Assembly: GCF_000244875.1 (NCBI RefSeq)
Contig: NC_016791.1
Span: forward strand, 663,501-727,500
Length of the DNA stretch: 64,000 nucleotides
Source of the DNA: Clostridium sp. BNL1100
GTDB taxonomy: Bacteria; Bacillota; Clostridia; Acetivibrionales; DSM-1351
Direction: 5' to 3'
This document shows positions 1 through 64,000 of the stretch, one piece after another (position 1 is the stretch's first letter; each line of letters opens with the position of its first letter). The position numbers and the translations under genes are program-made. The notes under the pieces are model-generated. The model saw only the letters and a list, made by a program, of their open reading frames with translations, made no database searches and was not told the origin of the DNA.

Positions 1-1
1 A

Positions 2-892
2 GGTGGTTTTGTAATTTCAAGAGGTAATATATTAATGGCAATAACGGCATCTATTTTGTCATTATTCTTATCATTACTATTTGTCATAGTTGCGGGTCGT
101 TTAACAGGTACCATAGGAACTTCTAACCTACCTGTATCCGGTATGACCATAGCTTCTATAGTTATTGTAACATTACTATTCGTTATATTGGGATGGAAAA
201 ATACTGAGAATAACAAGTCCTTACTTTTATTTGGTACATTCATAGTTACCGCTATAGCCATGGCTGGAGGTTATACCCAATCACAAAAAGTTACTTTTTT
301 AATTGGCGGCAGTAAAAATGAAATGCAGAAATACTTTACTATAGCTGGTGTAGTTGGTACTGCTGTAGTTATTGGAACTATATTATTACTTTCCAACCAA
401 TTAGTAATGACCGGTGATAACGTTGCTTTTGCACTACCTCAAGCTAATTTAATGGCAACCTTGACAGCTGGTATAATGTCAGGTAAATTACCATGGGTTA
501 TGGTTATAGCTGGTGCTGTTATGGGAGTTGTTTTATTCTTGTTGAGGCTTTCTGTAATGACAGTAGCAATTGGTTTCTATTTGCCAATATCTACAACCTC
601 TATAATTTTAATAGGTGCATTAGTTAGATTTTTTGTTGAAAAAGCTAGTAAATCTGAACAAGAAAAAGATGCAAGGGTTTCAAATGGTATAAGCTTGTCT
701 TCCGGACTTGTTGCCGGAGGGTCTATAATAGGACTGATAGGCATAATACTGCAAGTTACAGGAGTTATAAAGGGAGCTGGTCCAAGTGGATTTGTTGCTT
801 CTAACGGAATGGCATTTATAATATTGATAGTACTGGTATTAGCTACAATACTACCTATTCTAAAAGCTAAGGTGGAAAATGCTGAGAAATAG
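2..892 (+). CDS. OPT-family oligopeptide transporter, C-terminal part (5' end outside window)
   Basis: The reading frame is open from the left edge (codons from base 2, GGFVISRGNILMAI...), so the ATG at 35 is internal and the gene is cut by the window. About 296 residues remain, with about seven hydrophobic membrane segments. The segment SNLPVSGMTIAS is typical of the prokaryotic OPT (oligopeptide transporter) family, and the protein ends in a charged tail, KVENAEK. OPT proteins take up peptides or metal chelates by proton coupling in the cytoplasmic membrane; the substrate cannot be told from this part. The full family length is usually 600-700 residues, so more than half lies upstream. No terminator is obvious downstream, where a decayed insertion element begins at once. 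Confidence 0.8.
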   Translation, partial: GGFVISRGNILMAITASILSLFLSLLFVIVAGRLTGTIGTSNLPVSGMTIASIVIVTLLFVILGWKNTENNKSLLLFGTFIVTAIAMAGGYTQSQKVTFLIGGSKNEMQKYFTIAGVVGTAVVIGTILLLSNQLVMTGDNVAFALPQANLMATLTAGIMSGKLPWVMVIAGAVMGVVLFLLRLSVMTVAIGFYLPISTTSIILIGALVRFFVEKASKSEQEKDARVSNGISLSSGLVAGGSIIGLIGIILQVTGVIKGAGPSGFVASNGMAFIILIVLVLATILPILKAKVENAEK

Positions 893-1138
893 CGGCATCA
901 GATTTTTGTGCAATTGTCCACAAAGATAAATCAGGTATGAGGGAAAGAAGAATGGATAGAAGCTTCCAATGGCCCATAAGTGCAGACGCTGTCCGGTTAA
1001 TTCGCACAAGAATTCCCGATGGCTTTTAGAAAGGTTGCAATAGATTAACCCAAGGCATTAAGAAGATAATATTAGAGGCTGCGTCTGAAGATAAAAGGTC
1101 TAAAGCTCTTACAATTACTGGATTATGTGGCATTTTCA

Positions 1139-1147
1139 TGGTATAAT
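1139..1147 (+). promoter_or_regulatory. Extended -10 promoter for the helicase operon
   Basis: TGGTATAAT matches the TGnTATAAT extended -10 consensus; no good -35 is present 16-18 bases upstream. It lies 34 bases before the ATG at 1181, inside the IS66 remnant, and is the nearest promoter-like site for the tnpC remnant, helicase and nuclease-like genes. Confidence 0.45.
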
Positions 1148-1180
1148 ATTTACTAAAATACTATTAGGAACAGTGATTAA

Positions 1181-1423
1181 ATGAGCGAGGCAGAGCAGAT
1201 AGAAACAATTGAAAATCAAATATTAGAACTTAAGCAGGAGAATAAACGTCTTCATGAAACCATTGATTATCTCACCAGGAAGTTCCTCGACAGAAGGTTA
1301 GAAAAAATATGGGTTCTTACCTTGAATCAAATGTCTTTGTTCGATGAACCGGAGAAACTTTATAGACACCCTTCCAAAAGGCAAATTTTATTTGGCTTGG
1401 TTAGAAGGGAGGGATGCGCATGA
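1181..1423 (+). pseudogene. Truncated IS66 transposase (TnpC) N-terminus, 80 codons, coupled to the helicase
   Basis: The 80-residue product starts with a coiled-coil region (QILELKQENKRLHETIDYLTRK) followed by FLDRRLEK...NQMSLFDEPE. This matches the leucine-zipper and LTRKLFGRxSEK...QMSLF(D/N)E region of IS66 transposases. The C-terminal 20 residues are not IS66-like, and the DDE catalytic part is absent, so it cannot transpose. The ORF is nevertheless intact, has an AGGA site upstream, and its stop overlaps the likely helicase start as ATGA at 1420-1423. It may therefore serve as a translated leader for the helicase. Whether the peptide does anything is unknown. Confidence 0.6.
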
Positions 1424-4400
1424 AAGTCATAACTTTTATAGATACAGAGATTGAGCCTAACAGTGGTAAAATTCTTGATATCGGAAGTATTAAGGTCGAC
1501 GGCAGCTCATTCCACTCAAATTCGGTATCAGAATTCAAAAAATTCATACAAGGGTCTCAATATGTTTGCGGTCATAATATTCTATATCATGACTTGAAGT
1601 ATATAAAAAATACTATTATTGAAGAAGACCTAGAGGACCTGAATTTTATAGATACTTTATATTTATCCCCTCTGCTGTTTCCGACAAAGCCTTACCACGC
1701 TTTGCTTAAGGACGATAAGCTACAGACAGAAGATACCAATAATCCATTGAATGATTCAATAAAAGCCAGAGATCTTTTTTTTGATGAGGTTACAGCCTTT
1801 CACCAAATGGACAAGCTGCTGAAGAAAATATATTACAGCTTATTGAAAGACAAGAAGGAGTTCGGGTCTTTCTTTCATTTTCTTGAATACAACGAAAATA
1901 CTATAGATATAGAAAATATGATTCGTGAAAAGTTTAATTCTCAAATATGTGAAGAGGCTAATCTTTTAGAGATTATTACAGAATACCCCATAGAACTTGC
2001 CTATAGCTTGGGACTTATTAATACAAAAAGCAGATACTCCATCACACCGCCATGGGTGCTTAAGAATTTTCCTGCTGTTGAAAAAGTAATGTTTTTACTG
2101 AGAAGCAATCCGTGTTTGAGGGGATGCTCATATTGTGATCAAGCGCTTGATATTCATAAAGGTCTGAAGCGCTTCTTTGGCTTTGATTCATACAGAACCT
2201 ACGGTGGAGAACCATTACAGGAGAAAGCTGTCAAGGCCGCTATTTCCAATAAGTCTCTCTTGGCAGTGTTTCCAACTGGTGGAGGAAAGTCAATTACTTT
2301 CCAAGTACCGGCATTAATGAGCGGAAGGAATTTAAAAGGTCTGACTGTAGTTATTTCTCCTTTGCAGTCATTAATGAAAGATCAGGTTGATAATCTGGAA
2401 AAAGCGGGTATCACAGAAGCCGTTACTATAAATGGCTTGCTTGACCCAATTGAAAGAGCAAAGTCTTTTGAAAGAGTCGAAAACGGGTCTGCCTCTATAC
2501 TATATATTTCTCCTGAATCTCTACGATCAAAGACAATAGAACGGATACTTCTGGGAAGAAATGTTGTCCGTTTTGTAATAGATGAGGCACACTGTTTTTC
2601 ATCCTGGGGACAGGATTTCAGAGTTGATTACTTATATATCGGGGACTTTATAAAGACATTACAGGAAAGGAAAAATATGGAAGAAGGAATACCTGTTTCC
2701 TGCTTCACAGCTACTGCAAAGCAAAAGGTTATAGAGGATATTCGTGAGTATTTTAAAGAAAAGTTATCGCTGGACATGGAGATTTTCAGCTCAAATGCAT
2801 CAAGAAGTAATCTGCGCTATAAGGTATTTCAGAAAGAGAGTGAAGAAGAAAAATACAATACAGTACGAGATCTGATTGAAGAAAAAAACTGCCCTACAAT
2901 CGTTTATGTATCACGTACCAGAAAAGCATACTCCCTGGCTCAAAGACTGGTTCAAGACGGTTATCAGGCAAAGCCCTATCACGGCAAAATGGACAAGCAG
3001 GAAAAGTCTGAAAATCAGGATGCATTTATTAGGGGAGAGGTTCAAATCATGGTTGCAACATCTGCTTTTGGAATGGGAGTAGACAAAAAAGATGTGGGCA
3101 TGGTTATTCATTACGAAATATCCGATTCTCTTGAAAACTATATACAGGAAGCGGGAAGGGCAGGAAGGGATGAGTCTGTTTCGGCAGATTGTTTTGTCTT
3201 ATTCAATGATGAAGACTTGAGTAAGCATTTCATTCTTCTTAATCAAACCAAACTTAGTATTCAGGAGATACAGCAGGTATGGAAGGCAATTAAAGATATT
3301 ACCAGATTTAGATCAAGGGTATCTCAATCTGCTTTGGAGATTGCACGAAAGGCAGGTTGGGATGATAATATCAAGGAGATAGAAACCCGTGTAACTACTG
3401 CAATTGCAGCATTAGAAGACTCTGGCTATCTCAAACGGGGCCAGAATATGCCAAGGATATATGCAAACAGTATCCTCTCTAAGAATGCTATGGAGGCTAT
3501 TGCCAAGATAAATAATTCCGGCCGGTTCACTGAAAAGCAAAAGATGAATGCAACTCGCATTATAAAAAAGCTTTTTTCCAGTAAGAGCAGAAGACACACA
3601 ACGGATGAAGACGGTGAAGCGAGAATAGACTACATCTCGGATTATTTGGGGATTGTAAAAGAGGAAGTTATACAGATTATTAGTCTTCTCAGGGAAGAAA
3701 AGATATTGGCCGATACAAAAGATCTATCCGCCTTTATTAAGAGAAAGGAAAGTAAAAACCGATCACTAGCTATTTTGAAATCTTTTCGTAGCCTTGAAGG
3801 CTTTTTGCTAACTATTCTGGAAAATGAAGAAAAAATATTACATATAAAAGAATTGAATGAACAGGCAGAACGAAGTGGTTTCAATGATGTGACTCCAAAT
3901 AGGATAAAGACCGTATTTAATTTCTGGGCTATTAAAAACTGGATTAAAAGACAAACTGTGGAATACTCAAAAAACCATATAGCAGTCCTTTCCCTTCAGT
4001 CCAAGGAATGGTTTGAAGAAAAATTAACAAAGCGATATGAATTGGCGCAATTTATTGTGGAGTATCTTTATGATAAAAGCATTACTTCCGCAGCAACTGA
4101 AGAATTAAATAGAGATGAAATTTTAGTTGAATTTTCCATTTTAGAATTAAAAGAAGAATTTGAAGGCAGATTGCTGCTTTTTAATACAAAAGTTACTGTT
4201 GATGATATTGAAGATGCACTCTTTTATTTATCAAAAATTGAGGCATTAAAAATCGAGGGTGGCTTTATGGTGGTTTATAATGCTCTTACAATTGAACGTC
4301 TCGAAAAGGATAATAAGAAGCGCTACAAGATAGAGGATTATCAGAAACTTAATCAGTTTTACCAGAATAAAGTACAGCAAATTCACATTGTAGGGGAATA

Positions 4401-6231
4401 TGCTCGGAAAATGATAAGTGATTACAAAGCTGCGCTGCAATTTGTAGACGACTATTTCCATCTGAATTACATATCTTTTTTGAATAAATATTTTAATGGC
4501 AGCCAACAGAATGATATAAGAAGAAATATTACACCTGCCAAGTTCAAGCAACTTTTTGGAGAACTGTCTCCAACTCAATTAAAGATTATTAATGATAATG
4601 AATCAAGATATATTGTAGTGGCGGCAGGGCCGGGAAGCGGTAAAACAAGAATTCTGGTTCATAAGCTGGCATCATTATTGCTGATGGAGGATGTAAAGCA
4701 TGAACAATTGCTAATGGTGACTTTTTCAAGGTCAGCCGCTACCGAATTTAAGATACGTTTGCTTAAGCTCATTGGTAATGCAGCCAACTTCATAGAAATC
4801 AAAACATTTCATTCTTATTGTTTTGATTTGCTGGGAAGGGTAGGAACCTTGGAAAAATCGGAAGAAGTGATCCAAGAGACTATTAGGAGAATCAAAAGTG
4901 GAGACGTTGAAGCAGGCAGAATTACAAAAACTGTTCTGGTAATAGATGAAGCACAGGATATGGATGCCAATGAGTTTGAGTTAATAAGCGCTTTAATGGA
5001 GTATAATGAAGAAATGCGAGTAATTGCTGTTGGGGATGATGACCAGAATATTTATGAATTCAGAGGTGCAAGTTCTAAATATCTGAAAATACTGATAAAT
5101 GAAAAAAATGCTATGTTGTATGAACTGGTAGAAAATCACAGAAGTAAATCCAACCTTGTTCATTTTTCAAATCAATTTGTAAAAAGAATTCCGAATAGAT
5201 TAAAGAACACACCTATTATTGCAGTTCAAAAGGATATGGGCAAAATAAAGCTTGTTAAATACCGGAGCTGTAATCTTATTACACCTCTTGTAAATAATAT
5301 TCTGAGAGAAGGGCTTGTAGGAAGTACTTGTGTTTTAACTAAGATGAACGAAGAAGCACTGCATATTGCAGGCCTGCTTGTGAAAAATGGGATACAGGCA
5401 AAATTAATACAGTCAAATGATGGTTTCAATTTGTATAACCTTCTGGAAGTTAGATTTTTTTTAAGTCAGCTTAATTTGTATGATGATATTTATATGATAA
5501 GTGATGATGTTTGGGCAGGGGCAAAGAGAAGACTAATAGAACAATTTCCAAACAACCCCAATTTAGAAACCTGTGTTAATCTCATCAAAGATTTTGAGGC
5601 TGTAAATCCTAGAAATAAATATAAATCGGATCTCGAGATTTTTATTCGTGAATCAAAGCTTGAAGATTTCTTTAGCGAAAATATGGAAAAAATATTTGTT
5701 TCAACTATTCACAAGGCTAAAGGCCGTGAATTTGATAATGTTTTTTTGATGCTAGACCGATTTAATATTGGAACTGATGAAGCTGTAAGGCAGTTGTATG
5801 TTGCTATGACAAGGGCAAAACGCAATCTAACCGTTCATTATAATGGTAATTATTTGGATTCTATAAAGGCTGAAGGACTTCATATTATTGAAGATTTTGG
5901 TGAGTATCAACCGCCCGGCCAATTTGCAATGCAATTAACTTTCAGGGATGTATGGCTAGATTTCTTTATGTCTTGCCAAAACCTGATTTCTGAGCTTAAT
6001 AGTGGAGATATACTTGCCGTTGATGAAGATTGCTGCCGCAATTCAAGAGGACAAGCAGTTTTAAGGTTTTCTAAACAATTTATCAATCAGATTAAGTCAA
6101 TAAAGCAAAAAAACTATTTACCTAAAGCAGCGAAAATTAGATTTATAATATATTGGAAGAAAGAAACCCTTGATTGTGAAATCAGGATTATTCTACCTGA
6201 ACTTTATTTTGAAAGAGAAGAGGATTTGTAA
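1420..6231 (+). CDS. Exonuclease-RecQ-UvrD fusion helicase (about 1600 aa)
   Basis: Residues 1-130 (numbered from the ATG at 1414) resemble a DnaQ-type DEDD exonuclease: D10-T-E12, D60 in GHNILYHDLKY, and D114 in NNPLNDSIKARDL. The usual DEDDh His five residues before the last Asp is Asn109. Residues 234-241 hold a C-x3-C-x2-C cluster. A RecQ-type SF2 helicase follows, with FPTGGGKS (286-293), DEAH (390-393) and QEAGRAGRDE (578-587). A complete UvrD/Rep SF1 helicase comes last: AAGPGSGKT (1070-1078), DEAQD (1178-1182), GDDDQNIYEFRG, STIHKAKGREFD and YVAMTRAKR. The ATG at 1420 is preferred over 1414 because GGGAGGG lies at 1407-1413, six bases before it. The protein probably unwinds and trims DNA in repair or defence. 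The domain order is seen directly; the role is inferred. Confidence 0.85.
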   Translation: MKVITFIDTEIEPNSGKILDIGSIKVDGSSFHSNSVSEFKKFIQGSQYVCGHNILYHDLKYIKNTIIEEDLEDLNFIDTLYLSPLLFPTKPYHALLKDDKLQTEDTNNPLNDSIKARDLFFDEVTAFHQMDKLLKKIYYSLLKDKKEFGSFFHFLEYNENTIDIENMIREKFNSQICEEANLLEIITEYPIELAYSLGLINTKSRYSITPPWVLKNFPAVEKVMFLLRSNPCLRGCSYCDQALDIHKGLKRFFGFDSYRTYGGEPLQEKAVKAAISNKSLLAVFPTGGGKSITFQVPALMSGRNLKGLTVVISPLQSLMKDQVDNLEKAGITEAVTINGLLDPIERAKSFERVENGSASILYISPESLRSKTIERILLGRNVVRFVIDEAHCFSSWGQDFRVDYLYIGDFIKTLQERKNMEEGIPVSCFTATAKQKVIEDIREYFKEKLSLDMEIFSSNASRSNLRYKVFQKESEEEKYNTVRDLIEEKNCPTIVYVSRTRKAYSLAQRLVQDGYQAKPYHGKMDKQEKSENQDAFIRGEVQIMVATSAFGMGVDKKDVGMVIHYEISDSLENYIQEAGRAGRDESVSADCFVLFNDEDLSKHFILLNQTKLSIQEIQQVWKAIKDITRFRSRVSQSALEIARKAGWDDNIKEIETRVTTAIAALEDSGYLKRGQNMPRIYANSILSKNAMEAIAKINNSGRFTEKQKMNATRIIKKLFSSKSRRHTTDEDGEARIDYISDYLGIVKEEVIQIISLLREEKILADTKDLSAFIKRKESKNRSLAILKSFRSLEGFLLTILENEEKILHIKELNEQAERSGFNDVTPNRIKTVFNFWAIKNWIKRQTVEYSKNHIAVLSLQSKEWFEEKLTKRYELAQFIVEYLYDKSITSAATEELNRDEILVEFSILELKEEFEGRLLLFNTKVTVDDIEDALFYLSKIEALKIEGGFMVVYNALTIERLEKDNKKRYKIEDYQKLNQFYQNKVQQIHIVGEYARKMISDYKAALQFVDDYFHLNYISFLNKYFNGSQQNDIRRNITPAKFKQLFGELSPTQLKIINDNESRYIVVAAGPGSGKTRILVHKLASLLLMEDVKHEQLLMVTFSRSAATEFKIRLLKLIGNAANFIEIKTFHSYCFDLLGRVGTLEKSEEVIQETIRRIKSGDVEAGRITKTVLVIDEAQDMDANEFELISALMEYNEEMRVIAVGDDDQNIYEFRGASSKYLKILINEKNAMLYELVENHRSKSNLVHFSNQFVKRIPNRLKNTPIIAVQKDMGKIKLVKYRSCNLITPLVNNILREGLVGSTCVLTKMNEEALHIAGLLVKNGIQAKLIQSNDGFNLYNLLEVRFFLSQLNLYDDIYMISDDVWAGAKRRLIEQFPNNPNLETCVNLIKDFEAVNPRNKYKSDLEIFIRESKLEDFFSENMEKIFVSTIHKAKGREFDNVFLMLDRFNIGTDEAVRQLYVAMTRAKRNLTVHYNGNYLDSIKAEGLHIIEDFGEYQPPGQFAMQLTFRDVWLDFFMSCQNLISELNSGDILAVDEDCCRNSRGQAVLRFSKQFINQIKSIKQKNYLPKAAKIRFIIYWKKETLDCEIRIILPELYFEREEDL

Positions 6232-6275
6232 GTCAGAAGAGCTTGATAAATACATTATATTTGAGGTGAATATAG

Positions 6276-7634
6276 ATGTTTGACGAGAAATTTATAAAAG
6301 AGATAAAGCATATAATATATTTGATTTTTCAATATGGCATCGATAGAGTAAAAAGTCCTAAACAATCTTTAAAATTTAAAGATATTGGCTCATATCATGA
6401 GTTTATTAAAAATGTACATACAGGGTTTATGATTGCCCAAAAAGATATATTGTTAGGCCTTGAAAGGGAAAGTATAAATAAAAAGAAACTCAAAAATAGG
6501 TTAAGAGAAGCCAATAATAACAAGAACAAGGATTTGTCTAAAGAATTAAGGGAAAAAATAAGTGAAACTGAAGAAAAAGAGTATATATATAGAAAGCTTG
6601 CTGACTCTATTGCTTGGCAGCTTGTTCAAATGGATGGAACATCTATCAGGCGTTTTTACAGAAATGTAAACCAAATAGATATTAAAAGTGCTAATATAAC
6701 TCACGATTTAAAAACGGTAGACGAAATTTTTAGCTCTAACAAATTACACTTTCCGTTAATATCTGATATTACATCATTCATGCAAGTTGGAGATTTATTA
6801 ATATGTGATAGAGAGGAAAACAGAATTGGTATTCTTGAACTAAAAGAAGGGCAAGTAAATGAAAAAATTGAAGAAATAATTGATGAATTTTCAAAAACTC
6901 AATGTGAATATATGCTATATTTAGCTACCAAAGATGAAAATCAAAAATTCCATAAGCAATTTGACAGGTACTTAAAGCAACAAAGAGTTATGGAGGAAAC
7001 AATCAATATAATAAATACAGGTAAAGGCATTGATAGCTCTACAGGAGTAAATATTTCAATACCCCGTGACGTTTTCAATGTAGAAAGTTTTGACCAAGAT
7101 ATAGCTAAAATGCTTATGGAGACAAATAAGAAAAACTATTCAACACGAGTAATAGATGATTGTCTTTTAGTAGGAGTATATAATAACATTCGTCTCTTAG
7201 GGCTGGTAAAGGCATTTATATCATGGGTTAGGGGACTTAAAATAGAGTTTCCAATTATTAATTTTACCAGTTCATTAAGGGTTCCTGCCGCTTTTCCGAT
7301 ATTTCTTCATCCATTTTCTTTGGAAGATAAAATAAAAATAATTAATGGTGAGAAAACAATTTTAATGTGTTTGGATATAGAGAAATGGCTTGAAAAGATG
7401 AGTGAATATGGAATAACATACAAAATTTTATCAAAGAAAGAAACTGCACGTATCAACAGTAATTCTGATATTAAGGCATTTGAATATAAAGGTCAGGCAA
7501 TAGAAATTACCTATGAAGCGACTAGCGGATTATTATACGATGGTATTTTCTCAAGAATGTTCTATGAACTCACCACACCAAAAAGTTTGATAAAATTTTT
7601 AATCCATATGCGTAAACATCAGAAAATACTTTAA
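6276..7634 (+). CDS. Putative PD-(D/E)xK-type nuclease partner of the helicase
   Basis: This 452-residue soluble protein matches no family I can name. Residues 60-110 are highly charged and probably helical or coiled coil. Residues 164-190 read SDITSFMQVGDLL...GILELKEG, giving D173 and E188-x-K190 on predicted beta strands. That spacing is the PD-(D/E)xK nuclease core pattern, in which the acidic residues and lysine bind metal and cut DNA. The fold is inferred from this motif alone. The ATG at 6276 has GAGGTGAA upstream and lies 44 bases after the helicase stop with no terminator between, so the two genes are probably one operon. It could instead be an accessory DNA-binding protein. Confidence 0.5.
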   Translation: MFDEKFIKEIKHIIYLIFQYGIDRVKSPKQSLKFKDIGSYHEFIKNVHTGFMIAQKDILLGLERESINKKKLKNRLREANNNKNKDLSKELREKISETEEKEYIYRKLADSIAWQLVQMDGTSIRRFYRNVNQIDIKSANITHDLKTVDEIFSSNKLHFPLISDITSFMQVGDLLICDREENRIGILELKEGQVNEKIEEIIDEFSKTQCEYMLYLATKDENQKFHKQFDRYLKQQRVMEETINIINTGKGIDSSTGVNISIPRDVFNVESFDQDIAKMLMETNKKNYSTRVIDDCLLVGVYNNIRLLGLVKAFISWVRGLKIEFPIINFTSSLRVPAAFPIFLHPFSLEDKIKIINGEKTILMCLDIEKWLEKMSEYGITYKILSKKETARINSNSDIKAFEYKGQAIEITYEATSGLLYDGIFSRMFYELTTPKSLIKFLIHMRKHQKIL

Positions 7635-7754
7635 GTGAGGTTGCAGAAAAAGAAAACAATTAATCATAGACAACATCCGATTTAAACCACAATAATCCAA
7701 TGCGATAAAAAAATAAGTGTTTGTAACACTAATAGTACATTTATTGTCCCAACA

Positions 7755-7977
7755 GGTTATATCTTACTAGCTACATTCCATCAAGAAATGATTCCAACCC
7801 AATTATTGATTAGAATTGCAGCTCAGCGTGAAGGAGTACCCTTTCCTGCTTTTGTTGAAGCCTTATTCATGGAGGGAAACATTTAAAATATTAAGAGAAG
7901 CTGGGGTAAGGATGCCTAAGGTTATAGGGTTGGCAATATCCATCTACTTGGGGGTTAAAGGTATGTCTCAGACATGA
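7755..7977 (+). pseudogene. Spore germination GerA-family protein remnant
   Basis: One frame gives GYILLATFHQEMIPTQLLI followed by RIAAQREGVPFPAFVEALFM, then a stop. After a frameshift near 7880, another frame gives TFKILREAGVRMPKVIG and a short tail ending at TGA 7975-7977. Joined, these match the conserved central part of GerA/SpoVAF-type germinant receptor A subunits (TFHQEMIPT, AAQREGVPFPAFxEAxxM, FEILREAGVRxPxxIG). Only about 75 of some 500 codons survive, with no start and one frameshift, so it is a dead fragment. It shows that this organism or an ancestor forms spores. The preceding 120 bases (7635-7754) hold no recognisable gene. Confidence 0.75.
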
Positions 7978-8982
7978 TTATTTATTTATAGCTTCTAATA
8001 AATCTCCTATTGCCTTCTTTTCGTCCTCATACATTTTATGTAAAGATTCAATTACAGTATTTATTTTATTTTTGTTTTTAGTAATATTATATTTGATTAA
8101 GATATTTCTATTATTTAAAGCTTCATTTTCTAATTCATAAAAGATATTAATGAAATTATTATTAGTATTAATGTATTTATTTTCAACAAAGTATTCTAGG
8201 CGGGACACCATAGTTTTTTTATGTTCATAAAGTAAATGAAAATGTCTAATGTCACCTTCTTCTTCAGAATCATTTTTAAGGATATTCTCATAATATTTTA
8301 TCAATTGATCATATACTGAAATCCCATATACTAAATTGTTTGGAGTTCCTATTGTACGGAAATTAAATGATGTATTTTTAGATAAGAGATAGTCAGATAA
8401 TAGGTTTCTAACATTTTCCATGTCGAATTCATATGATGGACGATATGATGTACTATCTTTGGCTTTCATTAAAATTATATCATTGGTTTTCTTTATAGAA
8501 TTCAAGAAACTGTTTTCAAATTCAGAAAAACTAACACATGTTGGATAATAAGTACCCGCATCATTATAACCTATTACGTTAAATAGACTTTTATCTGAAT
8601 CATAACCATAAATCATAATCTCATGTCTGAAGTGTACTTTTTTCAGGTATGATACTCTATGGGGTATAAAAAACTCGTCAGTATAAGTCATTACATAATA
8701 ACCGAGATTTAAACTGCTTTTTATAAAATCAATTATATTTATATTTGATTTAAATATAAATTCTAAATCTAAAATTTTGTAATCTATTAATGGACTTAAA
8801 ATGGAGTTTCCACATATTGGATATGTAAAGAAATTTAGAAAATAATAGTTAACATCAACTTGCAATTGTATATAATTACTAAAAAACCATGAATTAAAAT
8901 CTTTGTGAGACATTGCGACAGTTAGCGGATAGGCATGATGTAAATAACAATTTATTGGTGGCTGATTAAGTTCTAATTTCAT
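7978..8982 (-). CDS. BtrH-like / papain-fold protein of unknown substrate
   Basis: The 334-residue protein has no signal peptide and no membrane segment. A Cys near the N-terminus (C12, in INCYLHHAYPL), a later His in FRHEIMIYGYDSDKSLFNVI, and an acidic or amide residue in GYNDAGTY follow the Cys-His-Asp/Asn order of C39/papain-like folds. The layout resembles the BtrH N-terminal domain family, whose founding member moves an acyl group from an acyl carrier protein to an aminoglycoside. The C-terminal third is helical and rich in Asn, Lys and Ile. The start is preceded by GAGG, and the stop abuts the gerA remnant. An acyl-carrier-like remnant lies about 760 bases beyond its start. The assignment rests on weak pattern similarity. 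Confidence 0.4.
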   Translation of the reverse strand: MKLELNQPPINCYLHHAYPLTVAMSHKDFNSWFFSNYIQLQVDVNYYFLNFFTYPICGNSILSPLIDYKILDLEFIFKSNINIIDFIKSSLNLGYYVMTYTDEFFIPHRVSYLKKVHFRHEIMIYGYDSDKSLFNVIGYNDAGTYYPTCVSFSEFENSFLNSIKKTNDIILMKAKDSTSYRPSYEFDMENVRNLLSDYLLSKNTSFNFRTIGTPNNLVYGISVYDQLIKYYENILKNDSEEEGDIRHFHLLYEHKKTMVSRLEYFVENKYINTNNNFINIFYELENEALNNRNILIKYNITKNKNKINTVIESLHKMYEDEKKAIGDLLEAINK

Positions 8983-9342
8983 TTGTATTACCTCACTTCT
9001 TTAAGTTTTAAACGTGTTAAATGCTTGTGTAATACTAGGTGGGGTTGTTTTATAGAGCATATATCATACAAATAATACCAAAAATATAATAAATTATCAA
9101 TAATTCAATTAAAATGTAGCAAAAGCCCCTTGCAAGCATTTAAATTCTTATTACAAAATCTGAATAAAATTACAATATATGTTATAATTTACAATAATAC
9201 ATATACTATGGTTATGGCATACCATTTAAGGAGGTCATAATTTTAAAGGTAAAATATCCATAAGAAAATCTCTATTTTTTATAATTACAAGTAAATTTTT
9301 AATTAATTTAAACTCATTAAGGTTAAGTATGTAGGAATCTTT
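8983..9342. other. Gene-poor AT-rich spacer with a possible lost gene start
   Basis: No intact ORF was found. A TATAAT box lies at 9183-9188 with only a weak -35. A strong AAGGAGG ribosome site at 9229-9235 is followed not by a start codon but by a frame reading NFKGKISIRKSLFFIITSKF (about 9239-9298), which stops at 9332. This looks like the N-terminus of a membrane protein that has lost its ATG. The identity of that protein is not clear. Confidence 0.35.
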
Positions 9343-9753
9343 GTGAGTTCAAATAAAATAATTCGGCTGAAGTTTACAAACAAATTCGGCTTGTTTGCCT
9401 TCGAAATCTCACAGGACGTAGCTCCGGATGTTGTAATAGCCAGCTTGCTGTATGAAGATTATAAGCTTGAGGGATTCGATACGTATACAAATTTGTTTAA
9501 ATATAAGCTTGGATTTGAGGTTGATTTCTTCAACATTACAAATATGAAATTCGATTGGTTAAGAGCAAATGAGGAATATGTTAGTTCTTATATTTCATTG
9601 GATTACAAGTTTATAGATGAAAAGAAAACAAAATTTACTAAAAATAAAATACCCGTATTTAATATTCTGAATAAAGATGATTCCGATACTATTGCGAAAC
9701 AAACTATCGAAAAACTTACCGGGTATGCGGATGTACAGATACATATACTTTGA
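9343..9753 (+). CDS. Hypothetical protein, 136 aa
   Basis: The frame starts at GTG 9343 with a modest AGGA upstream (about 9333-9336). The product is soluble, rich in Phe, Lys, Asp and Ile, and has no signal peptide or membrane segment. I recognise no family. Its 3' end overlaps in another frame with an acyl-carrier-like remnant, and it lies in a decayed neighbourhood. It may be a real orphan gene or a fragment of a longer one whose start was lost. Confidence 0.35.
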   Translation: MSSNKIIRLKFTNKFGLFAFEISQDVAPDVVIASLLYEDYKLEGFDTYTNLFKYKLGFEVDFFNITNMKFDWLRANEEYVSSYISLDYKFIDEKKTKFTKNKIPVFNILNKDDSDTIAKQTIEKLTGYADVQIHIL

Positions 9754-9874
9754 TGTAAAGAGTCAATTCAATATTACTATTCCTCAAGAGGATATGGCTA
9801 AAGGAAAATTTACTACATTTGGTGGTATATTTGAAATAATACTAAGTAAGATGAAGCAAAGAAATATATCATAA
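9746..9874 (+). pseudogene. Possible acyl carrier protein C-terminal remnant
   Basis: This frame encodes FDVKSQFNITIPQEDMAK followed by GKFTTFGGIFEIILSK. The pattern (acidic helix, FNITIPxEDM, then a short turn and a hydrophobic helix) resembles the second half of an acyl or peptidyl carrier protein. The half that would carry the phosphopantetheine Ser (DSL motif) is not present upstream, so no working carrier is encoded. The nearest upstream ATGs in frame give an unrelated leader. The link with the neighbouring BtrH-like gene is suggestive only. Confidence 0.35.
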
Positions 9875-9895
9875 CTATAGATTGAGTAGGCATTT

Positions 9896-9932
9896 AAAAC
9901 TCTTACCCTTATACCTAGGTAAGAGTTTTTTG
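9896..9932 (+). terminator. Rho-independent terminator
   Basis: The stem AAAACTCTTACC pairs with GGTAAGAGTTTT across a loop of about 10 bases and runs into a short T tract. It separates the decayed region from azlC. Confidence 0.75.
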
Positions 9933-9953
9933 ATGAGAAGACATCAAATTATA

Positions 9954-9962
9954 TGTTATAAT
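9954..9962 (+). promoter_or_regulatory. Extended -10 promoter for azlCD
   Basis: TGTTATAAT fits TGnTATAAT and lies 46 bases before the azlC ATG, just after the terminator at 9896-9932. Confidence 0.45.
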
Positions 9963-10008
9963 ACTACTTGTTGTTAATTCACAAGAAAATGGAAAAAGGA
10001 TATTAGAA

Positions 10009-10755
10009 ATGTTAACTAAGCAAGAGAAAGTATTACATAGCAAACACACGGTATTGCAGGATTTCCTTGATGGTTCAAAACAAAGCCTTCCTATAGCCTT
10101 GGGGTATTTTCCCGTATCCTTTACATTCGGGCTTATGGCTGTAAAGGGCGGAATACCTGTTTGGATAGTCATATTAATATCAATGACAAACCTCACTTCG
10201 GCGGGACAGTTTGCAGGAACAAACCTGATTATAGCAGGAGCGGGTCTTGCTGAAATTACGATTACTACCTTTGTTATAAATATCAGATACATGCTTATGT
10301 CCTTGTCCCTATCCCAGAAAATTGTTGAGGGTATACCGGGATATAAACGTTGGATAATGTCTTTCGGAATCACCGATGAAACCTTTACAGTAGCTGCCAT
10401 GCAAAAAAAGGATATAACTTTTTCCTTTATGACAGGACTTGAAGTGCTGCCCTATATCGGGTGGGCCGCAGGCACCGCAGCTGGTGCCATAGTGTGTACC
10501 ATACTGCCCGAATCTTTGCAGAATTCAATGGGTATTGCTTTATACGCAATGTTTATAGCACTTGTAATTCCGGCGGCGAAGAAGTCAAAAGCTGCTCTGA
10601 TTGTGGCAGGATGTGCTATATTTATAAGTTCTCTTATAAAATGGGCACCTGTCTTTTCTGCTGTATCAGGGGGATGGAGAATAATCATAGCCACATTTAT
10701 TGCATGTACAATAGGTGCAAAGCTTTTTCCAATGGAGGATACGGCAAATGACTAA
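10009..10755 (+). CDS. azlC: AzlC branched-chain amino-acid exporter, large subunit
   Basis: The 248-residue membrane protein opens with SKQSLPIALGYFPVSFTFGLMA, the typical start of the AzlC family, and has about six hydrophobic segments. AzlC works with the small subunit AzlD to export branched-chain amino acids and their analogues. AAAAGGA lies upstream of the ATG. The last codons overlap the start of azlD, the normal arrangement for this pair. Length and order are as usual for the family; substrate specificity cannot be read from the sequence. Confidence 0.9.
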   Translation: MLTKQEKVLHSKHTVLQDFLDGSKQSLPIALGYFPVSFTFGLMAVKGGIPVWIVILISMTNLTSAGQFAGTNLIIAGAGLAEITITTFVINIRYMLMSLSLSQKIVEGIPGYKRWIMSFGITDETFTVAAMQKKDITFSFMTGLEVLPYIGWAAGTAAGAIVCTILPESLQNSMGIALYAMFIALVIPAAKKSKAALIVAGCAIFISSLIKWAPVFSAVSGGWRIIIATFIACTIGAKLFPMEDTAND

Positions 10756-11059
10756 TACTTTGATTGCAGTACTTCTTATGGCATTGGTTACATATATTCC
10801 AAGAGTGCTTCCCATGGCTGTGTTCAAAAATAAAATAAAGTCCCGGTTTATAACTGCATTTCTGGGATATGTACCTTATGCAGTTCTGGGAGCTATGATA
10901 TTTCCTGATATACTTACATCTACAGGGCATCTTTTGTCAGCTGTCATAGGGCTTGGAGTTGCAGTTATACTGGCCTACTTTGAAAAAAGTCTGTTAAAGG
11001 TAGCTGTGTGTGCAATTGCCGTTGTTTACGTTTGTGAGATGATAATTTCCAGAGCGTAG
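10748..11059 (+). CDS. azlD: AzlD branched-chain amino-acid exporter, small subunit
   Basis: The 103-residue hydrophobic protein has the AzlD pattern: MTNTLIAVLLMALVTYIPRV, the FLGYVPYAVLGAMIFP segment, and about four membrane spans. The ATG at 10748 is chosen because the product then begins at the family's normal N-terminus, GGAGG lies about 10 bases upstream, and the start overlaps the azlC stop by eight bases, which suggests translational coupling. It should assemble with AzlC in the cytoplasmic membrane. Confidence 0.88.
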   Translation: MTNTLIAVLLMALVTYIPRVLPMAVFKNKIKSRFITAFLGYVPYAVLGAMIFPDILTSTGHLLSAVIGLGVAVILAYFEKSLLKVAVCAIAVVYVCEMIISRA

Positions 11060-11063
11060 AATA

Positions 11064-11072
11064 TGATATAAT
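11064..11072 (+). promoter_or_regulatory. Extended -10 promoter for glpK-proA-ridA
   Basis: TGATATAAT fits TGnTATAAT, directly after the azlD stop and 58 bases before the glpK ATG. Confidence 0.4.
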
Positions 11073-11129
11073 AATGATAACTAATAAAAAAATAGAGCAA
11101 CTTTGTGCTATACAAAGGGGACGGGATTT

Positions 11130-12626
11130 ATGCATAAGAGATACATTTTATCCCTTGACCAGGGGACTACCAGCTCCAGAGCAGTAATATTTGACAGCTT
11201 AAACGGTAATATAGCCGGAATAAAGAATGTGCCGTTGCAGCAGTATTATCCTCAGCCCGGGTGGGTTGAGCATGATGCTGAAGATATATTCAGAGACCAG
11301 ATGGCTGCTATAACTGGAGCAATAAAGATGGCCGGAATAAGTCCTGAAGCAATAGCTTGCATCGGTATCACAAACCAGAGGGAGACCGTAGTTGTCTGGG
11401 ACAAAAACACAGGAAAACCTTTACATAGAGCCATTGTGTGGCAGTGCAGGAGAAGTTCTGAAATTTGTGACAGTTTAAAGATGGCTGGCTTGAGAGATAA
11501 AATCAAAAGCAAAACCGGGCTGGTAATAGATGCATATTTTTCGGGAACCAAGATAAAATGGATTTTGGATCAGGTTGAGGGAGCGAAGGATAAGGCTCAA
11601 AGGGGAGAGCTCCTTGCCGGAACCATAGATTCATGGCTTATCTGGAATTTAACCGGGGGTAGAAAGCACATCACGGATTATTCAAATGCATCCAGAACCA
11701 TGCTATATAATATAAATGATTTAAAATGGGATGAAGAATTGCTGAAAGAACTGGAGATACCGGCGTGTATGTTGCCGGAAGTAGTTTCATCATCCGGGGT
11801 ATGTGCGTATTCAAATGAAAAAATTCTAGGAGCAAAAATCCCTATTTCCGGAATAGCCGGAGACCAGCATGCATCTCTTTTCGGGCAAGCCTGCTTTAAA
11901 CAGGGCGATGCAAAAAATACGTATGGTACCGGCTGTTTTATTCTGATGAATACTGGAAAGTCACTTGTACCTTCAAAAAACAATCTTCTTACTACTATTG
12001 CATGGGGTATCGATAATCAGGTGGAATATGCACTTGAAGGCAGTGTATTCAATGCCGGAGCAGCCATTCAGTGGTTAAGAGATGAACTTGGCATAATAAA
12101 GACCGCACATGAAAGTGATATTGAGGCAGAAAAAGTTCCAGACACTGGTGGAGTATATGTTGTTCCTGCATTTACGGGATTAGGTGCGCCGTACTGGGAT
12201 ATGTATGCCCGTGGTACAATTCTGGGGATAACCAGAGGGACAAACAAGAGGCATATTATTAGGGCCACCCTGGAGTCCATAGCATATCAGAGCAGGGATG
12301 TACTGAAAGCTATGGAACTGGATTCAGGGATAGAGCTAAATGCACTCAAGGTAGACGGAGGTGCAAGCGCAAGCGACTTTCTTATGCAGTTTCAGGCAGA
12401 TATACTGGATATACCTGTCCAAAGGCCTGTAATAAGGGAAACAACAGCACTTGGTTCTGCATTTTTGGCGGGACTCGGAGTTGGGATATGGACATCCAAG
12501 GAAGAGATTGAAAAGGCATGGAATCTTGACAAGACATATGTGCCTATAGGAAATAAAAAATACTTTGACGGTCTATACTTAAAGTGGAAGAAAGCGGTTG
12601 AAAAATCAATGAAATGGGATATTTAG
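11130..12626 (+). CDS. glpK: Glycerol kinase
   Basis: The product phosphorylates glycerol to glycerol 3-phosphate with ATP in the cytoplasm. The 498-residue FGGY-family protein begins [14 protein letters not shown] (phosphate-binding loop 1) and contains GITNQRET, the substrate-site segment WQCRRSSE, and the ATP-domain motif [16 protein letters not shown]. Length is normal. The ATG at 11130 is chosen over an upstream GTG/ATG in frame because AGGGG precedes it and the family starts here. No glycerol facilitator or glycerol-3-phosphate dehydrogenase lies next to it. proA follows after nine bases, so glpK probably heads a mixed operon. Confidence 0.95.
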
Positions 12627-12635
12627 GAGGTAAAA

Positions 12636-13934
12636 ATGGACATAAGACAATTATGTGAAAATGCCGGTGAGGCATCTGTAAAAATGGCTGCACTTAGCGG
12701 AGAAGTTAAGAACGATGCACTATTGAAAATAGCTGATGCACTACTTGCAAACAGTAAAAGAATCATAGAAGCAAATCAACATGACCTTGAAAGAAGCGAA
12801 AAGGAGAATCTGGCTTCACCGCTTCTTAAAAGACTTAAATTTGACGAAAAGAAATTAAATGATGTAGTTGAAGGAATTAAAAGTCTCAAGGTCCTAGAAG
12901 AACCTGTAGGGAAAACTCTATTTTCAAATATGCTGGACGATGACCTTGAGCTGTTTAAAGTTACCTGTCCAATAGGTGTTATAGGTATCATATTTGAATC
13001 AAGGCCAGACGCACTTGTGCAGATATCAACTCTCTGCCTTAAAAGTGGAAACTGTGTTCTCCTTAAAGGCGGTTCCGAGGCAAAAGAAACAAACCGAGTT
13101 CTGACAGATGTCATAGAAGAAGCTACCGTAGTAGCCGGACTGCCCAAGGGATGGATAAGTCTTCTTGAAAGCAGGGACGATGTAAATGAAATGCTGAAAA
13201 TGGATGAATATATTGACCTGGTAATTCCAAGGGGTTCAAATGAGTTTGTACGCTATATAATGGATAATTCAAGAATACCCGTAATGGGCCATGCAGACGG
13301 TATTTGCCACGTATATGTGGACTCTGGTGCAGACTTGGAAATGGCAAAGAAAATCACAGTGGATTCAAAAACTCAGTACGTTGCAGTGTGCAATGCTACG
13401 GAAACCCTATTGGTTGACAGGGCGATAGCAAAGGAATTTCTACCGGGATTAAAGGCTGAACTTGATAAAAAGAATGTTGAAATATTCGGAGATGAAGAAA
13501 CAGCTAAAATCATAGAAGTTAAACCTGCCAGCGACCAAGACTGGGCAACAGAGTACCTTGATTACATTATATCCATAAAGATTGTTTCCGGTGTGGATGA
13601 AGCTATAAAACATATCAATACTTATGGCTCAGGGCATACTGACAGTATAGTGACAAAGGATAAAACAACAGCAGTTAAATTTATGAACCTTGTTGATTCC
13701 GGAAATGTTTTCTGGAATGCTTCTACAAGATTTAGCGATGGTTTCAAATATGGTTTTGGTGCCGAGGTAGGAATAAGCACAAGTAAGCTTCATGCTAGAG
13801 GCCCCGTAGGTTTGGATGGTTTGTTGAGTTGCAAATACATGCTGATTGGCAACGGGCAGGTTGTTGATGATTATGCCACAAGCAAGAGACACTTTAAGCA
13901 TGTAAAAATGAATAAGCAAATTGAAGAGATATAA
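12636..13934 (+). CDS. proA: Gamma-glutamyl phosphate reductase
   Basis: ProA reduces gamma-glutamyl phosphate with NADPH to glutamate semialdehyde in proline synthesis. The 432-residue protein has the aldehyde-dehydrogenase-like fold, the IGIIFESRPDALVQIS segment, the LLKGGSEAKETN segment, and the catalytic Cys252 in VAVCNATETLL. It ends with GLLSCKYMLIGNGQV, as usual. GGAGG precedes the ATG, and the gap from glpK is nine bases. The kinase partner ProB is not in the window. Confidence 0.95.
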   Translation: MDIRQLCENAGEASVKMAALSGEVKNDALLKIADALLANSKRIIEANQHDLERSEKENLASPLLKRLKFDEKKLNDVVEGIKSLKVLEEPVGKTLFSNMLDDDLELFKVTCPIGVIGIIFESRPDALVQISTLCLKSGNCVLLKGGSEAKETNRVLTDVIEEATVVAGLPKGWISLLESRDDVNEMLKMDEYIDLVIPRGSNEFVRYIMDNSRIPVMGHADGICHVYVDSGADLEMAKKITVDSKTQYVAVCNATETLLVDRAIAKEFLPGLKAELDKKNVEIFGDEETAKIIEVKPASDQDWATEYLDYIISIKIVSGVDEAIKHINTYGSGHTDSIVTKDKTTAVKFMNLVDSGNVFWNASTRFSDGFKYGFGAEVGISTSKLHARGPVGLDGLLSCKYMLIGNGQVVDDYATSKRHFKHVKMNKQIEEI

Positions 13935-13955
13935 AGACATAAAGGAGTGATTAAA

Positions 13956-14336
13956 ATGGCATTTGAGATTATTTCAACTGACAAGGCACCTGCCGCGATA
14001 GGTCCGTATTCACAAGCGGTTAAATGCGGAAATGTTATATATACCTCGGGAGCGATTCCAGTACACCCCGCCAGCGGGAATGTTGTTGCTGGAGGGGCAG
14101 TCCAACAGGCAGAGCAGGCAATCAAAAACCTTGCAGAAGTTCTAAAAGGAGCCGGTGCAGGTCTGGGTAACGTTATAAAAACTACTGTTTTCATAAAAGA
14201 TATGAATGACTTTGCAGCAATAAACGAAGTATATAAAAAATTCTTTACGGACAATTATCCTGCAAGGTCATGCGTAGAGGTTGCGAGACTTCCAAAGGAT
14301 GTCCTAATCGAGATAGAATGTATTGCTGTATTATAG
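13956..14336 (+). CDS. ridA: RidA-family enamine/imine deaminase
   Basis: The 126-residue protein has the classic RidA pattern APAAIGPYSQAVK, YTSGAIPVHPASG, and the C-terminal PARSCVEVARLPKDVLIEIE with the key Arg. RidA proteins are trimers that hydrolyse reactive enamines released by PLP enzymes, such as 2-aminoacrylate. The ATG at 13956 is chosen because AAAGGAG lies upstream and the family starts with MxFEIIST-like sequence. It closes the glpK-proA-ridA run and is followed by a terminator. Confidence 0.93.
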   Translation: MAFEIISTDKAPAAIGPYSQAVKCGNVIYTSGAIPVHPASGNVVAGGAVQQAEQAIKNLAEVLKGAGAGLGNVIKTTVFIKDMNDFAAINEVYKKFFTDNYPARSCVEVARLPKDVLIEIECIAVL

Positions 14337-14347
14337 ATGAAAGCATA

Positions 14348-14394
14348 AAAAAATCAATGAGTGACTTCTTTTTAAGCTCCCATTGATTTTTTTA
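14348..14394. terminator. Bidirectional terminator between ridA and the minus-strand gene
   Basis: AAAAAAATCAATG pairs with CATTGATTTTTTT. T tracts on both strands allow it to end ridA and the convergent gene ending at 14410. Confidence 0.7.
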
Positions 14395-14409
14395 GTTTAT
14401 ATAATAATT

Positions 14410-16872
14410 TTAAAGATCTCTATAGAAAATCAGATTTGCTTCCATATCTTCGTCCATAGGGCCGTTCTTGAATAATTTAGTATACTTGCTTGTAAGTGAC
14501 TTAGCCATCTTGGCTCTGGAGGTATTCAGCTGCATAGACAGGTCTGAAAATGCAGGCTGTTTTGCAAGATTTGTCCTTTGCTCTTTAGGGAGAGGACAGT
14601 ACCTGAATAATATTGATCTTGCTATTTTGTTGAGTCTGAGGATACCTTTTGATTCATAATTTATCCAGACATCATAATCGCTTGTGAAAATATCCTTCAT
14701 CATGTTCCTGTTTTTCTGTATCTGTACTTTGATTTTTTCCTTTGCTTCTTCGGAAAGGTCATGGTTTTTCTTATAGAACTGAATGTAATCGGTGTATTCC
14801 GAAGTCAAAGATTTTTCAGTTATATCGTTCCATGCCACACCCATCATTGTTCTGCACAGTTCCCATCTGAATGCACCGATAAGTTTCAATACCATATCAT
14901 ATATGTTTTCATCTGTAAATGCAGGGAAAATGAATCTACCGGGTGTATTTCGGCCTCTTCCTGTTATCTCCTGCCACATGGAAGCTCGAGAACCAAAGGT
15001 AGGCACTATGATAATGTCAGGAAGAATCTCTTTCATTATCGGTTCTTTCTCTATATTTTTCTTTTCGTTTTTGTACCAGATTTCCCTGTAAAATACTGAA
15101 AAATCAGTTTCAAGGATATTCATTATTGCATCTGTAATCTTATGCGGAGTCACAACTGATTTCTCAAGATCACGAGTGATAATATCTTTATGCAAAATAG
15201 GAAAATAGCTGCTCATGTGACCATGGCACACTTTCTGATTTGTTTTTAACATGTTATTTATTTCAAAGCTAACCTTGGCGTTAAAGTCCTTTTCGTATGC
15301 CGGCTTATCAAGGTCGGTAACAATTTTCCTTTTCTTCATATCTCTGAATACATCATAATAATCCTGCCCGAAATCATTGATAGAAGGTTCCTTACGGTTA
15401 TTATAAATTTCTTGAAGCCACTTTGTTGCACTTTGTATAGTGAATTTCGAATTCGCATATTCCTTGTCGCATAGTCTATATAAAGCAATGGCTTGTTCTT
15501 TGGTCACAAGACGTTCATCCATATAACCAAAATTTAAGAACATACTTATAATTTTTGGATACTGGCCGCTTTCCTGAGCTTTTTTGAAAGCAGTTTCATA
15601 AACAGTAAAGAAATCACTTGTAAGTGAAGAACGAAGCTCTCTTGCTTCAGAGTCGCTGGCGGATTTATCCTTTAAGGCTCTGAAATGACTGAGCCGTTTA
15701 TTAAAACTGTCTTTAAAATCCATAGTGCAGCCGCATATTGTTAAAATCTTTTCAAGACTGTTTTCAAGTTCCTTTGGAAGCTCATTTCCTGAATAAGTAC
15801 CGTCATCATTCTGAGGTATACGGTTTATGGACGCCTTTTCCTTAACAGCCTCAACCATTTCACTAATCTTTGAAATGGTTATGGAGTTAAAACAGTCAAA
15901 CTCATTCTGAAGCCTGCCAATGCAGTTTGCAATAACTGCAGCAGATTGTTCCATAATCCCGTAAAGAGTCAGTACTGCTTCCTTATCATCCTTTGAATCT
16001 ACCGCTATTCTTGCGTAAGAAGACATAAGGTTCACCGGGGCAGTATAGAGACAGTAGATATTATTGTATAATTGGGACAGCTTACTCTTAATTTCACCTA
16101 CAAGGGATTCCATGAGATCAGAACCCTTTTTTATATGATATTCGCAAACGTAGCCTTCACTGTTGAAAAAGCCCTTTCTTTGCTCAAGAGGTACGTTAAG
16201 CAGTTTTGAAAAATACTCAAAACCTGCATCATCTATTTCATTCTCAGTGTCTCCACAATTTTCACATATATATGTATTTGATAAGGAATCCGTATCAACA
16301 GGGAAGAAACGTATTCCGTTATCTCTTGCTTCCTGATAAGCGTTTTTGTAGTAATCCAGGTTCTCTATCTCAGGAGAATATTTAAAGTAATATTTATCCT
16401 TTATAGCCCAATAATATACGGATAGGTTCTTTACCAATATATCCAGACTCCTGCAAATAGGGAGAAGTTTCTGATAGGAATCATAGCTCAGGTCGATGAG
16501 TGTTGCAAGAGATGAGACAATATATGTTGAATAATCCTTTTGAGTATTCATGATATCTCTGATACCATTAGCAGATGAAGCTTGAAAACAGTATAAATTA
16601 CAAGCTTCCTGGGATCTTAAACTAAAGGAGTTCTTTCCGCTTTTCAAAATGTCATTAACGCTTAGAAAAGTATTCTGCTCCAAGGTAAAAAGACGGCAGC
16701 TGTTATCAGCTGTGTAGCCTTCATTATTTGGTGCTGTATCAAAGGGCGACAGTAAAACATCCAGCTTCCCCTGGAGCATTAAAATAACTGATGATACTCT
16801 GTCACCCTCAAAAATAATCGTTTCGTTCTGACCGGACAAATATTGGCCTGCATAGTCTGATTTTATGCCCAT
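14410..16872 (-). CDS. Large protein with N-terminal cyclic-nucleotide-binding-like domain
   Basis: This 820-residue protein has an N-terminal region (about residues 15-120) with the cNMP-binding pattern: IFEGDRVSSVILMLQGKLDVL, later FLSVNDIL as the stand-in for the phosphate-binding cassette. The rest is mostly helical with no DNA-binding HTH of Crp type. A Cys pair occurs in YICENCGDTE (about residue 207), and another Cys in GYVCEYHI. There is no signal peptide and no clear membrane span. It stands alone on the minus strand between terminators, with an AAGGAGAT site upstream. The canonical RxA Arg of cAMP-binding cassettes is not evident, so the ligand may differ or be absent. The function is unknown to me; it could be a signal-responsive scaffold. 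Confidence 0.6.
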   Translation of the reverse strand: MGIKSDYAGQYLSGQNETIIFEGDRVSSVILMLQGKLDVLLSPFDTAPNNEGYTADNSCRLFTLEQNTFLSVNDILKSGKNSFSLRSQEACNLYCFQASSANGIRDIMNTQKDYSTYIVSSLATLIDLSYDSYQKLLPICRSLDILVKNLSVYYWAIKDKYYFKYSPEIENLDYYKNAYQEARDNGIRFFPVDTDSLSNTYICENCGDTENEIDDAGFEYFSKLLNVPLEQRKGFFNSEGYVCEYHIKKGSDLMESLVGEIKSKLSQLYNNIYCLYTAPVNLMSSYARIAVDSKDDKEAVLTLYGIMEQSAAVIANCIGRLQNEFDCFNSITISKISEMVEAVKEKASINRIPQNDDGTYSGNELPKELENSLEKILTICGCTMDFKDSFNKRLSHFRALKDKSASDSEARELRSSLTSDFFTVYETAFKKAQESGQYPKIISMFLNFGYMDERLVTKEQAIALYRLCDKEYANSKFTIQSATKWLQEIYNNRKEPSINDFGQDYYDVFRDMKKRKIVTDLDKPAYEKDFNAKVSFEINNMLKTNQKVCHGHMSSYFPILHKDIITRDLEKSVVTPHKITDAIMNILETDFSVFYREIWYKNEKKNIEKEPIMKEILPDIIIVPTFGSRASMWQEITGRGRNTPGRFIFPAFTDENIYDMVLKLIGAFRWELCRTMMGVAWNDITEKSLTSEYTDYIQFYKKNHDLSEEAKEKIKVQIQKNRNMMKDIFTSDYDVWINYESKGILRLNKIARSILFRYCPLPKEQRTNLAKQPAFSDLSMQLNTSRAKMAKSLTSKYTKLFKNGPMDEDMEANLIFYRDL

Positions 16873-16936
16873 TTTGATCTCCTTTACCTGTACGAAAATT
16901 GAACATTAACATTTGTGGTAAATATTTGAACATAAC

Positions 16937-16963
16937 AAAAAAGCTAGGTTATTCACCTAGCTC
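16937..16963 (-). terminator. Terminator of asd
   Basis: On the minus strand AGCTAGGT pairs with ACCTAGCT over a short loop and is followed by TTTTTT. It lies about 60 bases past the asd stop. Confidence 0.75.
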
Positions 16964-17023
16964 ATTTATCGGCATATTATACTAAATTATTTACCTAATT
17001 CTAAGAAAAATAGGTAATATTAC

Positions 17024-18109
17024 TTATTTTGCATGAATATATCCTTGGGACTTTAGGTACTCTGCCATGAGTACGCCACCGCCTGCAGCGCCACGGACAG
17101 TATTGTGTGAGAGACAAACAAATTTATAATCATAAATAGTATCTTCACGAAGTCTTCCAGCAGTTATACCCATTCCGTTTTCAGCATCTCTGTCCAATTT
17201 GGTTTGTGGTCTGTTGTCTTCTTCAAAATATTTTATGAACTGCTTTGGTGCACTTGGTAAATCCAGAAGTTGAGGTTCACCCTTAAAGTTTTTCCATAAC
17301 TCAAGTATCTCTTCTTTTGAAGGTTTGTTTTCAAAGGAAACAAACACTGCAGCAAGGTGACCGTCAGTTACAGGCACTCTTATACACTGTGTAGTTATAA
17401 GGGGTGATGATGTCTTTACAATTTCTCCGTTCTCAACTTTACCCCAGATTTTCAAAGGTTCCTGTTCACTTTTTTCTTCCTCTCCACCGATATAAGGTAT
17501 TACGTTATCAATCATTTCAGGCCAGTCGGTGAAATTCTTTCCTGCACCGGAAATTGCCTGGTAAGTAGTTGCAACAACGTTTTTAATACCGTATTTCATT
17601 AGAGGCGTAAGAGCAGGAACATAGCTTTGGATTGAACAATTTGGCTTAACCGCAATGAATCCGTATTTTGTTCCGAGTCTTTTTCTCTGAGCATCTATTG
17701 CCTTTACATGATCTGCATTGATTTCAGGTATAAGCATAGGTACGTCAGGAGTCCACCTGTGTGCCGAATTGTTGGAAACTACAGGAGTTTCATTTTTCGC
17801 ATATTCTTCCTCGAGCTTCTTGATCTCATCCTTTTTCATATCAACTGCACAGAAAACGAAATCCACTTCATCACAAATTTCTTTAACTTGTTCTGTTGCG
17901 TTTTTTATTACAATATTTTTAACGTTTTCAGGCATAGGTGTAGACATCTTCCATCTATTACCTACTGCTTCTTCGTATCTCTTTCCGGCAGATTTTTCAC
18001 TGGCAGCAATGGAAACGACTTCGAACCATGGATGGTTTTCAAGAAGTGAAATAAATCTTTGTCCAACCATTCCAGTACCACCGATTATACCAACTTTTAG
18101 CTTAGACAT
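17024..18109 (-). CDS. asd: Aspartate-semialdehyde dehydrogenase
   Basis: The enzyme reduces aspartyl phosphate to aspartate semialdehyde, the branch point to lysine/diaminopimelate, threonine and methionine. The 361-residue protein has the NADP-binding start VGIIGGTGMVGQRFI, the catalytic Cys158 in VKPNCSIQSY, and the C-terminal HNTVRGAAGG segment. It is of the longer archaeal/fungal-like Asd type also common in clostridia. AGGAGG precedes the ATG. An L,D-transpeptidase gene lies upstream on the same strand, consistent with a diaminopimelate-based wall, but the 158-base gap and a hairpin suggest separate control. Confidence 0.95.
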   Translation of the reverse strand: MSKLKVGIIGGTGMVGQRFISLLENHPWFEVVSIAASEKSAGKRYEEAVGNRWKMSTPMPENVKNIVIKNATEQVKEICDEVDFVFCAVDMKKDEIKKLEEEYAKNETPVVSNNSAHRWTPDVPMLIPEINADHVKAIDAQRKRLGTKYGFIAVKPNCSIQSYVPALTPLMKYGIKNVVATTYQAISGAGKNFTDWPEMIDNVIPYIGGEEEKSEQEPLKIWGKVENGEIVKTSSPLITTQCIRVPVTDGHLAAVFVSFENKPSKEEILELWKNFKGEPQLLDLPSAPKQFIKYFEEDNRPQTKLDRDAENGMGITAGRLREDTIYDYKFVCLSHNTVRGAAGGGVLMAEYLKSQGYIHAK

Positions 18110-18153
18110 CCTTTATGCCTCCTATTCGTAGATTTTCATATTATTGAAAGGAT

Positions 18154-18203
18154 ATTGAATGGAGGGTGAGTCGAATAAAACAATAAAGTGTCCACCATTC
18201 AAT
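18154..18203 (-). repeat. Inverted repeat in the asd upstream region
   Basis: ATTGAATGG (18154-18162) and CCATTCAAT (18195-18203) form a perfect nine-base inverted repeat around a 32-base loop, 45 bases before the asd start. No T tract follows on the minus strand, so it is not a classical terminator. It could be an operator or a leader structure. Confidence 0.4.
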
Positions 18204-18267
18204 GACATTTGTATTTGTATTGTGTATTTTATCACAATGACGTCCAAAATTCAATAATAAAAATTTT

Positions 18268-19194
18268 CTACGAGACCTGCTGTTTGAATAGGGGTTGAGT
18301 AATACTCCAGTTCTTTAACTCGGTCTGAGTACCTACCCAGACAGGTGCTTTCACAGGAACAAGAGGATACATTTCCTCCACACAGTAGTTAGACATTCTT
18401 ATACAGCCGTGTGATATGTATTTTCCAATGGAATAGAACGAATTTGTGCCGTGTATTCCATAGGAACCGTCGGTTCTGTTTATCCCTATCCAACGGGTTC
18501 CAAGCGGGTTTTGAGGTGTTCCTCCTTTTACTGGGTCTGCAAATCCTCCTCCTCCCCAATCAGGGTTTATAAGTTTGATGGTGACAATAAATTTACCGGA
18601 TTTGGTAAGAGAGGCAGGGTTGCCAACTGCAACGGCATACTTTTTCAACACCTTTGCACCTTCATATAATGTTAAGACTCTTGTGGTCTTGTTTACAGCA
18701 ATCCACCTTCCTTTAGTGGGGGCTTTTGTAACCTTGTCAAGATAAACAAACTTGTTACTGGATAGCCTTTGTACAAGCATATTTTTTGTTGCCGTGTCAT
18801 ATGTACCGGTTACACTCATATTATGGTTGCTTTGAAATAAAAGAAGAGCATTTCTGATATTGAGTTTTTCATCACTTTTAGAAGCTTTTTTATAGTAGCC
18901 AAGCTGCTTAATGTATTTTAAATATGTATTGGCAGTAATATCTTTTTGCAACTGAGCCACTTTTTTCTGTAATTTTTCCTTTGCAGCAGCTTCTTCTTTT
19001 TTCTTTTGAGCTTCCTGCTGTTTTTTTTGAGTATCGAGTGTTTTATCCAGTATGGTGGTATCAATTTTCACTGCCGACTGTGATACCCCAGGATATTGAT
19101 TTTTGTCTTTTGCGTCGGCTGCAACGCAAACAGCTGTACTTTCAAATAGTATGGCAATCATTAGTGTGCCAAGCAATAAAAGTCTTTTAAGCAT
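18268..19194 (-). CDS. Secreted L,D-transpeptidase with peptidoglycan-binding-like domain
   Basis: The 308-residue protein starts with a signal peptide (KRLLLLGTLMIAILF...). A Lys/Gln/Glu-rich coiled coil follows (about residues 50-90), then a PG_binding_1-like region (LGYYKK...LLLFQSNHNMSVTGTYD) and a C-terminal YkuD domain. The catalytic motif is complete: HGTNSF (His248) and SHGCIRMSN (Cys264). Such enzymes form 3-3 cross-links or attach proteins to peptidoglycan outside the membrane. The ATG at 19194 is chosen over a GTG at 19206 because AGAGGTGG lies eight bases before it. The gene stands alone, upstream of asd on the same strand. Confidence 0.9.
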   Translation of the reverse strand: MLKRLLLLGTLMIAILFESTAVCVAADAKDKNQYPGVSQSAVKIDTTILDKTLDTQKKQQEAQKKKEEAAAKEKLQKKVAQLQKDITANTYLKYIKQLGYYKKASKSDEKLNIRNALLLFQSNHNMSVTGTYDTATKNMLVQRLSSNKFVYLDKVTKAPTKGRWIAVNKTTRVLTLYEGAKVLKKYAVAVGNPASLTKSGKFIVTIKLINPDWGGGGFADPVKGGTPQNPLGTRWIGINRTDGSYGIHGTNSFYSIGKYISHGCIRMSNYCVEEMYPLVPVKAPVWVGTQTELKNWSITQPLFKQQVS

Positions 19195-19206
19195 TATACA
19201 ATCCAC

Positions 19207-19468
19207 CTCTGATTTTTAATTATTACTATATTATAACTGGGAAAATATAGTACCGCATTAGTTCATTATATTAATTTTACTGTTAAAATGAAAATTTCAT
19301 TACTGTTACATTTTTTGCGATTAAGGTGATTATCACCGCTAGGGGCTCTTTAACGGTGTCTCAGACAATATCTGCATATAGAATATTTCCCTGAATATAA
19401 ATTAAGAGAGGCTATTTAAAGTGAATGTAAATATATGACATATTGTGACAAAATATTTATGCATTGTA
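19207..19468. other. Divergent intergenic region
   Basis: This AT-rich stretch separates the minus-strand transpeptidase from the plus-strand ABC transporter. It contains a short inverted repeat, GGTGATTATCACC (19326-19338). Beyond that, I see nothing supported. Confidence 0.5.
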
Positions 19469-19497
19469 TTGAATTTTTATGCATAATAATTTATAAT
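19469..19497 (+). promoter_or_regulatory. Promoter with overlapping ARG-box-like operator
   Basis: TTGAAT and TATAAT are spaced by exactly 17 bases. The overlapping TTGAATTTTTATGCATAA resembles the ArgR/AhrC box (TGAATwwwwATTCA) with one mismatch per half, and a second half-site, ATTTATGCAT, lies just upstream. It sits 51 bases before the amino-acid transporter. The promoter is well supported; arginine control is inference. Confidence 0.6.
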
Positions 19498-19547
19498 TGT
19501 ACACATCGATGTTTTATTATGTAGAAAAATAATAGGGGGATTTCAAA

Positions 19548-20354
19548 ATGATGAAAGGAATGTTAAAGAAGGTATTTTGCTTGATTATTGTTGCAGCTAT
19601 CGGACTATCCATTGCAGGCTGCGGCGGCGGAGAAACAATGAAGAGAATTGAAAAGACCGGAAAATTGGTTGTAGGTACAAGCGGAGATTATGCACCGTAT
19701 GAATATCACATGCTGGTAGATGGAAAGGATACTATAGTAGGTATCGACATTTCTATTGCTGAGGAGATTGCAAAAGACATGGGCGTAGAGCTCCAGATTG
19801 TGGATACTGATTTCAACGGACTATTGTCATCACTTAACACAAACAAAGTGGATATTGTAATAGCCGGTATGAATCCTGACGAAAAGAGAAAAAAATCTGT
19901 TGATTTTTCAAAGATTTATTATGAAGCAAAACAGGGCGTAATGGTAAGGGCTGAGGACAAAGACAAATATAAAACCGTTGCTGATTTAAAGGATAAGAAA
20001 GTTGGCGCACAGCTGGGAACTACACAGGAAAAGATAGTAAAAGAACAGCTTGAGGGTGCAAACCTTGTATCATTAGGCAAGATTCCTGATTTGGTTATGG
20101 AATTAAAAAATAAAAAGATAGATGCACTGGTTGTTGAACTTCCGGTAGCAAGCGGCTACGTTAAGAACAACAACGATTTGGCACTTACAGATATTCCTGT
20201 AAAGGATGATACAGGCGGATCAGCTATAGCAGTTAAAAAAGGTAATTCAAACCTTGTAGAGCAGATAAACAAATCCCTTGACAGACTTATGAAAGACGGA
20301 TTAATAGATAAGTTTGTTCAGGAAGCTAACGAAAAGAATGTAACAACAAAATAA
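19548..20354 (+). CDS. Polar amino-acid ABC transporter, substrate-binding lipoprotein
   Basis: The 268-residue protein has a lipoprotein signal with lipobox SIAGC (Cys about residue 25). The family-3 periplasmic binding fold follows: GKLVVGTSGDYAPYEY, VGIDISIAEEIAKDMG, GLLSSLNTNKVDIVIAGM, and VGAQLGTTQE. It binds a polar amino acid outside the membrane and delivers it to the permease encoded next. The Arg/His/Gln/Cys choice cannot be settled from sequence alone, though the ARG-like box favours a basic amino acid. AGGGGG precedes the ATG. The gene is separated from the permease by a hairpin, which usually gives excess binding protein. Confidence 0.9.
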   Translation: MMKGMLKKVFCLIIVAAIGLSIAGCGGGETMKRIEKTGKLVVGTSGDYAPYEYHMLVDGKDTIVGIDISIAEEIAKDMGVELQIVDTDFNGLLSSLNTNKVDIVIAGMNPDEKRKKSVDFSKIYYEAKQGVMVRAEDKDKYKTVADLKDKKVGAQLGTTQEKIVKEQLEGANLVSLGKIPDLVMELKNKKIDALVVELPVASGYVKNNNDLALTDIPVKDDTGGSAIAVKKGNSNLVEQINKSLDRLMKDGLIDKFVQEANEKNVTTK

Positions 20355-20375
20355 TTGACATTGACATTATATGAA

Positions 20376-20425
20376 GGCCGAAGCAAAGGGGATGTCCACG
20401 GGCACCCCTGTGTTTTGTTTTCGGA
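20376..20425 (+). repeat. Hairpin between binding-protein and permease genes
   Basis: CCGAAgCAAA...GGGG and CCCC...TTTGTTTTCGG can pair in a long imperfect stem without a strong T tract. Such structures often stabilise the upstream mRNA or partly stop transcription. Confidence 0.45.
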
Positions 20426-20452
20426 GAATTTTTATAATAGGGAGGTATTGGC

Positions 20453-21118
20453 TTGGATTTCGGATTTCTAAGTGAATATTGGTACTACTTTGTAAGCGGT
20501 ACCGTAAATACAATAGTAATTGCAATTCTCACCGTAATACTGGGTGTTATTATAGGTACAGGTATTGCGTTGATGAAGATATCCCATAACAAGGTTTTAA
20601 AAGCAGTTGCATCATCCTATATAGAGTTTATAAGGGGAACACCACTTCTTGTTCAGATAACACTGTTTTTCTACCTGATTTCACTGCCGGAATTTCATAT
20701 ATTCGGTTTAGAAATGGAACGTTTTATACCAGGTGTTATTGCTATGTCCGTAAACAGCGGTGCATATGTGGCTGAAATAATACGAGCCGGTATTCAGGCG
20801 GTGGACAAAGGTCAGATGGAGGCGGCAAGATCTATCGGTTTTACTCAGGGGCAGGCTATGAGATATATTGTATTGCCACAGGCACTCAGAAACATTCTTC
20901 CTGCTTTGGGAAATGAATTTGTTGTTGTAATTAAGGAATCTTCCGTACTGTCTGTTATCAGTATAAGTGAACTTATGAGAAACACAAATATTATACAGGG
21001 CGCAATTTACAGGCCTTTTGAGCCTTTAGCCATTACGGCTGTTATTTATTTTGTATTGACCTTCAGTCTTACAAGGCTTCTGGGATACGCTGAAAGGAGG
21101 ATGAGGACAAGTGATTAA
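20453..21118 (+). CDS. Polar amino-acid ABC transporter permease
   Basis: The 221-residue inner-membrane protein has about five spans. Its EAA-type loop [28 protein letters not shown] contacts the ATPase. The His/Glu/Gln/Arg permease N-terminus ([21 protein letters not shown]) is present. It begins with TTG at 20453, with GGAGG at 20441-20445 placed seven bases upstream. It overlaps the ATPase gene by eight bases, so the two are coupled. Confidence 0.92.
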
Positions 21119-21833
21119 TGTAAAGAATCTGCATAAAACATTTGGGAGCCTTCATGTTTTACAGGGGATAGATGTAACCATTGAAAAGGGCGAGGTAGTA
21201 GTTGTAATCGGCCCCAGCGGTTCAGGTAAGAGTACTTTCCTCAGATGTTTGAACTTATTGGAACAGCCCACCGACGGCGAAATAATTTTTGAGGGCATAA
21301 ATATCACTGATAAGAAAAACGATGTAAACAAACAAAGACAGAAAATGGGGATGGTTTTTCAGAACTTCAATCTATTTCCACATTTGTCTATAATTGATAA
21401 TATAACTCTTGGGCCTATAAAACTAAAAAATCAGACTCCTGAGCAGGCAAAAGAGAATGCTATGTCTCTTTTGAAGCGTATAGGATTGGAGGAAAAGGCA
21501 AATAACTATCCTGCACAGCTTTCAGGAGGACAGAAACAACGTATAGCTATTGTCCGTGCGCTTGCAATGTCCCCGGATGTAATGCTATTTGACGAGCCTA
21601 CTTCAGCCCTTGACCCAGAAATGGTAGGTGAAGTTCTGGAGGTAATGAAAGAGTTGGCAGCAGAGGGAATGACAATGGTGGTTGTTACTCATGAAATGGG
21701 CTTTGCAAAAGAGGTTGGAACCAGAGTACTATTCATGGATGAGGGCAAAATCAAGGAAGATGCTCCACCCAGTGAAATTTTTATAAATCCTAAAGATGAC
21801 AGAACAAAGGAATTTTTAAGTAAGATACTATAG
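21111..21833 (+). CDS. Polar amino-acid ABC transporter ATP-binding protein
   Basis: The 240-residue ATPase has all ABC motifs: Walker [10 protein letters not shown] (about 33-41), Q-loop [10 protein letters not shown], signature LSGGQKQR, Walker [13 protein letters not shown], and the switch His in VVTHEMGFA. It belongs to the GlnQ/HisP/ArtP group and powers uptake through the permease encoded upstream. It starts at GTG 21111 inside the permease gene, with AAAGGAGG just before it. Isoaspartyl dipeptidase follows 39 bases after the stop. Confidence 0.94.
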
Positions 21834-21872
21834 ATAATAAATGTAAATTCTTAAAAACCGTTGGAGGCAAGT

Positions 21873-23003
21873 ATGTTCAAGCTGTTAAAGGATGCAACCG
21901 TATATTCGCCGGAATATCTGGGTAAGAAAGACATATTATTTTGCTTTGACAAGGTGGCTTTAATTGAAGATAATATAAATCCTACAGCCTTTAAAGGTGT
22001 TGATATAGTCAACTGTGACGGCAAAATTGTGTTTCCGGGCTTTATCGACCTTCACGTCCATATAACAGGTGGAGGCGGTGAAGGTGGATTTACTACAAGG
22101 ACTGAGGAAGCAAAGGCAGCTGACATACTCAAGTACGGCATAACAACAGTTGTAGGAGTTCTTGGTGCAGACGGTGTTACCAGAAACATGCCCAATCTTT
22201 ATGCAAAAGCACGTCAACTTGAACTTGAGGGCCTTTCTACTTATATATATACCGGCTCATATCAGGTTCCGGTTATAACTTTAACTGGAAGCGTACAAAA
22301 CGACATGGTTTTTGTAGATAAGGTTATCGGCGTAGGAGAAATTTGTCTTGCCGATAGCAGGGCATTTGAACCGTCTTTTGATGAAATAAGCAGAATAGCA
22401 GCACAAACCAGAAACGGTGCCATTATTTCAGGAAAAGCCGGACTTGTGCATTTTCATCTTGGACTAGGTGAAAGTGCAATGGAGTATATGTTCAGGCTTT
22501 CCAATGAAACATTTATACCCAAACAGCACATTCTTCCTACACATGTTAACCGTACTAAAGGGCTTTTTAACAGGGCTTTGGAATATTTAAAACAAGGTGG
22601 CAATATTGATTTAACAGCGGGCTTTATCCCGTCGGATAGTGACCCGGAATGTGTTGCTACCTATGATGCATTAAGGACTATCCAGGATAGTAATCTTGAT
22701 TTTTCAGGGATAACAATCAGCTCAGATGCGTACGGAAGTGTACCTACCTTTGACGAAAACGGAAATGTGGTTTCCTCCGAGACCGTAAGCTGCAAGATAC
22801 TTTTTGATGAAGTTCGTACAGCTATTAAGTACAGGGGAATTCCAGTGGAAACGGCAATAGGCATTATAACAAAAAATGCTGCCCAGCGACTAAAGATAGA
22901 CGATAAAAAGGGTACTCTGCAAGTGGGAAAAGATGCAGATTGTGTTATATGTGACAGCGGACTGAATATAGTGAATGTTATTGCCAAGGGGAAAATGTAC
23001 TAA
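21873..23003 (+). CDS. iadA: Isoaspartyl dipeptidase (beta-aspartyl-peptidase)
   Basis: This 376-residue M38 amidohydrolase cleaves isoaspartyl dipeptides formed from damaged proteins. It shows the metal-binding HxH in GFIDLHVHITGGGGEGG, the conserved TRTEEAK segment, the Lys-bearing GEICLADSRAFEPS region, FHLGLG, and ILPTHVNR with the metal-site His. The ATG at 21873 is chosen because TTGGAGG precedes it with normal spacing, not the TTG at 21861. It may be co-transcribed with the amino-acid transporter, linking peptide salvage to aspartate and amino-acid supply. Confidence 0.92.
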   Translation: MFKLLKDATVYSPEYLGKKDILFCFDKVALIEDNINPTAFKGVDIVNCDGKIVFPGFIDLHVHITGGGGEGGFTTRTEEAKAADILKYGITTVVGVLGADGVTRNMPNLYAKARQLELEGLSTYIYTGSYQVPVITLTGSVQNDMVFVDKVIGVGEICLADSRAFEPSFDEISRIAAQTRNGAIISGKAGLVHFHLGLGESAMEYMFRLSNETFIPKQHILPTHVNRTKGLFNRALEYLKQGGNIDLTAGFIPSDSDPECVATYDALRTIQDSNLDFSGITISSDAYGSVPTFDENGNVVSSETVSCKILFDEVRTAIKYRGIPVETAIGIITKNAAQRLKIDDKKGTLQVGKDADCVICDSGLNIVNVIAKGKMY

Positions 23004-23031
23004 ATAATCTGAGTTAATACATTAAAATGCG

Positions 23032-23040
23032 TGGTACAAT
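23032..23040 (+). promoter_or_regulatory. Extended -10 promoter for the M48 peptidase gene
   Basis: TGGTACAAT, one mismatch from TGnTATAAT, lies 53 bases before the TTG start at 23094. Confidence 0.35.
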
Positions 23041-23093
23041 CATATAATTAACAGGTGGACATATTCCTAATAGTTAATTGGAGGTTGATTGCG

Positions 23094-24416
23094 TTGAGCA
23101 AGGATTTTCGCAAGATAATAATAGTATTTATCAGTCTGTTTGTAATATTTGCGGCAGCTGTAACAGTATCTGAAATAGTAAATTACAACCATATCATAAG
23201 AACATACCCCCAAAGTGGGCAAGTAGCTGTACCTGACACTGTTCAGGTTACAATGCCCACTCAGGCGGCTTTTGATTTTCAGAAAAGTAAGGTAACCACA
23301 TGGCTGATAAGACTTTTTCTCAGCTTTGCAGTTCCTGCTTTTTTTATATTTTCAAAGCTATCAATTCACATTAGAAACTGGGCAGCCGGGAGAGCCCATC
23401 GCTGGATTTCAATAATTATTCTATATTTCATTGCGTATTCAGTTATTGAGACTCTAATTTATCTTCCTTTGGATATATATACGGGCTTTTTCAGAATGCA
23501 TCAATACGGCCTGTCAAACCAGAATTTTGTTCAATGGCTAATAGATACAATCAAAAATTTCATTGTAAATACGGTTTTAACCGGGGCAATTATATGGGTT
23601 CCGTTTCTCATAATCAAAAAGTCTCCCAAGCGTTGGTGGCTATACATAGCATTAATATCAATTCCATATTTATTTATAGTTTCGTATATACAGCCTGTGG
23701 TAATTGACCCTATTTTCAATCAGTATAAGCCTGTTGAAGACAGCCAGTTGTCTTTGAAAATCGAGGATTTGCTGCATAAAACAGCAATAGGTGACTGTCA
23801 GGTCTATCAGGTGGATAAAAGCAAGGAAACAAACCAGATGAATGCCTATATGACGGGGGTATTCAATACAAAAAGAATCGTTCTGTGGGACACTACAATA
23901 AATTATCTGGACACAAATGAAGTACTGGGGGTTACCGCCCATGAAATGGGGCACTACCTTATGGGGCATGTGTGGAAATCAATCGTTTTTGGGGGCTTGG
24001 GAAGTATTTTTATTTTGTACCTTATATATAAGATGCTGGGGTATATACTTAGAAAAACAAAAGGAAAACTTGGGTTTAGCAAGGTATCAGATATAGCAGC
24101 CTTCCCTCTTATAATCCTCCTTATAAACCTGATGATGTTTTTTACTGCACCCATAACCAATGCATATTCCAGGAGTATGGAGACTGAGGCAGACCGTTTT
24201 GAACTGGAGCTTACAAGGAATAATTTTGCTACCGCAACAGCAACCGTAAAGCTTCACCAGCAAAGTCTTACCATGCCCGAACCCGGTATTGTTTATATGC
24301 TTTGGACCTATGACCACCCTACTTTTAAAGCCAGAGTTGACTTTGCCAATAATTATAGACCTTGGGAAAATGGGCAATCGCTGAAATATCAGAAATTTAT
24401 CAAAGAAGGAAAATAA
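23094..24416 (+). CDS. M48-family integral membrane metallopeptidase (Ste24-like)
   Basis: The protein of about 440 residues has an N-terminal membrane segment, several more spans, and the zinc site HEMGHYLMGH, followed later by the third ligand region SMETEADRFELEL. Length and layout match the CAAX-protease-1/Ste24 group. In bacteria such proteins act in membrane protein quality control; the substrates here are unknown. TTG at 23094 is preferred since GGAGG ends nine bases before it, while the upstream GTG at 23055 has only a poor site. A small membrane protein gene follows 57 bases later. Confidence 0.87.
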   Translation: MSKDFRKIIIVFISLFVIFAAAVTVSEIVNYNHIIRTYPQSGQVAVPDTVQVTMPTQAAFDFQKSKVTTWLIRLFLSFAVPAFFIFSKLSIHIRNWAAGRAHRWISIIILYFIAYSVIETLIYLPLDIYTGFFRMHQYGLSNQNFVQWLIDTIKNFIVNTVLTGAIIWVPFLIIKKSPKRWWLYIALISIPYLFIVSYIQPVVIDPIFNQYKPVEDSQLSLKIEDLLHKTAIGDCQVYQVDKSKETNQMNAYMTGVFNTKRIVLWDTTINYLDTNEVLGVTAHEMGHYLMGHVWKSIVFGGLGSIFILYLIYKMLGYILRKTKGKLGFSKVSDIAAFPLIILLINLMMFFTAPITNAYSRSMETEADRFELELTRNNFATATATVKLHQQSLTMPEPGIVYMLWTYDHPTFKARVDFANNYRPWENGQSLKYQKFIKEGK

Positions 24417-24473
24417 CAGGTTGTGGTAGAAGTAATAAAAGGTTTTTGATTTTTACGTTTTGGAGGAAAAATA

Positions 24474-24848
24474 ATGGAGATTTTAAAGGGACTTGGTATT
24501 TTAAATGCATCTTTCTTGGTTCCGGTTATTGTGGTTTTTCTCATTATACTTATTATTGCAAAGGTAGCAAAAAACCTGTTGAAACTTGGCATACTTATTG
24601 CGGTCATAGCAATTGGAGTGGTTATCTATTTTAATCTTCCAAGCTTTACGGTAGACAACAGTACAGCTACTCTCAAGCTAATGGGACAGGAGCATACAAT
24701 AAGTGCAAAAACTGCAAAGGTTATTACCGAGGATAAGGATGGCAAGAAACAGACAGTACTTGTTTCAGGAACAGAAAGGATTGTTCTCCCGTTTAGTAAA
24801 GACTTTGCAGAGAAATTTATAATGGAAAAGCTTAAAAACAGTAAATAA
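24474..24848 (+). CDS. Small membrane protein of unknown function
   Basis: The 124-residue protein has two adjacent hydrophobic spans (about residues 12-32 and 37-55), then an extracytoplasmic or cytoplasmic tail rich in Thr and Lys with beta-like pattern. GGAGG precedes the ATG. It follows the M48 peptidase and is followed by a strong terminator, so both are probably one transcript. No family was recognised. Confidence 0.6.
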   Translation: MEILKGLGILNASFLVPVIVVFLIILIIAKVAKNLLKLGILIAVIAIGVVIYFNLPSFTVDNSTATLKLMGQEHTISAKTAKVITEDKDGKKQTVLVSGTERIVLPFSKDFAEKFIMEKLKNSK

Positions 24849-24862
24849 TAGTGCTTAATCTT

Positions 24863-24907
24863 AAAAGGTATTTTATATCATGGATTTGATATAAAATACC
24901 TTTTTGT
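24863..24907 (+). terminator. Strong terminator
   Basis: AAAAGGTATTTTATATCA pairs with TGATATAAAATACCTTTTT across a six-base loop and ends in T5. Confidence 0.88.
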
Positions 24908-24912
24908 CATGC

Positions 24913-25185
24913 ATGGAGATTAAAGATTATATTATAATAAATTACATATATGGGAACACACCTTCATGTGCGATTAGAACCGGTACTAGTGTAACGGACT
25001 CTTCAGGCCGGTTTAACATTTCAATAGGTTTGCCATCGGGAGTGGGTGGTGAAATGTACAATTCAGGTGTTTCCTATCATTATTTCGATGTATGCGGTGT
25101 TCAGGCGTATATGAGCGATAATACAAACGTAAGAGACGAGGAAACCATTTTCCACCTTGCATATTCAATGTATCACGGCTTCTAG
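24913..25185 (+). pseudogene. Fragment of a secreted or surface protein (possible)
   Basis: An open frame of about 90 codons follows the terminator. No ribosome site lies before its ATG. The stretch TDSSGRFNISIGLPSG resembles a carboxypeptidase-regulatory-like beta-sandwich repeat, and the remainder (YHYFDVCGVQAYMSD) is compact and coding-like. With no signal peptide and no start region it looks like the tail of a lost gene. The identity is unsure. Confidence 0.3.
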
Positions 25186-25421
25186 TCTAAAATATAAGAA
25201 TCGACATTAAGTCCGATATAAGTTAAAAATGGAAAATAAGCAAATAATAAAAAACAGTACATTTAATGCTGAAACGGCATTTAAAGGGAGTGTGGCTAAA
25301 CTACTTAACAAGTAGTAAGCCACACTCTTCTTTTTTCTCTAATAAAGTTAAGAGGAACAAAATAATAGTCATCAGTCCATCCACCTATTGTTCCAAGAGA
25401 ATAAAGATTTTTACATAAACT
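25186..25421. other. Intergenic region with terminator
   Basis: This AT-rich spacer holds the terminator at 25288-25337 and nothing else I can support. Confidence 0.5.
25288..25337 (+). terminator. Strong terminator
   Basis: GAGTGTGGCT...ACTACTT pairs with AAGTAGT...AGCCACACTC, followed by TTCTTTTTT. The gene it serves is not obvious, since the preceding ORF looks broken. Confidence 0.85.
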
Positions 25422-25449
25422 TTTACTGATGTTAAACTTTAACTATAAT
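25422..25449 (+). promoter_or_regulatory. Promoter for the 109-aa membrane protein
   Basis: TTTACT and TATAAT are spaced by 16 bases, 48 bases before the ATG at 25497. Confidence 0.4.
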
Positions 25450-25496
25450 ACAAAAAAATATAACATATAAATAATTAATAAGAAAGGAAAATACTT

Positions 25497-25826
25497 ATGG
25501 AATTAATATTTGTATTTGCGGGGGTAGCCTTTTTAATAGCGTTAATACATTCGATAGTTAAGGTTTTCTTTTTAGAAGAAAAATGGGAGACACTAATTTT
25601 TTCTAATGGATTAGATAATAAAAATATGTTAGAAATATACTCTTATTTAAGGTCTGAAGGTATAAAATGTATTATTGTAAACTTGGAAAGTGACTCTGGA
25701 TTTTCTTCATCAAACGGTTTAATAAGTACGAGAAATATTGTTCCACAAAGGCTTGATGTTCATAAAAATCATATACATAAAGCGCGTAACCTAATTTTAA
25801 AAAGATACGGAACTAGTTTGGGTTAA
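25497..25826 (+). CDS. Small membrane-anchored protein, DUF2007-like
   Basis: The 109-residue protein has one N-terminal membrane span (residues 2-24), then a small alpha/beta domain: NMLEIYSYLRSEGIKCIIVN and RLDVHKNHIHKARNLILKR. This pattern, in which a short helix, strand and final Val-His/Lys strand-helix form a ferredoxin-like unit, resembles the DUF2007 putative signal-transducing family. AGAAAGGA precedes the ATG. It is monocistronic. The function is unknown. Confidence 0.5.
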   Translation: MELIFVFAGVAFLIALIHSIVKVFFLEEKWETLIFSNGLDNKNMLEIYSYLRSEGIKCIIVNLESDSGFSSSNGLISTRNIVPQRLDVHKNHIHKARNLILKRYGTSLG

Positions 25827-25982
25827 TGTATAATTATTAAAAACAACATCCAATTTAATGTATCTGCCATGATAGATAAACCTACTATATATCCGTGTTA
25901 TAAATTCCCAGTGATTTTGTTGGTTTTCACTTCTTATTTTGGGTATAAATATATTAACACAATATAAAAAGAGGTGTTTACA

Positions 25983-28211
25983 ATGGATGCATGGAGATAT
26001 TTCAAAAACGGAAATTGGTCCGAGGAAATAGATGTAAGGGATTTTATAGTTAATAATTATACACCATATGAGGGAGATGATTCCTTTTTAAAGGGTCCAA
26101 CTGAAAAGACACAAAAACTCTGGAAAAAAGTCAGTGATAAACTGGATGAGGAAAGAAAGAACGGAGGGGTCCTCGATGTCGATACCAAAATAATATCAAC
26201 AATGACTTCTCACGACCCCGGATATATAGATAAAGAACTGGAGAAAATTGTAGGCTTGCAGACTGACCAGCCTTTAAAAAGGGGTATAATGCCATTTGGC
26301 GGCATTAGGATGGTGGTAAAGGGTGGAGAGGCCTACGGCAAAAAGATTGATGAAAGCGTTGTTAAGCTTTTTACCGAGTATAGAAAAACTCATAATGACG
26401 GTGTTTATGATGTATACACTCCTGAAATGATGAGGGCAAAAAAAGCAGGTATCATAACCGGGCTGCCTGATGCATACGGTAGAGGAAGAATAATCGGTGA
26501 TTACAGAAGGGTTGCACTGTACGGAGTTGACAGGCTTATTGACGATAAACAGAAGCAACTTACAAGTCTTGAAATGGATTATATGGACAGTGAGACCATT
26601 CAGGAGAGGGAAGAAACAAAAAGCCAGATAAAAGCCCTTGAGTACTTAAAACAAATGGCAGAAATGTATGGCTTTGATATTTCAAGGCCTGCAGAAACCG
26701 CACAGGAAGCATTCCAATGGCTCTATTTCGGTTTCCTGGGAGCAGTAAAGGAGCAGAACGGTGCCGCTATGAGTCTCGGTAGAGTTTCAACATTCCTTGA
26801 TATTTATATAGAAAGGGATATGAAGGAGGGTACACTTACTGAGGAAGATGCGCAGGAGCTTGTGGACCACTTTGTTATGAAACTGAGATTAGTAAGATTT
26901 CTAAGGACCCCGGAATACGAAAAACTATTTTCCGGCGACCCTACATGGGTAACCGAGAGTATCGGAGGTATGGGTCTTGACGGACGTACATTGGTAACTA
27001 AGAATTCCTTTAGAATGCTGCATACCTTGTTTAACTTGGGACACGCGCCTGAGCCTAATTTAACGGTTCTATGGTCGGTACATCTTCCTGAAGGTTTTAA
27101 AAAATATTGCTCATATGTTTCTATCAATACAAGCTCCATCCAATACGAGAGTGATGACATAATGAGGTATTATTGGGGAGATGATTATGGAATCGCATGC
27201 TGTGTTTCGGCAATGAGAATAGGAAAGCAGATGCAGTTCTTCGGAGCCCGTTGCAATATGGCAAAAGCTTTGTTATATGCAATTAACGGAGGGCGTGACG
27301 AAAAATCAGGGGTTCAGGTAGGGCCTATAATGCAGGCGGTTGAAACTGAATATCTTGATTATGATGATGTAATGAAGAGGTTCGATGCTGTACTTACATG
27401 GGTTGCAAGGCTTTACATTAACACTTTGAATATTATACACTATATGCACGACAAGTACGCTTATGAAAGACTACAGATGTCTTTGCATGATAAGGATATA
27501 TTAAGAACCATGGCTTGCGGAATAGCAGGATTGTCCGTAGTTGCAGATTCCCTGAGTGCTATCAAGTACGCAAAGGTTAAAGTAATAAGGAATGAAGAAG
27601 GACTCGCTACCGACTATGATATAGAAGGCGATTACCCAAAGTTCGGTAATAATGACGACCGTGTGGACAATATAGCAGTAATGTTGGTAAAACGTTTTAT
27701 GGAAAAGTTGGAGAAACAGAGGACTTACAGACATTCTGTTCCTACTCTCTCAGTACTAACTATTACATCAAATGTTGTATACGGAGCGAAGACAGGCAAT
27801 ACACCTGACGGAAGAAAAGCAGGCGAACCTTTCGGGCCCGGTGCAAACCCAATGCACGGAAGGGACTTGAACGGGGCACTTGCAGTACTTCAATCCATTT
27901 CAAAGCTGCCTTACCAGTTTGCGCAGGACGGTATATCATATACATTTTCCATAATCCCAAAAGCACTTGGAAGAGAGGAAGATACAAGGATAAGCAACCT
28001 TTCGTCACTGTTAGACTCCTACTTTAAGGAAGGCGGACATCACATTAATATAAATGTATTTGAAAGGGAAATGCTGATGGATGCAATGGAGCATCCTGAA
28101 AAGTATCCTCAGCTTACAATAAGGGTTTCCGGTTATGCGGTAAACTTTATAAAATTGACAAGAGAACAGCAGCTTGATGTAATTAACAGAACTATACACG
28201 AAAACATATAG
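25983..28211 (+). CDS. pflB: Pyruvate formate-lyase (formate C-acetyltransferase)
   Basis: The enzyme converts pyruvate and CoA to acetyl-CoA and formate without oxygen, using a glycyl radical. The 742-residue protein has the adjacent catalytic cysteines Cys406-Cys407 in GIACCVSAM and the radical Gly717 in RVSGYAVNF near the C-terminus, both as in canonical PflB rather than glycerol dehydratase or choline lyase relatives. The ATG at 25983 is chosen over 25974 because AGAGGTG lies upstream at the right distance. Its activase gene follows on the same strand. A hairpin separates the two. Confidence 0.97.
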
Positions 28212-28217
28212 TTACAG

Positions 28218-28275
28218 CCGGACAGGTTCCGAGGGATAACCTTGCTAAAGCAATTTCCTCGGAATCTGCCCGAAT
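28218..28275 (+). repeat. Hairpin between pflB and pflA
   Basis: GGACAGGTTCCGAGG pairs with CCTCGGAATCTGCCC at 13 of 15 positions around a loop of about 22 bases. No T tract follows, so it more likely sets mRNA stability or partial read-through than full termination. Confidence 0.55.
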
Positions 28276-28319
28276 ACAATTTTTATTTGGGGGTTGCAAG
28301 TTTTAAGGAGGTAATTCTG

Positions 28320-29042
28320 ATGGAAATCAAAGGAAGAGTACACTCATTTGAAACCTTTGGGACTGTAGATGGTCCCGGGATTAGGTTTATAGTATTTCTC
28401 AAAGGCTGCCCGCTGCGATGCAAGTACTGCCACAACAGAGATGCATGGAGCTCGGAGGGGGCAAAACTGTACACACCTCAGGAGGTTATGAAGGAAGTAC
28501 TGAAATACAGAAACTTTATAGAAGCCTCACATGGAGGAATAACAGTCAGCGGAGGAGAGCCGTTAATACAGCATGAATTTGTAAAGGAACTGTTTAAATT
28601 GTGCCGTGAAGCAGGGATACATACTGCTGTGGACACTTCCGGCTATGTCAATGTTGAAGATGTCAAGGAAACACTTGAGTATACAGACCTTGTACTTCTT
28701 GACTTAAAGCAGGCAAACACAGAGAAGCATATGGAATTGACAGGTGTGGAAAATGAACGCATAAAGCTGTTTACAAGCTATCTTGGTGAAATTGGAAAAC
28801 CAGTCTGGATAAGATACGTCCTTGTACCGGGTTATACTGACGACGATGAGGATTTGCTGGCAGCATACAATTATTTAAAGGGATTTAAAAATATAGAGAA
28901 AATAGAGGTTCTTCCGTACCATTCAATGGGAAAGGTCAAATGGGAGAAGCTGAACGTGGAATACCCTCTGGAGGGAGTACCTTCCCCTTCACAGGAAGAA
29001 GTGGACAGAGCTAAAAACATTCTGACCACAGGAAAACCGTAG
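28320..29042 (+). CDS. pflA: Pyruvate formate-lyase activating enzyme
   Basis: This radical SAM protein installs the glycyl radical on PflB. The 240-residue product begins GRVHSFETFGTVDGPGIRFI and has the C-x3-C-x2-C cluster site in CPLRCKYCHNRD, then GGITVSGGEPL. These are typical of PflA. The ATG at 28320 is chosen because AAGGAGG precedes it and the longer frame from 28242 adds a non-conserved leader that covers the hairpin. It ends at a bidirectional terminator-like stem. Confidence 0.96.
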   Translation: MEIKGRVHSFETFGTVDGPGIRFIVFLKGCPLRCKYCHNRDAWSSEGAKLYTPQEVMKEVLKYRNFIEASHGGITVSGGEPLIQHEFVKELFKLCREAGIHTAVDTSGYVNVEDVKETLEYTDLVLLDLKQANTEKHMELTGVENERIKLFTSYLGEIGKPVWIRYVLVPGYTDDDEDLLAAYNYLKGFKNIEKIEVLPYHSMGKVKWEKLNVEYPLEGVPSPSQEEVDRAKNILTTGKP

Positions 29043-29072
29043 AAATTTTATATCTGCTTTCTTACGGTTTTA
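29033..29072. terminator. Possible bidirectional terminator between pflA and DUF6472 gene
   Basis: AAAACCGTA pairs with TACGGTTTT. It overlaps both stop codons of the convergent genes; T tracts are short. Confidence 0.45.
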
Positions 29073-29230
29073 TATTCATCATTAAATTGGAAGTATGGGC
29101 AGCTGTCAAAGGATTTTGACATAAATCGTAGCATTTCATCCTCGTCCAAATTTACCTGGCAGTAATAAGAGCCGTATTCTTCATCGTATAGGTAATTGAT
29201 ACAGCAGTCGCAGTTTGATTTAGTCTTCAT
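29048..29230 (-). CDS. Small Cys-containing protein, DUF6472-like
   Basis: The 60-residue acidic protein starts MKTKSNCDCCINYLYDEEYG, with a C-x-C-C cluster and two further Cys (YYCQVNLDEDEM, SCPYFQ). Four to five cysteines in this layout suggest metal binding. The pattern matches short clostridial proteins grouped as DUF6472. The ATG at 29230 is chosen because GGAGGG lies eight bases upstream; the longer frame from 29266 has no such site. The function is unknown. Confidence 0.65.
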   Translation of the reverse strand: MKTKSNCDCCINYLYDEEYGSYYCQVNLDEDEMLRFMSKSFDSCPYFQFNDEYKTVRKQI

Positions 29231-29267
29231 CAGCAAAACCCTCCTAAATATAGATTGTTCTTCCACT

Positions 29268-29312
29268 AGAAAAATGTCTCATGATTTTAATCATTGAGGC
29301 ATTTTTTTTAAT
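29268..29312 (-). terminator. Terminator at the end of the thioesterase gene
   Basis: AAATGCCTCAATGAT pairs with ATCATGAGACATTT and is flanked by A and T runs. The stem begins inside the last codons of the minus-strand thioesterase gene. Confidence 0.6.
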
Positions 29313-29749
29313 ACAGGGTAGTCATTTTCACAAAAATCACCTGTTACAAAATATGATGCCTGTGACCTTACAAGAAGCTGCTGCTGTTCGTTGAATATCT
29401 GACCCGAAGCCCTCATAATGGTTTTACCGTTGCTTATTACCTCGCCTACCGCAGTAAGGCTGGAACCAACAGGTGAATTTTTTATATAGCTGTTGTTCAT
29501 ATCTATCGTAACAACTTTCTTTTTAAGTGTAATACAGGAAACTCCCATAACTATATCAGATAATGAAGCCAGAGTCCCTCCATGGACGAAACCATAAATA
29601 TTACAATGCCTGTCAAGAATTTTTGTCTTGCATGTAAATTTTCCTTCAGCCAGCTCAACTATTTCAAGCTGAAGAAAATTTTCAAGTATAGGACTCTGGT
29701 ATGTTTCCAATAAATATTTATAAAGCCATGAAAGATGTTCCTGTTGCAT
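29291..29749 (-). CDS. PaaI-family hotdog thioesterase
   Basis: The 152-residue single hotdog-domain protein has the family motif YGFVHGGTLASLSDIVMG and the later strand VTIDMNNSYIKNSPVGSSL. PaaI-type enzymes hydrolyse acyl- or aryl-CoA thioesters in the cytoplasm. The substrate is unknown. No aromatic catabolism genes are nearby. The minus-strand promoter-like TTGACA (29812-29817) lies just upstream. Confidence 0.85.
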   Translation of the reverse strand: MQQEHLSWLYKYLLETYQSPILENFLQLEIVELAEGKFTCKTKILDRHCNIYGFVHGGTLASLSDIVMGVSCITLKKKVVTIDMNNSYIKNSPVGSSLTAVGEVISNGKTIMRASGQIFNEQQQLLVRSQASYFVTGDFCENDYPVLKKMPQ

Positions 29750-29789
29750 TATGAATGCCTCCGCTAAATTGTTTTAGTATAACTATTAC

Positions 29790-29817
29790 CATATATTAAA
29801 AAAAGCTGTATTGTCAA
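29790..29817 (-). promoter_or_regulatory. Promoter for the thioesterase gene
   Basis: A perfect minus-strand TTGACA is followed after 16 bases by TATATG, about 40 bases before the gene start. Confidence 0.45.
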
Positions 29818-29924
29818 GAAGCTATGAGGAATACAAAACAATTAAAGGTTATTTTAAAAAAGCCGATAATGGCTAATTTCTTAAAAGGAATTAGTTTATA
29901 AATAAATATGTATTTCACCAAATG

Positions 29925-29976
29925 ACTAAACATTCAATTTTAGGGAAACATAATTATTGAATGTTTAGTTTTTTGT
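29925..29976 (+). terminator. Terminator-like hairpin in the leader of the glucan synthase gene
   Basis: ACTAAACATTCAAT and ATTGAATGTTTAGT form a perfect 14-base stem followed by TTTTTTG. It sits 36 bases before the start of the 8.5-kb gene and no plus-strand gene lies upstream, so it may work as an attenuator. Confidence 0.75.
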
Positions 29977-30011
29977 TTTAAAAATTTTAAGATAAACGGT
30001 GATATACATAT

Positions 30012-33000
30012 ATGAATAATATATCAATTATCCTAATAATAACTTTAATTGCCATTATTGCAGGTTTGATTGGACTTGTTCTAAGAAAAAGACCCTCCTA
30101 TGATGTTCAGATAGAAGATGTAGTCCTCAACCCTGATGATTTAATGAGACATGCCGAGCAGTTGGCGAAGACACAGGTTACAGAAAAGAGAAGCTCAGGA
30201 ATAAATAAGATTAGGGAAAGAATTGAAAGAAATTTTCAAAATGTACTTGAAACATATCATAAATTCAATATAGATATTTCTGCGTCTTTCCCTGTTCCTC
30301 CTGCTGCGGAGTGGCTTTTGGATAATTTTTATATCATTGAAGAACAAAAAAGCATGCTCCTTAAGGAATTAAGCGAAGCAAAGCAGGCATTACCTGTAAT
30401 ATCTGAGGGTGCTTATGCAGGGTATCCAAGGATATTTGCAATAGCAGCGGATTTAGTTTCCCATTGTGACGGCAATGTCAATGAAAGGATTATACGGGAT
30501 TTCATAACCGCCTATCAGAAGTACACTTTCCTTTCAATACAGGAGCTTTGGATGCTGTCAACCATGCTAAAGGTAGCTCTTTTGGAAAAACTCTGGGCTG
30601 TGTGCGACAGGATGCAGGAGAACCGTCAGGATTGGTATAGAGCAGAAAATATAATTAACGGTATCAGGCATAATAATGAAAACTGCGATGATTTCAAAAG
30701 ACATATAGACCAGCTTGACGAAATAACCCCTGCTTTTGCGGAGCATCTTATCAAAAAGCTGAGAAAAGATGGGTCAAAAACTCTGTGGATGATTGAATGT
30801 CTGGACAGTATCCTTATTCAGAAAAGTACTTCAACAGATAATCTTATCTCGGAAGATCATTTTAATCAAGCGACACTACAGGTATCCATAGGTAATGTTA
30901 TTAACAGTTTTAGAGCATTATCAAACTTTGATAATACTGTTCTGTTCGAAGAATTAAGCGAAGTTGAGAGAATCCTCAAGCTTGACCCTTGCGGAATATA
31001 TTCGCAAATGGACTTTAATTCCAGAAATCATTACAGGGACATTGTAATGAAAATGGGAAGCAAATACGATACAACTGAAATAAACATAGCCAGGTTATGC
31101 ATAGATTTGGCAAAGGAAAAGTACCAACAGAATCCTTCCATATCGGCTGAAAACCATGTAGGATACTATCTTGCCAGAAATGGAAGCAGTATTCTTACTG
31201 ACCGGCTTGGCAACAATAAGCCTCCGTTCTTTAAAAACCGTGAGAGATGGTATATTTCAGCCATAGTGATTTTCTCTGTTTTAATTGCACTTATACCTAC
31301 ATTGAACAGTATAGTAAGGGAAAAGGGCGCACTGTCAGTTTTTGCTATATTGGTCGGAATACTTTCAATAATTCCTGCAAGCGAGATAGTTGTGTCGGTA
31401 CTCAACAGCTTCATAAGCAGGGTTGCAAAGCCTGCAAGACTTCCAAAACTGGAACTCAAGGATGGAATCACGGAGGATTGGGCAACTATGGTGATTATTC
31501 CAACCCTTATACCAAATGTAAAGAGAACGCTGGAGCTTATAGATAATCTTGAAATTTATTATCTTGCTAATAAAGGCAGCAATATATACTTTACCCTTGT
31601 GGGAGATTTCAAGGATGCAGATGAAGAAACCCTTTATGATGATAATGGAATAGTAGAAGCTGCAATGAAAAGGGTAATGGATTTAAACAGTAAATACGGC
31701 CAGAGCGACAGCAAACCTATTTTCTATTTTTTCTGCAGGAAAAGAACCTACAATGAAAAGCAGAGTAAATGGCTGGGGTGGGAAAGAAAAAGAGGGGCAA
31801 TTGTTGAGTTCAACAGACTTCTTGGGGGAGACAGAAATACCGACTATGTATTTAAAAGTGCTGATGTTGATTTTCTGCCTAATATCAAGTATGTCATAAC
31901 TTTGGATGCGGACACACAGTTACCTTTGGATACTGCAAAGCAGATGGTAGGAGCTATGGCTCATCCCTTGAACAAGGCTTATTTTGATGTAGAAAAGGGT
32001 ATTGTAACCAAAGGCTACGGTATTATGCAACCTCGTGTTGACGTAAACATTGAAAGTGCAGGAATATCCCTTTTTACCAGAGTGTTTGCAGGGCAGGGAG
32101 GTATTGACCCATATACTACAACCGTTTCTGATATATATCAGGATGCTTTCGGCGAAGGAATATTCACGGGTAAGGGTATATATGATGTTGATGTTTTCAG
32201 AATGGCTCTTGATAAAACAATACCTGAGAACAGTGTATTAAGTCATGACTTGTTGGAAGGCAGCTTTTTAAGAACTGCTCTTGTTACTGATATAGAATTG
32301 ATTGATGGCTACCCCGGAAAGTACAATTCATTTATGATGAGACTTCACCGCTGGACAAGAGGGGACTGGCAGCTGCTTCCCTGGATACTGGGGAAAAATC
32401 CTTTATCTTTGCTGTCACGCTGGAAAATGATTGATAACCTGCGAAGAAGTTTGGTTCAGCCAGTTCTGGCATTTTTAGCATTACTGGCCGTATGGCTTTT
32501 CAGATACAGCAGCAGGGGATGGCTCGTACTTGCACTTATATCCTTGTGTTCTCCCGTTTTAAATTATTTTGTACAGCTTGTGCTTGCAGGCAACTATAAG
32601 ATATATATTGCAAAGCGGAGAACTACTATTATTACAGGGTTTAAGGCAATCCTCCTGCAATTGGGGCTGCTTCTGGCCTTTTTGCCGTATCAGGCAGAAT
32701 TAATGGTAAATGCTGTTTCAAAATCAATATACAGAGTATATATATCAAAAAAGAACCTGCTGGAATGGGTTACAGCAGCTGACATGGAAAGGTCCCTTAA
32801 AAATGGAGTTGGAAGCTATTACAGAAGAATGTGGTTTTCACCTGTATTTGGTTTGGTTATTTTAATGCTTTCAATTTTATACAGGAAAGAGTTTTTACCT
32901 GTGGCTGCGGCAGCATTTATTTTATGGGTACTTTCCCCATGGATAGCCTATATTATAAGCCTTCCCACGGCAAAAAACAAAACCGTACTTGATTCAGAAG

Positions 33001-36000
33001 GAATTGAAGAAGTCAGATTGCTGGCACGAAGAACCTGGTGCTATTTTGATGAATTTGCAGGGCCGGAAGAAAATTATCTGCCTGCGGATAATTACCAGGA
33101 AGAACCATATAAGGGAGCGGCACACAGAACATCTCCTACCAACATAGGTTTGCTTCTGGTATCAAATCTTGCTGCCAGAGATATGGGATATATTAATACA
33201 CTGGACTTTTTAACAAGAATAGAAAATACGATTAATACCGTTGAAAAAATGGATAAATGGAACGGGCATTTATATAACTGGTATAATACTGCCACTATGG
33301 AGGTACTTCGTCCCAAATTTATTTCAACTGTAGACAGCGGGAACTTTATAGGCTACTTGATGGTGCTTTACGAAGGCCTTTCCGGGCTGATGGGGAGTCC
33401 AATATATGACATCTCAACAATTGAGGGGTTATTTGATCTGCTTGAAATATGCAATTCGGAAATAGATGGAAGTACTGCATATTTTGATACTGAGCTTTTG
33501 AAAAAGCTTATAGACAGGGATAATATTGAAGAAAGCTTTAAAAATCTCTTGCCTGCCGTATTAAAATTAGTTGACGAACTGGATAAAGGCAAAAGAACAG
33601 GGTACTGGCTCAAAAAGCTGGATAGCTATATTAACACATTTAACTCTGAATACGCTAAATACAAGGGAAATCTCTTTACTCCGATACAAAATATACCACA
33701 GGAGATGCAGAGAATTCAACAGCTGCAAACCAAGGTTCAGCAGCTTATTGATGCAATGGAATTCAAATATTTATTTGACCCGGTCAGAAATCTTTTTACC
33801 ATAGGCTTTGATGTTGAGGAAGGTCATGCAAGCAAATCATATTATGACCTTTTTGCTTCGGAAGCCAGACAGACCAGCCTTGTTGCCATAGCCAGAGGCG
33901 AGGCAGGGAGACAGCACTGGTTCAAGCTGGGAAGGAAGCTGGTAAGGGTAAACGGTATGAAGGGACTTGCATCATGGACAGGAACAATGTTTGAATACCT
34001 TATGCCAAGACTGCTGATTAAGAGTTACTCAAACACATTAATAGACAAAACCTATGAATTTGTTGTAAAGACACAGATAAAATATGGATTGGCAAACAAA
34101 GCACCTTGGGGGATTTCAGAATCCTGCTACTATGCGTTTGACATAGGTTTAAATTACCAGTACAGAGCCTTTGGTGTACCTCAATTGGGATTGAAAAGAG
34201 GCCTTGCAAACGATTTTGTTGCAGCACCCTATGCAACGGTAATGGCCCTGGACATAGCACCACGGGAATGTGTTGAAAATATACACAGGTTCAAGGAGAT
34301 TGGTGCTGTTGGAAATTTTGGACTTTACGAAGCGGTTGATTTTACAAACTCCAGAATGAGCAAGGATCAGTCATATGCTGTTGTAAAATGCTACATGGTT
34401 CACCATCAGGGAATGAGTATGCTGGCTCTTGTGAATTTCTTTAAGAATAACATAATGCAAGAACGTTTCCACAGTAACCCTTTAATTAAAGCGGTAGATT
34501 CCCTGCTTCAGGAGAAGTTCCCGGCAGCTGCTGTAATAAGCAAGGAATTCAGAGAACAGCCTGTAGGAGGGGTACGAAAGAATGTTAACCATGAGGATAC
34601 GGTTATCAGGGAATATCAAAAGCTTTCAGCGTATCCAAACATGCATTTGTTGTCCAACGGAAGTTACTACCTGATGATTACGGACAAAGGCTCGGGCTAT
34701 GGTAAATTGCATTCAATGTCTGTGTATAGATGGATTAACGATTATATGCAGAGCAGCGGAGCATTTATATATGTTAGAAATGTAAACTCAAACGAGTTCT
34801 GGTCCAGTACCTATAATCCTACAAATATAAAGCCTGAGGCATATAAGGCTATATTCGCACCTCATAAGGCTGAGTTTGTCAGAAGAGAAGGGAATATTGA
34901 AACAAATACCGAGGTGATAATCAGTTCTGAGGACAACACCGAGGTAAGACGAGTAAGCATACACAATCACAGCAACTCAAAGAGGGTAATAGAGCTTACC
35001 AGCTATATGGAAGTTGTTCTGACACAGCCTGAAGCCGATTCAGCTCACCCTGCATTCAGCAAGCTGTTTGTAAAGACTGAATATGTGGATGAATACAATG
35101 GTCTTCTGGCAATGAGAAGGAAAAGGGATGATATAAAACAGACTACATGGGGATACCACATTGCATCTACTAACGGGAAAGTATACGGACATGTTGAATA
35201 TGAAACAGATAGGTCCCTTTTCATAGGCCGAAACAGAAATCTTGCAAGTCCTCGTGCCATGGAGCCGGACAGACCCCTTTCAAACTCTGTAGGTTCTGTA
35301 CTAGACCCTGTTTTCAGTCTGAGAATAAGGGTTACAGTTGAACCGGGAGAAAGTACTGTAGTGAATTTTTGTATGGGTGCGTGCGACAGCAGGAAGACAG
35401 CAGTTGAAATGCTGGCAAAGTACAGTGATCCGGCGGCGGCGGACAGAGTCATTGAAATGGCGTGGACAAGAAGTGTTGTAGAGGCAGGCTTTATAGATGT
35501 TGATGCGGATGACGAGAAAGCTTACCTAAGACTTCTGCCTCGAATGTTATTTGGTATTGACAGAAGAGATCAGGCTGAATATATCCTGCGCAATTCACTG
35601 AGCCAGTCTGATTTATGGCCTTTTGGCATATCAGGAGACCTGCCTATCGTACTTGTTACGGTAAAAAGCAGAGACAGCTTTGAAGAGGTTGACTGGGCCT
35701 TGAAATTACATGATTTCTACAGAATCAAGGGGGTTGTATTTGATCTGGTAATTCTTCTTACAGACGAAGAATCCTATATACAACCAATATTTGAAATGAT
35801 ACGAGATATGGCTGTTTCAGGGAGGTCTTATGACCTTCTCGATAAAAGAGGCGGTATATTTATAAGAAATTCAAGGCAAATGAATGAAGAACAGAAAAAT
35901 CTGCTTTTTGCTTGTGCAAGAATAATAGTGGACGCCGATAAGGGAATCCCGTCTCTGTTAGAATTAATAGAAGGTATTGAAAAATCTCTGAATGTTGAGA

Positions 36001-38480
36001 TTCACGGGACTTCAGAGCCTTTCACAGAGATTGTTACACCGACTCTGATAAGTGAAAATCCCGGAAAAGACGCCGTAACAGCCGGAGAACTATTGTTTTT
36101 CAACGGCTTTGGAGGCTTTACCAAAGACGGTAAAGAATACGTTGTCGAATTAGGTGCAGGAATGAGTACTCCTGCGCCATGGGTAAATGTAATTGCCAAT
36201 GAAAGATTCGGATTTATATGTACCGAATCAGGGGGAGGGTATACATGGCATCTTAACAGCAGTCAGAATAAACTGACCTCATGGATAAATGATCCTATTA
36301 CTGATACTCCTTCGGAGATAATATATATTTGTAACACTCAAAGCGGTAAGGTGTGGAGTTGTACTCCTTTACCTGTCAGAGAAACAGAACCGTATACCAT
36401 AAGACACGGCTTCGGGTATACCTGTTTCAGACATAAAAGCAATGGAATAGATCAAACCCTTACACAGTTTGCAGCCGCAGAAGCAGCTGTAAAATTCAGT
36501 ATATTGAAATTGGAAAATACCACAACAAGCGAGATGCTTCTGGAAACAGCATATTTTTTCAGACCGGTACTGGGTACAGAATTTTCACAGACATCCCCAT
36601 ATATTGTCACGGGATTTGATGAGGCTTCAAACGCTATTCTTATTGACAATGTGTACAACGCTGATTTCAGAGGATTAAGAGCTTTTCTCGCTTGCTCGGA
36701 GAGTGGTGTATCCTATACGGGCAGCCGCATGAATTTTTTTGGTACTGATATTGATATATCAAATCCGGCAGGTATGAGGGAAGAACTTGATTCCAATACA
36801 GGAGCAGGTATTGATTCATGTGCAGTCCTAAAGGCAAGTATACGGCTTAAACCCGGTGAGACAAGAGAAATAGTATTTCTTATTGGACAGGACAACCTTG
36901 AAAAGGTTTCAGAAGTAATTAAAGGGTTCAGAAGTACCGAGCAGGTAAAAAATGAACTGGAAAAGGTAAAAGACAGTTGGAATAGAAGACTGGGAAAGAT
37001 ACAGGTTAATACACCGGACATATCAATTAATATGATGTTGAACGGGTGGCTGCAATATCAGGTACTTTCCTGCAGGATATGGGCAAGATCGGGCTTTTAT
37101 CAAGCGGGAGGTGCATTCGGTTTCCGTGATCAACTGCAGGATGTAATGTCTGTTGTATATAGCTTGCCGGAGCTTACAAAAAATCAAATACTCCTACATT
37201 GCAGACACCAGTTCCCAGAGGGAGATGTTCAGCATTGGTGGCATAACCAAAAAATGAACGGTATAAGAACAAGGTACTCCGATGACCTGTTATGGTTGCC
37301 TTATGTAACATGTGACTATATAAATGCAACCGGAGATTTTGAAATCCTCAATATAGAGGAACGGTACATTACGTCTCCTACTCTTAGTGAAAATGAACAT
37401 GAAAGATATGAGATACCCAGTGATTCAGGTCTAAAAGGGACGGTTTACGATCACTGTATCAGGGCCATAGATCAAGGCCTGAAATTCGGAATTCATGGAA
37501 TACCGCTGATGGGCGGTGGAGACTGGAACGACGGAATGAACCTTGTAGGTGTCAATGGAAAAGGTGAGAGTATTTGGCTGGGATGGTTTATGTACTGCGT
37601 TCTGCTTAGGATGATTCCTATTTGTAATAAAATGGGAGATAGCCAAAGAGCAGAGGATTATAAAACAAAGGCTGACGCTATTATCGAGTCAATCGAAAGA
37701 GAAGCATGGGACGGAAGTTGGTACAGACGTGCATATTTTGATGATGGAACACCTCTGGGTTCCATAGAAAATGATGAATGTAAGATAGACTCTCTATCCC
37801 AGTCATGGGCCGCAATAACCGGGGCAGCAAAAAACACCAGGGTAGAGGAAGCAATGGATGCGGTGGAAAAATATCTGGTTGACAGGAGAAACGGACTGAT
37901 TAAACTGCTGACTCCACCCTTCTATGACAGTGAACTAAATCCGGGGTATATAAAGGGATATTTACCGGGAGTGCGAGAAAACGGAGGCCAGTACACTCAT
38001 GCAGCCACTTGGGTTATTTACGCCTTTTCCAGACTGGGAAATGGAGAGAGGGCATGGGAGTTGTTTAATATGATAAATCCCGTAAACCACGCCAGAACAA
38101 AGAATGAGAGTATGACCTACAAAGTGGAGCCTTACGTCATGGCTGCCGATGTATATGCGGTTTACCCCAATGAAGGAAGAGGGGGATGGACGTGGTACAC
38201 CGGAGCAGCCGGTTGGATGTACAGAATAGGTATAGATCATCTTTTGGGAATTAAAAAGCAGGGGAATTCCATTTTGCTGGATCCCTGTATTCCGCAGAGT
38301 ATGAACGAATACTCCGTCAGATATGTTTACGGTAGTTCTGTTTACAACATAACAGTAAAAAATCCCGGACACAAAAACAGAACCGTTCAAAGAATAACCA
38401 TAGACGGTAAATCTACGGAAACCAACAGAATAGAGCTTGTTGACGACGGCAGGACACATGAAGTTGAAGCGGTAATGTAG
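30012..38480 (+). CDS. Cyclic beta-1,2-glucan synthase-like protein (GT84-GH94)
   Basis: The 2822-residue protein matches the NdvB/Cgs family in size and order. It has an N-terminal membrane span (residues 5-24), more spans around 415-470 and 820-1000, and a glycosyltransferase domain with DAD (632-634) and HRWTRGDWQ (779-787), as in processive family-2/84 synthases. A glucoamylase-like region follows (ESCYYAFDIGLNYQYR, MVHHQGMSMLALVNFF). The C-terminal half has GH94 phosphorylase features, GGAFGFRDQLQD and GGGDWNDGMN (D2504, D2507). Such enzymes polymerise UDP-glucose into beta-1,2-glucan, set chain length and cyclise it. The N-terminus is preceded only by a weak GGTGAT ribosome site. Single gene, own terminator. 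The product's exact linkage is inferred from the family. Confidence 0.85.
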   Translation: MNNISIILIITLIAIIAGLIGLVLRKRPSYDVQIEDVVLNPDDLMRHAEQLAKTQVTEKRSSGINKIRERIERNFQNVLETYHKFNIDISASFPVPPAAEWLLDNFYIIEEQKSMLLKELSEAKQALPVISEGAYAGYPRIFAIAADLVSHCDGNVNERIIRDFITAYQKYTFLSIQELWMLSTMLKVALLEKLWAVCDRMQENRQDWYRAENIINGIRHNNENCDDFKRHIDQLDEITPAFAEHLIKKLRKDGSKTLWMIECLDSILIQKSTSTDNLISEDHFNQATLQVSIGNVINSFRALSNFDNTVLFEELSEVERILKLDPCGIYSQMDFNSRNHYRDIVMKMGSKYDTTEINIARLCIDLAKEKYQQNPSISAENHVGYYLARNGSSILTDRLGNNKPPFFKNRERWYISAIVIFSVLIALIPTLNSIVREKGALSVFAILVGILSIIPASEIVVSVLNSFISRVAKPARLPKLELKDGITEDWATMVIIPTLIPNVKRTLELIDNLEIYYLANKGSNIYFTLVGDFKDADEETLYDDNGIVEAAMKRVMDLNSKYGQSDSKPIFYFFCRKRTYNEKQSKWLGWERKRGAIVEFNRLLGGDRNTDYVFKSADVDFLPNIKYVITLDADTQLPLDTAKQMVGAMAHPLNKAYFDVEKGIVTKGYGIMQPRVDVNIESAGISLFTRVFAGQGGIDPYTTTVSDIYQDAFGEGIFTGKGIYDVDVFRMALDKTIPENSVLSHDLLEGSFLRTALVTDIELIDGYPGKYNSFMMRLHRWTRGDWQLLPWILGKNPLSLLSRWKMIDNLRRSLVQPVLAFLALLAVWLFRYSSRGWLVLALISLCSPVLNYFVQLVLAGNYKIYIAKRRTTIITGFKAILLQLGLLLAFLPYQAELMVNAVSKSIYRVYISKKNLLEWVTAADMERSLKNGVGSYYRRMWFSPVFGLVILMLSILYRKEFLPVAAAAFILWVLSPWIAYIISLPTAKNKTVLDSEGIEEVRLLARRTWCYFDEFAGPEENYLPADNYQEEPYKGAAHRTSPTNIGLLLVSNLAARDMGYINTLDFLTRIENTINTVEKMDKWNGHLYNWYNTATMEVLRPKFISTVDSGNFIGYLMVLYEGLSGLMGSPIYDISTIEGLFDLLEICNSEIDGSTAYFDTELLKKLIDRDNIEESFKNLLPAVLKLVDELDKGKRTGYWLKKLDSYINTFNSEYAKYKGNLFTPIQNIPQEMQRIQQLQTKVQQLIDAMEFKYLFDPVRNLFTIGFDVEEGHASKSYYDLFASEARQTSLVAIARGEAGRQHWFKLGRKLVRVNGMKGLASWTGTMFEYLMPRLLIKSYSNTLIDKTYEFVVKTQIKYGLANKAPWGISESCYYAFDIGLNYQYRAFGVPQLGLKRGLANDFVAAPYATVMALDIAPRECVENIHRFKEIGAVGNFGLYEAVDFTNSRMSKDQSYAVVKCYMVHHQGMSMLALVNFFKNNIMQERFHSNPLIKAVDSLLQEKFPAAAVISKEFREQPVGGVRKNVNHEDTVIREYQKLSAYPNMHLLSNGSYYLMITDKGSGYGKLHSMSVYRWINDYMQSSGAFIYVRNVNSNEFWSSTYNPTNIKPEAYKAIFAPHKAEFVRREGNIETNTEVIISSEDNTEVRRVSIHNHSNSKRVIELTSYMEVVLTQPEADSAHPAFSKLFVKTEYVDEYNGLLAMRRKRDDIKQTTWGYHIASTNGKVYGHVEYETDRSLFIGRNRNLASPRAMEPDRPLSNSVGSVLDPVFSLRIRVTVEPGESTVVNFCMGACDSRKTAVEMLAKYSDPAAADRVIEMAWTRSVVEAGFIDVDADDEKAYLRLLPRMLFGIDRRDQAEYILRNSLSQSDLWPFGISGDLPIVLVTVKSRDSFEEVDWALKLHDFYRIKGVVFDLVILLTDEESYIQPIFEMIRDMAVSGRSYDLLDKRGGIFIRNSRQMNEEQKNLLFACARIIVDADKGIPSLLELIEGIEKSLNVEIHGTSEPFTEIVTPTLISENPGKDAVTAGELLFFNGFGGFTKDGKEYVVELGAGMSTPAPWVNVIANERFGFICTESGGGYTWHLNSSQNKLTSWINDPITDTPSEIIYICNTQSGKVWSCTPLPVRETEPYTIRHGFGYTCFRHKSNGIDQTLTQFAAAEAAVKFSILKLENTTTSEMLLETAYFFRPVLGTEFSQTSPYIVTGFDEASNAILIDNVYNADFRGLRAFLACSESGVSYTGSRMNFFGTDIDISNPAGMREELDSNTGAGIDSCAVLKASIRLKPGETREIVFLIGQDNLEKVSEVIKGFRSTEQVKNELEKVKDSWNRRLGKIQVNTPDISINMMLNGWLQYQVLSCRIWARSGFYQAGGAFGFRDQLQDVMSVVYSLPELTKNQILLHCRHQFPEGDVQHWWHNQKMNGIRTRYSDDLLWLPYVTCDYINATGDFEILNIEERYITSPTLSENEHERYEIPSDSGLKGTVYDHCIRAIDQGLKFGIHGIPLMGGGDWNDGMNLVGVNGKGESIWLGWFMYCVLLRMIPICNKMGDSQRAEDYKTKADAIIESIEREAWDGSWYRRAYFDDGTPLGSIENDECKIDSLSQSWAAITGAAKNTRVEEAMDAVEKYLVDRRNGLIKLLTPPFYDSELNPGYIKGYLPGVRENGGQYTHAATWVIYAFSRLGNGERAWELFNMINPVNHARTKNESMTYKVEPYVMAADVYAVYPNEGRGGWTWYTGAAGWMYRIGIDHLLGIKKQGNSILLDPCIPQSMNEYSVRYVYGSSVYNITVKNPGHKNRTVQRITIDGKSTETNRIELVDDGRTHEVEAVM

Positions 38481-38481
38481 G

Positions 38482-38519
38482 AAAATGAGGATTGGAAAAG
38501 TACCAATCCTCATTTTTAT
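38482..38519 (+). terminator. Terminator of the glucan synthase gene
   Basis: AAAATGAGGATTGG pairs with CCAATCCTCATTTTT over a seven-base loop, immediately after the stop. Confidence 0.9.
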
Positions 38520-38687
38520 ATGGTTTTTAGTATATCGGTTTGTTAAACAGTTTACATACATCCTACGGATATGCTATATTAAAGTAGTGTGTGAAATCAA
38601 TAACAAACTGACTTTGTATAATAAACTCGGATTTTACTCGGACATGCGGTACAATCTGGGTAAACTAATCTAAAAAGGAGTATATAT

Positions 38688-39896
38688 ATGGCAAAAATCT
38701 CAATGAAAACTCCACTGGTTGAAATGGATGGAGACGAAATGACCAGAGTAATCTGGAAAATGATTAAGGACATTCTCTTGGTTCCTTATATTGACCTTAA
38801 AACAGAATACTATGACCTTGGGCTTGAGTACAGAGAAAAGACAGGCGACAAGGTAACTACAGATTCTGCTATTGCTACTAAAAAATACGGTGTTGCAGTA
38901 AAATGTGCAACCATAACTCCAAATGCAGAAAGAGTTAAGGAATACGATCTTACACAAATGTGGAAAAGCCCTAACGGTACAATAAGAGCAATTCTTGACG
39001 GAACAGTTTTCCGTGCACCTATATTGGTTGACAGCATTAAACCATTTGTTAAAACATGGACAAAGCCGATTACAATAGCAAGACATGCTTACGGCGATGT
39101 TTACAAGAATGTAGAATACCGTGTTCCCGAAGCTGGAAAGGCAGAATTGGTATTTACCAACGAAAAAGGTGAAGAAACCCGGGAGACAATCCACGATTTC
39201 AAAGGTGCAGGCGTAATACAGGGAATGCACAATATCGATAAGTCCATAGAAAGCTTTGCAAGATCCTGCTTCAACTATGCACTTGACGTGAAACAGGATG
39301 TATGGTTTGCAACAAAGGATACTATATCAAAGAAATATGACCATACATTTAAAGATATTTTCCAAGAGATATATGAGAAGGAATATGATGCAAAATTCAA
39401 GGAAGCCGGTATTGAATATTTCTATACCTTGATTGATGATGCAGTTGCACGTGTTGTAAGGTCTGAAGGCGGATTTATTTGGGCTTGCAAGAACTACGAC
39501 GGTGATGTAATGTCAGATATGGTAGCTACTGCATTCGGAAGCCTTGCAATGATGACATCGGTTCTTGTATCACCAGAGGGCTTCTACGAATACGAGGCAG
39601 CTCACGGAACAGTTCAACGTCACTATTACCAGCACCTTAAAGGACAGGAAACCTCCACTAACTCCATGGCTACATTGTTTGCATGGACAGGAGCACTTCG
39701 CAAGAGAGGGGAACTGGACGGAATAAATGAACTGGTTGAATTTGCAGACAAGCTTGAAAAAGCTTCAATAAAGACAATTGAAAACGGTGTAATGACAAAG
39801 GATCTGGCTGCTCTTTCAGAATTGAAGAACATAAAGACTGTAAATACTGAACAATTCCTTGTTGAAGTAAAAAATACTCTTGATTCAATGATGTAA
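38688..39896 (+). CDS. icd: NADP-dependent isocitrate dehydrogenase
   Basis: The enzyme oxidises isocitrate to 2-oxoglutarate, feeding glutamate synthesis. The 402-residue homodimeric type (as in eukaryotes and some bacteria) is shown by [16 protein letters not shown], the substrate loop [24 protein letters not shown], the metal ligands in [12 protein letters not shown] and NYDGDVMSD, and [22 protein letters not shown] precedes the ATG. It is monocistronic, flanked by terminators. Citrate synthase lies 4.4 kb downstream. A second, broken decarboxylating dehydrogenase lies behind lon. Confidence 0.96.
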
Positions 39897-39909
39897 TTAA
39901 AGAGAACCT

Positions 39910-39951
39910 AAAAGCATAATAACCATAGGATTCGGTTATTATGCTTTTTTT
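39910..39951 (+). terminator. Terminator of icd
   Basis: AAAAGCATAATAACC pairs with GGTTATTATGCTTTTTTT. Confidence 0.9.
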
Positions 39952-40072
39952 GTCTGCAACGCAATTTACTATATATTTTCCTAAAAGTGTGATAAAATGA
40001 CACTAGCTGTTTTGCGACTTGCAATTTTATAGATTTATAAATTTTTAAATAATAATTTTTCAGGAGGTAAAC

Positions 40073-41083
40073 ATGAACAGTTTAATTAAGCCAGAAGGCT
40101 ATAAACCAAGCCTTGACATACGTATGACAGAAGTTGCTATTAAAAAGACTAAGGATTATTTTGAAAGTGAACTTGCAAAAGAATTGAATTTAACCAGAGT
40201 TTCCGCACCATTATTCGTAAGACCTGAAACAGGCTTGAATGATAACCTGAATGGTGTTGAAAGACCCGTAGCTTTTGATGTAAAGGGTATCGGTGGAGAC
40301 ACTGTAGAAGTTGTTCATTCACTTGCAAAATGGAAGAGAATGGCACTAAAAAGATACGGTTTTGCACCGGGAGAAGGCCTCTATACAGATATGAATGCAA
40401 TCAGAAGAGATGAGGATATGGACAATCTTCATTCAGTATATGTTGACCAGTGGGACTGGGAGAGGATAATACTTAAAAGTGAAAGAACCGAAGAAACCCT
40501 AAAAACTATAGTAAGAAAGATTTTCTCAGTATTTAAGAGAACTGAGGACTATTTGTCAGGATTATATCCAAACCTGCAAAGATACCTTCCCGAAGATATA
40601 TTCTTTGTAACCACTCAGGAGCTAGAGGATATGTATCCAAAAATGACACCTAAGGAAAGGGAAACTGCACTTGCAAAAGAAAAGAAAGCTATATTTATTA
40701 TGAAAATAGGTGACACCCTGAATTCCGGAATCAAGCATGATGGCAGAGCTCCTGACTATGATGACTGGGCACTGAACGGAGATATAGTGTTCTACTATCC
40801 TGTTTTGGACATAGCATATGAGGTTTCATCAATGGGAATAAGAGTAGATGAAGATTCACTTGTGGCACAGCTAAAGAAAGCTGGCTGTGAAGACAGAAAG
40901 AACCTTAAATTCCACAAGGAACTTTTAAACAAGGAACTTCCTTACACAATCGGCGGAGGTATCGGCCAATCAAGAATATGCATGTTCTTCCTTGGAAAGG
41001 CACATATCGGAGAGGTTCAGGCTTCAATATGGAGCGATGATATGATAGAAGAATGTTCACAAAATAACATAGAATTACTGTAA
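40073..41083 (+). CDS. asnA: Aspartate-ammonia ligase (asparagine synthetase A)
   Basis: AsnA makes asparagine from aspartate, ammonia and ATP. The 336-residue protein has a class-II synthetase fold with [23 protein letters not shown] at the start, [12 protein letters not shown] in the middle, and [14 protein letters not shown] at the end (motif 3). CAGGAGG precedes the ATG. asnS follows 124 bases later on the same strand, linking asparagine formation with its charging to tRNA. No glutamine-dependent AsnB is in the window. Confidence 0.96.
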
Positions 41084-41207
41084 CAGCCTATATAAAATGT
41101 ACAATGGGGTACTTAATTTTATACAGGTACTATTAATTTAATAAGTTTTGGCATATTATAGACTAGAGTATGTTATGTAAAACAAATGTACAAAGGAGTA
41201 CGGGTAA

Positions 41208-42602
41208 ATGAGTTATATAGAGATAAAAAAACTATTCAGGTCGCCAGATGAATATATTGGAAAAACAATAACAGTTCCGGGATGGGTAAAAACAGTCCGT
41301 GATTCCAAAACCTTTGGTTTCATTGAATTGAATGACGGAACTTTCTTTAGAAACCTTCAAGTTGTATTTGAAGAAGGTAAGCTTGAAAACTTTAAAGAGG
41401 TTGCAAAACTTTCTGTTGGGTCATCCATAGAGGTTGAGGGTGAACTGGTGGAGACTCCAAACGCAAAACAGCCCTTTGAACTAAAGGCAAAGAGGATATC
41501 CATTGAGAACCTATGCCCTGCGGACTACCAACTCCAGAAGAAAAGACATACCTTTGAGTTTTTAAGGACAATCGCACATCTGAGACCTAGAACAAACACA
41601 TTTTCTGCTGTTTTCAGAGTAAGATCGCTGGCTGCCTTCGCCATACACAAATTCTTTCAGGAGAGAGGCTTTGTTTATGTTCATACGCCTCTTATCACGG
41701 GTAGCGACTGTGAGGGTGCAGGACAGATGTTCAGAGTTACAACACTGGATATGAATAATCCTCCAAGGACTGAAAACGGTGAGATAGATTATTCACAGGA
41801 CTTCTTTGAAAAGGAAACAAGTCTTACGGTAAGTGGTCAGCTAACAGGTGAAGCCTATGCGATGGCCTTTAAGAACATATACACCTTCGGACCTACTTTC
41901 AGGGCTGAAAACTCCAACACTGCCAGACATGCAGCGGAATTCTGGATGATTGAACCGGAAATTGCTTTTTCAGATTTAAAGGATGACATGATGCTTGCAG
42001 AAGATATGCTCAAGTTTGTTATCAATTATGTTGTTGAAAATGCACCTGAAGAGATGCAGTTCTTTAATAGCTTTGTAGATAAAGGTCTTTTAGAAAGATT
42101 GGATAACGTTGTTAATTCTGATTTCGCACACATTACTTATACAGAAGCTATTGAGATTCTGAAAAAGAACAAGGACAAGTTTGAATATCCTGTTGAATGG
42201 GGTGCTGACCTCCAAACAGAGCATGAAAGATACATTACAGAGCAGGTCTATAAGAAGCCTGTATTTGTTACCGATTACCCTAAAGAGATAAAAGCATTTT
42301 ATATGAGGGTAAACGATGACAACAAGACTGTTGCAGCTATGGACCTTCTGGTACCCGGCGTAGGTGAGATAATAGGTGGAAGCCAGAGGGAAGAACGTCT
42401 GGATGTCCTTGAAAAGAAGATGGATGACATGGGACTTAACAAGGAAGATTACCAGTGGTATCTTGACCTTCGGAAATACGGAGGCACAAAACATGCAGGC
42501 TTCGGTCTTGGTTTCGAGAGAGCTATTATGTATCTCACAGGAATAACAAATATCAGAGATGTAATACCTTTCGCAAGAACCACAGGCAGTTGCGAATTCT
42601 AG
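41208..42602 (+). CDS. asnS: Asparaginyl-tRNA synthetase
   Basis: The 464-residue class-IIb synthetase has the N-terminal OB fold ([20 protein letters not shown]), motif 2 ([22 protein letters not shown]) and motif 3 ([16 protein letters not shown]). The AsnRS-type [11 protein letters not shown] insert and [15 protein letters not shown] segment distinguish it from AspRS. AAAGGAG precedes the ATG. No T-box element was seen upstream. It ends at a strong terminator. Confidence 0.97.
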
Positions 42603-42608
42603 TAAAAA

Positions 42609-42651
42609 TGAGGGAGCTTCACAAAAAAATGTGAAAAGCTCCCTTTTTATA
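42609..42651 (+). terminator. Terminator of asnS
   Basis: AGGGAGCTTCAC pairs with GTGAAAAGCTCCCTTTTT. The convergent DUF4397 gene ends just beyond it. Confidence 0.88.
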
Positions 42652-42653
42652 TT

Positions 42654-43307
42654 TTACACTCTCAGATAGGTAGTACCGTCCATAGGGATGTATACTTGCA
42701 GTCCGGGTGGAATCCCTTGATTTCCAACAACGTAGAAAGTCAGGTTTCTTCTCGGAAGAAGATTTACAGGGACTAATAAGAGATTGGTTGATGAGTTGGA
42801 CGGTCTGACAAAAAAGTTATACCTGCCCGGAGGGAAGCTCCTGTAATCTGAAACTTCTGTATATCCTATATCTGTAAATACTTCCGGGCCTCCTCTTAAA
42901 ACAAGATCAAGGTTGCCGGAATCAGGTGAGAGGTTGGCAAACCTGATGTTGACTCTGCCGGGAGCAAGAGTTTCATATTCATCTTCGATAGGCAGTATCC
43001 CTATTCTTGGAAGGATACCGATTACAGCCAGGGTGAATACCTGTCTTTCTGATACAGGGAGATTTATGCTCAGTATAGGAGTATTCTTCTGTCCTGCAGG
43101 AAACACCTCTATATTGTATGTTCCTGTAGCCAATGGCATATATTCAGTAAACTGTCCATAAGAAAGTCCTCTGGCAATAAGTCTGTCATTTGCATAAACA
43201 TCAACAGCAGGAGTTCCCGGAGAAGCGTGAAACAGCCTGATATATGAAATACCGGGCATTTGTCTCAGACTGTCTGCCTGATTAATGTCAAAAAAGTCAT
43301 AATCCAT
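42654..43307 (-). CDS. DUF4397 domain protein
   Basis: The 217-residue protein has two similar beta-rich halves. The first contains SYIRLFHASPGTPAVDVYAND, and the second RVNIRFANLSPDSGNLDLVL. The xRxxHASPxxPxVDVY pattern is the hallmark of DUF4397. It has no signal peptide or sorting motif, so its place in the cell is uncertain; related clostridial proteins occur in spore- and envelope-associated settings. The ATG at 43307 is chosen since GGTGGTGA precedes it; an ATG at 43322 is also possible. It is monocistronic and convergent with asnS. Confidence 0.85.
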   Translation of the reverse strand: MDYDFFDINQADSLRQMPGISYIRLFHASPGTPAVDVYANDRLIARGLSYGQFTEYMPLATGTYNIEVFPAGQKNTPILSINLPVSERQVFTLAVIGILPRIGILPIEDEYETLAPGRVNIRFANLSPDSGNLDLVLRGGPEVFTDIGYTEVSDYRSFPPGRYNFFVRPSNSSTNLLLVPVNLLPRRNLTFYVVGNQGIPPGLQVYIPMDGTTYLRV

Positions 43308-43466
43308 AAAATTCACCACCATGTTTTATAATAAATTTGAGTAGTCATACATCAATATATGCGGTGGAAATGGGAAAAGTTAACATAAGTATCAAATTAT
43401 AAAGAATCCTACAAAAATTTTATTTTGTAGGAGAATCAAATAATTAGTGTATGATTAATTTGTTTA

Positions 43467-43475
43467 TGGTATAAT
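43467..43475 (+). promoter_or_regulatory. Extended -10 promoter for the SEC-C gene
   Basis: TGGTATAAT fits TGnTATAAT, 35 bases before the ATG at 43510. Confidence 0.5.
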
Positions 43476-43509
43476 AGCATGAGATTTTATAAGAAAAGGA
43501 GTAGTTGTT

Positions 43510-44004
43510 ATGTCGATATACGAACAGTGGAGAGAAATTGCGGATGCTGAAAGAACTCCACAAGAAAATGAGTCTTTCTGGAAAGATTATTTTTTAAAGG
43601 AAAAAGATAACTACGCATATATATTAGGCAATAATTTGAAGACCTTGAAAGGTGAATTAAAAGAACTTGCAAGTACATTTAATATGGATAACGTTACATT
43701 TACAGGTTTTTTGGACGGAATAAATACAAGTCTTGTACAAGAGATTGATCTTGAGTCTCTGGAAGAAACAACAGTTCTGGATGCAGAAATAGACTACGAA
43801 AAGCTATATTTTAATATGCTGGATGCCAAAGCAGAATGGTTATACAATCTTCCTGAATGGGAAGACATACTCTCTGTTGAAAGAAGAAAAGAAATTACCA
43901 CTGAATACAGAAAAGCAGGAATTGCTATAAGCAATAAAGTTGGCAGAAATGACCCCTGTCCTTGTGGAAGTGGGAAAAAATACAAGAAATGTTGCGGAAA
44001 GTAA
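43510..44004 (+). CDS. SEC-C motif protein
   Basis: The 164-residue protein has an acidic, helical N-terminal part with no family I can name. It ends in a zinc-binding SEC-C motif, [16 protein letters not shown] (C-x-C-x8-C-C), the motif at the end of SecA. SEC-C tails bind zinc and often contact partner proteins such as SecB or the ribosome. AAAAGGAG precedes the ATG. Single gene with its own promoter and terminator. Confidence 0.85.
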
Positions 44005-44041
44005 GATTATTTGATATTAGAGAATAATTATACACATAAAT

Positions 44042-44097
44042 AAAAGGTTTGAGTTAAACACGGATAATTCCCCGATTGACTCAAGCCTTTATTTTTT
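44042..44097 (+). terminator. Terminator of the SEC-C gene
   Basis: AAAAGGTTTGAGT pairs with ACTCAAGCCTTTA, followed by TTTTTT. Confidence 0.75.
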
Positions 44098-44335
44098 CTT
44101 ATAAGCAGCAAGGGACAAGGGCTTTGAAAAATTGCATATGGATATTGATGAATTTTTAACGAATTAAACTTGCACTGACAAATGAATTATTATACAATTA
44201 GGATAGATTAGGAACTTTTTGTGAAAGAACAGTCCTCTGATAATTCATACTAGAACAAAATAAATTAGGATTCTTTAAACAAATAGTGGCACAGGCATAA
44301 AGAATGGTTTATCCAATGCCGGAAATGGAGAAGAT
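44098..44335. other. Citrate synthase upstream region
   Basis: Apart from the promoter at 44170-44198, the sequence has only a short coding-like run (KGFEKLHMDIDEFLTN, ending at TAA near 44167) without a start. It may be the tail of a lost gene. Confidence 0.35.
44170..44198 (+). promoter_or_regulatory. Promoter for citrate synthase
   Basis: TTGCAC and TACAAT are spaced by 17 bases, leaving a leader of about 130 bases before the ATG at 44336. Confidence 0.5.
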
Positions 44336-45688
44336 ATGGAAAAAAAATTAAATGATTATATTGATAAGATGGTAAGTGTTGTTGATTGTATAAACAGAAT
44401 TGATCCGGAATATTTTACAAAATACAGTGTTAAAAAAGGACTGAGAAATAGCGATGGATCCGGAGTTCTGGTGGGATTAACCGAAATAGGTGAGGTTCAC
44501 GGTTATGTTATGTACGAAGGCGAAAGAAAAGAAGACGAAGGCCGCCTTGTTTACAGAGGTATAGACGTATACGAGTTGGTAAGGGGATTTCAGCAGGAGA
44601 AAAGATTTGGCTTTGAAGAAGTATGTTATCTGCTTTTGTTCGGAAAACTCCCAAATAGCGATGAATTGTCAGAGTTTAACGAGTTGTTGGGAGGATTAAG
44701 AGCATTACCCAATGGCTTTACCGAGGATATGATATTAAAGGCACCCAGCTCGGACATTATGAATAAGCTGGCAAGAAGTGTACTTGCGTCTTATTCATAT
44801 GATGAAGTACCCGACGGTATAGACCCAAAAAATCTTTTGAGGCAGAGCATTGAACTGATTGCAAGATTTCCAACAATGGCAGCTTACGGATTCCAGGCAA
44901 AGTCTCACTATTACGGAGGGCAAAGCCTTTATATTCATAGCCCTGTTCCTGAACTGTCAACTGCTGAAAATATACTTTATATGATAAGGCCGGACAATAA
45001 ATACACTCAGACTGAAGCTGAAATACTTGACCTTGCTCTGGTACTTCACGCAGAGCATGGAGGAGGAAACAACTCTACATTTGCTGCAAGAGTAGTATCT
45101 TCTACTGAAACAGATACATATTCAGCCATTGCTGCTGCAGTCGGCTCTCTGAAAGGGCCAAAGCACGGTGGAGCAAACATTAAAGCAATGAATATGCTTA
45201 CAGATATAAAGGAACACGTTGAAGATTGGGCTGATGATGATGAAATTAGAAATTATCTCATAAAGATAATCAACAAGGAAGCCTTTGACGGAGCAGGCCT
45301 CATATACGGAATGGGCCATGCCGTATATACCTTGTCAGACCCGAGAACAATACTGCTAAAGGAAAAGGCGCATCAACTGGCAATAGAAAAGGGAAGGGAA
45401 AGAGAATTCCTGCTGTATGATGCTGTTGAAAGAATCGCACCTGATGTTTTTGCACAGGCAAAGGGTACAACTAAAAATATTTGTGCCAATGTTGACCTTT
45501 ACTCAGGATTTGTATATGATGCACTGGGAATTCCAACCGAGCTGTTCACACCATTATTTGCAGTTGCAAGAATAGTTGGCTGGTGTGCTCACCGAATTGA
45601 AGAGGTAGTATGCATGCAAAAGATAATAAGACCTGCATACAAGAGTATTTCAAAACCACACAAATTCTTGCCGATGGAAGAAAGATAA
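44336..45688 (+). CDS. gltA: Citrate synthase
   Basis: The enzyme condenses acetyl-CoA and oxaloacetate to citrate. The 450-residue protein has the catalytic pattern LHAEHGGGNNSTFAAR, GPKHGGANIKAM, and GMGHAVYTLSDPR, which include the active-site His residues, and the CoA-binding C-terminal AHRIEE segment. It has a longer N-terminus than type-I enzymes, as is usual for clostridia. Together with icd it gives the oxidative branch to 2-oxoglutarate. A 2-methylcitrate synthase cannot be excluded by sequence alone, but no propionate genes are near. Confidence 0.92.
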   Translation: MEKKLNDYIDKMVSVVDCINRIDPEYFTKYSVKKGLRNSDGSGVLVGLTEIGEVHGYVMYEGERKEDEGRLVYRGIDVYELVRGFQQEKRFGFEEVCYLLLFGKLPNSDELSEFNELLGGLRALPNGFTEDMILKAPSSDIMNKLARSVLASYSYDEVPDGIDPKNLLRQSIELIARFPTMAAYGFQAKSHYYGGQSLYIHSPVPELSTAENILYMIRPDNKYTQTEAEILDLALVLHAEHGGGNNSTFAARVVSSTETDTYSAIAAAVGSLKGPKHGGANIKAMNMLTDIKEHVEDWADDDEIRNYLIKIINKEAFDGAGLIYGMGHAVYTLSDPRTILLKEKAHQLAIEKGREREFLLYDAVERIAPDVFAQAKGTTKNICANVDLYSGFVYDALGIPTELFTPLFAVARIVGWCAHRIEEVVCMQKIIRPAYKSISKPHKFLPMEER

Positions 45689-45729
45689 TTATTCTTTTTA
45701 ATAAGAGATGGGGAGACGCTTTAGTAGCG

Positions 45730-47100
45730 TTATCCCCAAACTCCTATCATACTCATGAAAACAATAAACAGAAGAACCGGTGTAATATACCTTACCAAAA
45801 AGGTATAAATTCTTATAAGTGTCTGATTTTTCAACTCCCCATAATTGGAAAGTTCTGTTTTTATATCCTTTTTATTTATAACATAACCTGCGAACAATGC
45901 AATGAGTAGTCCGCCAAGGGGTAACAAAACATTTGAAGAAGCCTGATCAAAGAAATCAAATAAGTTTAAACCGAAGGGTTTTATTTTGCTTATGGGGTTA
46001 GCACTGTTCTGAGACAGGGTAACAAATGTTCCTATAATAAGAACTATGGAGGAACATATCAATACTGCTTTTCTTCTGGATACTTTCTTTTCTTCTACAA
46101 AGTAGGTAACCACAACTTCAAGCATTGAGAGCATTGCGGTTGTTGCTGCAATGGCCGACAATACAAAGAATAGAACTATTAGTACTCCTCCAAAGGGTAC
46201 TTTTGAAAATACCAACGGAATAGTTTTAAACAACAGTCCCGGGCCTTGCTGAGGAGTCATGCCAAAGGAGAAAACAGCTGGAAAAATTGCAATACCTGCC
46301 AGAAGCGAAACAATTGTATCTGACACGGCAACCCTTCCGGCGGTAGCAATCATATTATTGTCAGAGGTAAAGTAGCTGCCGTAGGTAATAATGGTTCCCA
46401 TTCCCAAAGACAGTTTGAAAAAAGAAAGTCCTAATGCCATTAAAATAACTTCTTTTGTGACACTGGAAAAGTCTACTTTAAAAATAAAAGCTACTCCTTC
46501 CATAGCACCTGGCAATGTCAGCGCACGTATATCACAAATTACGATAAGAATCAGCAACACGGGCATCAACAGTTTGGTCATTCGCTCAATTCCTTTTTTT
46601 ACACCCAGCACCAGAATTGACGCTACTACTACAATAGCAACAAACTGCCATATTATAGGGGCAACCGGAGAAGAAACGGTTTGATTGAATATGTTGTCCA
46701 TTTCTTTATAAGAACTGTTTGAAAAAATTCCTGACAAACCCTTGAAAATGTATGAATAGACCCAGCCTGCCACAGAGCTGTAGAAAAAAAGAATAAAAAA
46801 AGCCGACAGTATACCCATATATCCAATTATTTTCCACGGCCCTCTGGGTTTGATAGCAGATATAGCACCGATAGGGTTTTTTCTGGTTTTTCTTCCGATA
46901 TACATTTCACTTATCATAACAGGCAGTGCTACAAGAACAATACATATAAAATATATCAGGAGAAAAGCTCCTCCTCCGTAATTGCCTGTAAGATAAGGAA
47001 ATTTCCATATATTACCGAGACCTACGGCTGAACTTAATGTTGCAAAAAATACTGCTAATCCTGTTGAAAACCTTTCTCTTTCCTGCGATTTTTTTTCCAT
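45730..47100 (-). CDS. Sodium:neurotransmitter symporter (NSS) family transporter
   Basis: The 456-residue protein has eleven to twelve membrane spans. The first span carries the NSS signature TLSSAVGLGNIWKFPYLTG with the unwound sodium- and substrate-binding segment, and YGGGAFLLIYF follows. Bacterial relatives (LeuT, TnaT, MhsT) import amino acids with sodium. The substrate is unknown. GGAGGT lies upstream of the ATG. It is convergent with citrate synthase. Confidence 0.93.
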   Translation of the reverse strand: MEKKSQERERFSTGLAVFFATLSSAVGLGNIWKFPYLTGNYGGGAFLLIYFICIVLVALPVMISEMYIGRKTRKNPIGAISAIKPRGPWKIIGYMGILSAFFILFFYSSVAGWVYSYIFKGLSGIFSNSSYKEMDNIFNQTVSSPVAPIIWQFVAIVVVASILVLGVKKGIERMTKLLMPVLLILIVICDIRALTLPGAMEGVAFIFKVDFSSVTKEVILMALGLSFFKLSLGMGTIITYGSYFTSDNNMIATAGRVAVSDTIVSLLAGIAIFPAVFSFGMTPQQGPGLLFKTIPLVFSKVPFGGVLIVLFFVLSAIAATTAMLSMLEVVVTYFVEEKKVSRRKAVLICSSIVLIIGTFVTLSQNSANPISKIKPFGLNLFDFFDQASSNVLLPLGGLLIALFAGYVINKKDIKTELSNYGELKNQTLIRIYTFLVRYITPVLLFIVFMSMIGVWG

Positions 47101-47344
47101 TAATTTAAAGTACCTCCAGTGCTTTAGTGATAATTATTTTTTACAGTTTGATAATAATAATACAGATATGTAATTTTAATGAGGTTAAAAATGTGAAACA
47201 TGGGTATAACCAAAATAACAAAATAATTACATGTGTAGACAAGGAGCAAAAAATAAAATATCATAAATTAGATACTTATGCAATAAAACCGTAGCAATAA
47301 TAATATATTTAAATCAAAATAAATGGTATATATGGAGGACGAAA

Positions 47345-49087
47345 ATGAGAAGAACAAAAATAATTTGTACATTGGGGCCTGCTTCTGATAATGAGGATGT
47401 ATTAAGGGATATGATGCTTGGCGGAATGAATCTGGCAAGATTGAATTTTTCCCACGGAACACATGAAGAACATAAAAAGAGGGCAGACTTAGTAAAGAAA
47501 ATAAGAGAAGAACTTAATCTTCCAATACCTTTATTACTTGATACAAAAGGGCCTGAAATAAGAACTGGTAAATTTAAGGATGGGCAGGTCATACTTGAAG
47601 AAAATGATGAGTTTACACTTGTTAACAAGGATATAATAGGTGATGAAACGAAATGTACAATTACCTACAAGGAGCTTTACAAGGACGTTTCAAAGGGAAG
47701 CAAGATACTTATTAACGATGGTTTGGTTGAACTTGAAGTTACCGAAATAAAGAACAAGGATATATGCTGCAGGGTTCTTAACGGTGGGGCAGTAGGAAAT
47801 CACAAGGGAATAAATGTACCCGGTGCGGAAATTAAATTGCCTGCCCTAACAAAACAGGATATTGATGATATCAAATTCGGTATAGAGAACGACTTTGATA
47901 TTATAGCAGCCTCATTCGTCAGAAAAGCTTCCGATGTTGTAGAAATAAGGAAGGTCCTTGAAAAGAATGGCGGCAAGGATATATTGATAATAGCAAAAAT
48001 AGAGAATAGAGAAGGTATAAAGAACTTCAATGATATTCTTAAGGTTTCTGACGGGATAATGGTAGCAAGGGGAGACCTTGGCGTAGAAATACCTGTAGAA
48101 GAGGTTCCAATTGTTCAAAAGAACATTATTGAAAAATGTTATCAGACCGGTAAACCTGTAATAACTGCTACCCAAATGCTTGACTCTATGATTAGAAATC
48201 CAAGACCTACAAGAGCCGAAGCAAGCGACGTTGCAAATGCTATCTTTGATGGAACAAGCTGTGTAATGCTTTCAGGGGAAACAGCTGCAGGTAAGTACCC
48301 TCTTGAAACCATTGAAGTAATGGCAAGGATTGCCGAGAAGGCTGAAAGATCCATGGATTACTGGAAGAGATTCACAACTGCACGTTCCGAATTTAATTCC
48401 AGTGTCACAAATGCTATCAGTCATGCAACCTGTACCACTGCCCTTGATTTAAAGGCTTCTGCTATAATAACGGTTACACAGTCGGGACACACCGCAAGAA
48501 TGATAGCCAGATTCCGTCCAGCATGCCCGATTATTGCAACAACAGCAAATCCAAAGGTGCAAAGACAGTTGAATTTGTCCTGGGGAGTACTACCGTATCT
48601 GGTAGGAATTGCAAATACTACAGATGAAATGTTTGATAACGGTGTTGAAAAGGCATTGGAATCCGGCCTTGTAAAGAATGGTGATCTGGCGGTAATAACA
48701 GCCGGTATGCCTGCCGGGATAAGCGGAACAACCAATACACTTAAAGTGCATATTGTGGGAAAAGTGTTGGTTCAGGGTGTTGGAATCGGTACAGCTTGTG
48801 CAACAGGGGAATTATGTGTTGCCCAGAATGCTAAAGAAGCAATGGATAAATTCAGTGACGGTAATATATTAGTTGTTCCATTTACAGATAACTCTATGCT
48901 TCCTATAATAAAGAGGGCATCTGCCATAGTTGTGGAAGAACACGGACAGTCATGCCATACTGCAACAGTAGGCTTGGCACTGGATATACCTGTAGTAGTA
49001 GGGGCTGAAAATGCTACTAAGATATTGAAATCAGGCTCTGTAGTAACAGTTGATTCTGAAAGAGGCCTCATAATCAGATGTAATTGA
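47345..49087 (+). CDS. pyk: Pyruvate kinase with C-terminal phosphohistidine-like domain
   Basis: Pyruvate kinase makes pyruvate and ATP from phosphoenolpyruvate. The 580-residue product has the N-terminal barrel start RRTKIICTLGPAS, the metal- and PEP-site MVARGDLGVEIP, ITATQMLDSM, and the regulatory C domain. An extra domain of about 100 residues (from about 480) has GQSCHTATVGLALDIPVV, like the phosphohistidine domain of PEP-utilising enzymes. The long form is common in Bacillus and clostridia. GGAGG precedes the ATG. It provides pyruvate for pyruvate formate-lyase. Confidence 0.97.
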   Translation: MRRTKIICTLGPASDNEDVLRDMMLGGMNLARLNFSHGTHEEHKKRADLVKKIREELNLPIPLLLDTKGPEIRTGKFKDGQVILEENDEFTLVNKDIIGDETKCTITYKELYKDVSKGSKILINDGLVELEVTEIKNKDICCRVLNGGAVGNHKGINVPGAEIKLPALTKQDIDDIKFGIENDFDIIAASFVRKASDVVEIRKVLEKNGGKDILIIAKIENREGIKNFNDILKVSDGIMVARGDLGVEIPVEEVPIVQKNIIEKCYQTGKPVITATQMLDSMIRNPRPTRAEASDVANAIFDGTSCVMLSGETAAGKYPLETIEVMARIAEKAERSMDYWKRFTTARSEFNSSVTNAISHATCTTALDLKASAIITVTQSGHTARMIARFRPACPIIATTANPKVQRQLNLSWGVLPYLVGIANTTDEMFDNGVEKALESGLVKNGDLAVITAGMPAGISGTTNTLKVHIVGKVLVQGVGIGTACATGELCVAQNAKEAMDKFSDGNILVVPFTDNSMLPIIKRASAIVVEEHGQSCHTATVGLALDIPVVVGAENATKILKSGSVVTVDSERGLIIRCN

Positions 49088-49189
49088 TAAATGCCTAAAA
49101 AAGGGATTTATCAGTTGAACTGGAAAGTCAATAAGGTTATAATAATTAATGCTAATTGGTATATTTTATGGAAAAATGAGAGGATAGAC

Positions 49190-51532
49190 ATGGCTGACAA
49201 AAGTGAAAAAAAACAGAAAAAGCAATTACCGCTGCTTCCGCTCAGGGGACTAACGGTTTTCCCTTTTATGACCTTGTACTTTGATGTAGGAAGGGATAAA
49301 TCCATAAAGGCACTCGAAGAGGCAATGATCAATGACCAACTGATTTTTCTTGTTGCACAAAAAGATGCTTCGGCTGATTCTCCCGGTGCTGATGATATTT
49401 ATTCAATCGGTACTGTATCAAAGGTTAAGCAGTTACTTAAACTTCAGGGTGATACAATAAGAGTTCTTGTTGAAGGCATAAACAGGGCAGAAATAAAGAA
49501 AATTGTACAGGATGATCCTTTTTTCATTGCAGAAGTGGTTGAGACAACTATAGAAGAAGAGGACTTCGTCGAAAATGAAGTGGAAGCTTTGAAAAGAAGG
49601 TTGGTTTCGGCCTTTGAGGATTATGTAAAACTAAGTGGAAAGGTTTCTCCGGATACAGCCCTTTCGGTTGTGGAGATTAGCAATATAAGTCAAGTTTCTG
49701 ATATAATAGCAAACAATATACCTCTGAAGGTTGAGCAGAAGCAGGCCATACTTTCAGAATTCCACCCGCTGAGAAGGGTTGAAAAACTACTGGAAATTCT
49801 ATATCAGGAAACAGAAATACTTGAGATTGAAAAAGATATAAATTCAAAAGTAAGAAAACAAATAGATAAACTTCAGAAAGAATATTATCTTCGTGAACAG
49901 ATGAAGGCAATTCAAACTGAGCTTGGTGACAGAGAGGGAGTTGCCGGTGAGGTTGAGGAGTATAAGGAAAAACTAAAATCAGCCGGGCTTCCGGAAGAGG
50001 TTGAAAAGAAGGTTCAGAAGGAATTGGACAGGCTTTTGAAGATGCCTCAGGGCTCTGCTGAAGGCGGTGTAATAAGAACCTACCTTGATTGGATATTTGA
50101 TTTGCCTTGGAATAAGTCAACACAAGAGCATATAGATCTGAAAAGTGCAGAAGAAATTCTGGAGAAAGACCATTACGGTCTTACAAAAGTAAAGGAAAGA
50201 ATAATAGAATATTTGGCGGTTCAAAAGCTGAAGAATAGCCTCAAAGGCCCTATTCTTTGTCTTGTAGGACCACCCGGAGTCGGTAAGACATCCATTGCAA
50301 AGTCTATTGCAAAAGCACTGAACAGGAACTATGTACGTATTTCTCTTGGCGGTGTAAAGGATGAGTCGGAGATAAGAGGACATAGAAGGACATATGTTGG
50401 TTCCATGCCCGGAAGAATAATATCAGCATTAAAACAGGCGGGCTCAAACAATCCTTTGATACTTCTGGATGAAATAGATAAAATGAGCAGCGATTTCAGA
50501 GGCGACCCGGCTTCTGCAATGCTGGAAGTACTGGATGCAGAACAGAACTTTGCTTTCAGGGATCACTATATGGAGCTGCCGTTTAATCTATCAAATTCAT
50601 TGTTCTTGACTACTGCCAATACTTTGGATACAATACCGAGACCACTGCTCGATAGAATGGAGATAATTAATCTTTCCAGCTATACCGAGGAGGACAAGGC
50701 AAATATAGCTATGAAATACCTGCTTCCAAAGCAGATCAAGCTTCATGGACTTACAGCAAAAAGTATAAGATTAGACGAAGGCACTGTGAGAGATATTATC
50801 AATTACTATACCCGTGAAGCAGGAGTAAGAAATCTTGAAAGAGAGATAGGTTCTGTTTGCAGAAAGGTTGCAAAGGTTATTGTATCCGAATCAAAAAAAT
50901 CTGTAACCGTAAACAGAAATAATCTGGAGAAATTTCTTGGAGTTAAGAGATTCAGGTTTGATTATGCAGGGGAAAAGGATGAAATCGGTATTGCCACTGG
51001 TCTTGCATGGACTCCTGTAGGCGGTGATACACTTTCAATAGAAGTAAACCTTATGCAGGGTAATGGTAAGTTGGAGCTAACGGGGCATTTGGGCGATGTT
51101 ATGAAAGAATCTGCAAAGGCTGCTATGAGTTTCATAAGGTCAAGATGCACGGAATTGAAGATAGATGAGAAATTTCACGAAAAAAATGACATACACATAC
51201 ATGTTCCTGAAGGTGCAATTCCTAAAGACGGACCTTCAGCCGGAATTACACTTGCAACTGCAATGGTATCCGCCTTGTCAGGATTACCGGTAAACAGAAA
51301 AGTAGCTATGACAGGCGAAATTACACTCAGAGGCAGAGTCCTTCCCATAGGCGGACTCAAAGAAAAGGTGCTGGCGGCGCATAGAGCTGGAATTGAGACA
51401 ATAATTCTTCCGGTAGACAATAAGAAAGATATAGAAGAAATACCTGAGAATGTAAGACAGTCTTTAAATTTCATATGTGCTTCTGATATGCAGACAGTAT
51501 TGGAAAATGCACTTGTTCATAAAAAGGAATAG
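49190..51532 (+). CDS. lon: ATP-dependent protease Lon
   Basis: Lon degrades misfolded and regulatory proteins in the cytoplasm. The 780-residue product has the LonA layout: an N-terminal substrate domain ([12 protein letters not shown]), a coiled region, an AAA+ module with GPPGVGKT (360-367) and a Walker [11 protein letters not shown], and a C-terminal protease with Ser683 in PKDGPSAG and Lys726 in GGLKEK. The ATG at 49190 is chosen since GAGAGG lies upstream; the frame from 49091 adds 33 residues that are not Lon-like. A dead dehydrogenase fragment begins at the codon directly after its stop. Confidence 0.96.
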
Positions 51533-52277
51533 TTGATAAAACTCCTTGAGGGTGCGGAGTGTCCTATAAAGGGAGTAGACCGTAGCCGGATTGACATGAT
51601 TGTAGTAAGAGAAAACAGTGAGGGCGAGTATGCCGGTGCTGGAGATTGGCTGTTCAAGGACAAGCCTGAAGAAGTTGTACTTCAAACAGGAGTTTTTTCA
51701 CGCAAAGGCTGCGAGCGAGTTATCAGATACGCATACGAGCTGGCCAGAAAAGAAGGTAAAACTCTCACAAGTATAAGCAAGGCAAACGCTCTCAACTATT
51801 CAATGGTATTCTGGGATCAGATTTTTGAAGAGGTAGGAAAAGAATATCCGGATGTAAAAACATATTCATATCTTGTAGATGCTGCATGTATGTTCTTTGT
51901 AAAGCAGCCTGAGAGATTCCAGATAGTAGTAACATCCAATCTGTTTGGAGACATTATTACAGATTTGGGTGCAGCAATATCAGGAGGAATGGGACTAGCT
52001 GCCGGTGCAAACAAGGACTTTCCCATCTATGTTTGAACCCGTACACGGTTCGGCACCAGACATAGCAGGACAAGGTAAAGCAAATCCTCTGGCGGCAATA
52101 TGGTCAGTAAGCCAAATGCTTGATTTCTTCGGTTATGAAAATTGGGGAAGTAAAGTATTAAATGCAATAGAGCAGGTAATGGTAGAAAAGAAGTATTTGA
52201 CTCCGGATATGAGCGGAACTTCAAAGACAAATGATGTTGGAGATGCGGTAATTGAAGTACTGAAAAGATTAGCTTAA
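51533..52277 (+). pseudogene. Broken isocitrate/isopropylmalate/tartrate dehydrogenase-family gene
   Basis: Starting directly after the lon stop and in the same frame, the sequence encodes KLLEGAECPIKG, VVRENSEGEYAG, SKANALNYSMVFWD and SNLFGDIITDLGAAISGG. After a frameshift near 52017 it gives [19 protein letters not shown]. Together this is the C-terminal two-thirds of a beta-decarboxylating dehydrogenase, closest in pattern to tartrate/D-malate and isocitrate/isopropylmalate types. The N-terminal 100 or so residues are missing, and about 11 bases seem deleted at the frameshift (AN-INPE-RxFPS in the family). No start or ribosome site exists. It is a pseudogene left by deletion up to the lon end. 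Confidence 0.88.
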
Positions 52278-52304
52278 AAAACTATAAAAGAACATAATAA
52301 CTTT

Positions 52305-52348
52305 AAAACAGCTATGTTGGATGATATTCCCAAATAGCTGTTTTTTCT
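52305..52348 (+). terminator. Terminator after the dehydrogenase pseudogene
   Basis: AAAACAGCTAT...TTGG pairs with CCAA..ATAGCTGTTTTTT. It probably now ends lon transcripts as well. Confidence 0.82.
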
Positions 52349-52458
52349 TTGAAAAAAAATTAAAATAAGAAGGAATTTTATGTATTTATGGCGAATATAA
52401 TATTTTGGGATAATTATGTTGACAAATTTATAATTAAGAGTTTTATCTGGAGGGCCCT

Positions 52459-53265
52459 ATGACATATAGTATAATAGCTGCTGCAACTATACTAATTACA
52501 GCTCTGTTGGCTTTTTACTATCTATATAAATCAAGAGAGCTTGATTTAGGTACTTTTATGTCGATTTCATTAGGAGCGGCTATTCTTGGCATTACTTTCA
52601 ATCCGGCTTATAATAAAATGTTTGGATACATAGGGAGCTTTAAGAATATTAACCAGAAGGTTGAAATTTTATTTTTTATTATCATAGCTTCTATTTTCTT
52701 TTTAATCCTGGTTTTTACCATAAGTATAATAGTTTCTGTTTGCCTTCCTGACAGGCTGAGTTCCATAAATTGCAGCATTGCACTTGAACGATTTTTTGGA
52801 AGGACAAAAAGTCATTTTAAACCTGAAATATCGGAGGATAAGACACCTGAAGTTTCCGAGAACGATGAAAACCTTGAGGATTTGTCAGCTGAGGGAGATT
52901 GTGAATTGATATCAGCTATCGAAGAAACTGTTGCTTGTGATGAAATTTTGGAAGATACTCCTGAACAAGAAGTTGCCGAAGACACTTGTGCACCTGTTAA
53001 TGAATCAGAAATTCTTGTATTAAAAGCTTTTGACTGTAAAGTTAAAGGCCAAAAAGAACAGGCTGTTCAGTACTATACAAAGGCTTTGGACTATGGCAGC
53101 CTTAGCAATGATATGGTTTTTTGGGTAGTATTGGACATTTGTACCCTGTATAAGGAATTGGGACTTAATGAATTGGCCTGCAGCATCTTGAACAGTGTTG
53201 CAAAAAGGTACGGTAATGAATTGAAACCGGAAATCAGAGCGGAAATTATCAAAAATCTAAAATAA
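52459..53265 (+). CDS. Membrane protein with acidic linker and TPR-like C-terminus
   Basis: The 268-residue protein has three membrane spans (about 4-20, 33-48, 70-95), then a Glu/Asp-rich linker (about 120-180), and a helical C-terminus (ILVLKAFDCKVKGQKEQAVQ YYTKALDYG) typical of one TPR hairpin plus flanks. It may be a scaffold in the membrane. GGAGGG lies upstream. The PRC-barrel gene follows 39 bases later, so the two are probably co-transcribed. No specific function recognised. Confidence 0.65.
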   Translation: MTYSIIAAATILITALLAFYYLYKSRELDLGTFMSISLGAAILGITFNPAYNKMFGYIGSFKNINQKVEILFFIIIASIFFLILVFTISIIVSVCLPDRLSSINCSIALERFFGRTKSHFKPEISEDKTPEVSENDENLEDLSAEGDCELISAIEETVACDEILEDTPEQEVAEDTCAPVNESEILVLKAFDCKVKGQKEQAVQYYTKALDYGSLSNDMVFWVVLDICTLYKELGLNELACSILNSVAKRYGNELKPEIRAEIIKNLK

Positions 53266-53304
53266 GGGAAGATTGTTTTACATTTTTCAAGGAGGTCAGC
53301 TTTA

Positions 53305-54072
53305 ATGAAAAAAACTGAAGAGGTAATAGGTTTACCTATAATTAGTATTTGTGACGGTGAAGAAGTTGGTAAGGTAAAGGGAGTTATAGTTAATGCTGCA
53401 AAAGGTGCGGTTGACTATGTTGTAGTAGAAAACGGAATACAGATTCTAAATGCAAAAGTTATTTCTGCAAAGGATGTAATAGGAATCGGTGAATATGCAC
53501 TGACGATTGAAAATGAAGCTGTTATAAATGATATTAGCAAAATACCAGCTGCCATAGACCATCTACAAAAAAATATACCCGTTAAAGGCACAAGAGTTAT
53601 GACCAAAAAGGGAAGCTTAATAGGTGAAATAGGGGATATCTATGTAGATGAAGATAACAGTTGTTCGATATTTGCGCTGGAGTTCATTTCAATTAAAGAC
53701 CAAAAAAATATAAGACTAATTCCAAGAGAAAGTGTTATAACCTTTGGTAAAAACCTAATAGTTGTACAGGAAAATGTTGAATCTGCACTCGCTGATGATA
53801 TTTCAAAGTTAGAATCAGGGATAGAAAACGATGGTTCAGATACAATCCAAACAAACAATACAATTATCGACGAAAATATTGAATCAGGTTCAATGAGTGA
53901 GCTTATGGAAAAGAAACACCGTGATTTTCTTAATGGCAAAAGAGTATCGAAAACCATATATGACAATGAGGGAAAAGTATTGATAGAAGAGGATACTCTC
54001 ATTGACGAGGATGTATTTGATCTGGCAAAAGCATATGACAAGGTAATTGACTTAGTAATGAATAACAAATAA
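53305..54072 (+). CDS. PRC-barrel domain protein
   Basis: The 255-residue protein has two PRC-barrel-like units: VIGLPIISICDGEEVGKVKG near the N-terminus and KGTRVMTKKGSLIGEIGDIY around residue 95. Such barrels occur in RimM and photosynthetic reaction centres and mediate protein contacts. The C-terminal part (KTIYDNEGKVLIEEDTLIDE) also looks like a switch-type beta unit. AAGGAGG precedes the ATG. The role is unknown; a sporulation-related sheet protein is one option. It ends at a terminator. Confidence 0.82.
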   Translation: MKKTEEVIGLPIISICDGEEVGKVKGVIVNAAKGAVDYVVVENGIQILNAKVISAKDVIGIGEYALTIENEAVINDISKIPAAIDHLQKNIPVKGTRVMTKKGSLIGEIGDIYVDEDNSCSIFALEFISIKDQKNIRLIPRESVITFGKNLIVVQENVESALADDISKLESGIENDGSDTIQTNNTIIDENIESGSMSELMEKKHRDFLNGKRVSKTIYDNEGKVLIEEDTLIDEDVFDLAKAYDKVIDLVMNNK

Positions 54073-54076
54073 ATAT

Positions 54077-54114
54077 AAAACCGGCTGTAGCGAAAGCTGC
54101 AACCGGTTTTAATG
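54077..54114. terminator. Terminator between PRC-barrel and mecA-like genes
   Basis: AAAACCGG...GCAGC-type inner pairs close on CCGGTTTTAA. It is palindromic enough to serve both convergent genes. Confidence 0.75.
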
Positions 54115-54120
54115 ATTTTA

Positions 54121-54735
54121 TTAAAAGTAAACGTTTAAAGTTTCTAAAGCGTTTTCATGGATAATCCTTTCTCCGTATTCATTCAGATAGCCTTCGAAAA
54201 AGTTGGCATTTCCCACATGAGCAGAATACTCATCCATAATTATCTCCAATTGAGGAGAGGATGAAGACCCGGCAAGTAGAAGGTAATAACTGCTTTTAAA
54301 CCTATAAACAGTACTTTCACCGTTGTACAATGGATAAATCCTTTTTGCCAATTGGCATAAGTCTTCAATTGAATCAAAACAGTATATGTTCAAAGTGGAG
54401 CAAACCTTGCTTTTTTTCTTTTTCTGCCTCAAATCAGAATTCTTATATTTGCTTTTGATATATTTTTGAATAGATTCAAATTCGCCGTCTGAGTCAATCT
54501 TTGTAATAGTTACAACAAATCCGTCCTCATTTTCCGGAGAGGCTTCAAATACCAGCTGAGAATCAGCGGATGCGAAACCGTACTCTTCTTCGGCACGTTC
54601 CATCATATCCCAGAATAATTCCTGGGCGGCAGGTGAATTATAATTCAGAGAAGAAATATCAATATTTCTTTCTTCCAGGTCATTTAATGTGATTGTGACC
54701 CTCAGTACATTTTCATTAACTTTTTCTATTCTCAT
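54121..54735 (-). CDS. mecA: MecA-family adaptor protein
   Basis: The 204-residue product has the MecA layout: an N-terminal substrate-binding domain (MRIEKVNENVLRVTITLNDL, LFWDMMERAEEEYGF), a charged linker around residues 95-108, and a C-terminal ClpC-binding domain (IYCFDSIEDLCQLAKRI, YRFKSSYYLLL). MecA feeds specific proteins to the ClpCP protease. The linker is Lys-rich (LRQKKKKSK). Monocistronic on the minus strand. No clpC in the window. Confidence 0.88.
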   Translation of the reverse strand: MRIEKVNENVLRVTITLNDLEERNIDISSLNYNSPAAQELFWDMMERAEEEYGFASADSQLVFEASPENEDGFVVTITKIDSDGEFESIQKYIKSKYKNSDLRQKKKKSKVCSTLNIYCFDSIEDLCQLAKRIYPLYNGESTVYRFKSSYYLLLAGSSSSPQLEIIMDEYSAHVGNANFFEGYLNEYGERIIHENALETLNVYF

Positions 54736-55031
54736 TCAATCACCAACTTACTTTAATTAATTTAATCTGGAAAACCTGCTGAACATTAATTTTTAATAGT
54801 TTACTATATTATACTTCGAAAATAAATAGTTGAGAAGTAATATTTATCAATAATATACTTTACAAAGACATGTAATATCTATAAATACAACCATATAATA
54901 CAATTACTATTATTATACTACAAAGTAAATAATACATTAAAGGTTCATTACAAAGCTACAATACATTTGAAATAATACCTATAAAAATATATAATATTTA
55001 AAAATATATGCAATTATAAGAGGAATAATAA

Positions 55032-55613
55032 ATGAGAAATATAGTTTTGGCATCATCGTCACCAAGAAGAAAAGACTTACTGAGACAAATAAAATTACCA
55101 TTTGAAATTATTCCAAGCGAAATTGATGAGAATATAAGTGAGTTGACAGGTACTCCGGCCCAAAAAGCAGAACAACTGGCATATCAAAAAGCAAGAGATG
55201 TTTCTAACAGAGTAAAAAAAGGTTTGGTTTTAGGCGCAGATACAATTGTAGTAATTGACGATGAGATTTTAGGCAAGCCTAAAGACACCGAAGATGCTTA
55301 TGAAATGCTTAAAAAGCTTAGCGGAAAGGAACATGAGGTAATCACCGGAGTATGTCTGATTGACCTAGATAACAAGATTGAGCTTATACAACATGAAACA
55401 ACCATCGTACAATTTATAGAGCTGGATGATGAAAAAATCAGAGCGTATATTAAAAGCGGTGAGGCATATGATAAAGCGGGTTCTTATGCAGCTCAGGGTG
55501 TCGGGGCAATATTTGTAAAGGGAATAAAAGGATGTTATTCAAATGTTGTCGGGCTTCCGTTAACCAGACTAAGTGATATGTTGGAAAAGCTTCAGGAAAG
55601 CGTTATTAAATAA
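55032..55613 (+). CDS. maf: Maf-family nucleoside triphosphate pyrophosphatase
   Basis: The 193-residue protein begins VLASSSPRRKDLLRQI and contains LGADTIVVIDDEILGKP and YDKAGSYAAQGVGAIFV, the Maf signature set. Maf proteins hydrolyse dTTP, UTP or modified nucleotides and have been tied to division control. AGAGGA lies before the ATG. It starts the cluster maf-radC-mreBCD, a common Firmicute order. Confidence 0.95.
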   Translation: MRNIVLASSSPRRKDLLRQIKLPFEIIPSEIDENISELTGTPAQKAEQLAYQKARDVSNRVKKGLVLGADTIVVIDDEILGKPKDTEDAYEMLKKLSGKEHEVITGVCLIDLDNKIELIQHETTIVQFIELDDEKIRAYIKSGEAYDKAGSYAAQGVGAIFVKGIKGCYSNVVGLPLTRLSDMLEKLQESVIK

Positions 55614-55685
55614 AATTCTATAATACCAGGTTCTTAAAATTACGACTCTAAAACACATAATGACGATGTAATTGGAATAAAAACA

Positions 55686-55694
55686 TGGTATAAT
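55686..55694 (+). promoter_or_regulatory. Extended -10 promoter for radC
   Basis: TGGTATAAT fits TGnTATAAT, 50 bases before the radC ATG. Confidence 0.5.
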
Positions 55695-55743
55695 GAAAGA
55701 TATGTGAGTTAGTTAGATCGCTGGAAAATTAACGAGGGAAACA

Positions 55744-56433
55744 ATGGATAGGTTAAAGATAAAAGAGCTTCCCATATGCGAGAGGCCTTATGAAAAAATG
55801 TCGGAAGTGGGGGCAGACTGCCTGTCAAACGCCGAATTGCTTGCTATAGTAATTAAGACAGGAACCAGAGCTTACACAGCTGTAGAGCTTGCACAGAAGG
55901 TTTTAAAGCTTTCTCAGGACGGAAGACTTTCCTCCCTTAACAACCTCTCTATTGAACAGCTTATGAAAGTAAAGGGAATTGGCCGTGTAAAGGCGATTCA
56001 GATAAAAGCTGTGCTTGAGTTTTCAAAAAGAATAGCAACGAGCAACGGAGTTGTACGCCATTTTGTCAAAAGTGCCGATGATGTAAGTAATCTGATGATG
56101 GAAGAAATGCGATACTTGAAAAAGGAAATGTTCAAAGCTATTCTACTGGATACAAAAAATAAAGTATTAAAAATAGTGAGTATTTCAACAGGCAGTTTGA
56201 ATGCTTCCATAGTTCATCCCAGAGAGGTTTTCAGCGAAGCTGTGAAATGCGGCTGCAACAGTATTATATTTGTACATAATCATCCCAGTGGGGATCCGAC
56301 ACCCAGTAACGAAGATATACGTACTACTGACAGACTTGTAAATGCGGGAGACATATTGGGGATAAAGGTATTGGACCATATTGTACTGGGTGATGGAAGA
56401 TATGTGAGTTTAAAAGAACAAGGCTTTATTTAG
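55744..56433 (+). CDS. radC: RadC-family JAB/MPN protein
   Basis: The 229-residue protein has an N-terminal helix-hairpin-helix region (LMKVKGIGRVKAIQIKA) and a C-terminal JAMM metal site FVHNHPSGDPTPSNED. The biochemical role of RadC is not settled, despite its old repair name. GAGGG lies before the ATG. mreB follows 27 bases later, so they are probably co-transcribed. Confidence 0.94.
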   Translation: MDRLKIKELPICERPYEKMSEVGADCLSNAELLAIVIKTGTRAYTAVELAQKVLKLSQDGRLSSLNNLSIEQLMKVKGIGRVKAIQIKAVLEFSKRIATSNGVVRHFVKSADDVSNLMMEEMRYLKKEMFKAILLDTKNKVLKIVSISTGSLNASIVHPREVFSEAVKCGCNSIIFVHNHPSGDPTPSNEDIRTTDRLVNAGDILGIKVLDHIVLGDGRYVSLKEQGFI

Positions 56434-56460
56434 CCAAAATACACAGGAGGTACTTTTTAA

Positions 56461-57483
56461 ATGAGTTTTTTTGCAAGAGATATTGGTATAGATTTGGGAA
56501 CTGCGAATACATTGGTACATGTTAAGGGAAAAGGAATCGTCGTCAGAGAGCCGTCTGTTGTAGCAGTTAACATTAAAAATAACGAAGTATTGGCGGTAGG
56601 AGAAGCCGCAAAAGAAATGATTGGACGTACGCCGGGCAATATTGTAGCAATCAGACCGATGAAAGATGGTGTTATAGCTGATTTTGACATAACTCAGAAT
56701 ATGATAAAGTACTTCATAAAAAAGGCTATGTCTCAAGGCAGGTTCAGTAAGCCAAGAGTTGTTATATGTGTTCCGTCAGGTGTTACAGAGGTTGAAAAGA
56801 GAGCTGTTGAGGATGCGACTCTACAGGCAGGTGCAAAAGAAGCCTACCTTATTGAGGAACCAATGGCAGCTGCAATTGGTGCGGAATTACCTGTAGAAGA
56901 ACCGTACGGAAGCATGGTTGTTGATATAGGAGGGGGTACTTCGGAAGTTGCAGTAATATCTCTCGGAGGTATCGTTACAAGTAAGTCACTTAGAATTGCA
57001 GGAGATGAATTGGACGAATCAATCGCCCACTACATTAAAAAGGAATACAGCCTTATGATAGGTGAGCGTTCTGCTGAAGAAATCAAGGTTACAATAGGAA
57101 GTGCTTTTCCTAAGGCGAAAGAAGAAAAAATGATGATAAGGGGAAGAGACCTTATTACAGGTTTACCTAAGAACATCGAAATAACCTCCACAGAAATAAA
57201 TGAAGCGTTGAAGGAGCCTGTCAATGCCATAATAGATTCCATAAAATATACCCTTGAGAAAACTCCGCCTGAGTTAGCTGCCGATATTATGGACAGAGGA
57301 ATAATGCTCACAGGAGGAGGGGCGCTTCTTGATGGTTTGGATAAGCTGATAAAGCAGGAGACAGGTATGCCTGTTTCAATAGCTGAAAATCCTCTTGATT
57401 GCGTTGCTTTGGGAACAGGTAAAGTCCTGGAGGAAATAGAGACACTGAAAAAGGTTCTTTTATCGCCACAGAGGTTAAAATAA
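56461..57483 (+). CDS. mreB: Rod shape-determining protein MreB
   Basis: The 340-residue actin homologue shows [19 protein letters not shown] (phosphate 1), [19 protein letters not shown] (phosphate 2) and [12 protein letters not shown] (adenosine). It forms membrane-bound filaments that guide wall synthesis along the cell side. AGGAGG lies upstream. It leads the mreBCD-PBP2 set. Confidence 0.97.
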
Positions 57484-57526
57484 CTAAAAGCTTTAAGTAG
57501 GTGGGTTAAGAGAGGAGAAGTATTCC

Positions 57527-58387
57527 TTGAAGTATTTTAAAAGTAGGGCGTTGGTAGTTACAATAATAATATTAATTCTTATTGTGTGTATAGGCTTGAC
57601 CGTAAATCCGGCAAGTAACATAAACTGGATAGGGAACTTGATTTCAGTACCCTTTACATCTGTTGAAAAAGCATTTTCGTATACAGGACAGAAGGTTGGG
57701 GATGGAATAAATCTTTTTGACAATGTTCAAAAGCTGCAAGCTGAAAACAAGGAGTTAAGAGAAAAAATTGATAAGTTAAATAACGAAAGAACCGAGTATT
57801 TAAGGCTGAAAAGGGAAAATGAAGACTTGCGGAAAGTTTTTGATTTGAAAGATCAGCTGGCAGACTCTGATTTTGTTGGTGCCAATATAATAGCTAGAGA
57901 TGGCGGAAATCTCTTTAATATCTTTTTAACGGATAAAGGGTCTGCTAACGGAATTGATTACAATATGCCGGTTATTACCAGCAAAGGCCTTGTGGGAAAA
58001 GTAGTGTCTGCACAACCTTTTTCTTCCAAAATTATAAGTATCATTGAAGATGGAAGCTCTGTAAGTGCCATTGTTGCAAAAAGTGGCGACTATGTTGTTG
58101 TAAAGGGAGACATTAAGCTGGAAAAGGAAGGTTTGTGTAAACTGGAATATATTCCCGCAGAGCTTGACCTGATTCAGGGAGATGTAATTGAAACATCCGG
58201 AATCGGAGGTATTTATCCAAAGGGTATTACCATAGGAACAGTCAAGGAAATAAGATCAGGAGAAAGCGATCTTGACAAATATGCAATTATTCAGCCTGCA
58301 GCCGATTTAAAAAGACTAAATCAGGTGGTAATACTCAGAAATAAAGAAGCACAATCAAAGTCGGAAATGGAAAATGCAGACAAATGA
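57527..58387 (+). CDS. mreC: Rod shape-determining protein MreC
   Basis: The 286-residue protein has one N-terminal membrane span (about 8-26), a coiled coil (about 66-105, LQAENKELREKIDKLNNE) and a two-barrel beta domain beginning FVGANIIARDGGNLF. It links MreB to the outer synthesis complex. It begins at TTG 57527, with GAGGAG at 57512-57517. Its stop overlaps the mreD start as ATGA. Confidence 0.95.
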   Translation: MKYFKSRALVVTIIILILIVCIGLTVNPASNINWIGNLISVPFTSVEKAFSYTGQKVGDGINLFDNVQKLQAENKELREKIDKLNNERTEYLRLKRENEDLRKVFDLKDQLADSDFVGANIIARDGGNLFNIFLTDKGSANGIDYNMPVITSKGLVGKVVSAQPFSSKIISIIEDGSSVSAIVAKSGDYVVVKGDIKLEKEGLCKLEYIPAELDLIQGDVIETSGIGGIYPKGITIGTVKEIRSGESDLDKYAIIQPAADLKRLNQVVILRNKEAQSKSEMENADK

Positions 58388-58896
58388 GAAATAAAGTAAT
58401 TTTATATGCTATACTTATATTCATATTTGTAACTGCACAGGTTACATTATTGAATAACTTTGCAATTTTTGGAGTATCTCCGAATCTTGTTATTATTTTA
58501 ATAGTGAGTATTTCACTGCTGAAAGGCAAGACGGACGGTGCGGTTGTTGGCTTTTCTGCGGGATTATGCATGGATGCCGTAATAGGTGTTGCCTTAGGGT
58601 ATCATGCTCTTGTGGGAATGCTTCTCGGACTTGCATTGGGCAATATAAACAAAAGGCTTTTTAAGGAAAATATACTTGTAATGGCTTTTTGTACTTTTTT
58701 ATCTACATATATTTTCGAGTCTGCGATTATATTTGCATCCTACTTACTGGGCCTAAAAATCGAGTTTATTGCAACCCTCAAAACTGTGATTTTACCGGAG
58801 TCGCTGGTGAACTGTGTTTTGGGTATCGTTATATTTGTAATTATCATATTGTTGGACAGAAAATTTTTAGAGGTTGAAGAAAAAAACAGGTACTAA
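58384..58896 (+). CDS. mreD: Rod shape-determining protein MreD
   Basis: The 170-residue hydrophobic protein has about five spans and the family's short charged loops (KGKTDGAVVGFSAGLCMDAV). It belongs to the elongasome. The ATG at 58384 overlaps the mreC stop (ATGA), a sign of translational coupling. Confidence 0.93.
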   Translation: MRNKVILYAILIFIFVTAQVTLLNNFAIFGVSPNLVIILIVSISLLKGKTDGAVVGFSAGLCMDAVIGVALGYHALVGMLLGLALGNINKRLFKENILVMAFCTFLSTYIFESAIIFASYLLGLKIEFIATLKTVILPESLVNCVLGIVIFVIIILLDRKFLEVEEKNRY

Positions 58897-58914
58897 ATGA
58901 GGTTTAGAGGTTAA

Positions 58915-61014
58915 ATGAAACAGTTTTTTAAAGACAGATATACCATTGTGGGAATAGCTATAGTTCTGATGTTCTCTGTAATTGTCTACCAGTTGGCGAA
59001 CATGCAGCTGGTTCAGGGCGAAAACTACTATACACAGTCCCAAAGTAAAATAATGAGATCAACGACCATTCTGGCTGAACGTGGGAATATACTTGACAGG
59101 TATGGCGTTCCTGTAGCTGTTAATTCCACCAGTTATTCCGTTATATTGATGGATACCGGGCTTGGGTCTAAAAAGCTCAATGAAATGATGTATAAAATTC
59201 TTAAGGTTCTTGAAAAGAACGGAGACTCTTACAACAAAACTTTCTCAAAGTATCTGACCTACCCGGTGGGTTTCGGAACTATGCTGAAAAATAATGAAAA
59301 CCGGAAAAAAACCCTTAAGATTATGACAGGATATGATTTCAAGGGCTTTGATCAGGATTCTACACCGGAAGAAGTATATGAATATGTCAAGGACATGGTG
59401 TTCAAGGTTGATGACAAGTACTCCGAAAAGGATGCTTATGATATTATGACACTCAGGTTTCAAGGAATTTCAATGGATCCTGTCCTTGCAGATTCAATCA
59501 GTACCAAAACAATTGCAGAGCTGGAGGAACGGAGCGACGAATTTCCGGGAGTAATTATAGAGAGTGTTCCCAGCAGGAAATATGTTGATGCGAAGTATGC
59601 AGGGCAGTTAATTGGTCACGTAGGGCCTATAGATGCTGAAGAACTGGCTAAGAACAGCGATGCAGGCTATAAAATGACGGATATTATAGGTAAGTCAGGA
59701 GTAGAACTGACTACCGAAGGGTATCTGAGAGGTACTAACGGTTACAGACGTGTTGAAGTAGATGATAACGGAAAGCCAAGAACAGTCAGTGAGGAAGCAG
59801 TAAAGCCCGGTAGTGACGTAGTGTTGACTATCGACATGGGACTTCAAAAGGTAGCAATGGATTCCCTTGCAAAAAATATAAAACTTATACGTGAGTCTAG
59901 TGATAAAAAAAATCGTCATGACGCATTCGCAGGAGCTGCAGTTGCCATAGATGTGAATACCGGAGAAGTACTTGCACTTGCAAATTACCCAAGTTATGAC
60001 CCGTCCATATTCATTGCAGACCCTGACGATAAGGTGGCAAATAAAGCAAAAGCAGCCTTGGGAGACCCTAAAAATACAACTACCTCGGAGTATAACAGGG
60101 CCATTGCCGGAATTTATACACCGGGTTCAACCTTTAAGCCCTTAGTTGGAATTGCAGCATTAGAGGAAGGAAAAACAACTCCATTTGAAACATATTTTGA
60201 TAGAGGATACGAGACATTCGACGGTTTGATGCTAAAGTCAATTGAGTACAACCAATACCGTGCCGGTCTTGGAACAGTTAATCTCATAACTGCAATACAA
60301 AAGTCGTCTAATCCTTATTTTTACAATCTTGGTAATAAAGTTGGAATTGATAATTTAGTAAAATGGGCAAAAAGGTTCGGTTTGGGCCAAAAGACAGGAA
60401 TTGATCTCCTGGGTGAAAGTAAGGGGATTATTTCCTCCAGAGAGTATAAAAAGAAAGTTGAGCCATATCCCTGGACTGCTGCTGATACAGCACAAACATC
60501 AATAGGACAGATGTATAACAGCTTTACCCCAATACAGCTTGCAAACTATGCAGCTACCATCGCAAATGGAGGTAAGCATTTAAAACCTCACATTATAAAG
60601 AGGGTTGTAAAGTTTGATGGCTCTATCGTAACTGAAACAAAGCCTGAATATGAAATAATTCCGGTTAAGAAGGAAAATATGAAAGTAATTCAGCAGGGCA
60701 TGATTGCGGTTGCCAATGCCACAGATGGAACTGCTGCCGATAAATTCAAGGACTTAAAGCCTATAACGGTTGCAGGAAAAACAGGTACTGCCGAAACAGG
60801 AAGGGAAGCAACTCAGTCCTCAAATGCACTGTTTATATGTTACGCTCCGGCCGACAAGCCTCAGATAGCAGTAGCCGTAGTAGTTGAAAGAGGAATTTTT
60901 GGTGCTTATACTGCACCCATTGCAAAGGACATACTTAAATATTACTTTGATTCAAACGGAACAGGCAATAAGGATTATACTGTTAAAGCAGATATAGTCC
61001 AATTGACCAAGTAA
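58915..61014 (+). CDS. mrdA: Penicillin-binding protein 2 (class B transpeptidase)
   Basis: The 699-residue protein has an N-terminal anchor (IVGIAIVLMFSVIVYQLAN), a dimerisation domain beginning ERGNILDRYGVPVAVN, and a transpeptidase domain with catalytic S405-T-F-K408, SSN in KSSNPYFYN, and K622-T-G-T625. The position after mreD marks it as the elongation-type PBP2, rather than SpoVD or division PBP3, and no PASTA repeats are present. It cross-links side-wall peptidoglycan. AGAGG precedes the ATG. RodA is not adjacent. Confidence 0.93.
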   Translation: MKQFFKDRYTIVGIAIVLMFSVIVYQLANMQLVQGENYYTQSQSKIMRSTTILAERGNILDRYGVPVAVNSTSYSVILMDTGLGSKKLNEMMYKILKVLEKNGDSYNKTFSKYLTYPVGFGTMLKNNENRKKTLKIMTGYDFKGFDQDSTPEEVYEYVKDMVFKVDDKYSEKDAYDIMTLRFQGISMDPVLADSISTKTIAELEERSDEFPGVIIESVPSRKYVDAKYAGQLIGHVGPIDAEELAKNSDAGYKMTDIIGKSGVELTTEGYLRGTNGYRRVEVDDNGKPRTVSEEAVKPGSDVVLTIDMGLQKVAMDSLAKNIKLIRESSDKKNRHDAFAGAAVAIDVNTGEVLALANYPSYDPSIFIADPDDKVANKAKAALGDPKNTTTSEYNRAIAGIYTPGSTFKPLVGIAALEEGKTTPFETYFDRGYETFDGLMLKSIEYNQYRAGLGTVNLITAIQKSSNPYFYNLGNKVGIDNLVKWAKRFGLGQKTGIDLLGESKGIISSREYKKKVEPYPWTAADTAQTSIGQMYNSFTPIQLANYAATIANGGKHLKPHIIKRVVKFDGSIVTETKPEYEIIPVKKENMKVIQQGMIAVANATDGTAADKFKDLKPITVAGKTGTAETGREATQSSNALFICYAPADKPQIAVAVVVERGIFGAYTAPIAKDILKYYFDSNGTGNKDYTVKADIVQLTK

Positions 61015-61055
61015 AGTATTTATGCCGCAGGGTAAGGCAGGTGGAGGTTAAAAGT

Positions 61056-61745
61056 ATGGATGAAAGTTCAGTAACTTTTAAAGGGACTGTAAACGGATTG
61101 ACAATCATTTTAAAGCATGAGCCGGAATTTAGTGAAATTCTACAATGTATGAGGGATAAAGTAAATTCTGCAGGTAAATTCTTCAGAGGTGCGAAACTGG
61201 CGGTAAAATATAAAGGCAGAAGCCTCAATGAAGAAGAAAAGTCCCAGTTGTTGGAAATACTTGTAAGAGAAAGCGGAGCCAGGATAGAATCATTTGAAGA
61301 GGATAAGGAACAGGTTCAGGCGGTAGCTAATAATGTTTCAACGGACAAGCCTGTTGAAAGAAAGAATCAGATAAAAAAGTATATGTTCTTTAAGGGTATA
61401 GAAGAAGGACAGACAAAGTTTTACAGAGGAACTGTACGCTCAGGACAATTGGTAAATTTTGATGGTAATTTGGTAATACTTGGCGATGTTAATCCCGGTG
61501 CAGTAATTGAGGCTACCGGAAATATAGTTGTAATGGGCTTGCTCAGGGGAGTTGTTCATGCAGGCAGCGACGGAAACAAGGAAGCTATAGTGGCAGCCTT
61601 GGGTTTGAATCCCACACAGTTGAGAATAGCAGACATTATAACACGTCCTCCTGATGAAAAAGGAGGAGTTGGGAATCCTATACCTGAACTGGCTTATATA
61701 AAGGATGACACCCTTTACGTAGAACGTTTTTTACCAGCCAGATAG
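61056..61745 (+). CDS. minC: Septum site-determining protein MinC
   Basis: The 229-residue protein has a helical/beta N-terminal domain (FKGTVNGLTIILKHEPEF) and a C-terminal beta-helix (TKFYRGTVRSGQLVNFDGN, GDVNPGAVIEATGNIVVMGLLRG). MinC blocks FtsZ assembly away from midcell. The ATG at 61056 is chosen over a GTG at 61041, because GTGGAGG lies eight bases before it. It follows PBP2 in the same run. Confidence 0.94.
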   Translation: MDESSVTFKGTVNGLTIILKHEPEFSEILQCMRDKVNSAGKFFRGAKLAVKYKGRSLNEEEKSQLLEILVRESGARIESFEEDKEQVQAVANNVSTDKPVERKNQIKKYMFFKGIEEGQTKFYRGTVRSGQLVNFDGNLVILGDVNPGAVIEATGNIVVMGLLRGVVHAGSDGNKEAIVAALGLNPTQLRIADIITRPPDEKGGVGNPIPELAYIKDDTLYVERFLPAR

Positions 61746-61768
61746 CCCGGTTCAAAAAGGCAGCAATA

Positions 61769-61797
61769 TTGACAAATTGAAAAAACAAATATATAGT
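61769..61797 (+). promoter_or_regulatory. Internal promoter for minDE
   Basis: TTGACA and TATAGT are spaced by 17 bases, between minC and minD. Eleven of twelve bases match the consensus. It would let minDE be expressed apart from mre and minC. Confidence 0.65.
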
Positions 61798-61866
61798 TTA
61801 ATGTGTATAAGTTTGAAATAATTCTCTTTTAATATATTTTCTTCTTAGAATTGGAGGCAATGCTGT

Positions 61867-62667
61867 ATGGGCGAGGTAATTGTAATTACATCCGGAAAGG
61901 GTGGAGTAGGTAAGACTACAACAACTGCCAATATTGGTACTGGCCTGGCACTGGCAGGTAAAAAGGTAGTACTTATAGATACTGATATAGGACTAAGAAA
62001 TCTGGATGTTGTAATGGGCTTGGAAAACAGAATCGTATACGATTTGGTTGACGTTATTGAAGGAGTTTGCAGAGTTAAGCAGGCCCTGATAAAGGATAAA
62101 AGGTATGAAGGCTTGTACCTCCTGCCCGCAGCACAGACAAGAGACAAGTCAGCAGTAGCACCTGAGCAGATGATTAATCTTGTAAATGAATTAAAAAATG
62201 AATTTGATTACATAATAATAGATTGTCCGGCAGGAATTGAGCAAGGCTTTAAAAATGCTATTGCCGGAGCAAACAGAGCAATAGTAGTAACCACACCGGA
62301 GGTTTCAGCCGTAAGGGATGCTGACCGTATTGTAGGGTTGCTTGAGGCAAATGAACTGAGAAATCCAAAGCTTTTAATAAACAGGGTAAGAATTGATATG
62401 GTTAAGCGCGGAGATATGATGACCATTGACGATATCATTGATATACTTGCGATTGACTTGATAGGTGTTGTACCTGACGATGAAAAGATTGTTGTCTCTA
62501 CAAACAAAGGTGAGCCTGCGGTAACTGATGAAAAATCACTTGCAGGACAAGCATACAGGAATGTAACCAGAAGAATACAAGGTGAAGATGTACCCATTAT
62601 GAACCTTGAAACTGATGAAGGATTTTTGAACAAGTTTAAAAAATTACTGGGATTTAAAAATACATAA
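61867..62667 (+). CDS. minD: Septum site-determining ATPase MinD
   Basis: The 266-residue ATPase begins VIVITSGKGGVGKTTTTAN (deviant Walker A), has VVLIDTDIGLRNLDVVMGLE, and ends in an amphipathic membrane-binding helix (FLNKFKKLLGF). It recruits MinC to the membrane and is displaced by MinE. TTGGAGG precedes the ATG. Confidence 0.97.
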   Translation: MGEVIVITSGKGGVGKTTTTANIGTGLALAGKKVVLIDTDIGLRNLDVVMGLENRIVYDLVDVIEGVCRVKQALIKDKRYEGLYLLPAAQTRDKSAVAPEQMINLVNELKNEFDYIIIDCPAGIEQGFKNAIAGANRAIVVTTPEVSAVRDADRIVGLLEANELRNPKLLINRVRIDMVKRGDMMTIDDIIDILAIDLIGVVPDDEKIVVSTNKGEPAVTDEKSLAGQAYRNVTRRIQGEDVPIMNLETDEGFLNKFKKLLGFKNT

Positions 62668-62681
62668 GGAGGGTTAGTAGT

Positions 62682-62966
62682 ATGCTGATAGATTTCTCTA
62701 AAATCTTTGGCAGATCCAAGCCGTCTAAGGATGTAGCCAAAGAAAGGCTTCAGTTGGTGCTGATTCATGACAGAGCTAACGTTTCTCCTGAATTTTTAGA
62801 AATGGTTAAGGGTGAAATAATAAAGGTAATACAACATTACATGGAAATCGACGAGAGTGCACTTGATATACAATTAACCAGAACCAAAAGTGAAGAAGGT
62901 GACAGAGTGGTTCCGGCTCTCATTGCAAATATTCCAATAAAAAATGTAAAAAATGCAGGCAAATAA
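62682..62966 (+). CDS. minE: Cell division topological specificity factor MinE
   Basis: The 94-residue protein begins with a membrane-targeting helix (LIDFSKIFGR), then the MinD-contact region KERLQLVLIHDRANVSPEFLE, and the dimer domain. Length and pattern are typical. GGAGGG precedes the ATG. Presence of MinE implies an oscillating or gradient-type Min system, as in some clostridia, rather than the DivIVA-only type of Bacillus. Confidence 0.95.
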   Translation: MLIDFSKIFGRSKPSKDVAKERLQLVLIHDRANVSPEFLEMVKGEIIKVIQHYMEIDESALDIQLTRTKSEEGDRVVPALIANIPIKNVKNAGK

Positions 62967-62990
62967 ACTCAAAGGCAAGTGATTGGTTAG

Positions 62991-63383
62991 ATGAATATAG
63001 CATTTATAGCTCATGATAACAAAAAAGAATTAATGGCAAGCTTTTGTATAGCTTACAAGTCAATTCTTCATGAACATCATATAATAGCGACACGATCTAC
63101 AGGTATTATGATCAATAAAGCCACAGGGTTGAATGTCAATCTTCTTGCATACGGCAGTCTGGGTGCACAGCAGTTATCTGCCAGGATTGCTTGCGACGAA
63201 ATTGATTTACTGATTTATTTCAGGGATGCAAATAGTGAAGAGGACCACAATAATTACCTGTTATTCAAGCATTGTGATGTGAACAACATTCCTTTTGCTA
63301 CCAATATAGCATCTGCCGAGGTCCTTATAAAAGGTCTTGAACGTGGAGACCTTGCGTGGAGGGAACTGCTGAGGCAGGATTAA
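62991..63383 (+). CDS. Methylglyoxal synthase-like protein lacking the catalytic Asp
   Basis: The 130-residue protein aligns end to end with methylglyoxal synthases: MNIAFIAHDNKKELM, TGIMINKATGLNV, IDLLIYFRD, and IPFATNIASAEVLI. However, the conserved GPLGGDQQ loop, whose Asp (Asp71 in the Escherichia coli enzyme) is the catalytic base, reads YGSLGAQQ, one residue shorter and without Asp. The phosphate-loop ATGTTG reads ATRSTG. The protein keeps the fold but may not make methylglyoxal; it could bind phosphate ligands or regulate. It lies 24 bases after minE, the usual clostridial place for mgsA. A strong terminator follows. Confidence 0.85.
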   Translation: MNIAFIAHDNKKELMASFCIAYKSILHEHHIIATRSTGIMINKATGLNVNLLAYGSLGAQQLSARIACDEIDLLIYFRDANSEEDHNNYLLFKHCDVNNIPFATNIASAEVLIKGLERGDLAWRELLRQD

Positions 63384-63413
63384 GAAAAATTTAAAACAGA
63401 GTTTTTATTTTAG

Positions 63414-63447
63414 AAGATATCCTATATATTCCAGGGTATCTTTTTTG
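63414..63447 (+). terminator. Terminator of the min operon
   Basis: AAGATATCCT pairs with AGGGTATCTT and is followed by TTTTT. It separates the min run from the next gene. Confidence 0.7.
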
Positions 63448-63536
63448 TTGGCTATAAAACGCTATCTGGAATATTCCTTTAAATTGGTAAATATAATTTA
63501 TATAATTATTAATAAGCCAAAGAAAGGGTGGAAGTA

Positions 63537-64000
63537 ATGGACGAAATTATTGAAAGACCGAAATACTCCCGACCGACCGGTACTCCCCGGAGAAACAGAA
63601 GAAATACAAACAATGACCTCATTTCAACAATTGCAGCCGCAAAAATGCTGATTGTAGTGGTTTTTTTATCTGCAATAGCCTTGTGCAAGGCAGCGAATAC
63701 ACCTGCAACAGATACCTTTATATCAAAGGTTAAGTCAATTACAACTGTAAACTATGACGTAAATAAATATATTATTAGTGCGGCTACTACATTAGGTGTA
63801 AGACTGCCTGAAGGGGGCGGTAAGCTTCAGAAACTGGTGGGAGGCGGAAATAGTACAGATGGTAATGATATTCAGACTTCATCAGTTATAGATAAAACAG
63901 ATTCAGGTGGTGGGGTTAATCCGGCATCCGGCACAAGCAGCAGTTCTGTTTCTACAGACAGTAAATCAGTATCAGGAAGTGATATGCAGGTGTTGGACGA
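63537..64000 (+). CDS. Membrane-anchored protein, 5' part (SpoIVFA/SpoIIQ-like M23 protein possible)
   Basis: The frame runs off the right edge. The visible 154 codons begin MDEIIERPKYSRPTGT, a basic Arg-rich cytoplasmic tail, then one membrane span (AKMLIVVVFLSAIALCKAA) and a Ser/Gly/Thr-rich extracytoplasmic linker. AAAGGGTGG precedes the ATG. In clostridia, the gene after the min block often encodes an M23 peptidase-like SpoIVFA or SpoIIQ type protein. No M23 catalytic motif lies inside the window, so the function is inferred only from position and topology. Confidence 0.55.
   Translation, partial: MDEIIERPKYSRPTGTPRRNRRNTNNDLISTIAAAKMLIVVVFLSAIALCKAANTPATDTFISKVKSITTVNYDVNKYIISAATTLGVRLPEGGGKLQKLVGGGNSTDGNDIQTSSVIDKTDSGGGVNPASGTSSSSVSTDSKSVSGSDMQVLD

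Follow-up and report, generated by a model that had tools for sequence, protein, structure and literature searches.

A helicase and a candidate nuclease gene lie side by side in an acquired block of Clostridium sp. BNL1100 and do not look like a conserved defence pair

The window analysed here, the whole stretch of 64,000 nucleotides from contig NC_016791.1 of Clostridium sp. BNL1100, carries an acquired block with two adjacent genes (Table 1). The site is empty in another genome of the same genus (G005), where 32 bases separate both flanks instead of the block, and this bears out the accessory setting that the preliminary description had assigned to the locus. A large helicase gene and a second gene, here called p2, were found where that description had placed them, on the same strand of this one block and 44 bases apart. 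The helicase open reading frame (ORF) was called with a start at 1414, and the start given earlier, 1420, is the next in-frame ATG. The block also contains an 80-aa ORF, which we take to resemble the N-terminus of an IS66 TnpC transposase and which had no IS66 match in Pfam.

Table 1. Features of the acquired block, in positions of the window
Feature	Positions	Strand	Basis
Acquired block	871..7673		Comparison with G005
80-aa ORF	1181..1423	+	ORF call
Helicase, 1605 aa, DEDD-exonuclease-like / RecQ / UvrD	1414..6231	+	ORF call, Pfam, NCBIfam, PDB profile, alignment
DEDD-exonuclease-like domain, aa 1-150 (D10, E12, D60, D114)	1414..1863	+	Alignment, PDB profile
Cysteine cluster C234-x3-C238-x2-C241, ahead of RecQ motor	2113..2136	+	Alignment
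RecQ SF2 motor, aa 251-629	2164..3300	+	TIGR00614, PDB 1oyw
UvrD SF1 motor, aa 1045-1479	4546..5850	+	Pfam UvrD-helicase and UvrD_C, motifs
Segment matching the p2 gene of G009 at the DNA level (87%)	6254..7639	+	DNA comparison; flanks unrelated
p2, 452 aa, candidate PD-(D/E)xK protein	6276..7634	+	ORF call, alignments, structure model
p2 nuclease-like core, about aa 141-250	6696..7025	+	Invariant columns, structure model

The order of domains reported earlier for the helicase, i.e., exonuclease-like, RecQ and UvrD, was confirmed by Pfam matches for the motors and by conserved residues in an alignment of 19 full-length proteins, the window's own included. Pfam matched DEAD (aa 267-442) and Helicase_C (aa 479-585), as well as UvrD-helicase (best stretch aa 1052-1144) and UvrD_C (best stretch aa 1383-1477), with E-values across the four matches from 1e-21 to 6e-31; PF00580 and PF13361 were both above their cut-offs, placing the second motor in the UvrD/Rep group of SF1. 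The first motor belongs to the RecQ family, with a score above the curated one for TIGR00614 (279.2 bits vs a cut-off of 219.8) and a match to PDB 1oyw at E 2.9e-54, while the protein stays far below the cut-off of the RecQ equivalog model TIGR01389 (325.4 vs 640.2) and is not a RecQ orthologue by that measure. Neither an RQC nor an HRDC domain was among its 14 Pfam matches (E <= 1). Both motors keep their motifs, exceptions being few: DEAH, QE-x-GR, GxGxGKT, DE-x-QD, GDDDQ and H-x2-KG-x-E occur in all 19 aligned helicases, and the Walker A of the RecQ motor is GGGKS in 14 of them, GTGKS in four and GGGKT in one.

The N-terminal domain gave no match in Pfam. Its four acidic residues of DEDD type are present in 19/19 aligned helicases, and D114 is missing in L120, an additional homologue on a viral contig. 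A profile of the domain searched against the PDB gave weak matches to eight sequences at E <= 1 (best 0.014), all of which are exonucleases by deposited name or domain. Four were deposited as 'exodeoxyribonuclease III', and both of the alignments printed for these are of DnaQ type, as judged from their motifs; the others are one DnaQ, one PolC-type, one DEDDh and one Cas2-DEDDh protein. Ahead of the RecQ motor, three cysteines are found in 17 of the 19 helicases and possibly bind a metal. Their spacing is x2-x2 in L041 and x4-x2 in L086, L087, L088, L089 and L090, and the cluster is missing from L048 and L091.

Helicases of this kind are already known and stand alone in many bacteria. The window's protein matches over its full length proteins of about 1600-1750 aa annotated in public records as 'RecQ family ATP-dependent DNA helicase', with 50% identity to the Bacteroides homologue, 36% to that of Aliarcobacter and 28-30% to those of Allochromatium, Sulfitobacter, Cereibacter, Rhizobium, Thiothrix and Nostoc, and the family is broad, extending over Bacillota (the window's genome), Bacteroidota, Campylobacterota, Pseudomonadota and Cyanobacteriota. 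Among 148 relatives it was found in 19, the window's genome counted, and in 26 plasmid records, with eight of the plasmid neighbourhoods read. In the 15 of the 18 loci of other relatives that were read, the gene is set among ordinary-looking chromosomal genes; 14 of these 15 loci include the gene downstream on their contig, and it is p2-like in none of the 14. RecQ and UvrD motors move 3' to 5', and both motors of the helicase should travel in that direction. The protein would likely unwind and trim DNA junctions or stalled forks.

The second protein retains D173...E188-x-K190, the pattern pointed out in the preliminary description, as invariant residues in 17/17 and 18/18 members of two alignments (A2 and A3), the window's p2 included. 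D164, G192, N195, R231 and Q235 are likewise invariant within the core in both alignments, and in the 18-member alignment D173, E188 and K190 remain unchanged at 21-28% identity. In the structure model (pLDDT 88.9, pTM 0.88), the core consists, in order, of a helix, three strands and a helix, with D173 immediately preceding strand 174-178 and E188-x-K190 immediately following strand 183-187. The modelled core has a weak structural likeness to EndoMS, Hjc and VRR_NUC, at Z scores that do not suffice to establish the fold. These three proteins (5gke, 4tkd and 4qbn) and SPO1766 (3dnx) we take to be PD-(D/E)xK nucleases, and no sequence match of p2 to any of the four was found. The nuclease-type signature is supported, and p2 is probably a nuclease, whose core would be metal-dependent. 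A predicted N-terminal helical hairpin (aa 37-116) precedes the core, and a C-terminal alpha/beta part (aa 288-450) may recognise the trigger. The family is uncatalogued: four family libraries gave no convincing match and no name for it, and PADLOC models did not match the window's p2 at E <= 1 or the E. coli and L053 copies at E <= 0.01.

Members of the p2 family reside in prophages and on plasmids, and several of them adjoin anti-phage genes. Searches of 5426 complete E. coli genomes matched the AbiH-linked form in 66 (64 covering at least 80% of the query) and a form from a P2-like setting in 18 (15 covering at least 80%). Relatives also occur in Pseudomonas, Halomonas, Lysobacter, Chlorobiaceae and genomes of the window's phylum, and in 12 plasmid records. 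Some prophage copies follow an integrase, others neighbour gpD/ogr, and those of L102 and L112 are flanked by S-like and V-like genes. We ruled out the S-V slot of phage P2 as the fun(Z) locus, since in the P2 record orf30 occupies that interval and fun(Z) falls between G and FI. None of 50,697 phage records, that of P2 included, matched either of the two family members used as queries. In another genome of the same genus (G009), p2 is part of a prophage, with genes for a phage integrase, a terminase and a portal protein around it. Because the similarity between that copy and the window's ends at the gene ends, we conclude that p2 moves alone.

AbiH, an old abortive-infection gene, directly precedes p2 in E. 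coli, where two contexts were read and the host element is a Qin-type prophage, as well as on plasmids of Enterobacter, Raoultella and Klebsiella; an Abi-family gene does so in Pantoea and Erwinia. Other upstream genes encode a DUF2971 protein (L062), a TIR-like protein (L055) and an AAA helicase with an MTES_1575 nuclease domain (L063). The five defence-annotated types, and the helicase described here, are on the same strand as p2 and, according to our ORF calls or the existing annotation, 16 to 227 bases from it. AbiH, Abi_2, DUF2971 and MTES_1575 were assigned by Pfam cut-offs, since PADLOC at E <= 0.01 also matched three of ten neighbours of the helicase in relatives, which on reading are a response regulator, a RecD-like helicase and a ferritin-like protein. 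The TIR-like assignment comes from PADLOC (33 bits); in Pfam, Nuc_deoxyrib_tr did not reach its cut-off. Many copies of p2 are without such a partner, lying after integrases, in tail-gene intervals or beside gpD/ogr, and some plasmid copies follow a gene without defence annotation. The gene upstream in L082 is HNH-like rather than a recombinase gene.

The preliminary description had put forward the helicase and p2 as one candidate defence or repair system. Their spacing, common strand and shared block fit a single conserved system, which nevertheless is very improbable: p2 had no true match in the 18 other helicase-bearing relatives, the helicase was absent from the 16 other p2 genomes at E <= 1e-100, and the 26 helicase and 12 p2 plasmid records do not overlap. 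One genome that seemed to hold both genes (G047) does not, as its weak p2 match falls inside an unrelated ORF (L044, 8496-9374). A second instance of the pair was seen in none of the genomes or plasmid records compared, and helicases without p2 among ordinary-looking chromosomal genes, as at the 15 loci read, are the very situation that the description had named as contradicting it. The two genes are neighbours without the look of a conserved team, and they do not amount to a new system. As for the defence role also proposed, it is not indicated for the helicase; for p2 by itself it is likely, as predicted from its neighbourhood.

We consider it probable that two independent accessory genes landed together, the helicase serving junctions or forks and p2 being a mobile single defence gene. 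p2 would be a moron of prophages and plasmids; when another phage infects, it most likely cuts nucleic acid and in this way shields the cell that carries the prophage or plasmid. This reading is built on the genes, their conservation, mobility and neighbourhoods, from which we infer catalysis, target, trigger and protection.

An unlikely reading makes p2 a portable partner of whichever effector adjoins it upstream, e.g., a shared sensor or nuclease, in which case the pair in the window would be real though rare. The recurrent upstream genes at short distance and the retention of AbiH with p2 in E. coli and in the plasmid copies agree with this, whereas the many copies without such a partner, and the 18 helicases without p2, do not. 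A broader version, in which p2 is a portable defence module placed downstream of unrelated effectors (AbiH, Abi_2, DUF2971, TIR-like, helicase-nucleases and here the exonuclease-RecQ-UvrD helicase), provides them with a common step of sensing or cutting, and also works alone in prophages, we regard as unlikely. It is also a minor possibility that p2 serves the prophage or plasmid itself, in DNA processing, maintenance or counter-defence. Some copies do lie beside an integrase or attachment end; on the other hand, the family occupies varied prophage types and positions, plasmids and sites without evident phage genes, and therefore fits a core phage function poorly, as does its absence from the phage records searched. 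Finally, p2 might bind DNA or RNA as a regulator, its core being similar to that of a nuclease but inactive as one. The weak structural matches and the lack of a convincing family match would suit a regulator, but a non-catalytic core need not keep D173, E188 and K190 at such low identity, and we find this doubtful.

Following the pair exposed the p2 family, present in E. coli and on Klebsiella, Raoultella and Enterobacter plasmids. p2 is a good candidate for a new phage-defence gene, and as a clonable single gene with a clear active-site prediction, its defence role is directly testable. Such a test would also tell whether AbiH works with a second gene where both travel together.

Compared with known proteins, the helicase has an architecture identical to that of annotated RecQ family helicases of Bacteroides finegoldii, Aliarcobacter cibarius, Allochromatium vinosum, Nostoc sp. 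and other plasmids, and adds to RecQ itself (TIGR00614, E. coli RecQ 1oyw) the exonuclease-like domain and the UvrD motor. With DpdF, GajB and other PADLOC helicases it has RecQ or UvrD motors in common, and among the best 25 of 63 matches the likeness is confined to the motor regions; a defence role read from the matches to DpdF, PsyrT and GajB was rejected for this reason and in view of the PADLOC matches to three of ten neighbours noted above, and the DpdF model of NCBIfam scores 230.3 against a cut-off of 550. A GajA partner, as in Gabija, was not found beside the helicase in a PADLOC check of p2, one of its two neighbours in the block (the other being the 80-aa ORF), which had no match. 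Relative to EndoMS, Hjc, VRR_NUC and SPO1766, p2 has the helical hairpin and the C-terminal part in addition. Its relatives fill slots comparable to those of orf30, fun(Z), tin and old, the lysogenic-conversion or nonessential genes of phage P2.

The domain order proposed for the helicase, with an exonuclease-like domain followed by RecQ and UvrD motors, was confirmed by Pfam, NCBIfam and an alignment of 19 full-length proteins, the window's included, with identities between 77% and 28%. In Pfam, DEAD and Helicase_C match aa 267–585 and the UvrD domains fall within aa 1052–1477; across the alignment, both motors keep their main motifs. The first motor belongs to the RecQ family according to NCBIfam (279.2 bits vs a cut-off of 219.8), outside the RecQ equivalog. 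In the N-terminal domain, D10, E12, D60 and D114 occur in all 19 proteins. Eight PDB sequences match a profile of this domain (E ≤ 1, lowest 0.014); exodeoxyribonuclease III is the deposited name of four, and the others are one each of DnaQ, PolC-type, DEDDh and Cas2-DEDDh. This motif conservation and the weak profile matches point to a putative exonuclease. A cysteine cluster lies ahead of the RecQ motor; in RecQ proper the zinc site follows the motor, and the cluster is possibly a relocated metal site. The helicase ORF is separated by 44 bases from that of p2, the candidate PD-(D/E)xK protein on the same strand.

Features of the window discussed in the text
Feature	Position	Strand	Remark
Extra block relative to G005	871–7673		~6.8 kb, with both genes
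Helicase ORF	1414–6231	+	1605 aa, single ORF
Cysteine cluster, C-x3-C-x2-C	2113–2136		helicase aa 234–241, between exonuclease and RecQ motor
p2 ORF	6276–7634	+	452 aa, single ORF
Remnants of a peptide-maturation cluster	7635–9753		
BtrH_N-like ORF	7978–8982		weak
TIGR04066 C-terminal piece	9343–9753		

Matches of the same-genus genome G005 to window positions 1–870 and 7674–7733 are separated by only 32 bases, so, relative to G005, the window has the two-gene block in addition. Within the genus (11 genomes), the helicase is present only in the window's genome. A p2 copy 87% identical to the window's was found in G009, also of this genus, where integrase, terminase and portal genes lie on one side of it and a regulator-like gene on the other. 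Since DNA similarity to G009 is confined to 6254–7639, barely exceeding the p2 gene, and the flanks are unrelated, p2 travels alone. Downstream of p2, the window holds the peptide-maturation remnants, and the corresponding G005 matches are spread across a longer stretch.

The preliminary description had proposed that helicase and p2 form one DNA defence or repair system, and their distribution across genomes does not bear out a conserved pair. The helicase (E ≤ 1e-100) was detected in 19 of 148 relatives, counting the window's genome, and a search with a single p2 query, which a very distant p2 could escape, found p2 in 0 of the 18 others. Matches to p2 occurred in three relatives, namely the window's genome, G009 and G047; the last (28% over 100 aa, E 3.4e-4) was dropped, as it lies inside an unrelated ORF of L044. 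Conversely, a helicase search of 17 genomes was positive only for G047, leaving 0 of the 16 other p2 genomes; two of these, with a truncated (G456) and a distant (G353) p2, count as weak members. Matches in plasmid records, 26 for the helicase (E ≤ 1e-60) and 12 of 72,556 for p2, do not overlap; one of the latter, NZ_OL790696 (4.8 Mb), is presumably a chromosome. Two independent accessory genes are the best explanation of the window's pair.

Full-length helicase homologues occur on plasmids of Bacteroides, Aliarcobacter, Allochromatium, Sulfitobacter, Cereibacter, Rhizobium, Thiothrix and Nostoc. They are annotated as RecQ family helicases, so the protein was already known to annotators; searches by titles and phrases found no paper naming the exonuclease-RecQ-UvrD fusion. 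Settings vary among the loci examined. Neighbours read in 15 of the 18 other relatives (all except G028, G037 and G048; the L041 contig ends just 3' of the gene) look like ordinary chromosomal genes, such as seryl-tRNA synthetase, PolX-like, ferritin-like and sugar-nucleotide transferase genes, and the downstream genes are similar in the genomes L032, L034 and L035, all three from a single genus. The Allochromatium helicase adjoins type I restriction genes, and that of L119 lies near what reads as a methyltransferase-like gene. By default, the biochemistry of RecQ, UvrD and DEDD proteins would suggest a role in repair or recombination; defence is possible, but the evidence does not point to it.

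In some relatives (L040, L042 and G028:C23), the helicase gene is broken by stops or frame changes, which suggests decay or assembly error. In L121 (1–1911), a Bacteroides-type gene is reduced to its first 160 aa, after which come genes read as integrase-like and phage-like, and a phage may have integrated inside it. In L120 (3189–16455), a homologue directly follows a GIY-YIG-like gene and precedes RhuM-like and primase-like ones (by reading); this contig, rich in conflict genes by reading, is possibly a conflict island.

Genes with defence-related annotation lie next to p2 at several loci; no enrichment is claimed. An AbiH gene stands immediately upstream on the same strand in an E. coli form (89 bases; Pfam 233.1 vs a cut-off of 30.9) and on Enterobacter, Raoultella and Klebsiella plasmids; the E. 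coli tandems are in Qin-type prophages. Such tandems are seen in L045 (13987–16376, E. coli DETEC-E601), L046, L025, L050 and L051, and in those prophages and plasmids AbiH may usually be accompanied by a second gene. Elsewhere, the same-strand gene immediately upstream is of the Abi family in Pantoea and Erwinia (16 bases; Erwinia copy Abi_2 34.5 vs 25.6 in Pfam, PD-T4-5 in PADLOC) and of DUF2971 in Pseudomonas saxonica (31 bases; 34 vs 22 in Pfam, PDC-S31 in PADLOC). In Halomonas it is TIR-like, by a PADLOC match only (227 bases), and in a Chlorobiaceae genome it encodes a large AAA_11/AAA_12 protein that carries an MTES_1575 nuclease domain (49 bases). In L056, the second gene upstream matches PDC-S31. 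Many p2 loci read as having no defence-type neighbour (e.g., L024, L054, L057–L059, L061, L066). As 3 of 10 helicase neighbours also matched some PADLOC model, PADLOC alone over-calls.

Within the window's phylum, probably Bacillota (Clostridia) by gene content, p2 is present in 4 of 398 genomes, the window's own counted, and 66 and 18 of 5426 E. coli genomes match two p2 forms, for which two contexts and one context were read, respectively. One pattern scan of species genomes gave at least 12 loci, and three scans combined gave 24 distinct viral contigs; tblastn with two family members found no match in 50,697 phage records. A distant p2-like protein in another genome of the phylum (L082, 1762–3126) follows an HNH-endonuclease-like gene and retains D...E-x-K by reading. 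Overall, the preliminary observation stood, as did the nuclease signature of p2, which is supported; its nuclease fold is weakly supported, and the paired-system reading is not supported. The two accessory genes would be independent, with p2 best explained as a candidate single-gene, prophage-borne anti-phage nuclease of predicted activity. Its distribution is that of a moron, i.e., prophage cargo in varying slots: directly after the integrase in prophage contigs L068 and L096–L099 (confirmed by PHROGs for L096), and after integrases in L065 and L080; adjoining gpD-like or ogr-like genes in L100, L103–L106 and L117 (L100 and L103 have a confirmed gpD-type tail protein, and L117 an annotated ogr/Delta); before a head-maturation protease in L067, which reads as Mu-like; beside tail genes in L101 and L115; and between tail-completion and baseplate genes in L102 and L112 (the former gene confirmed in L112). 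In the reference phage P2, this last slot is occupied by the nonessential orf30.
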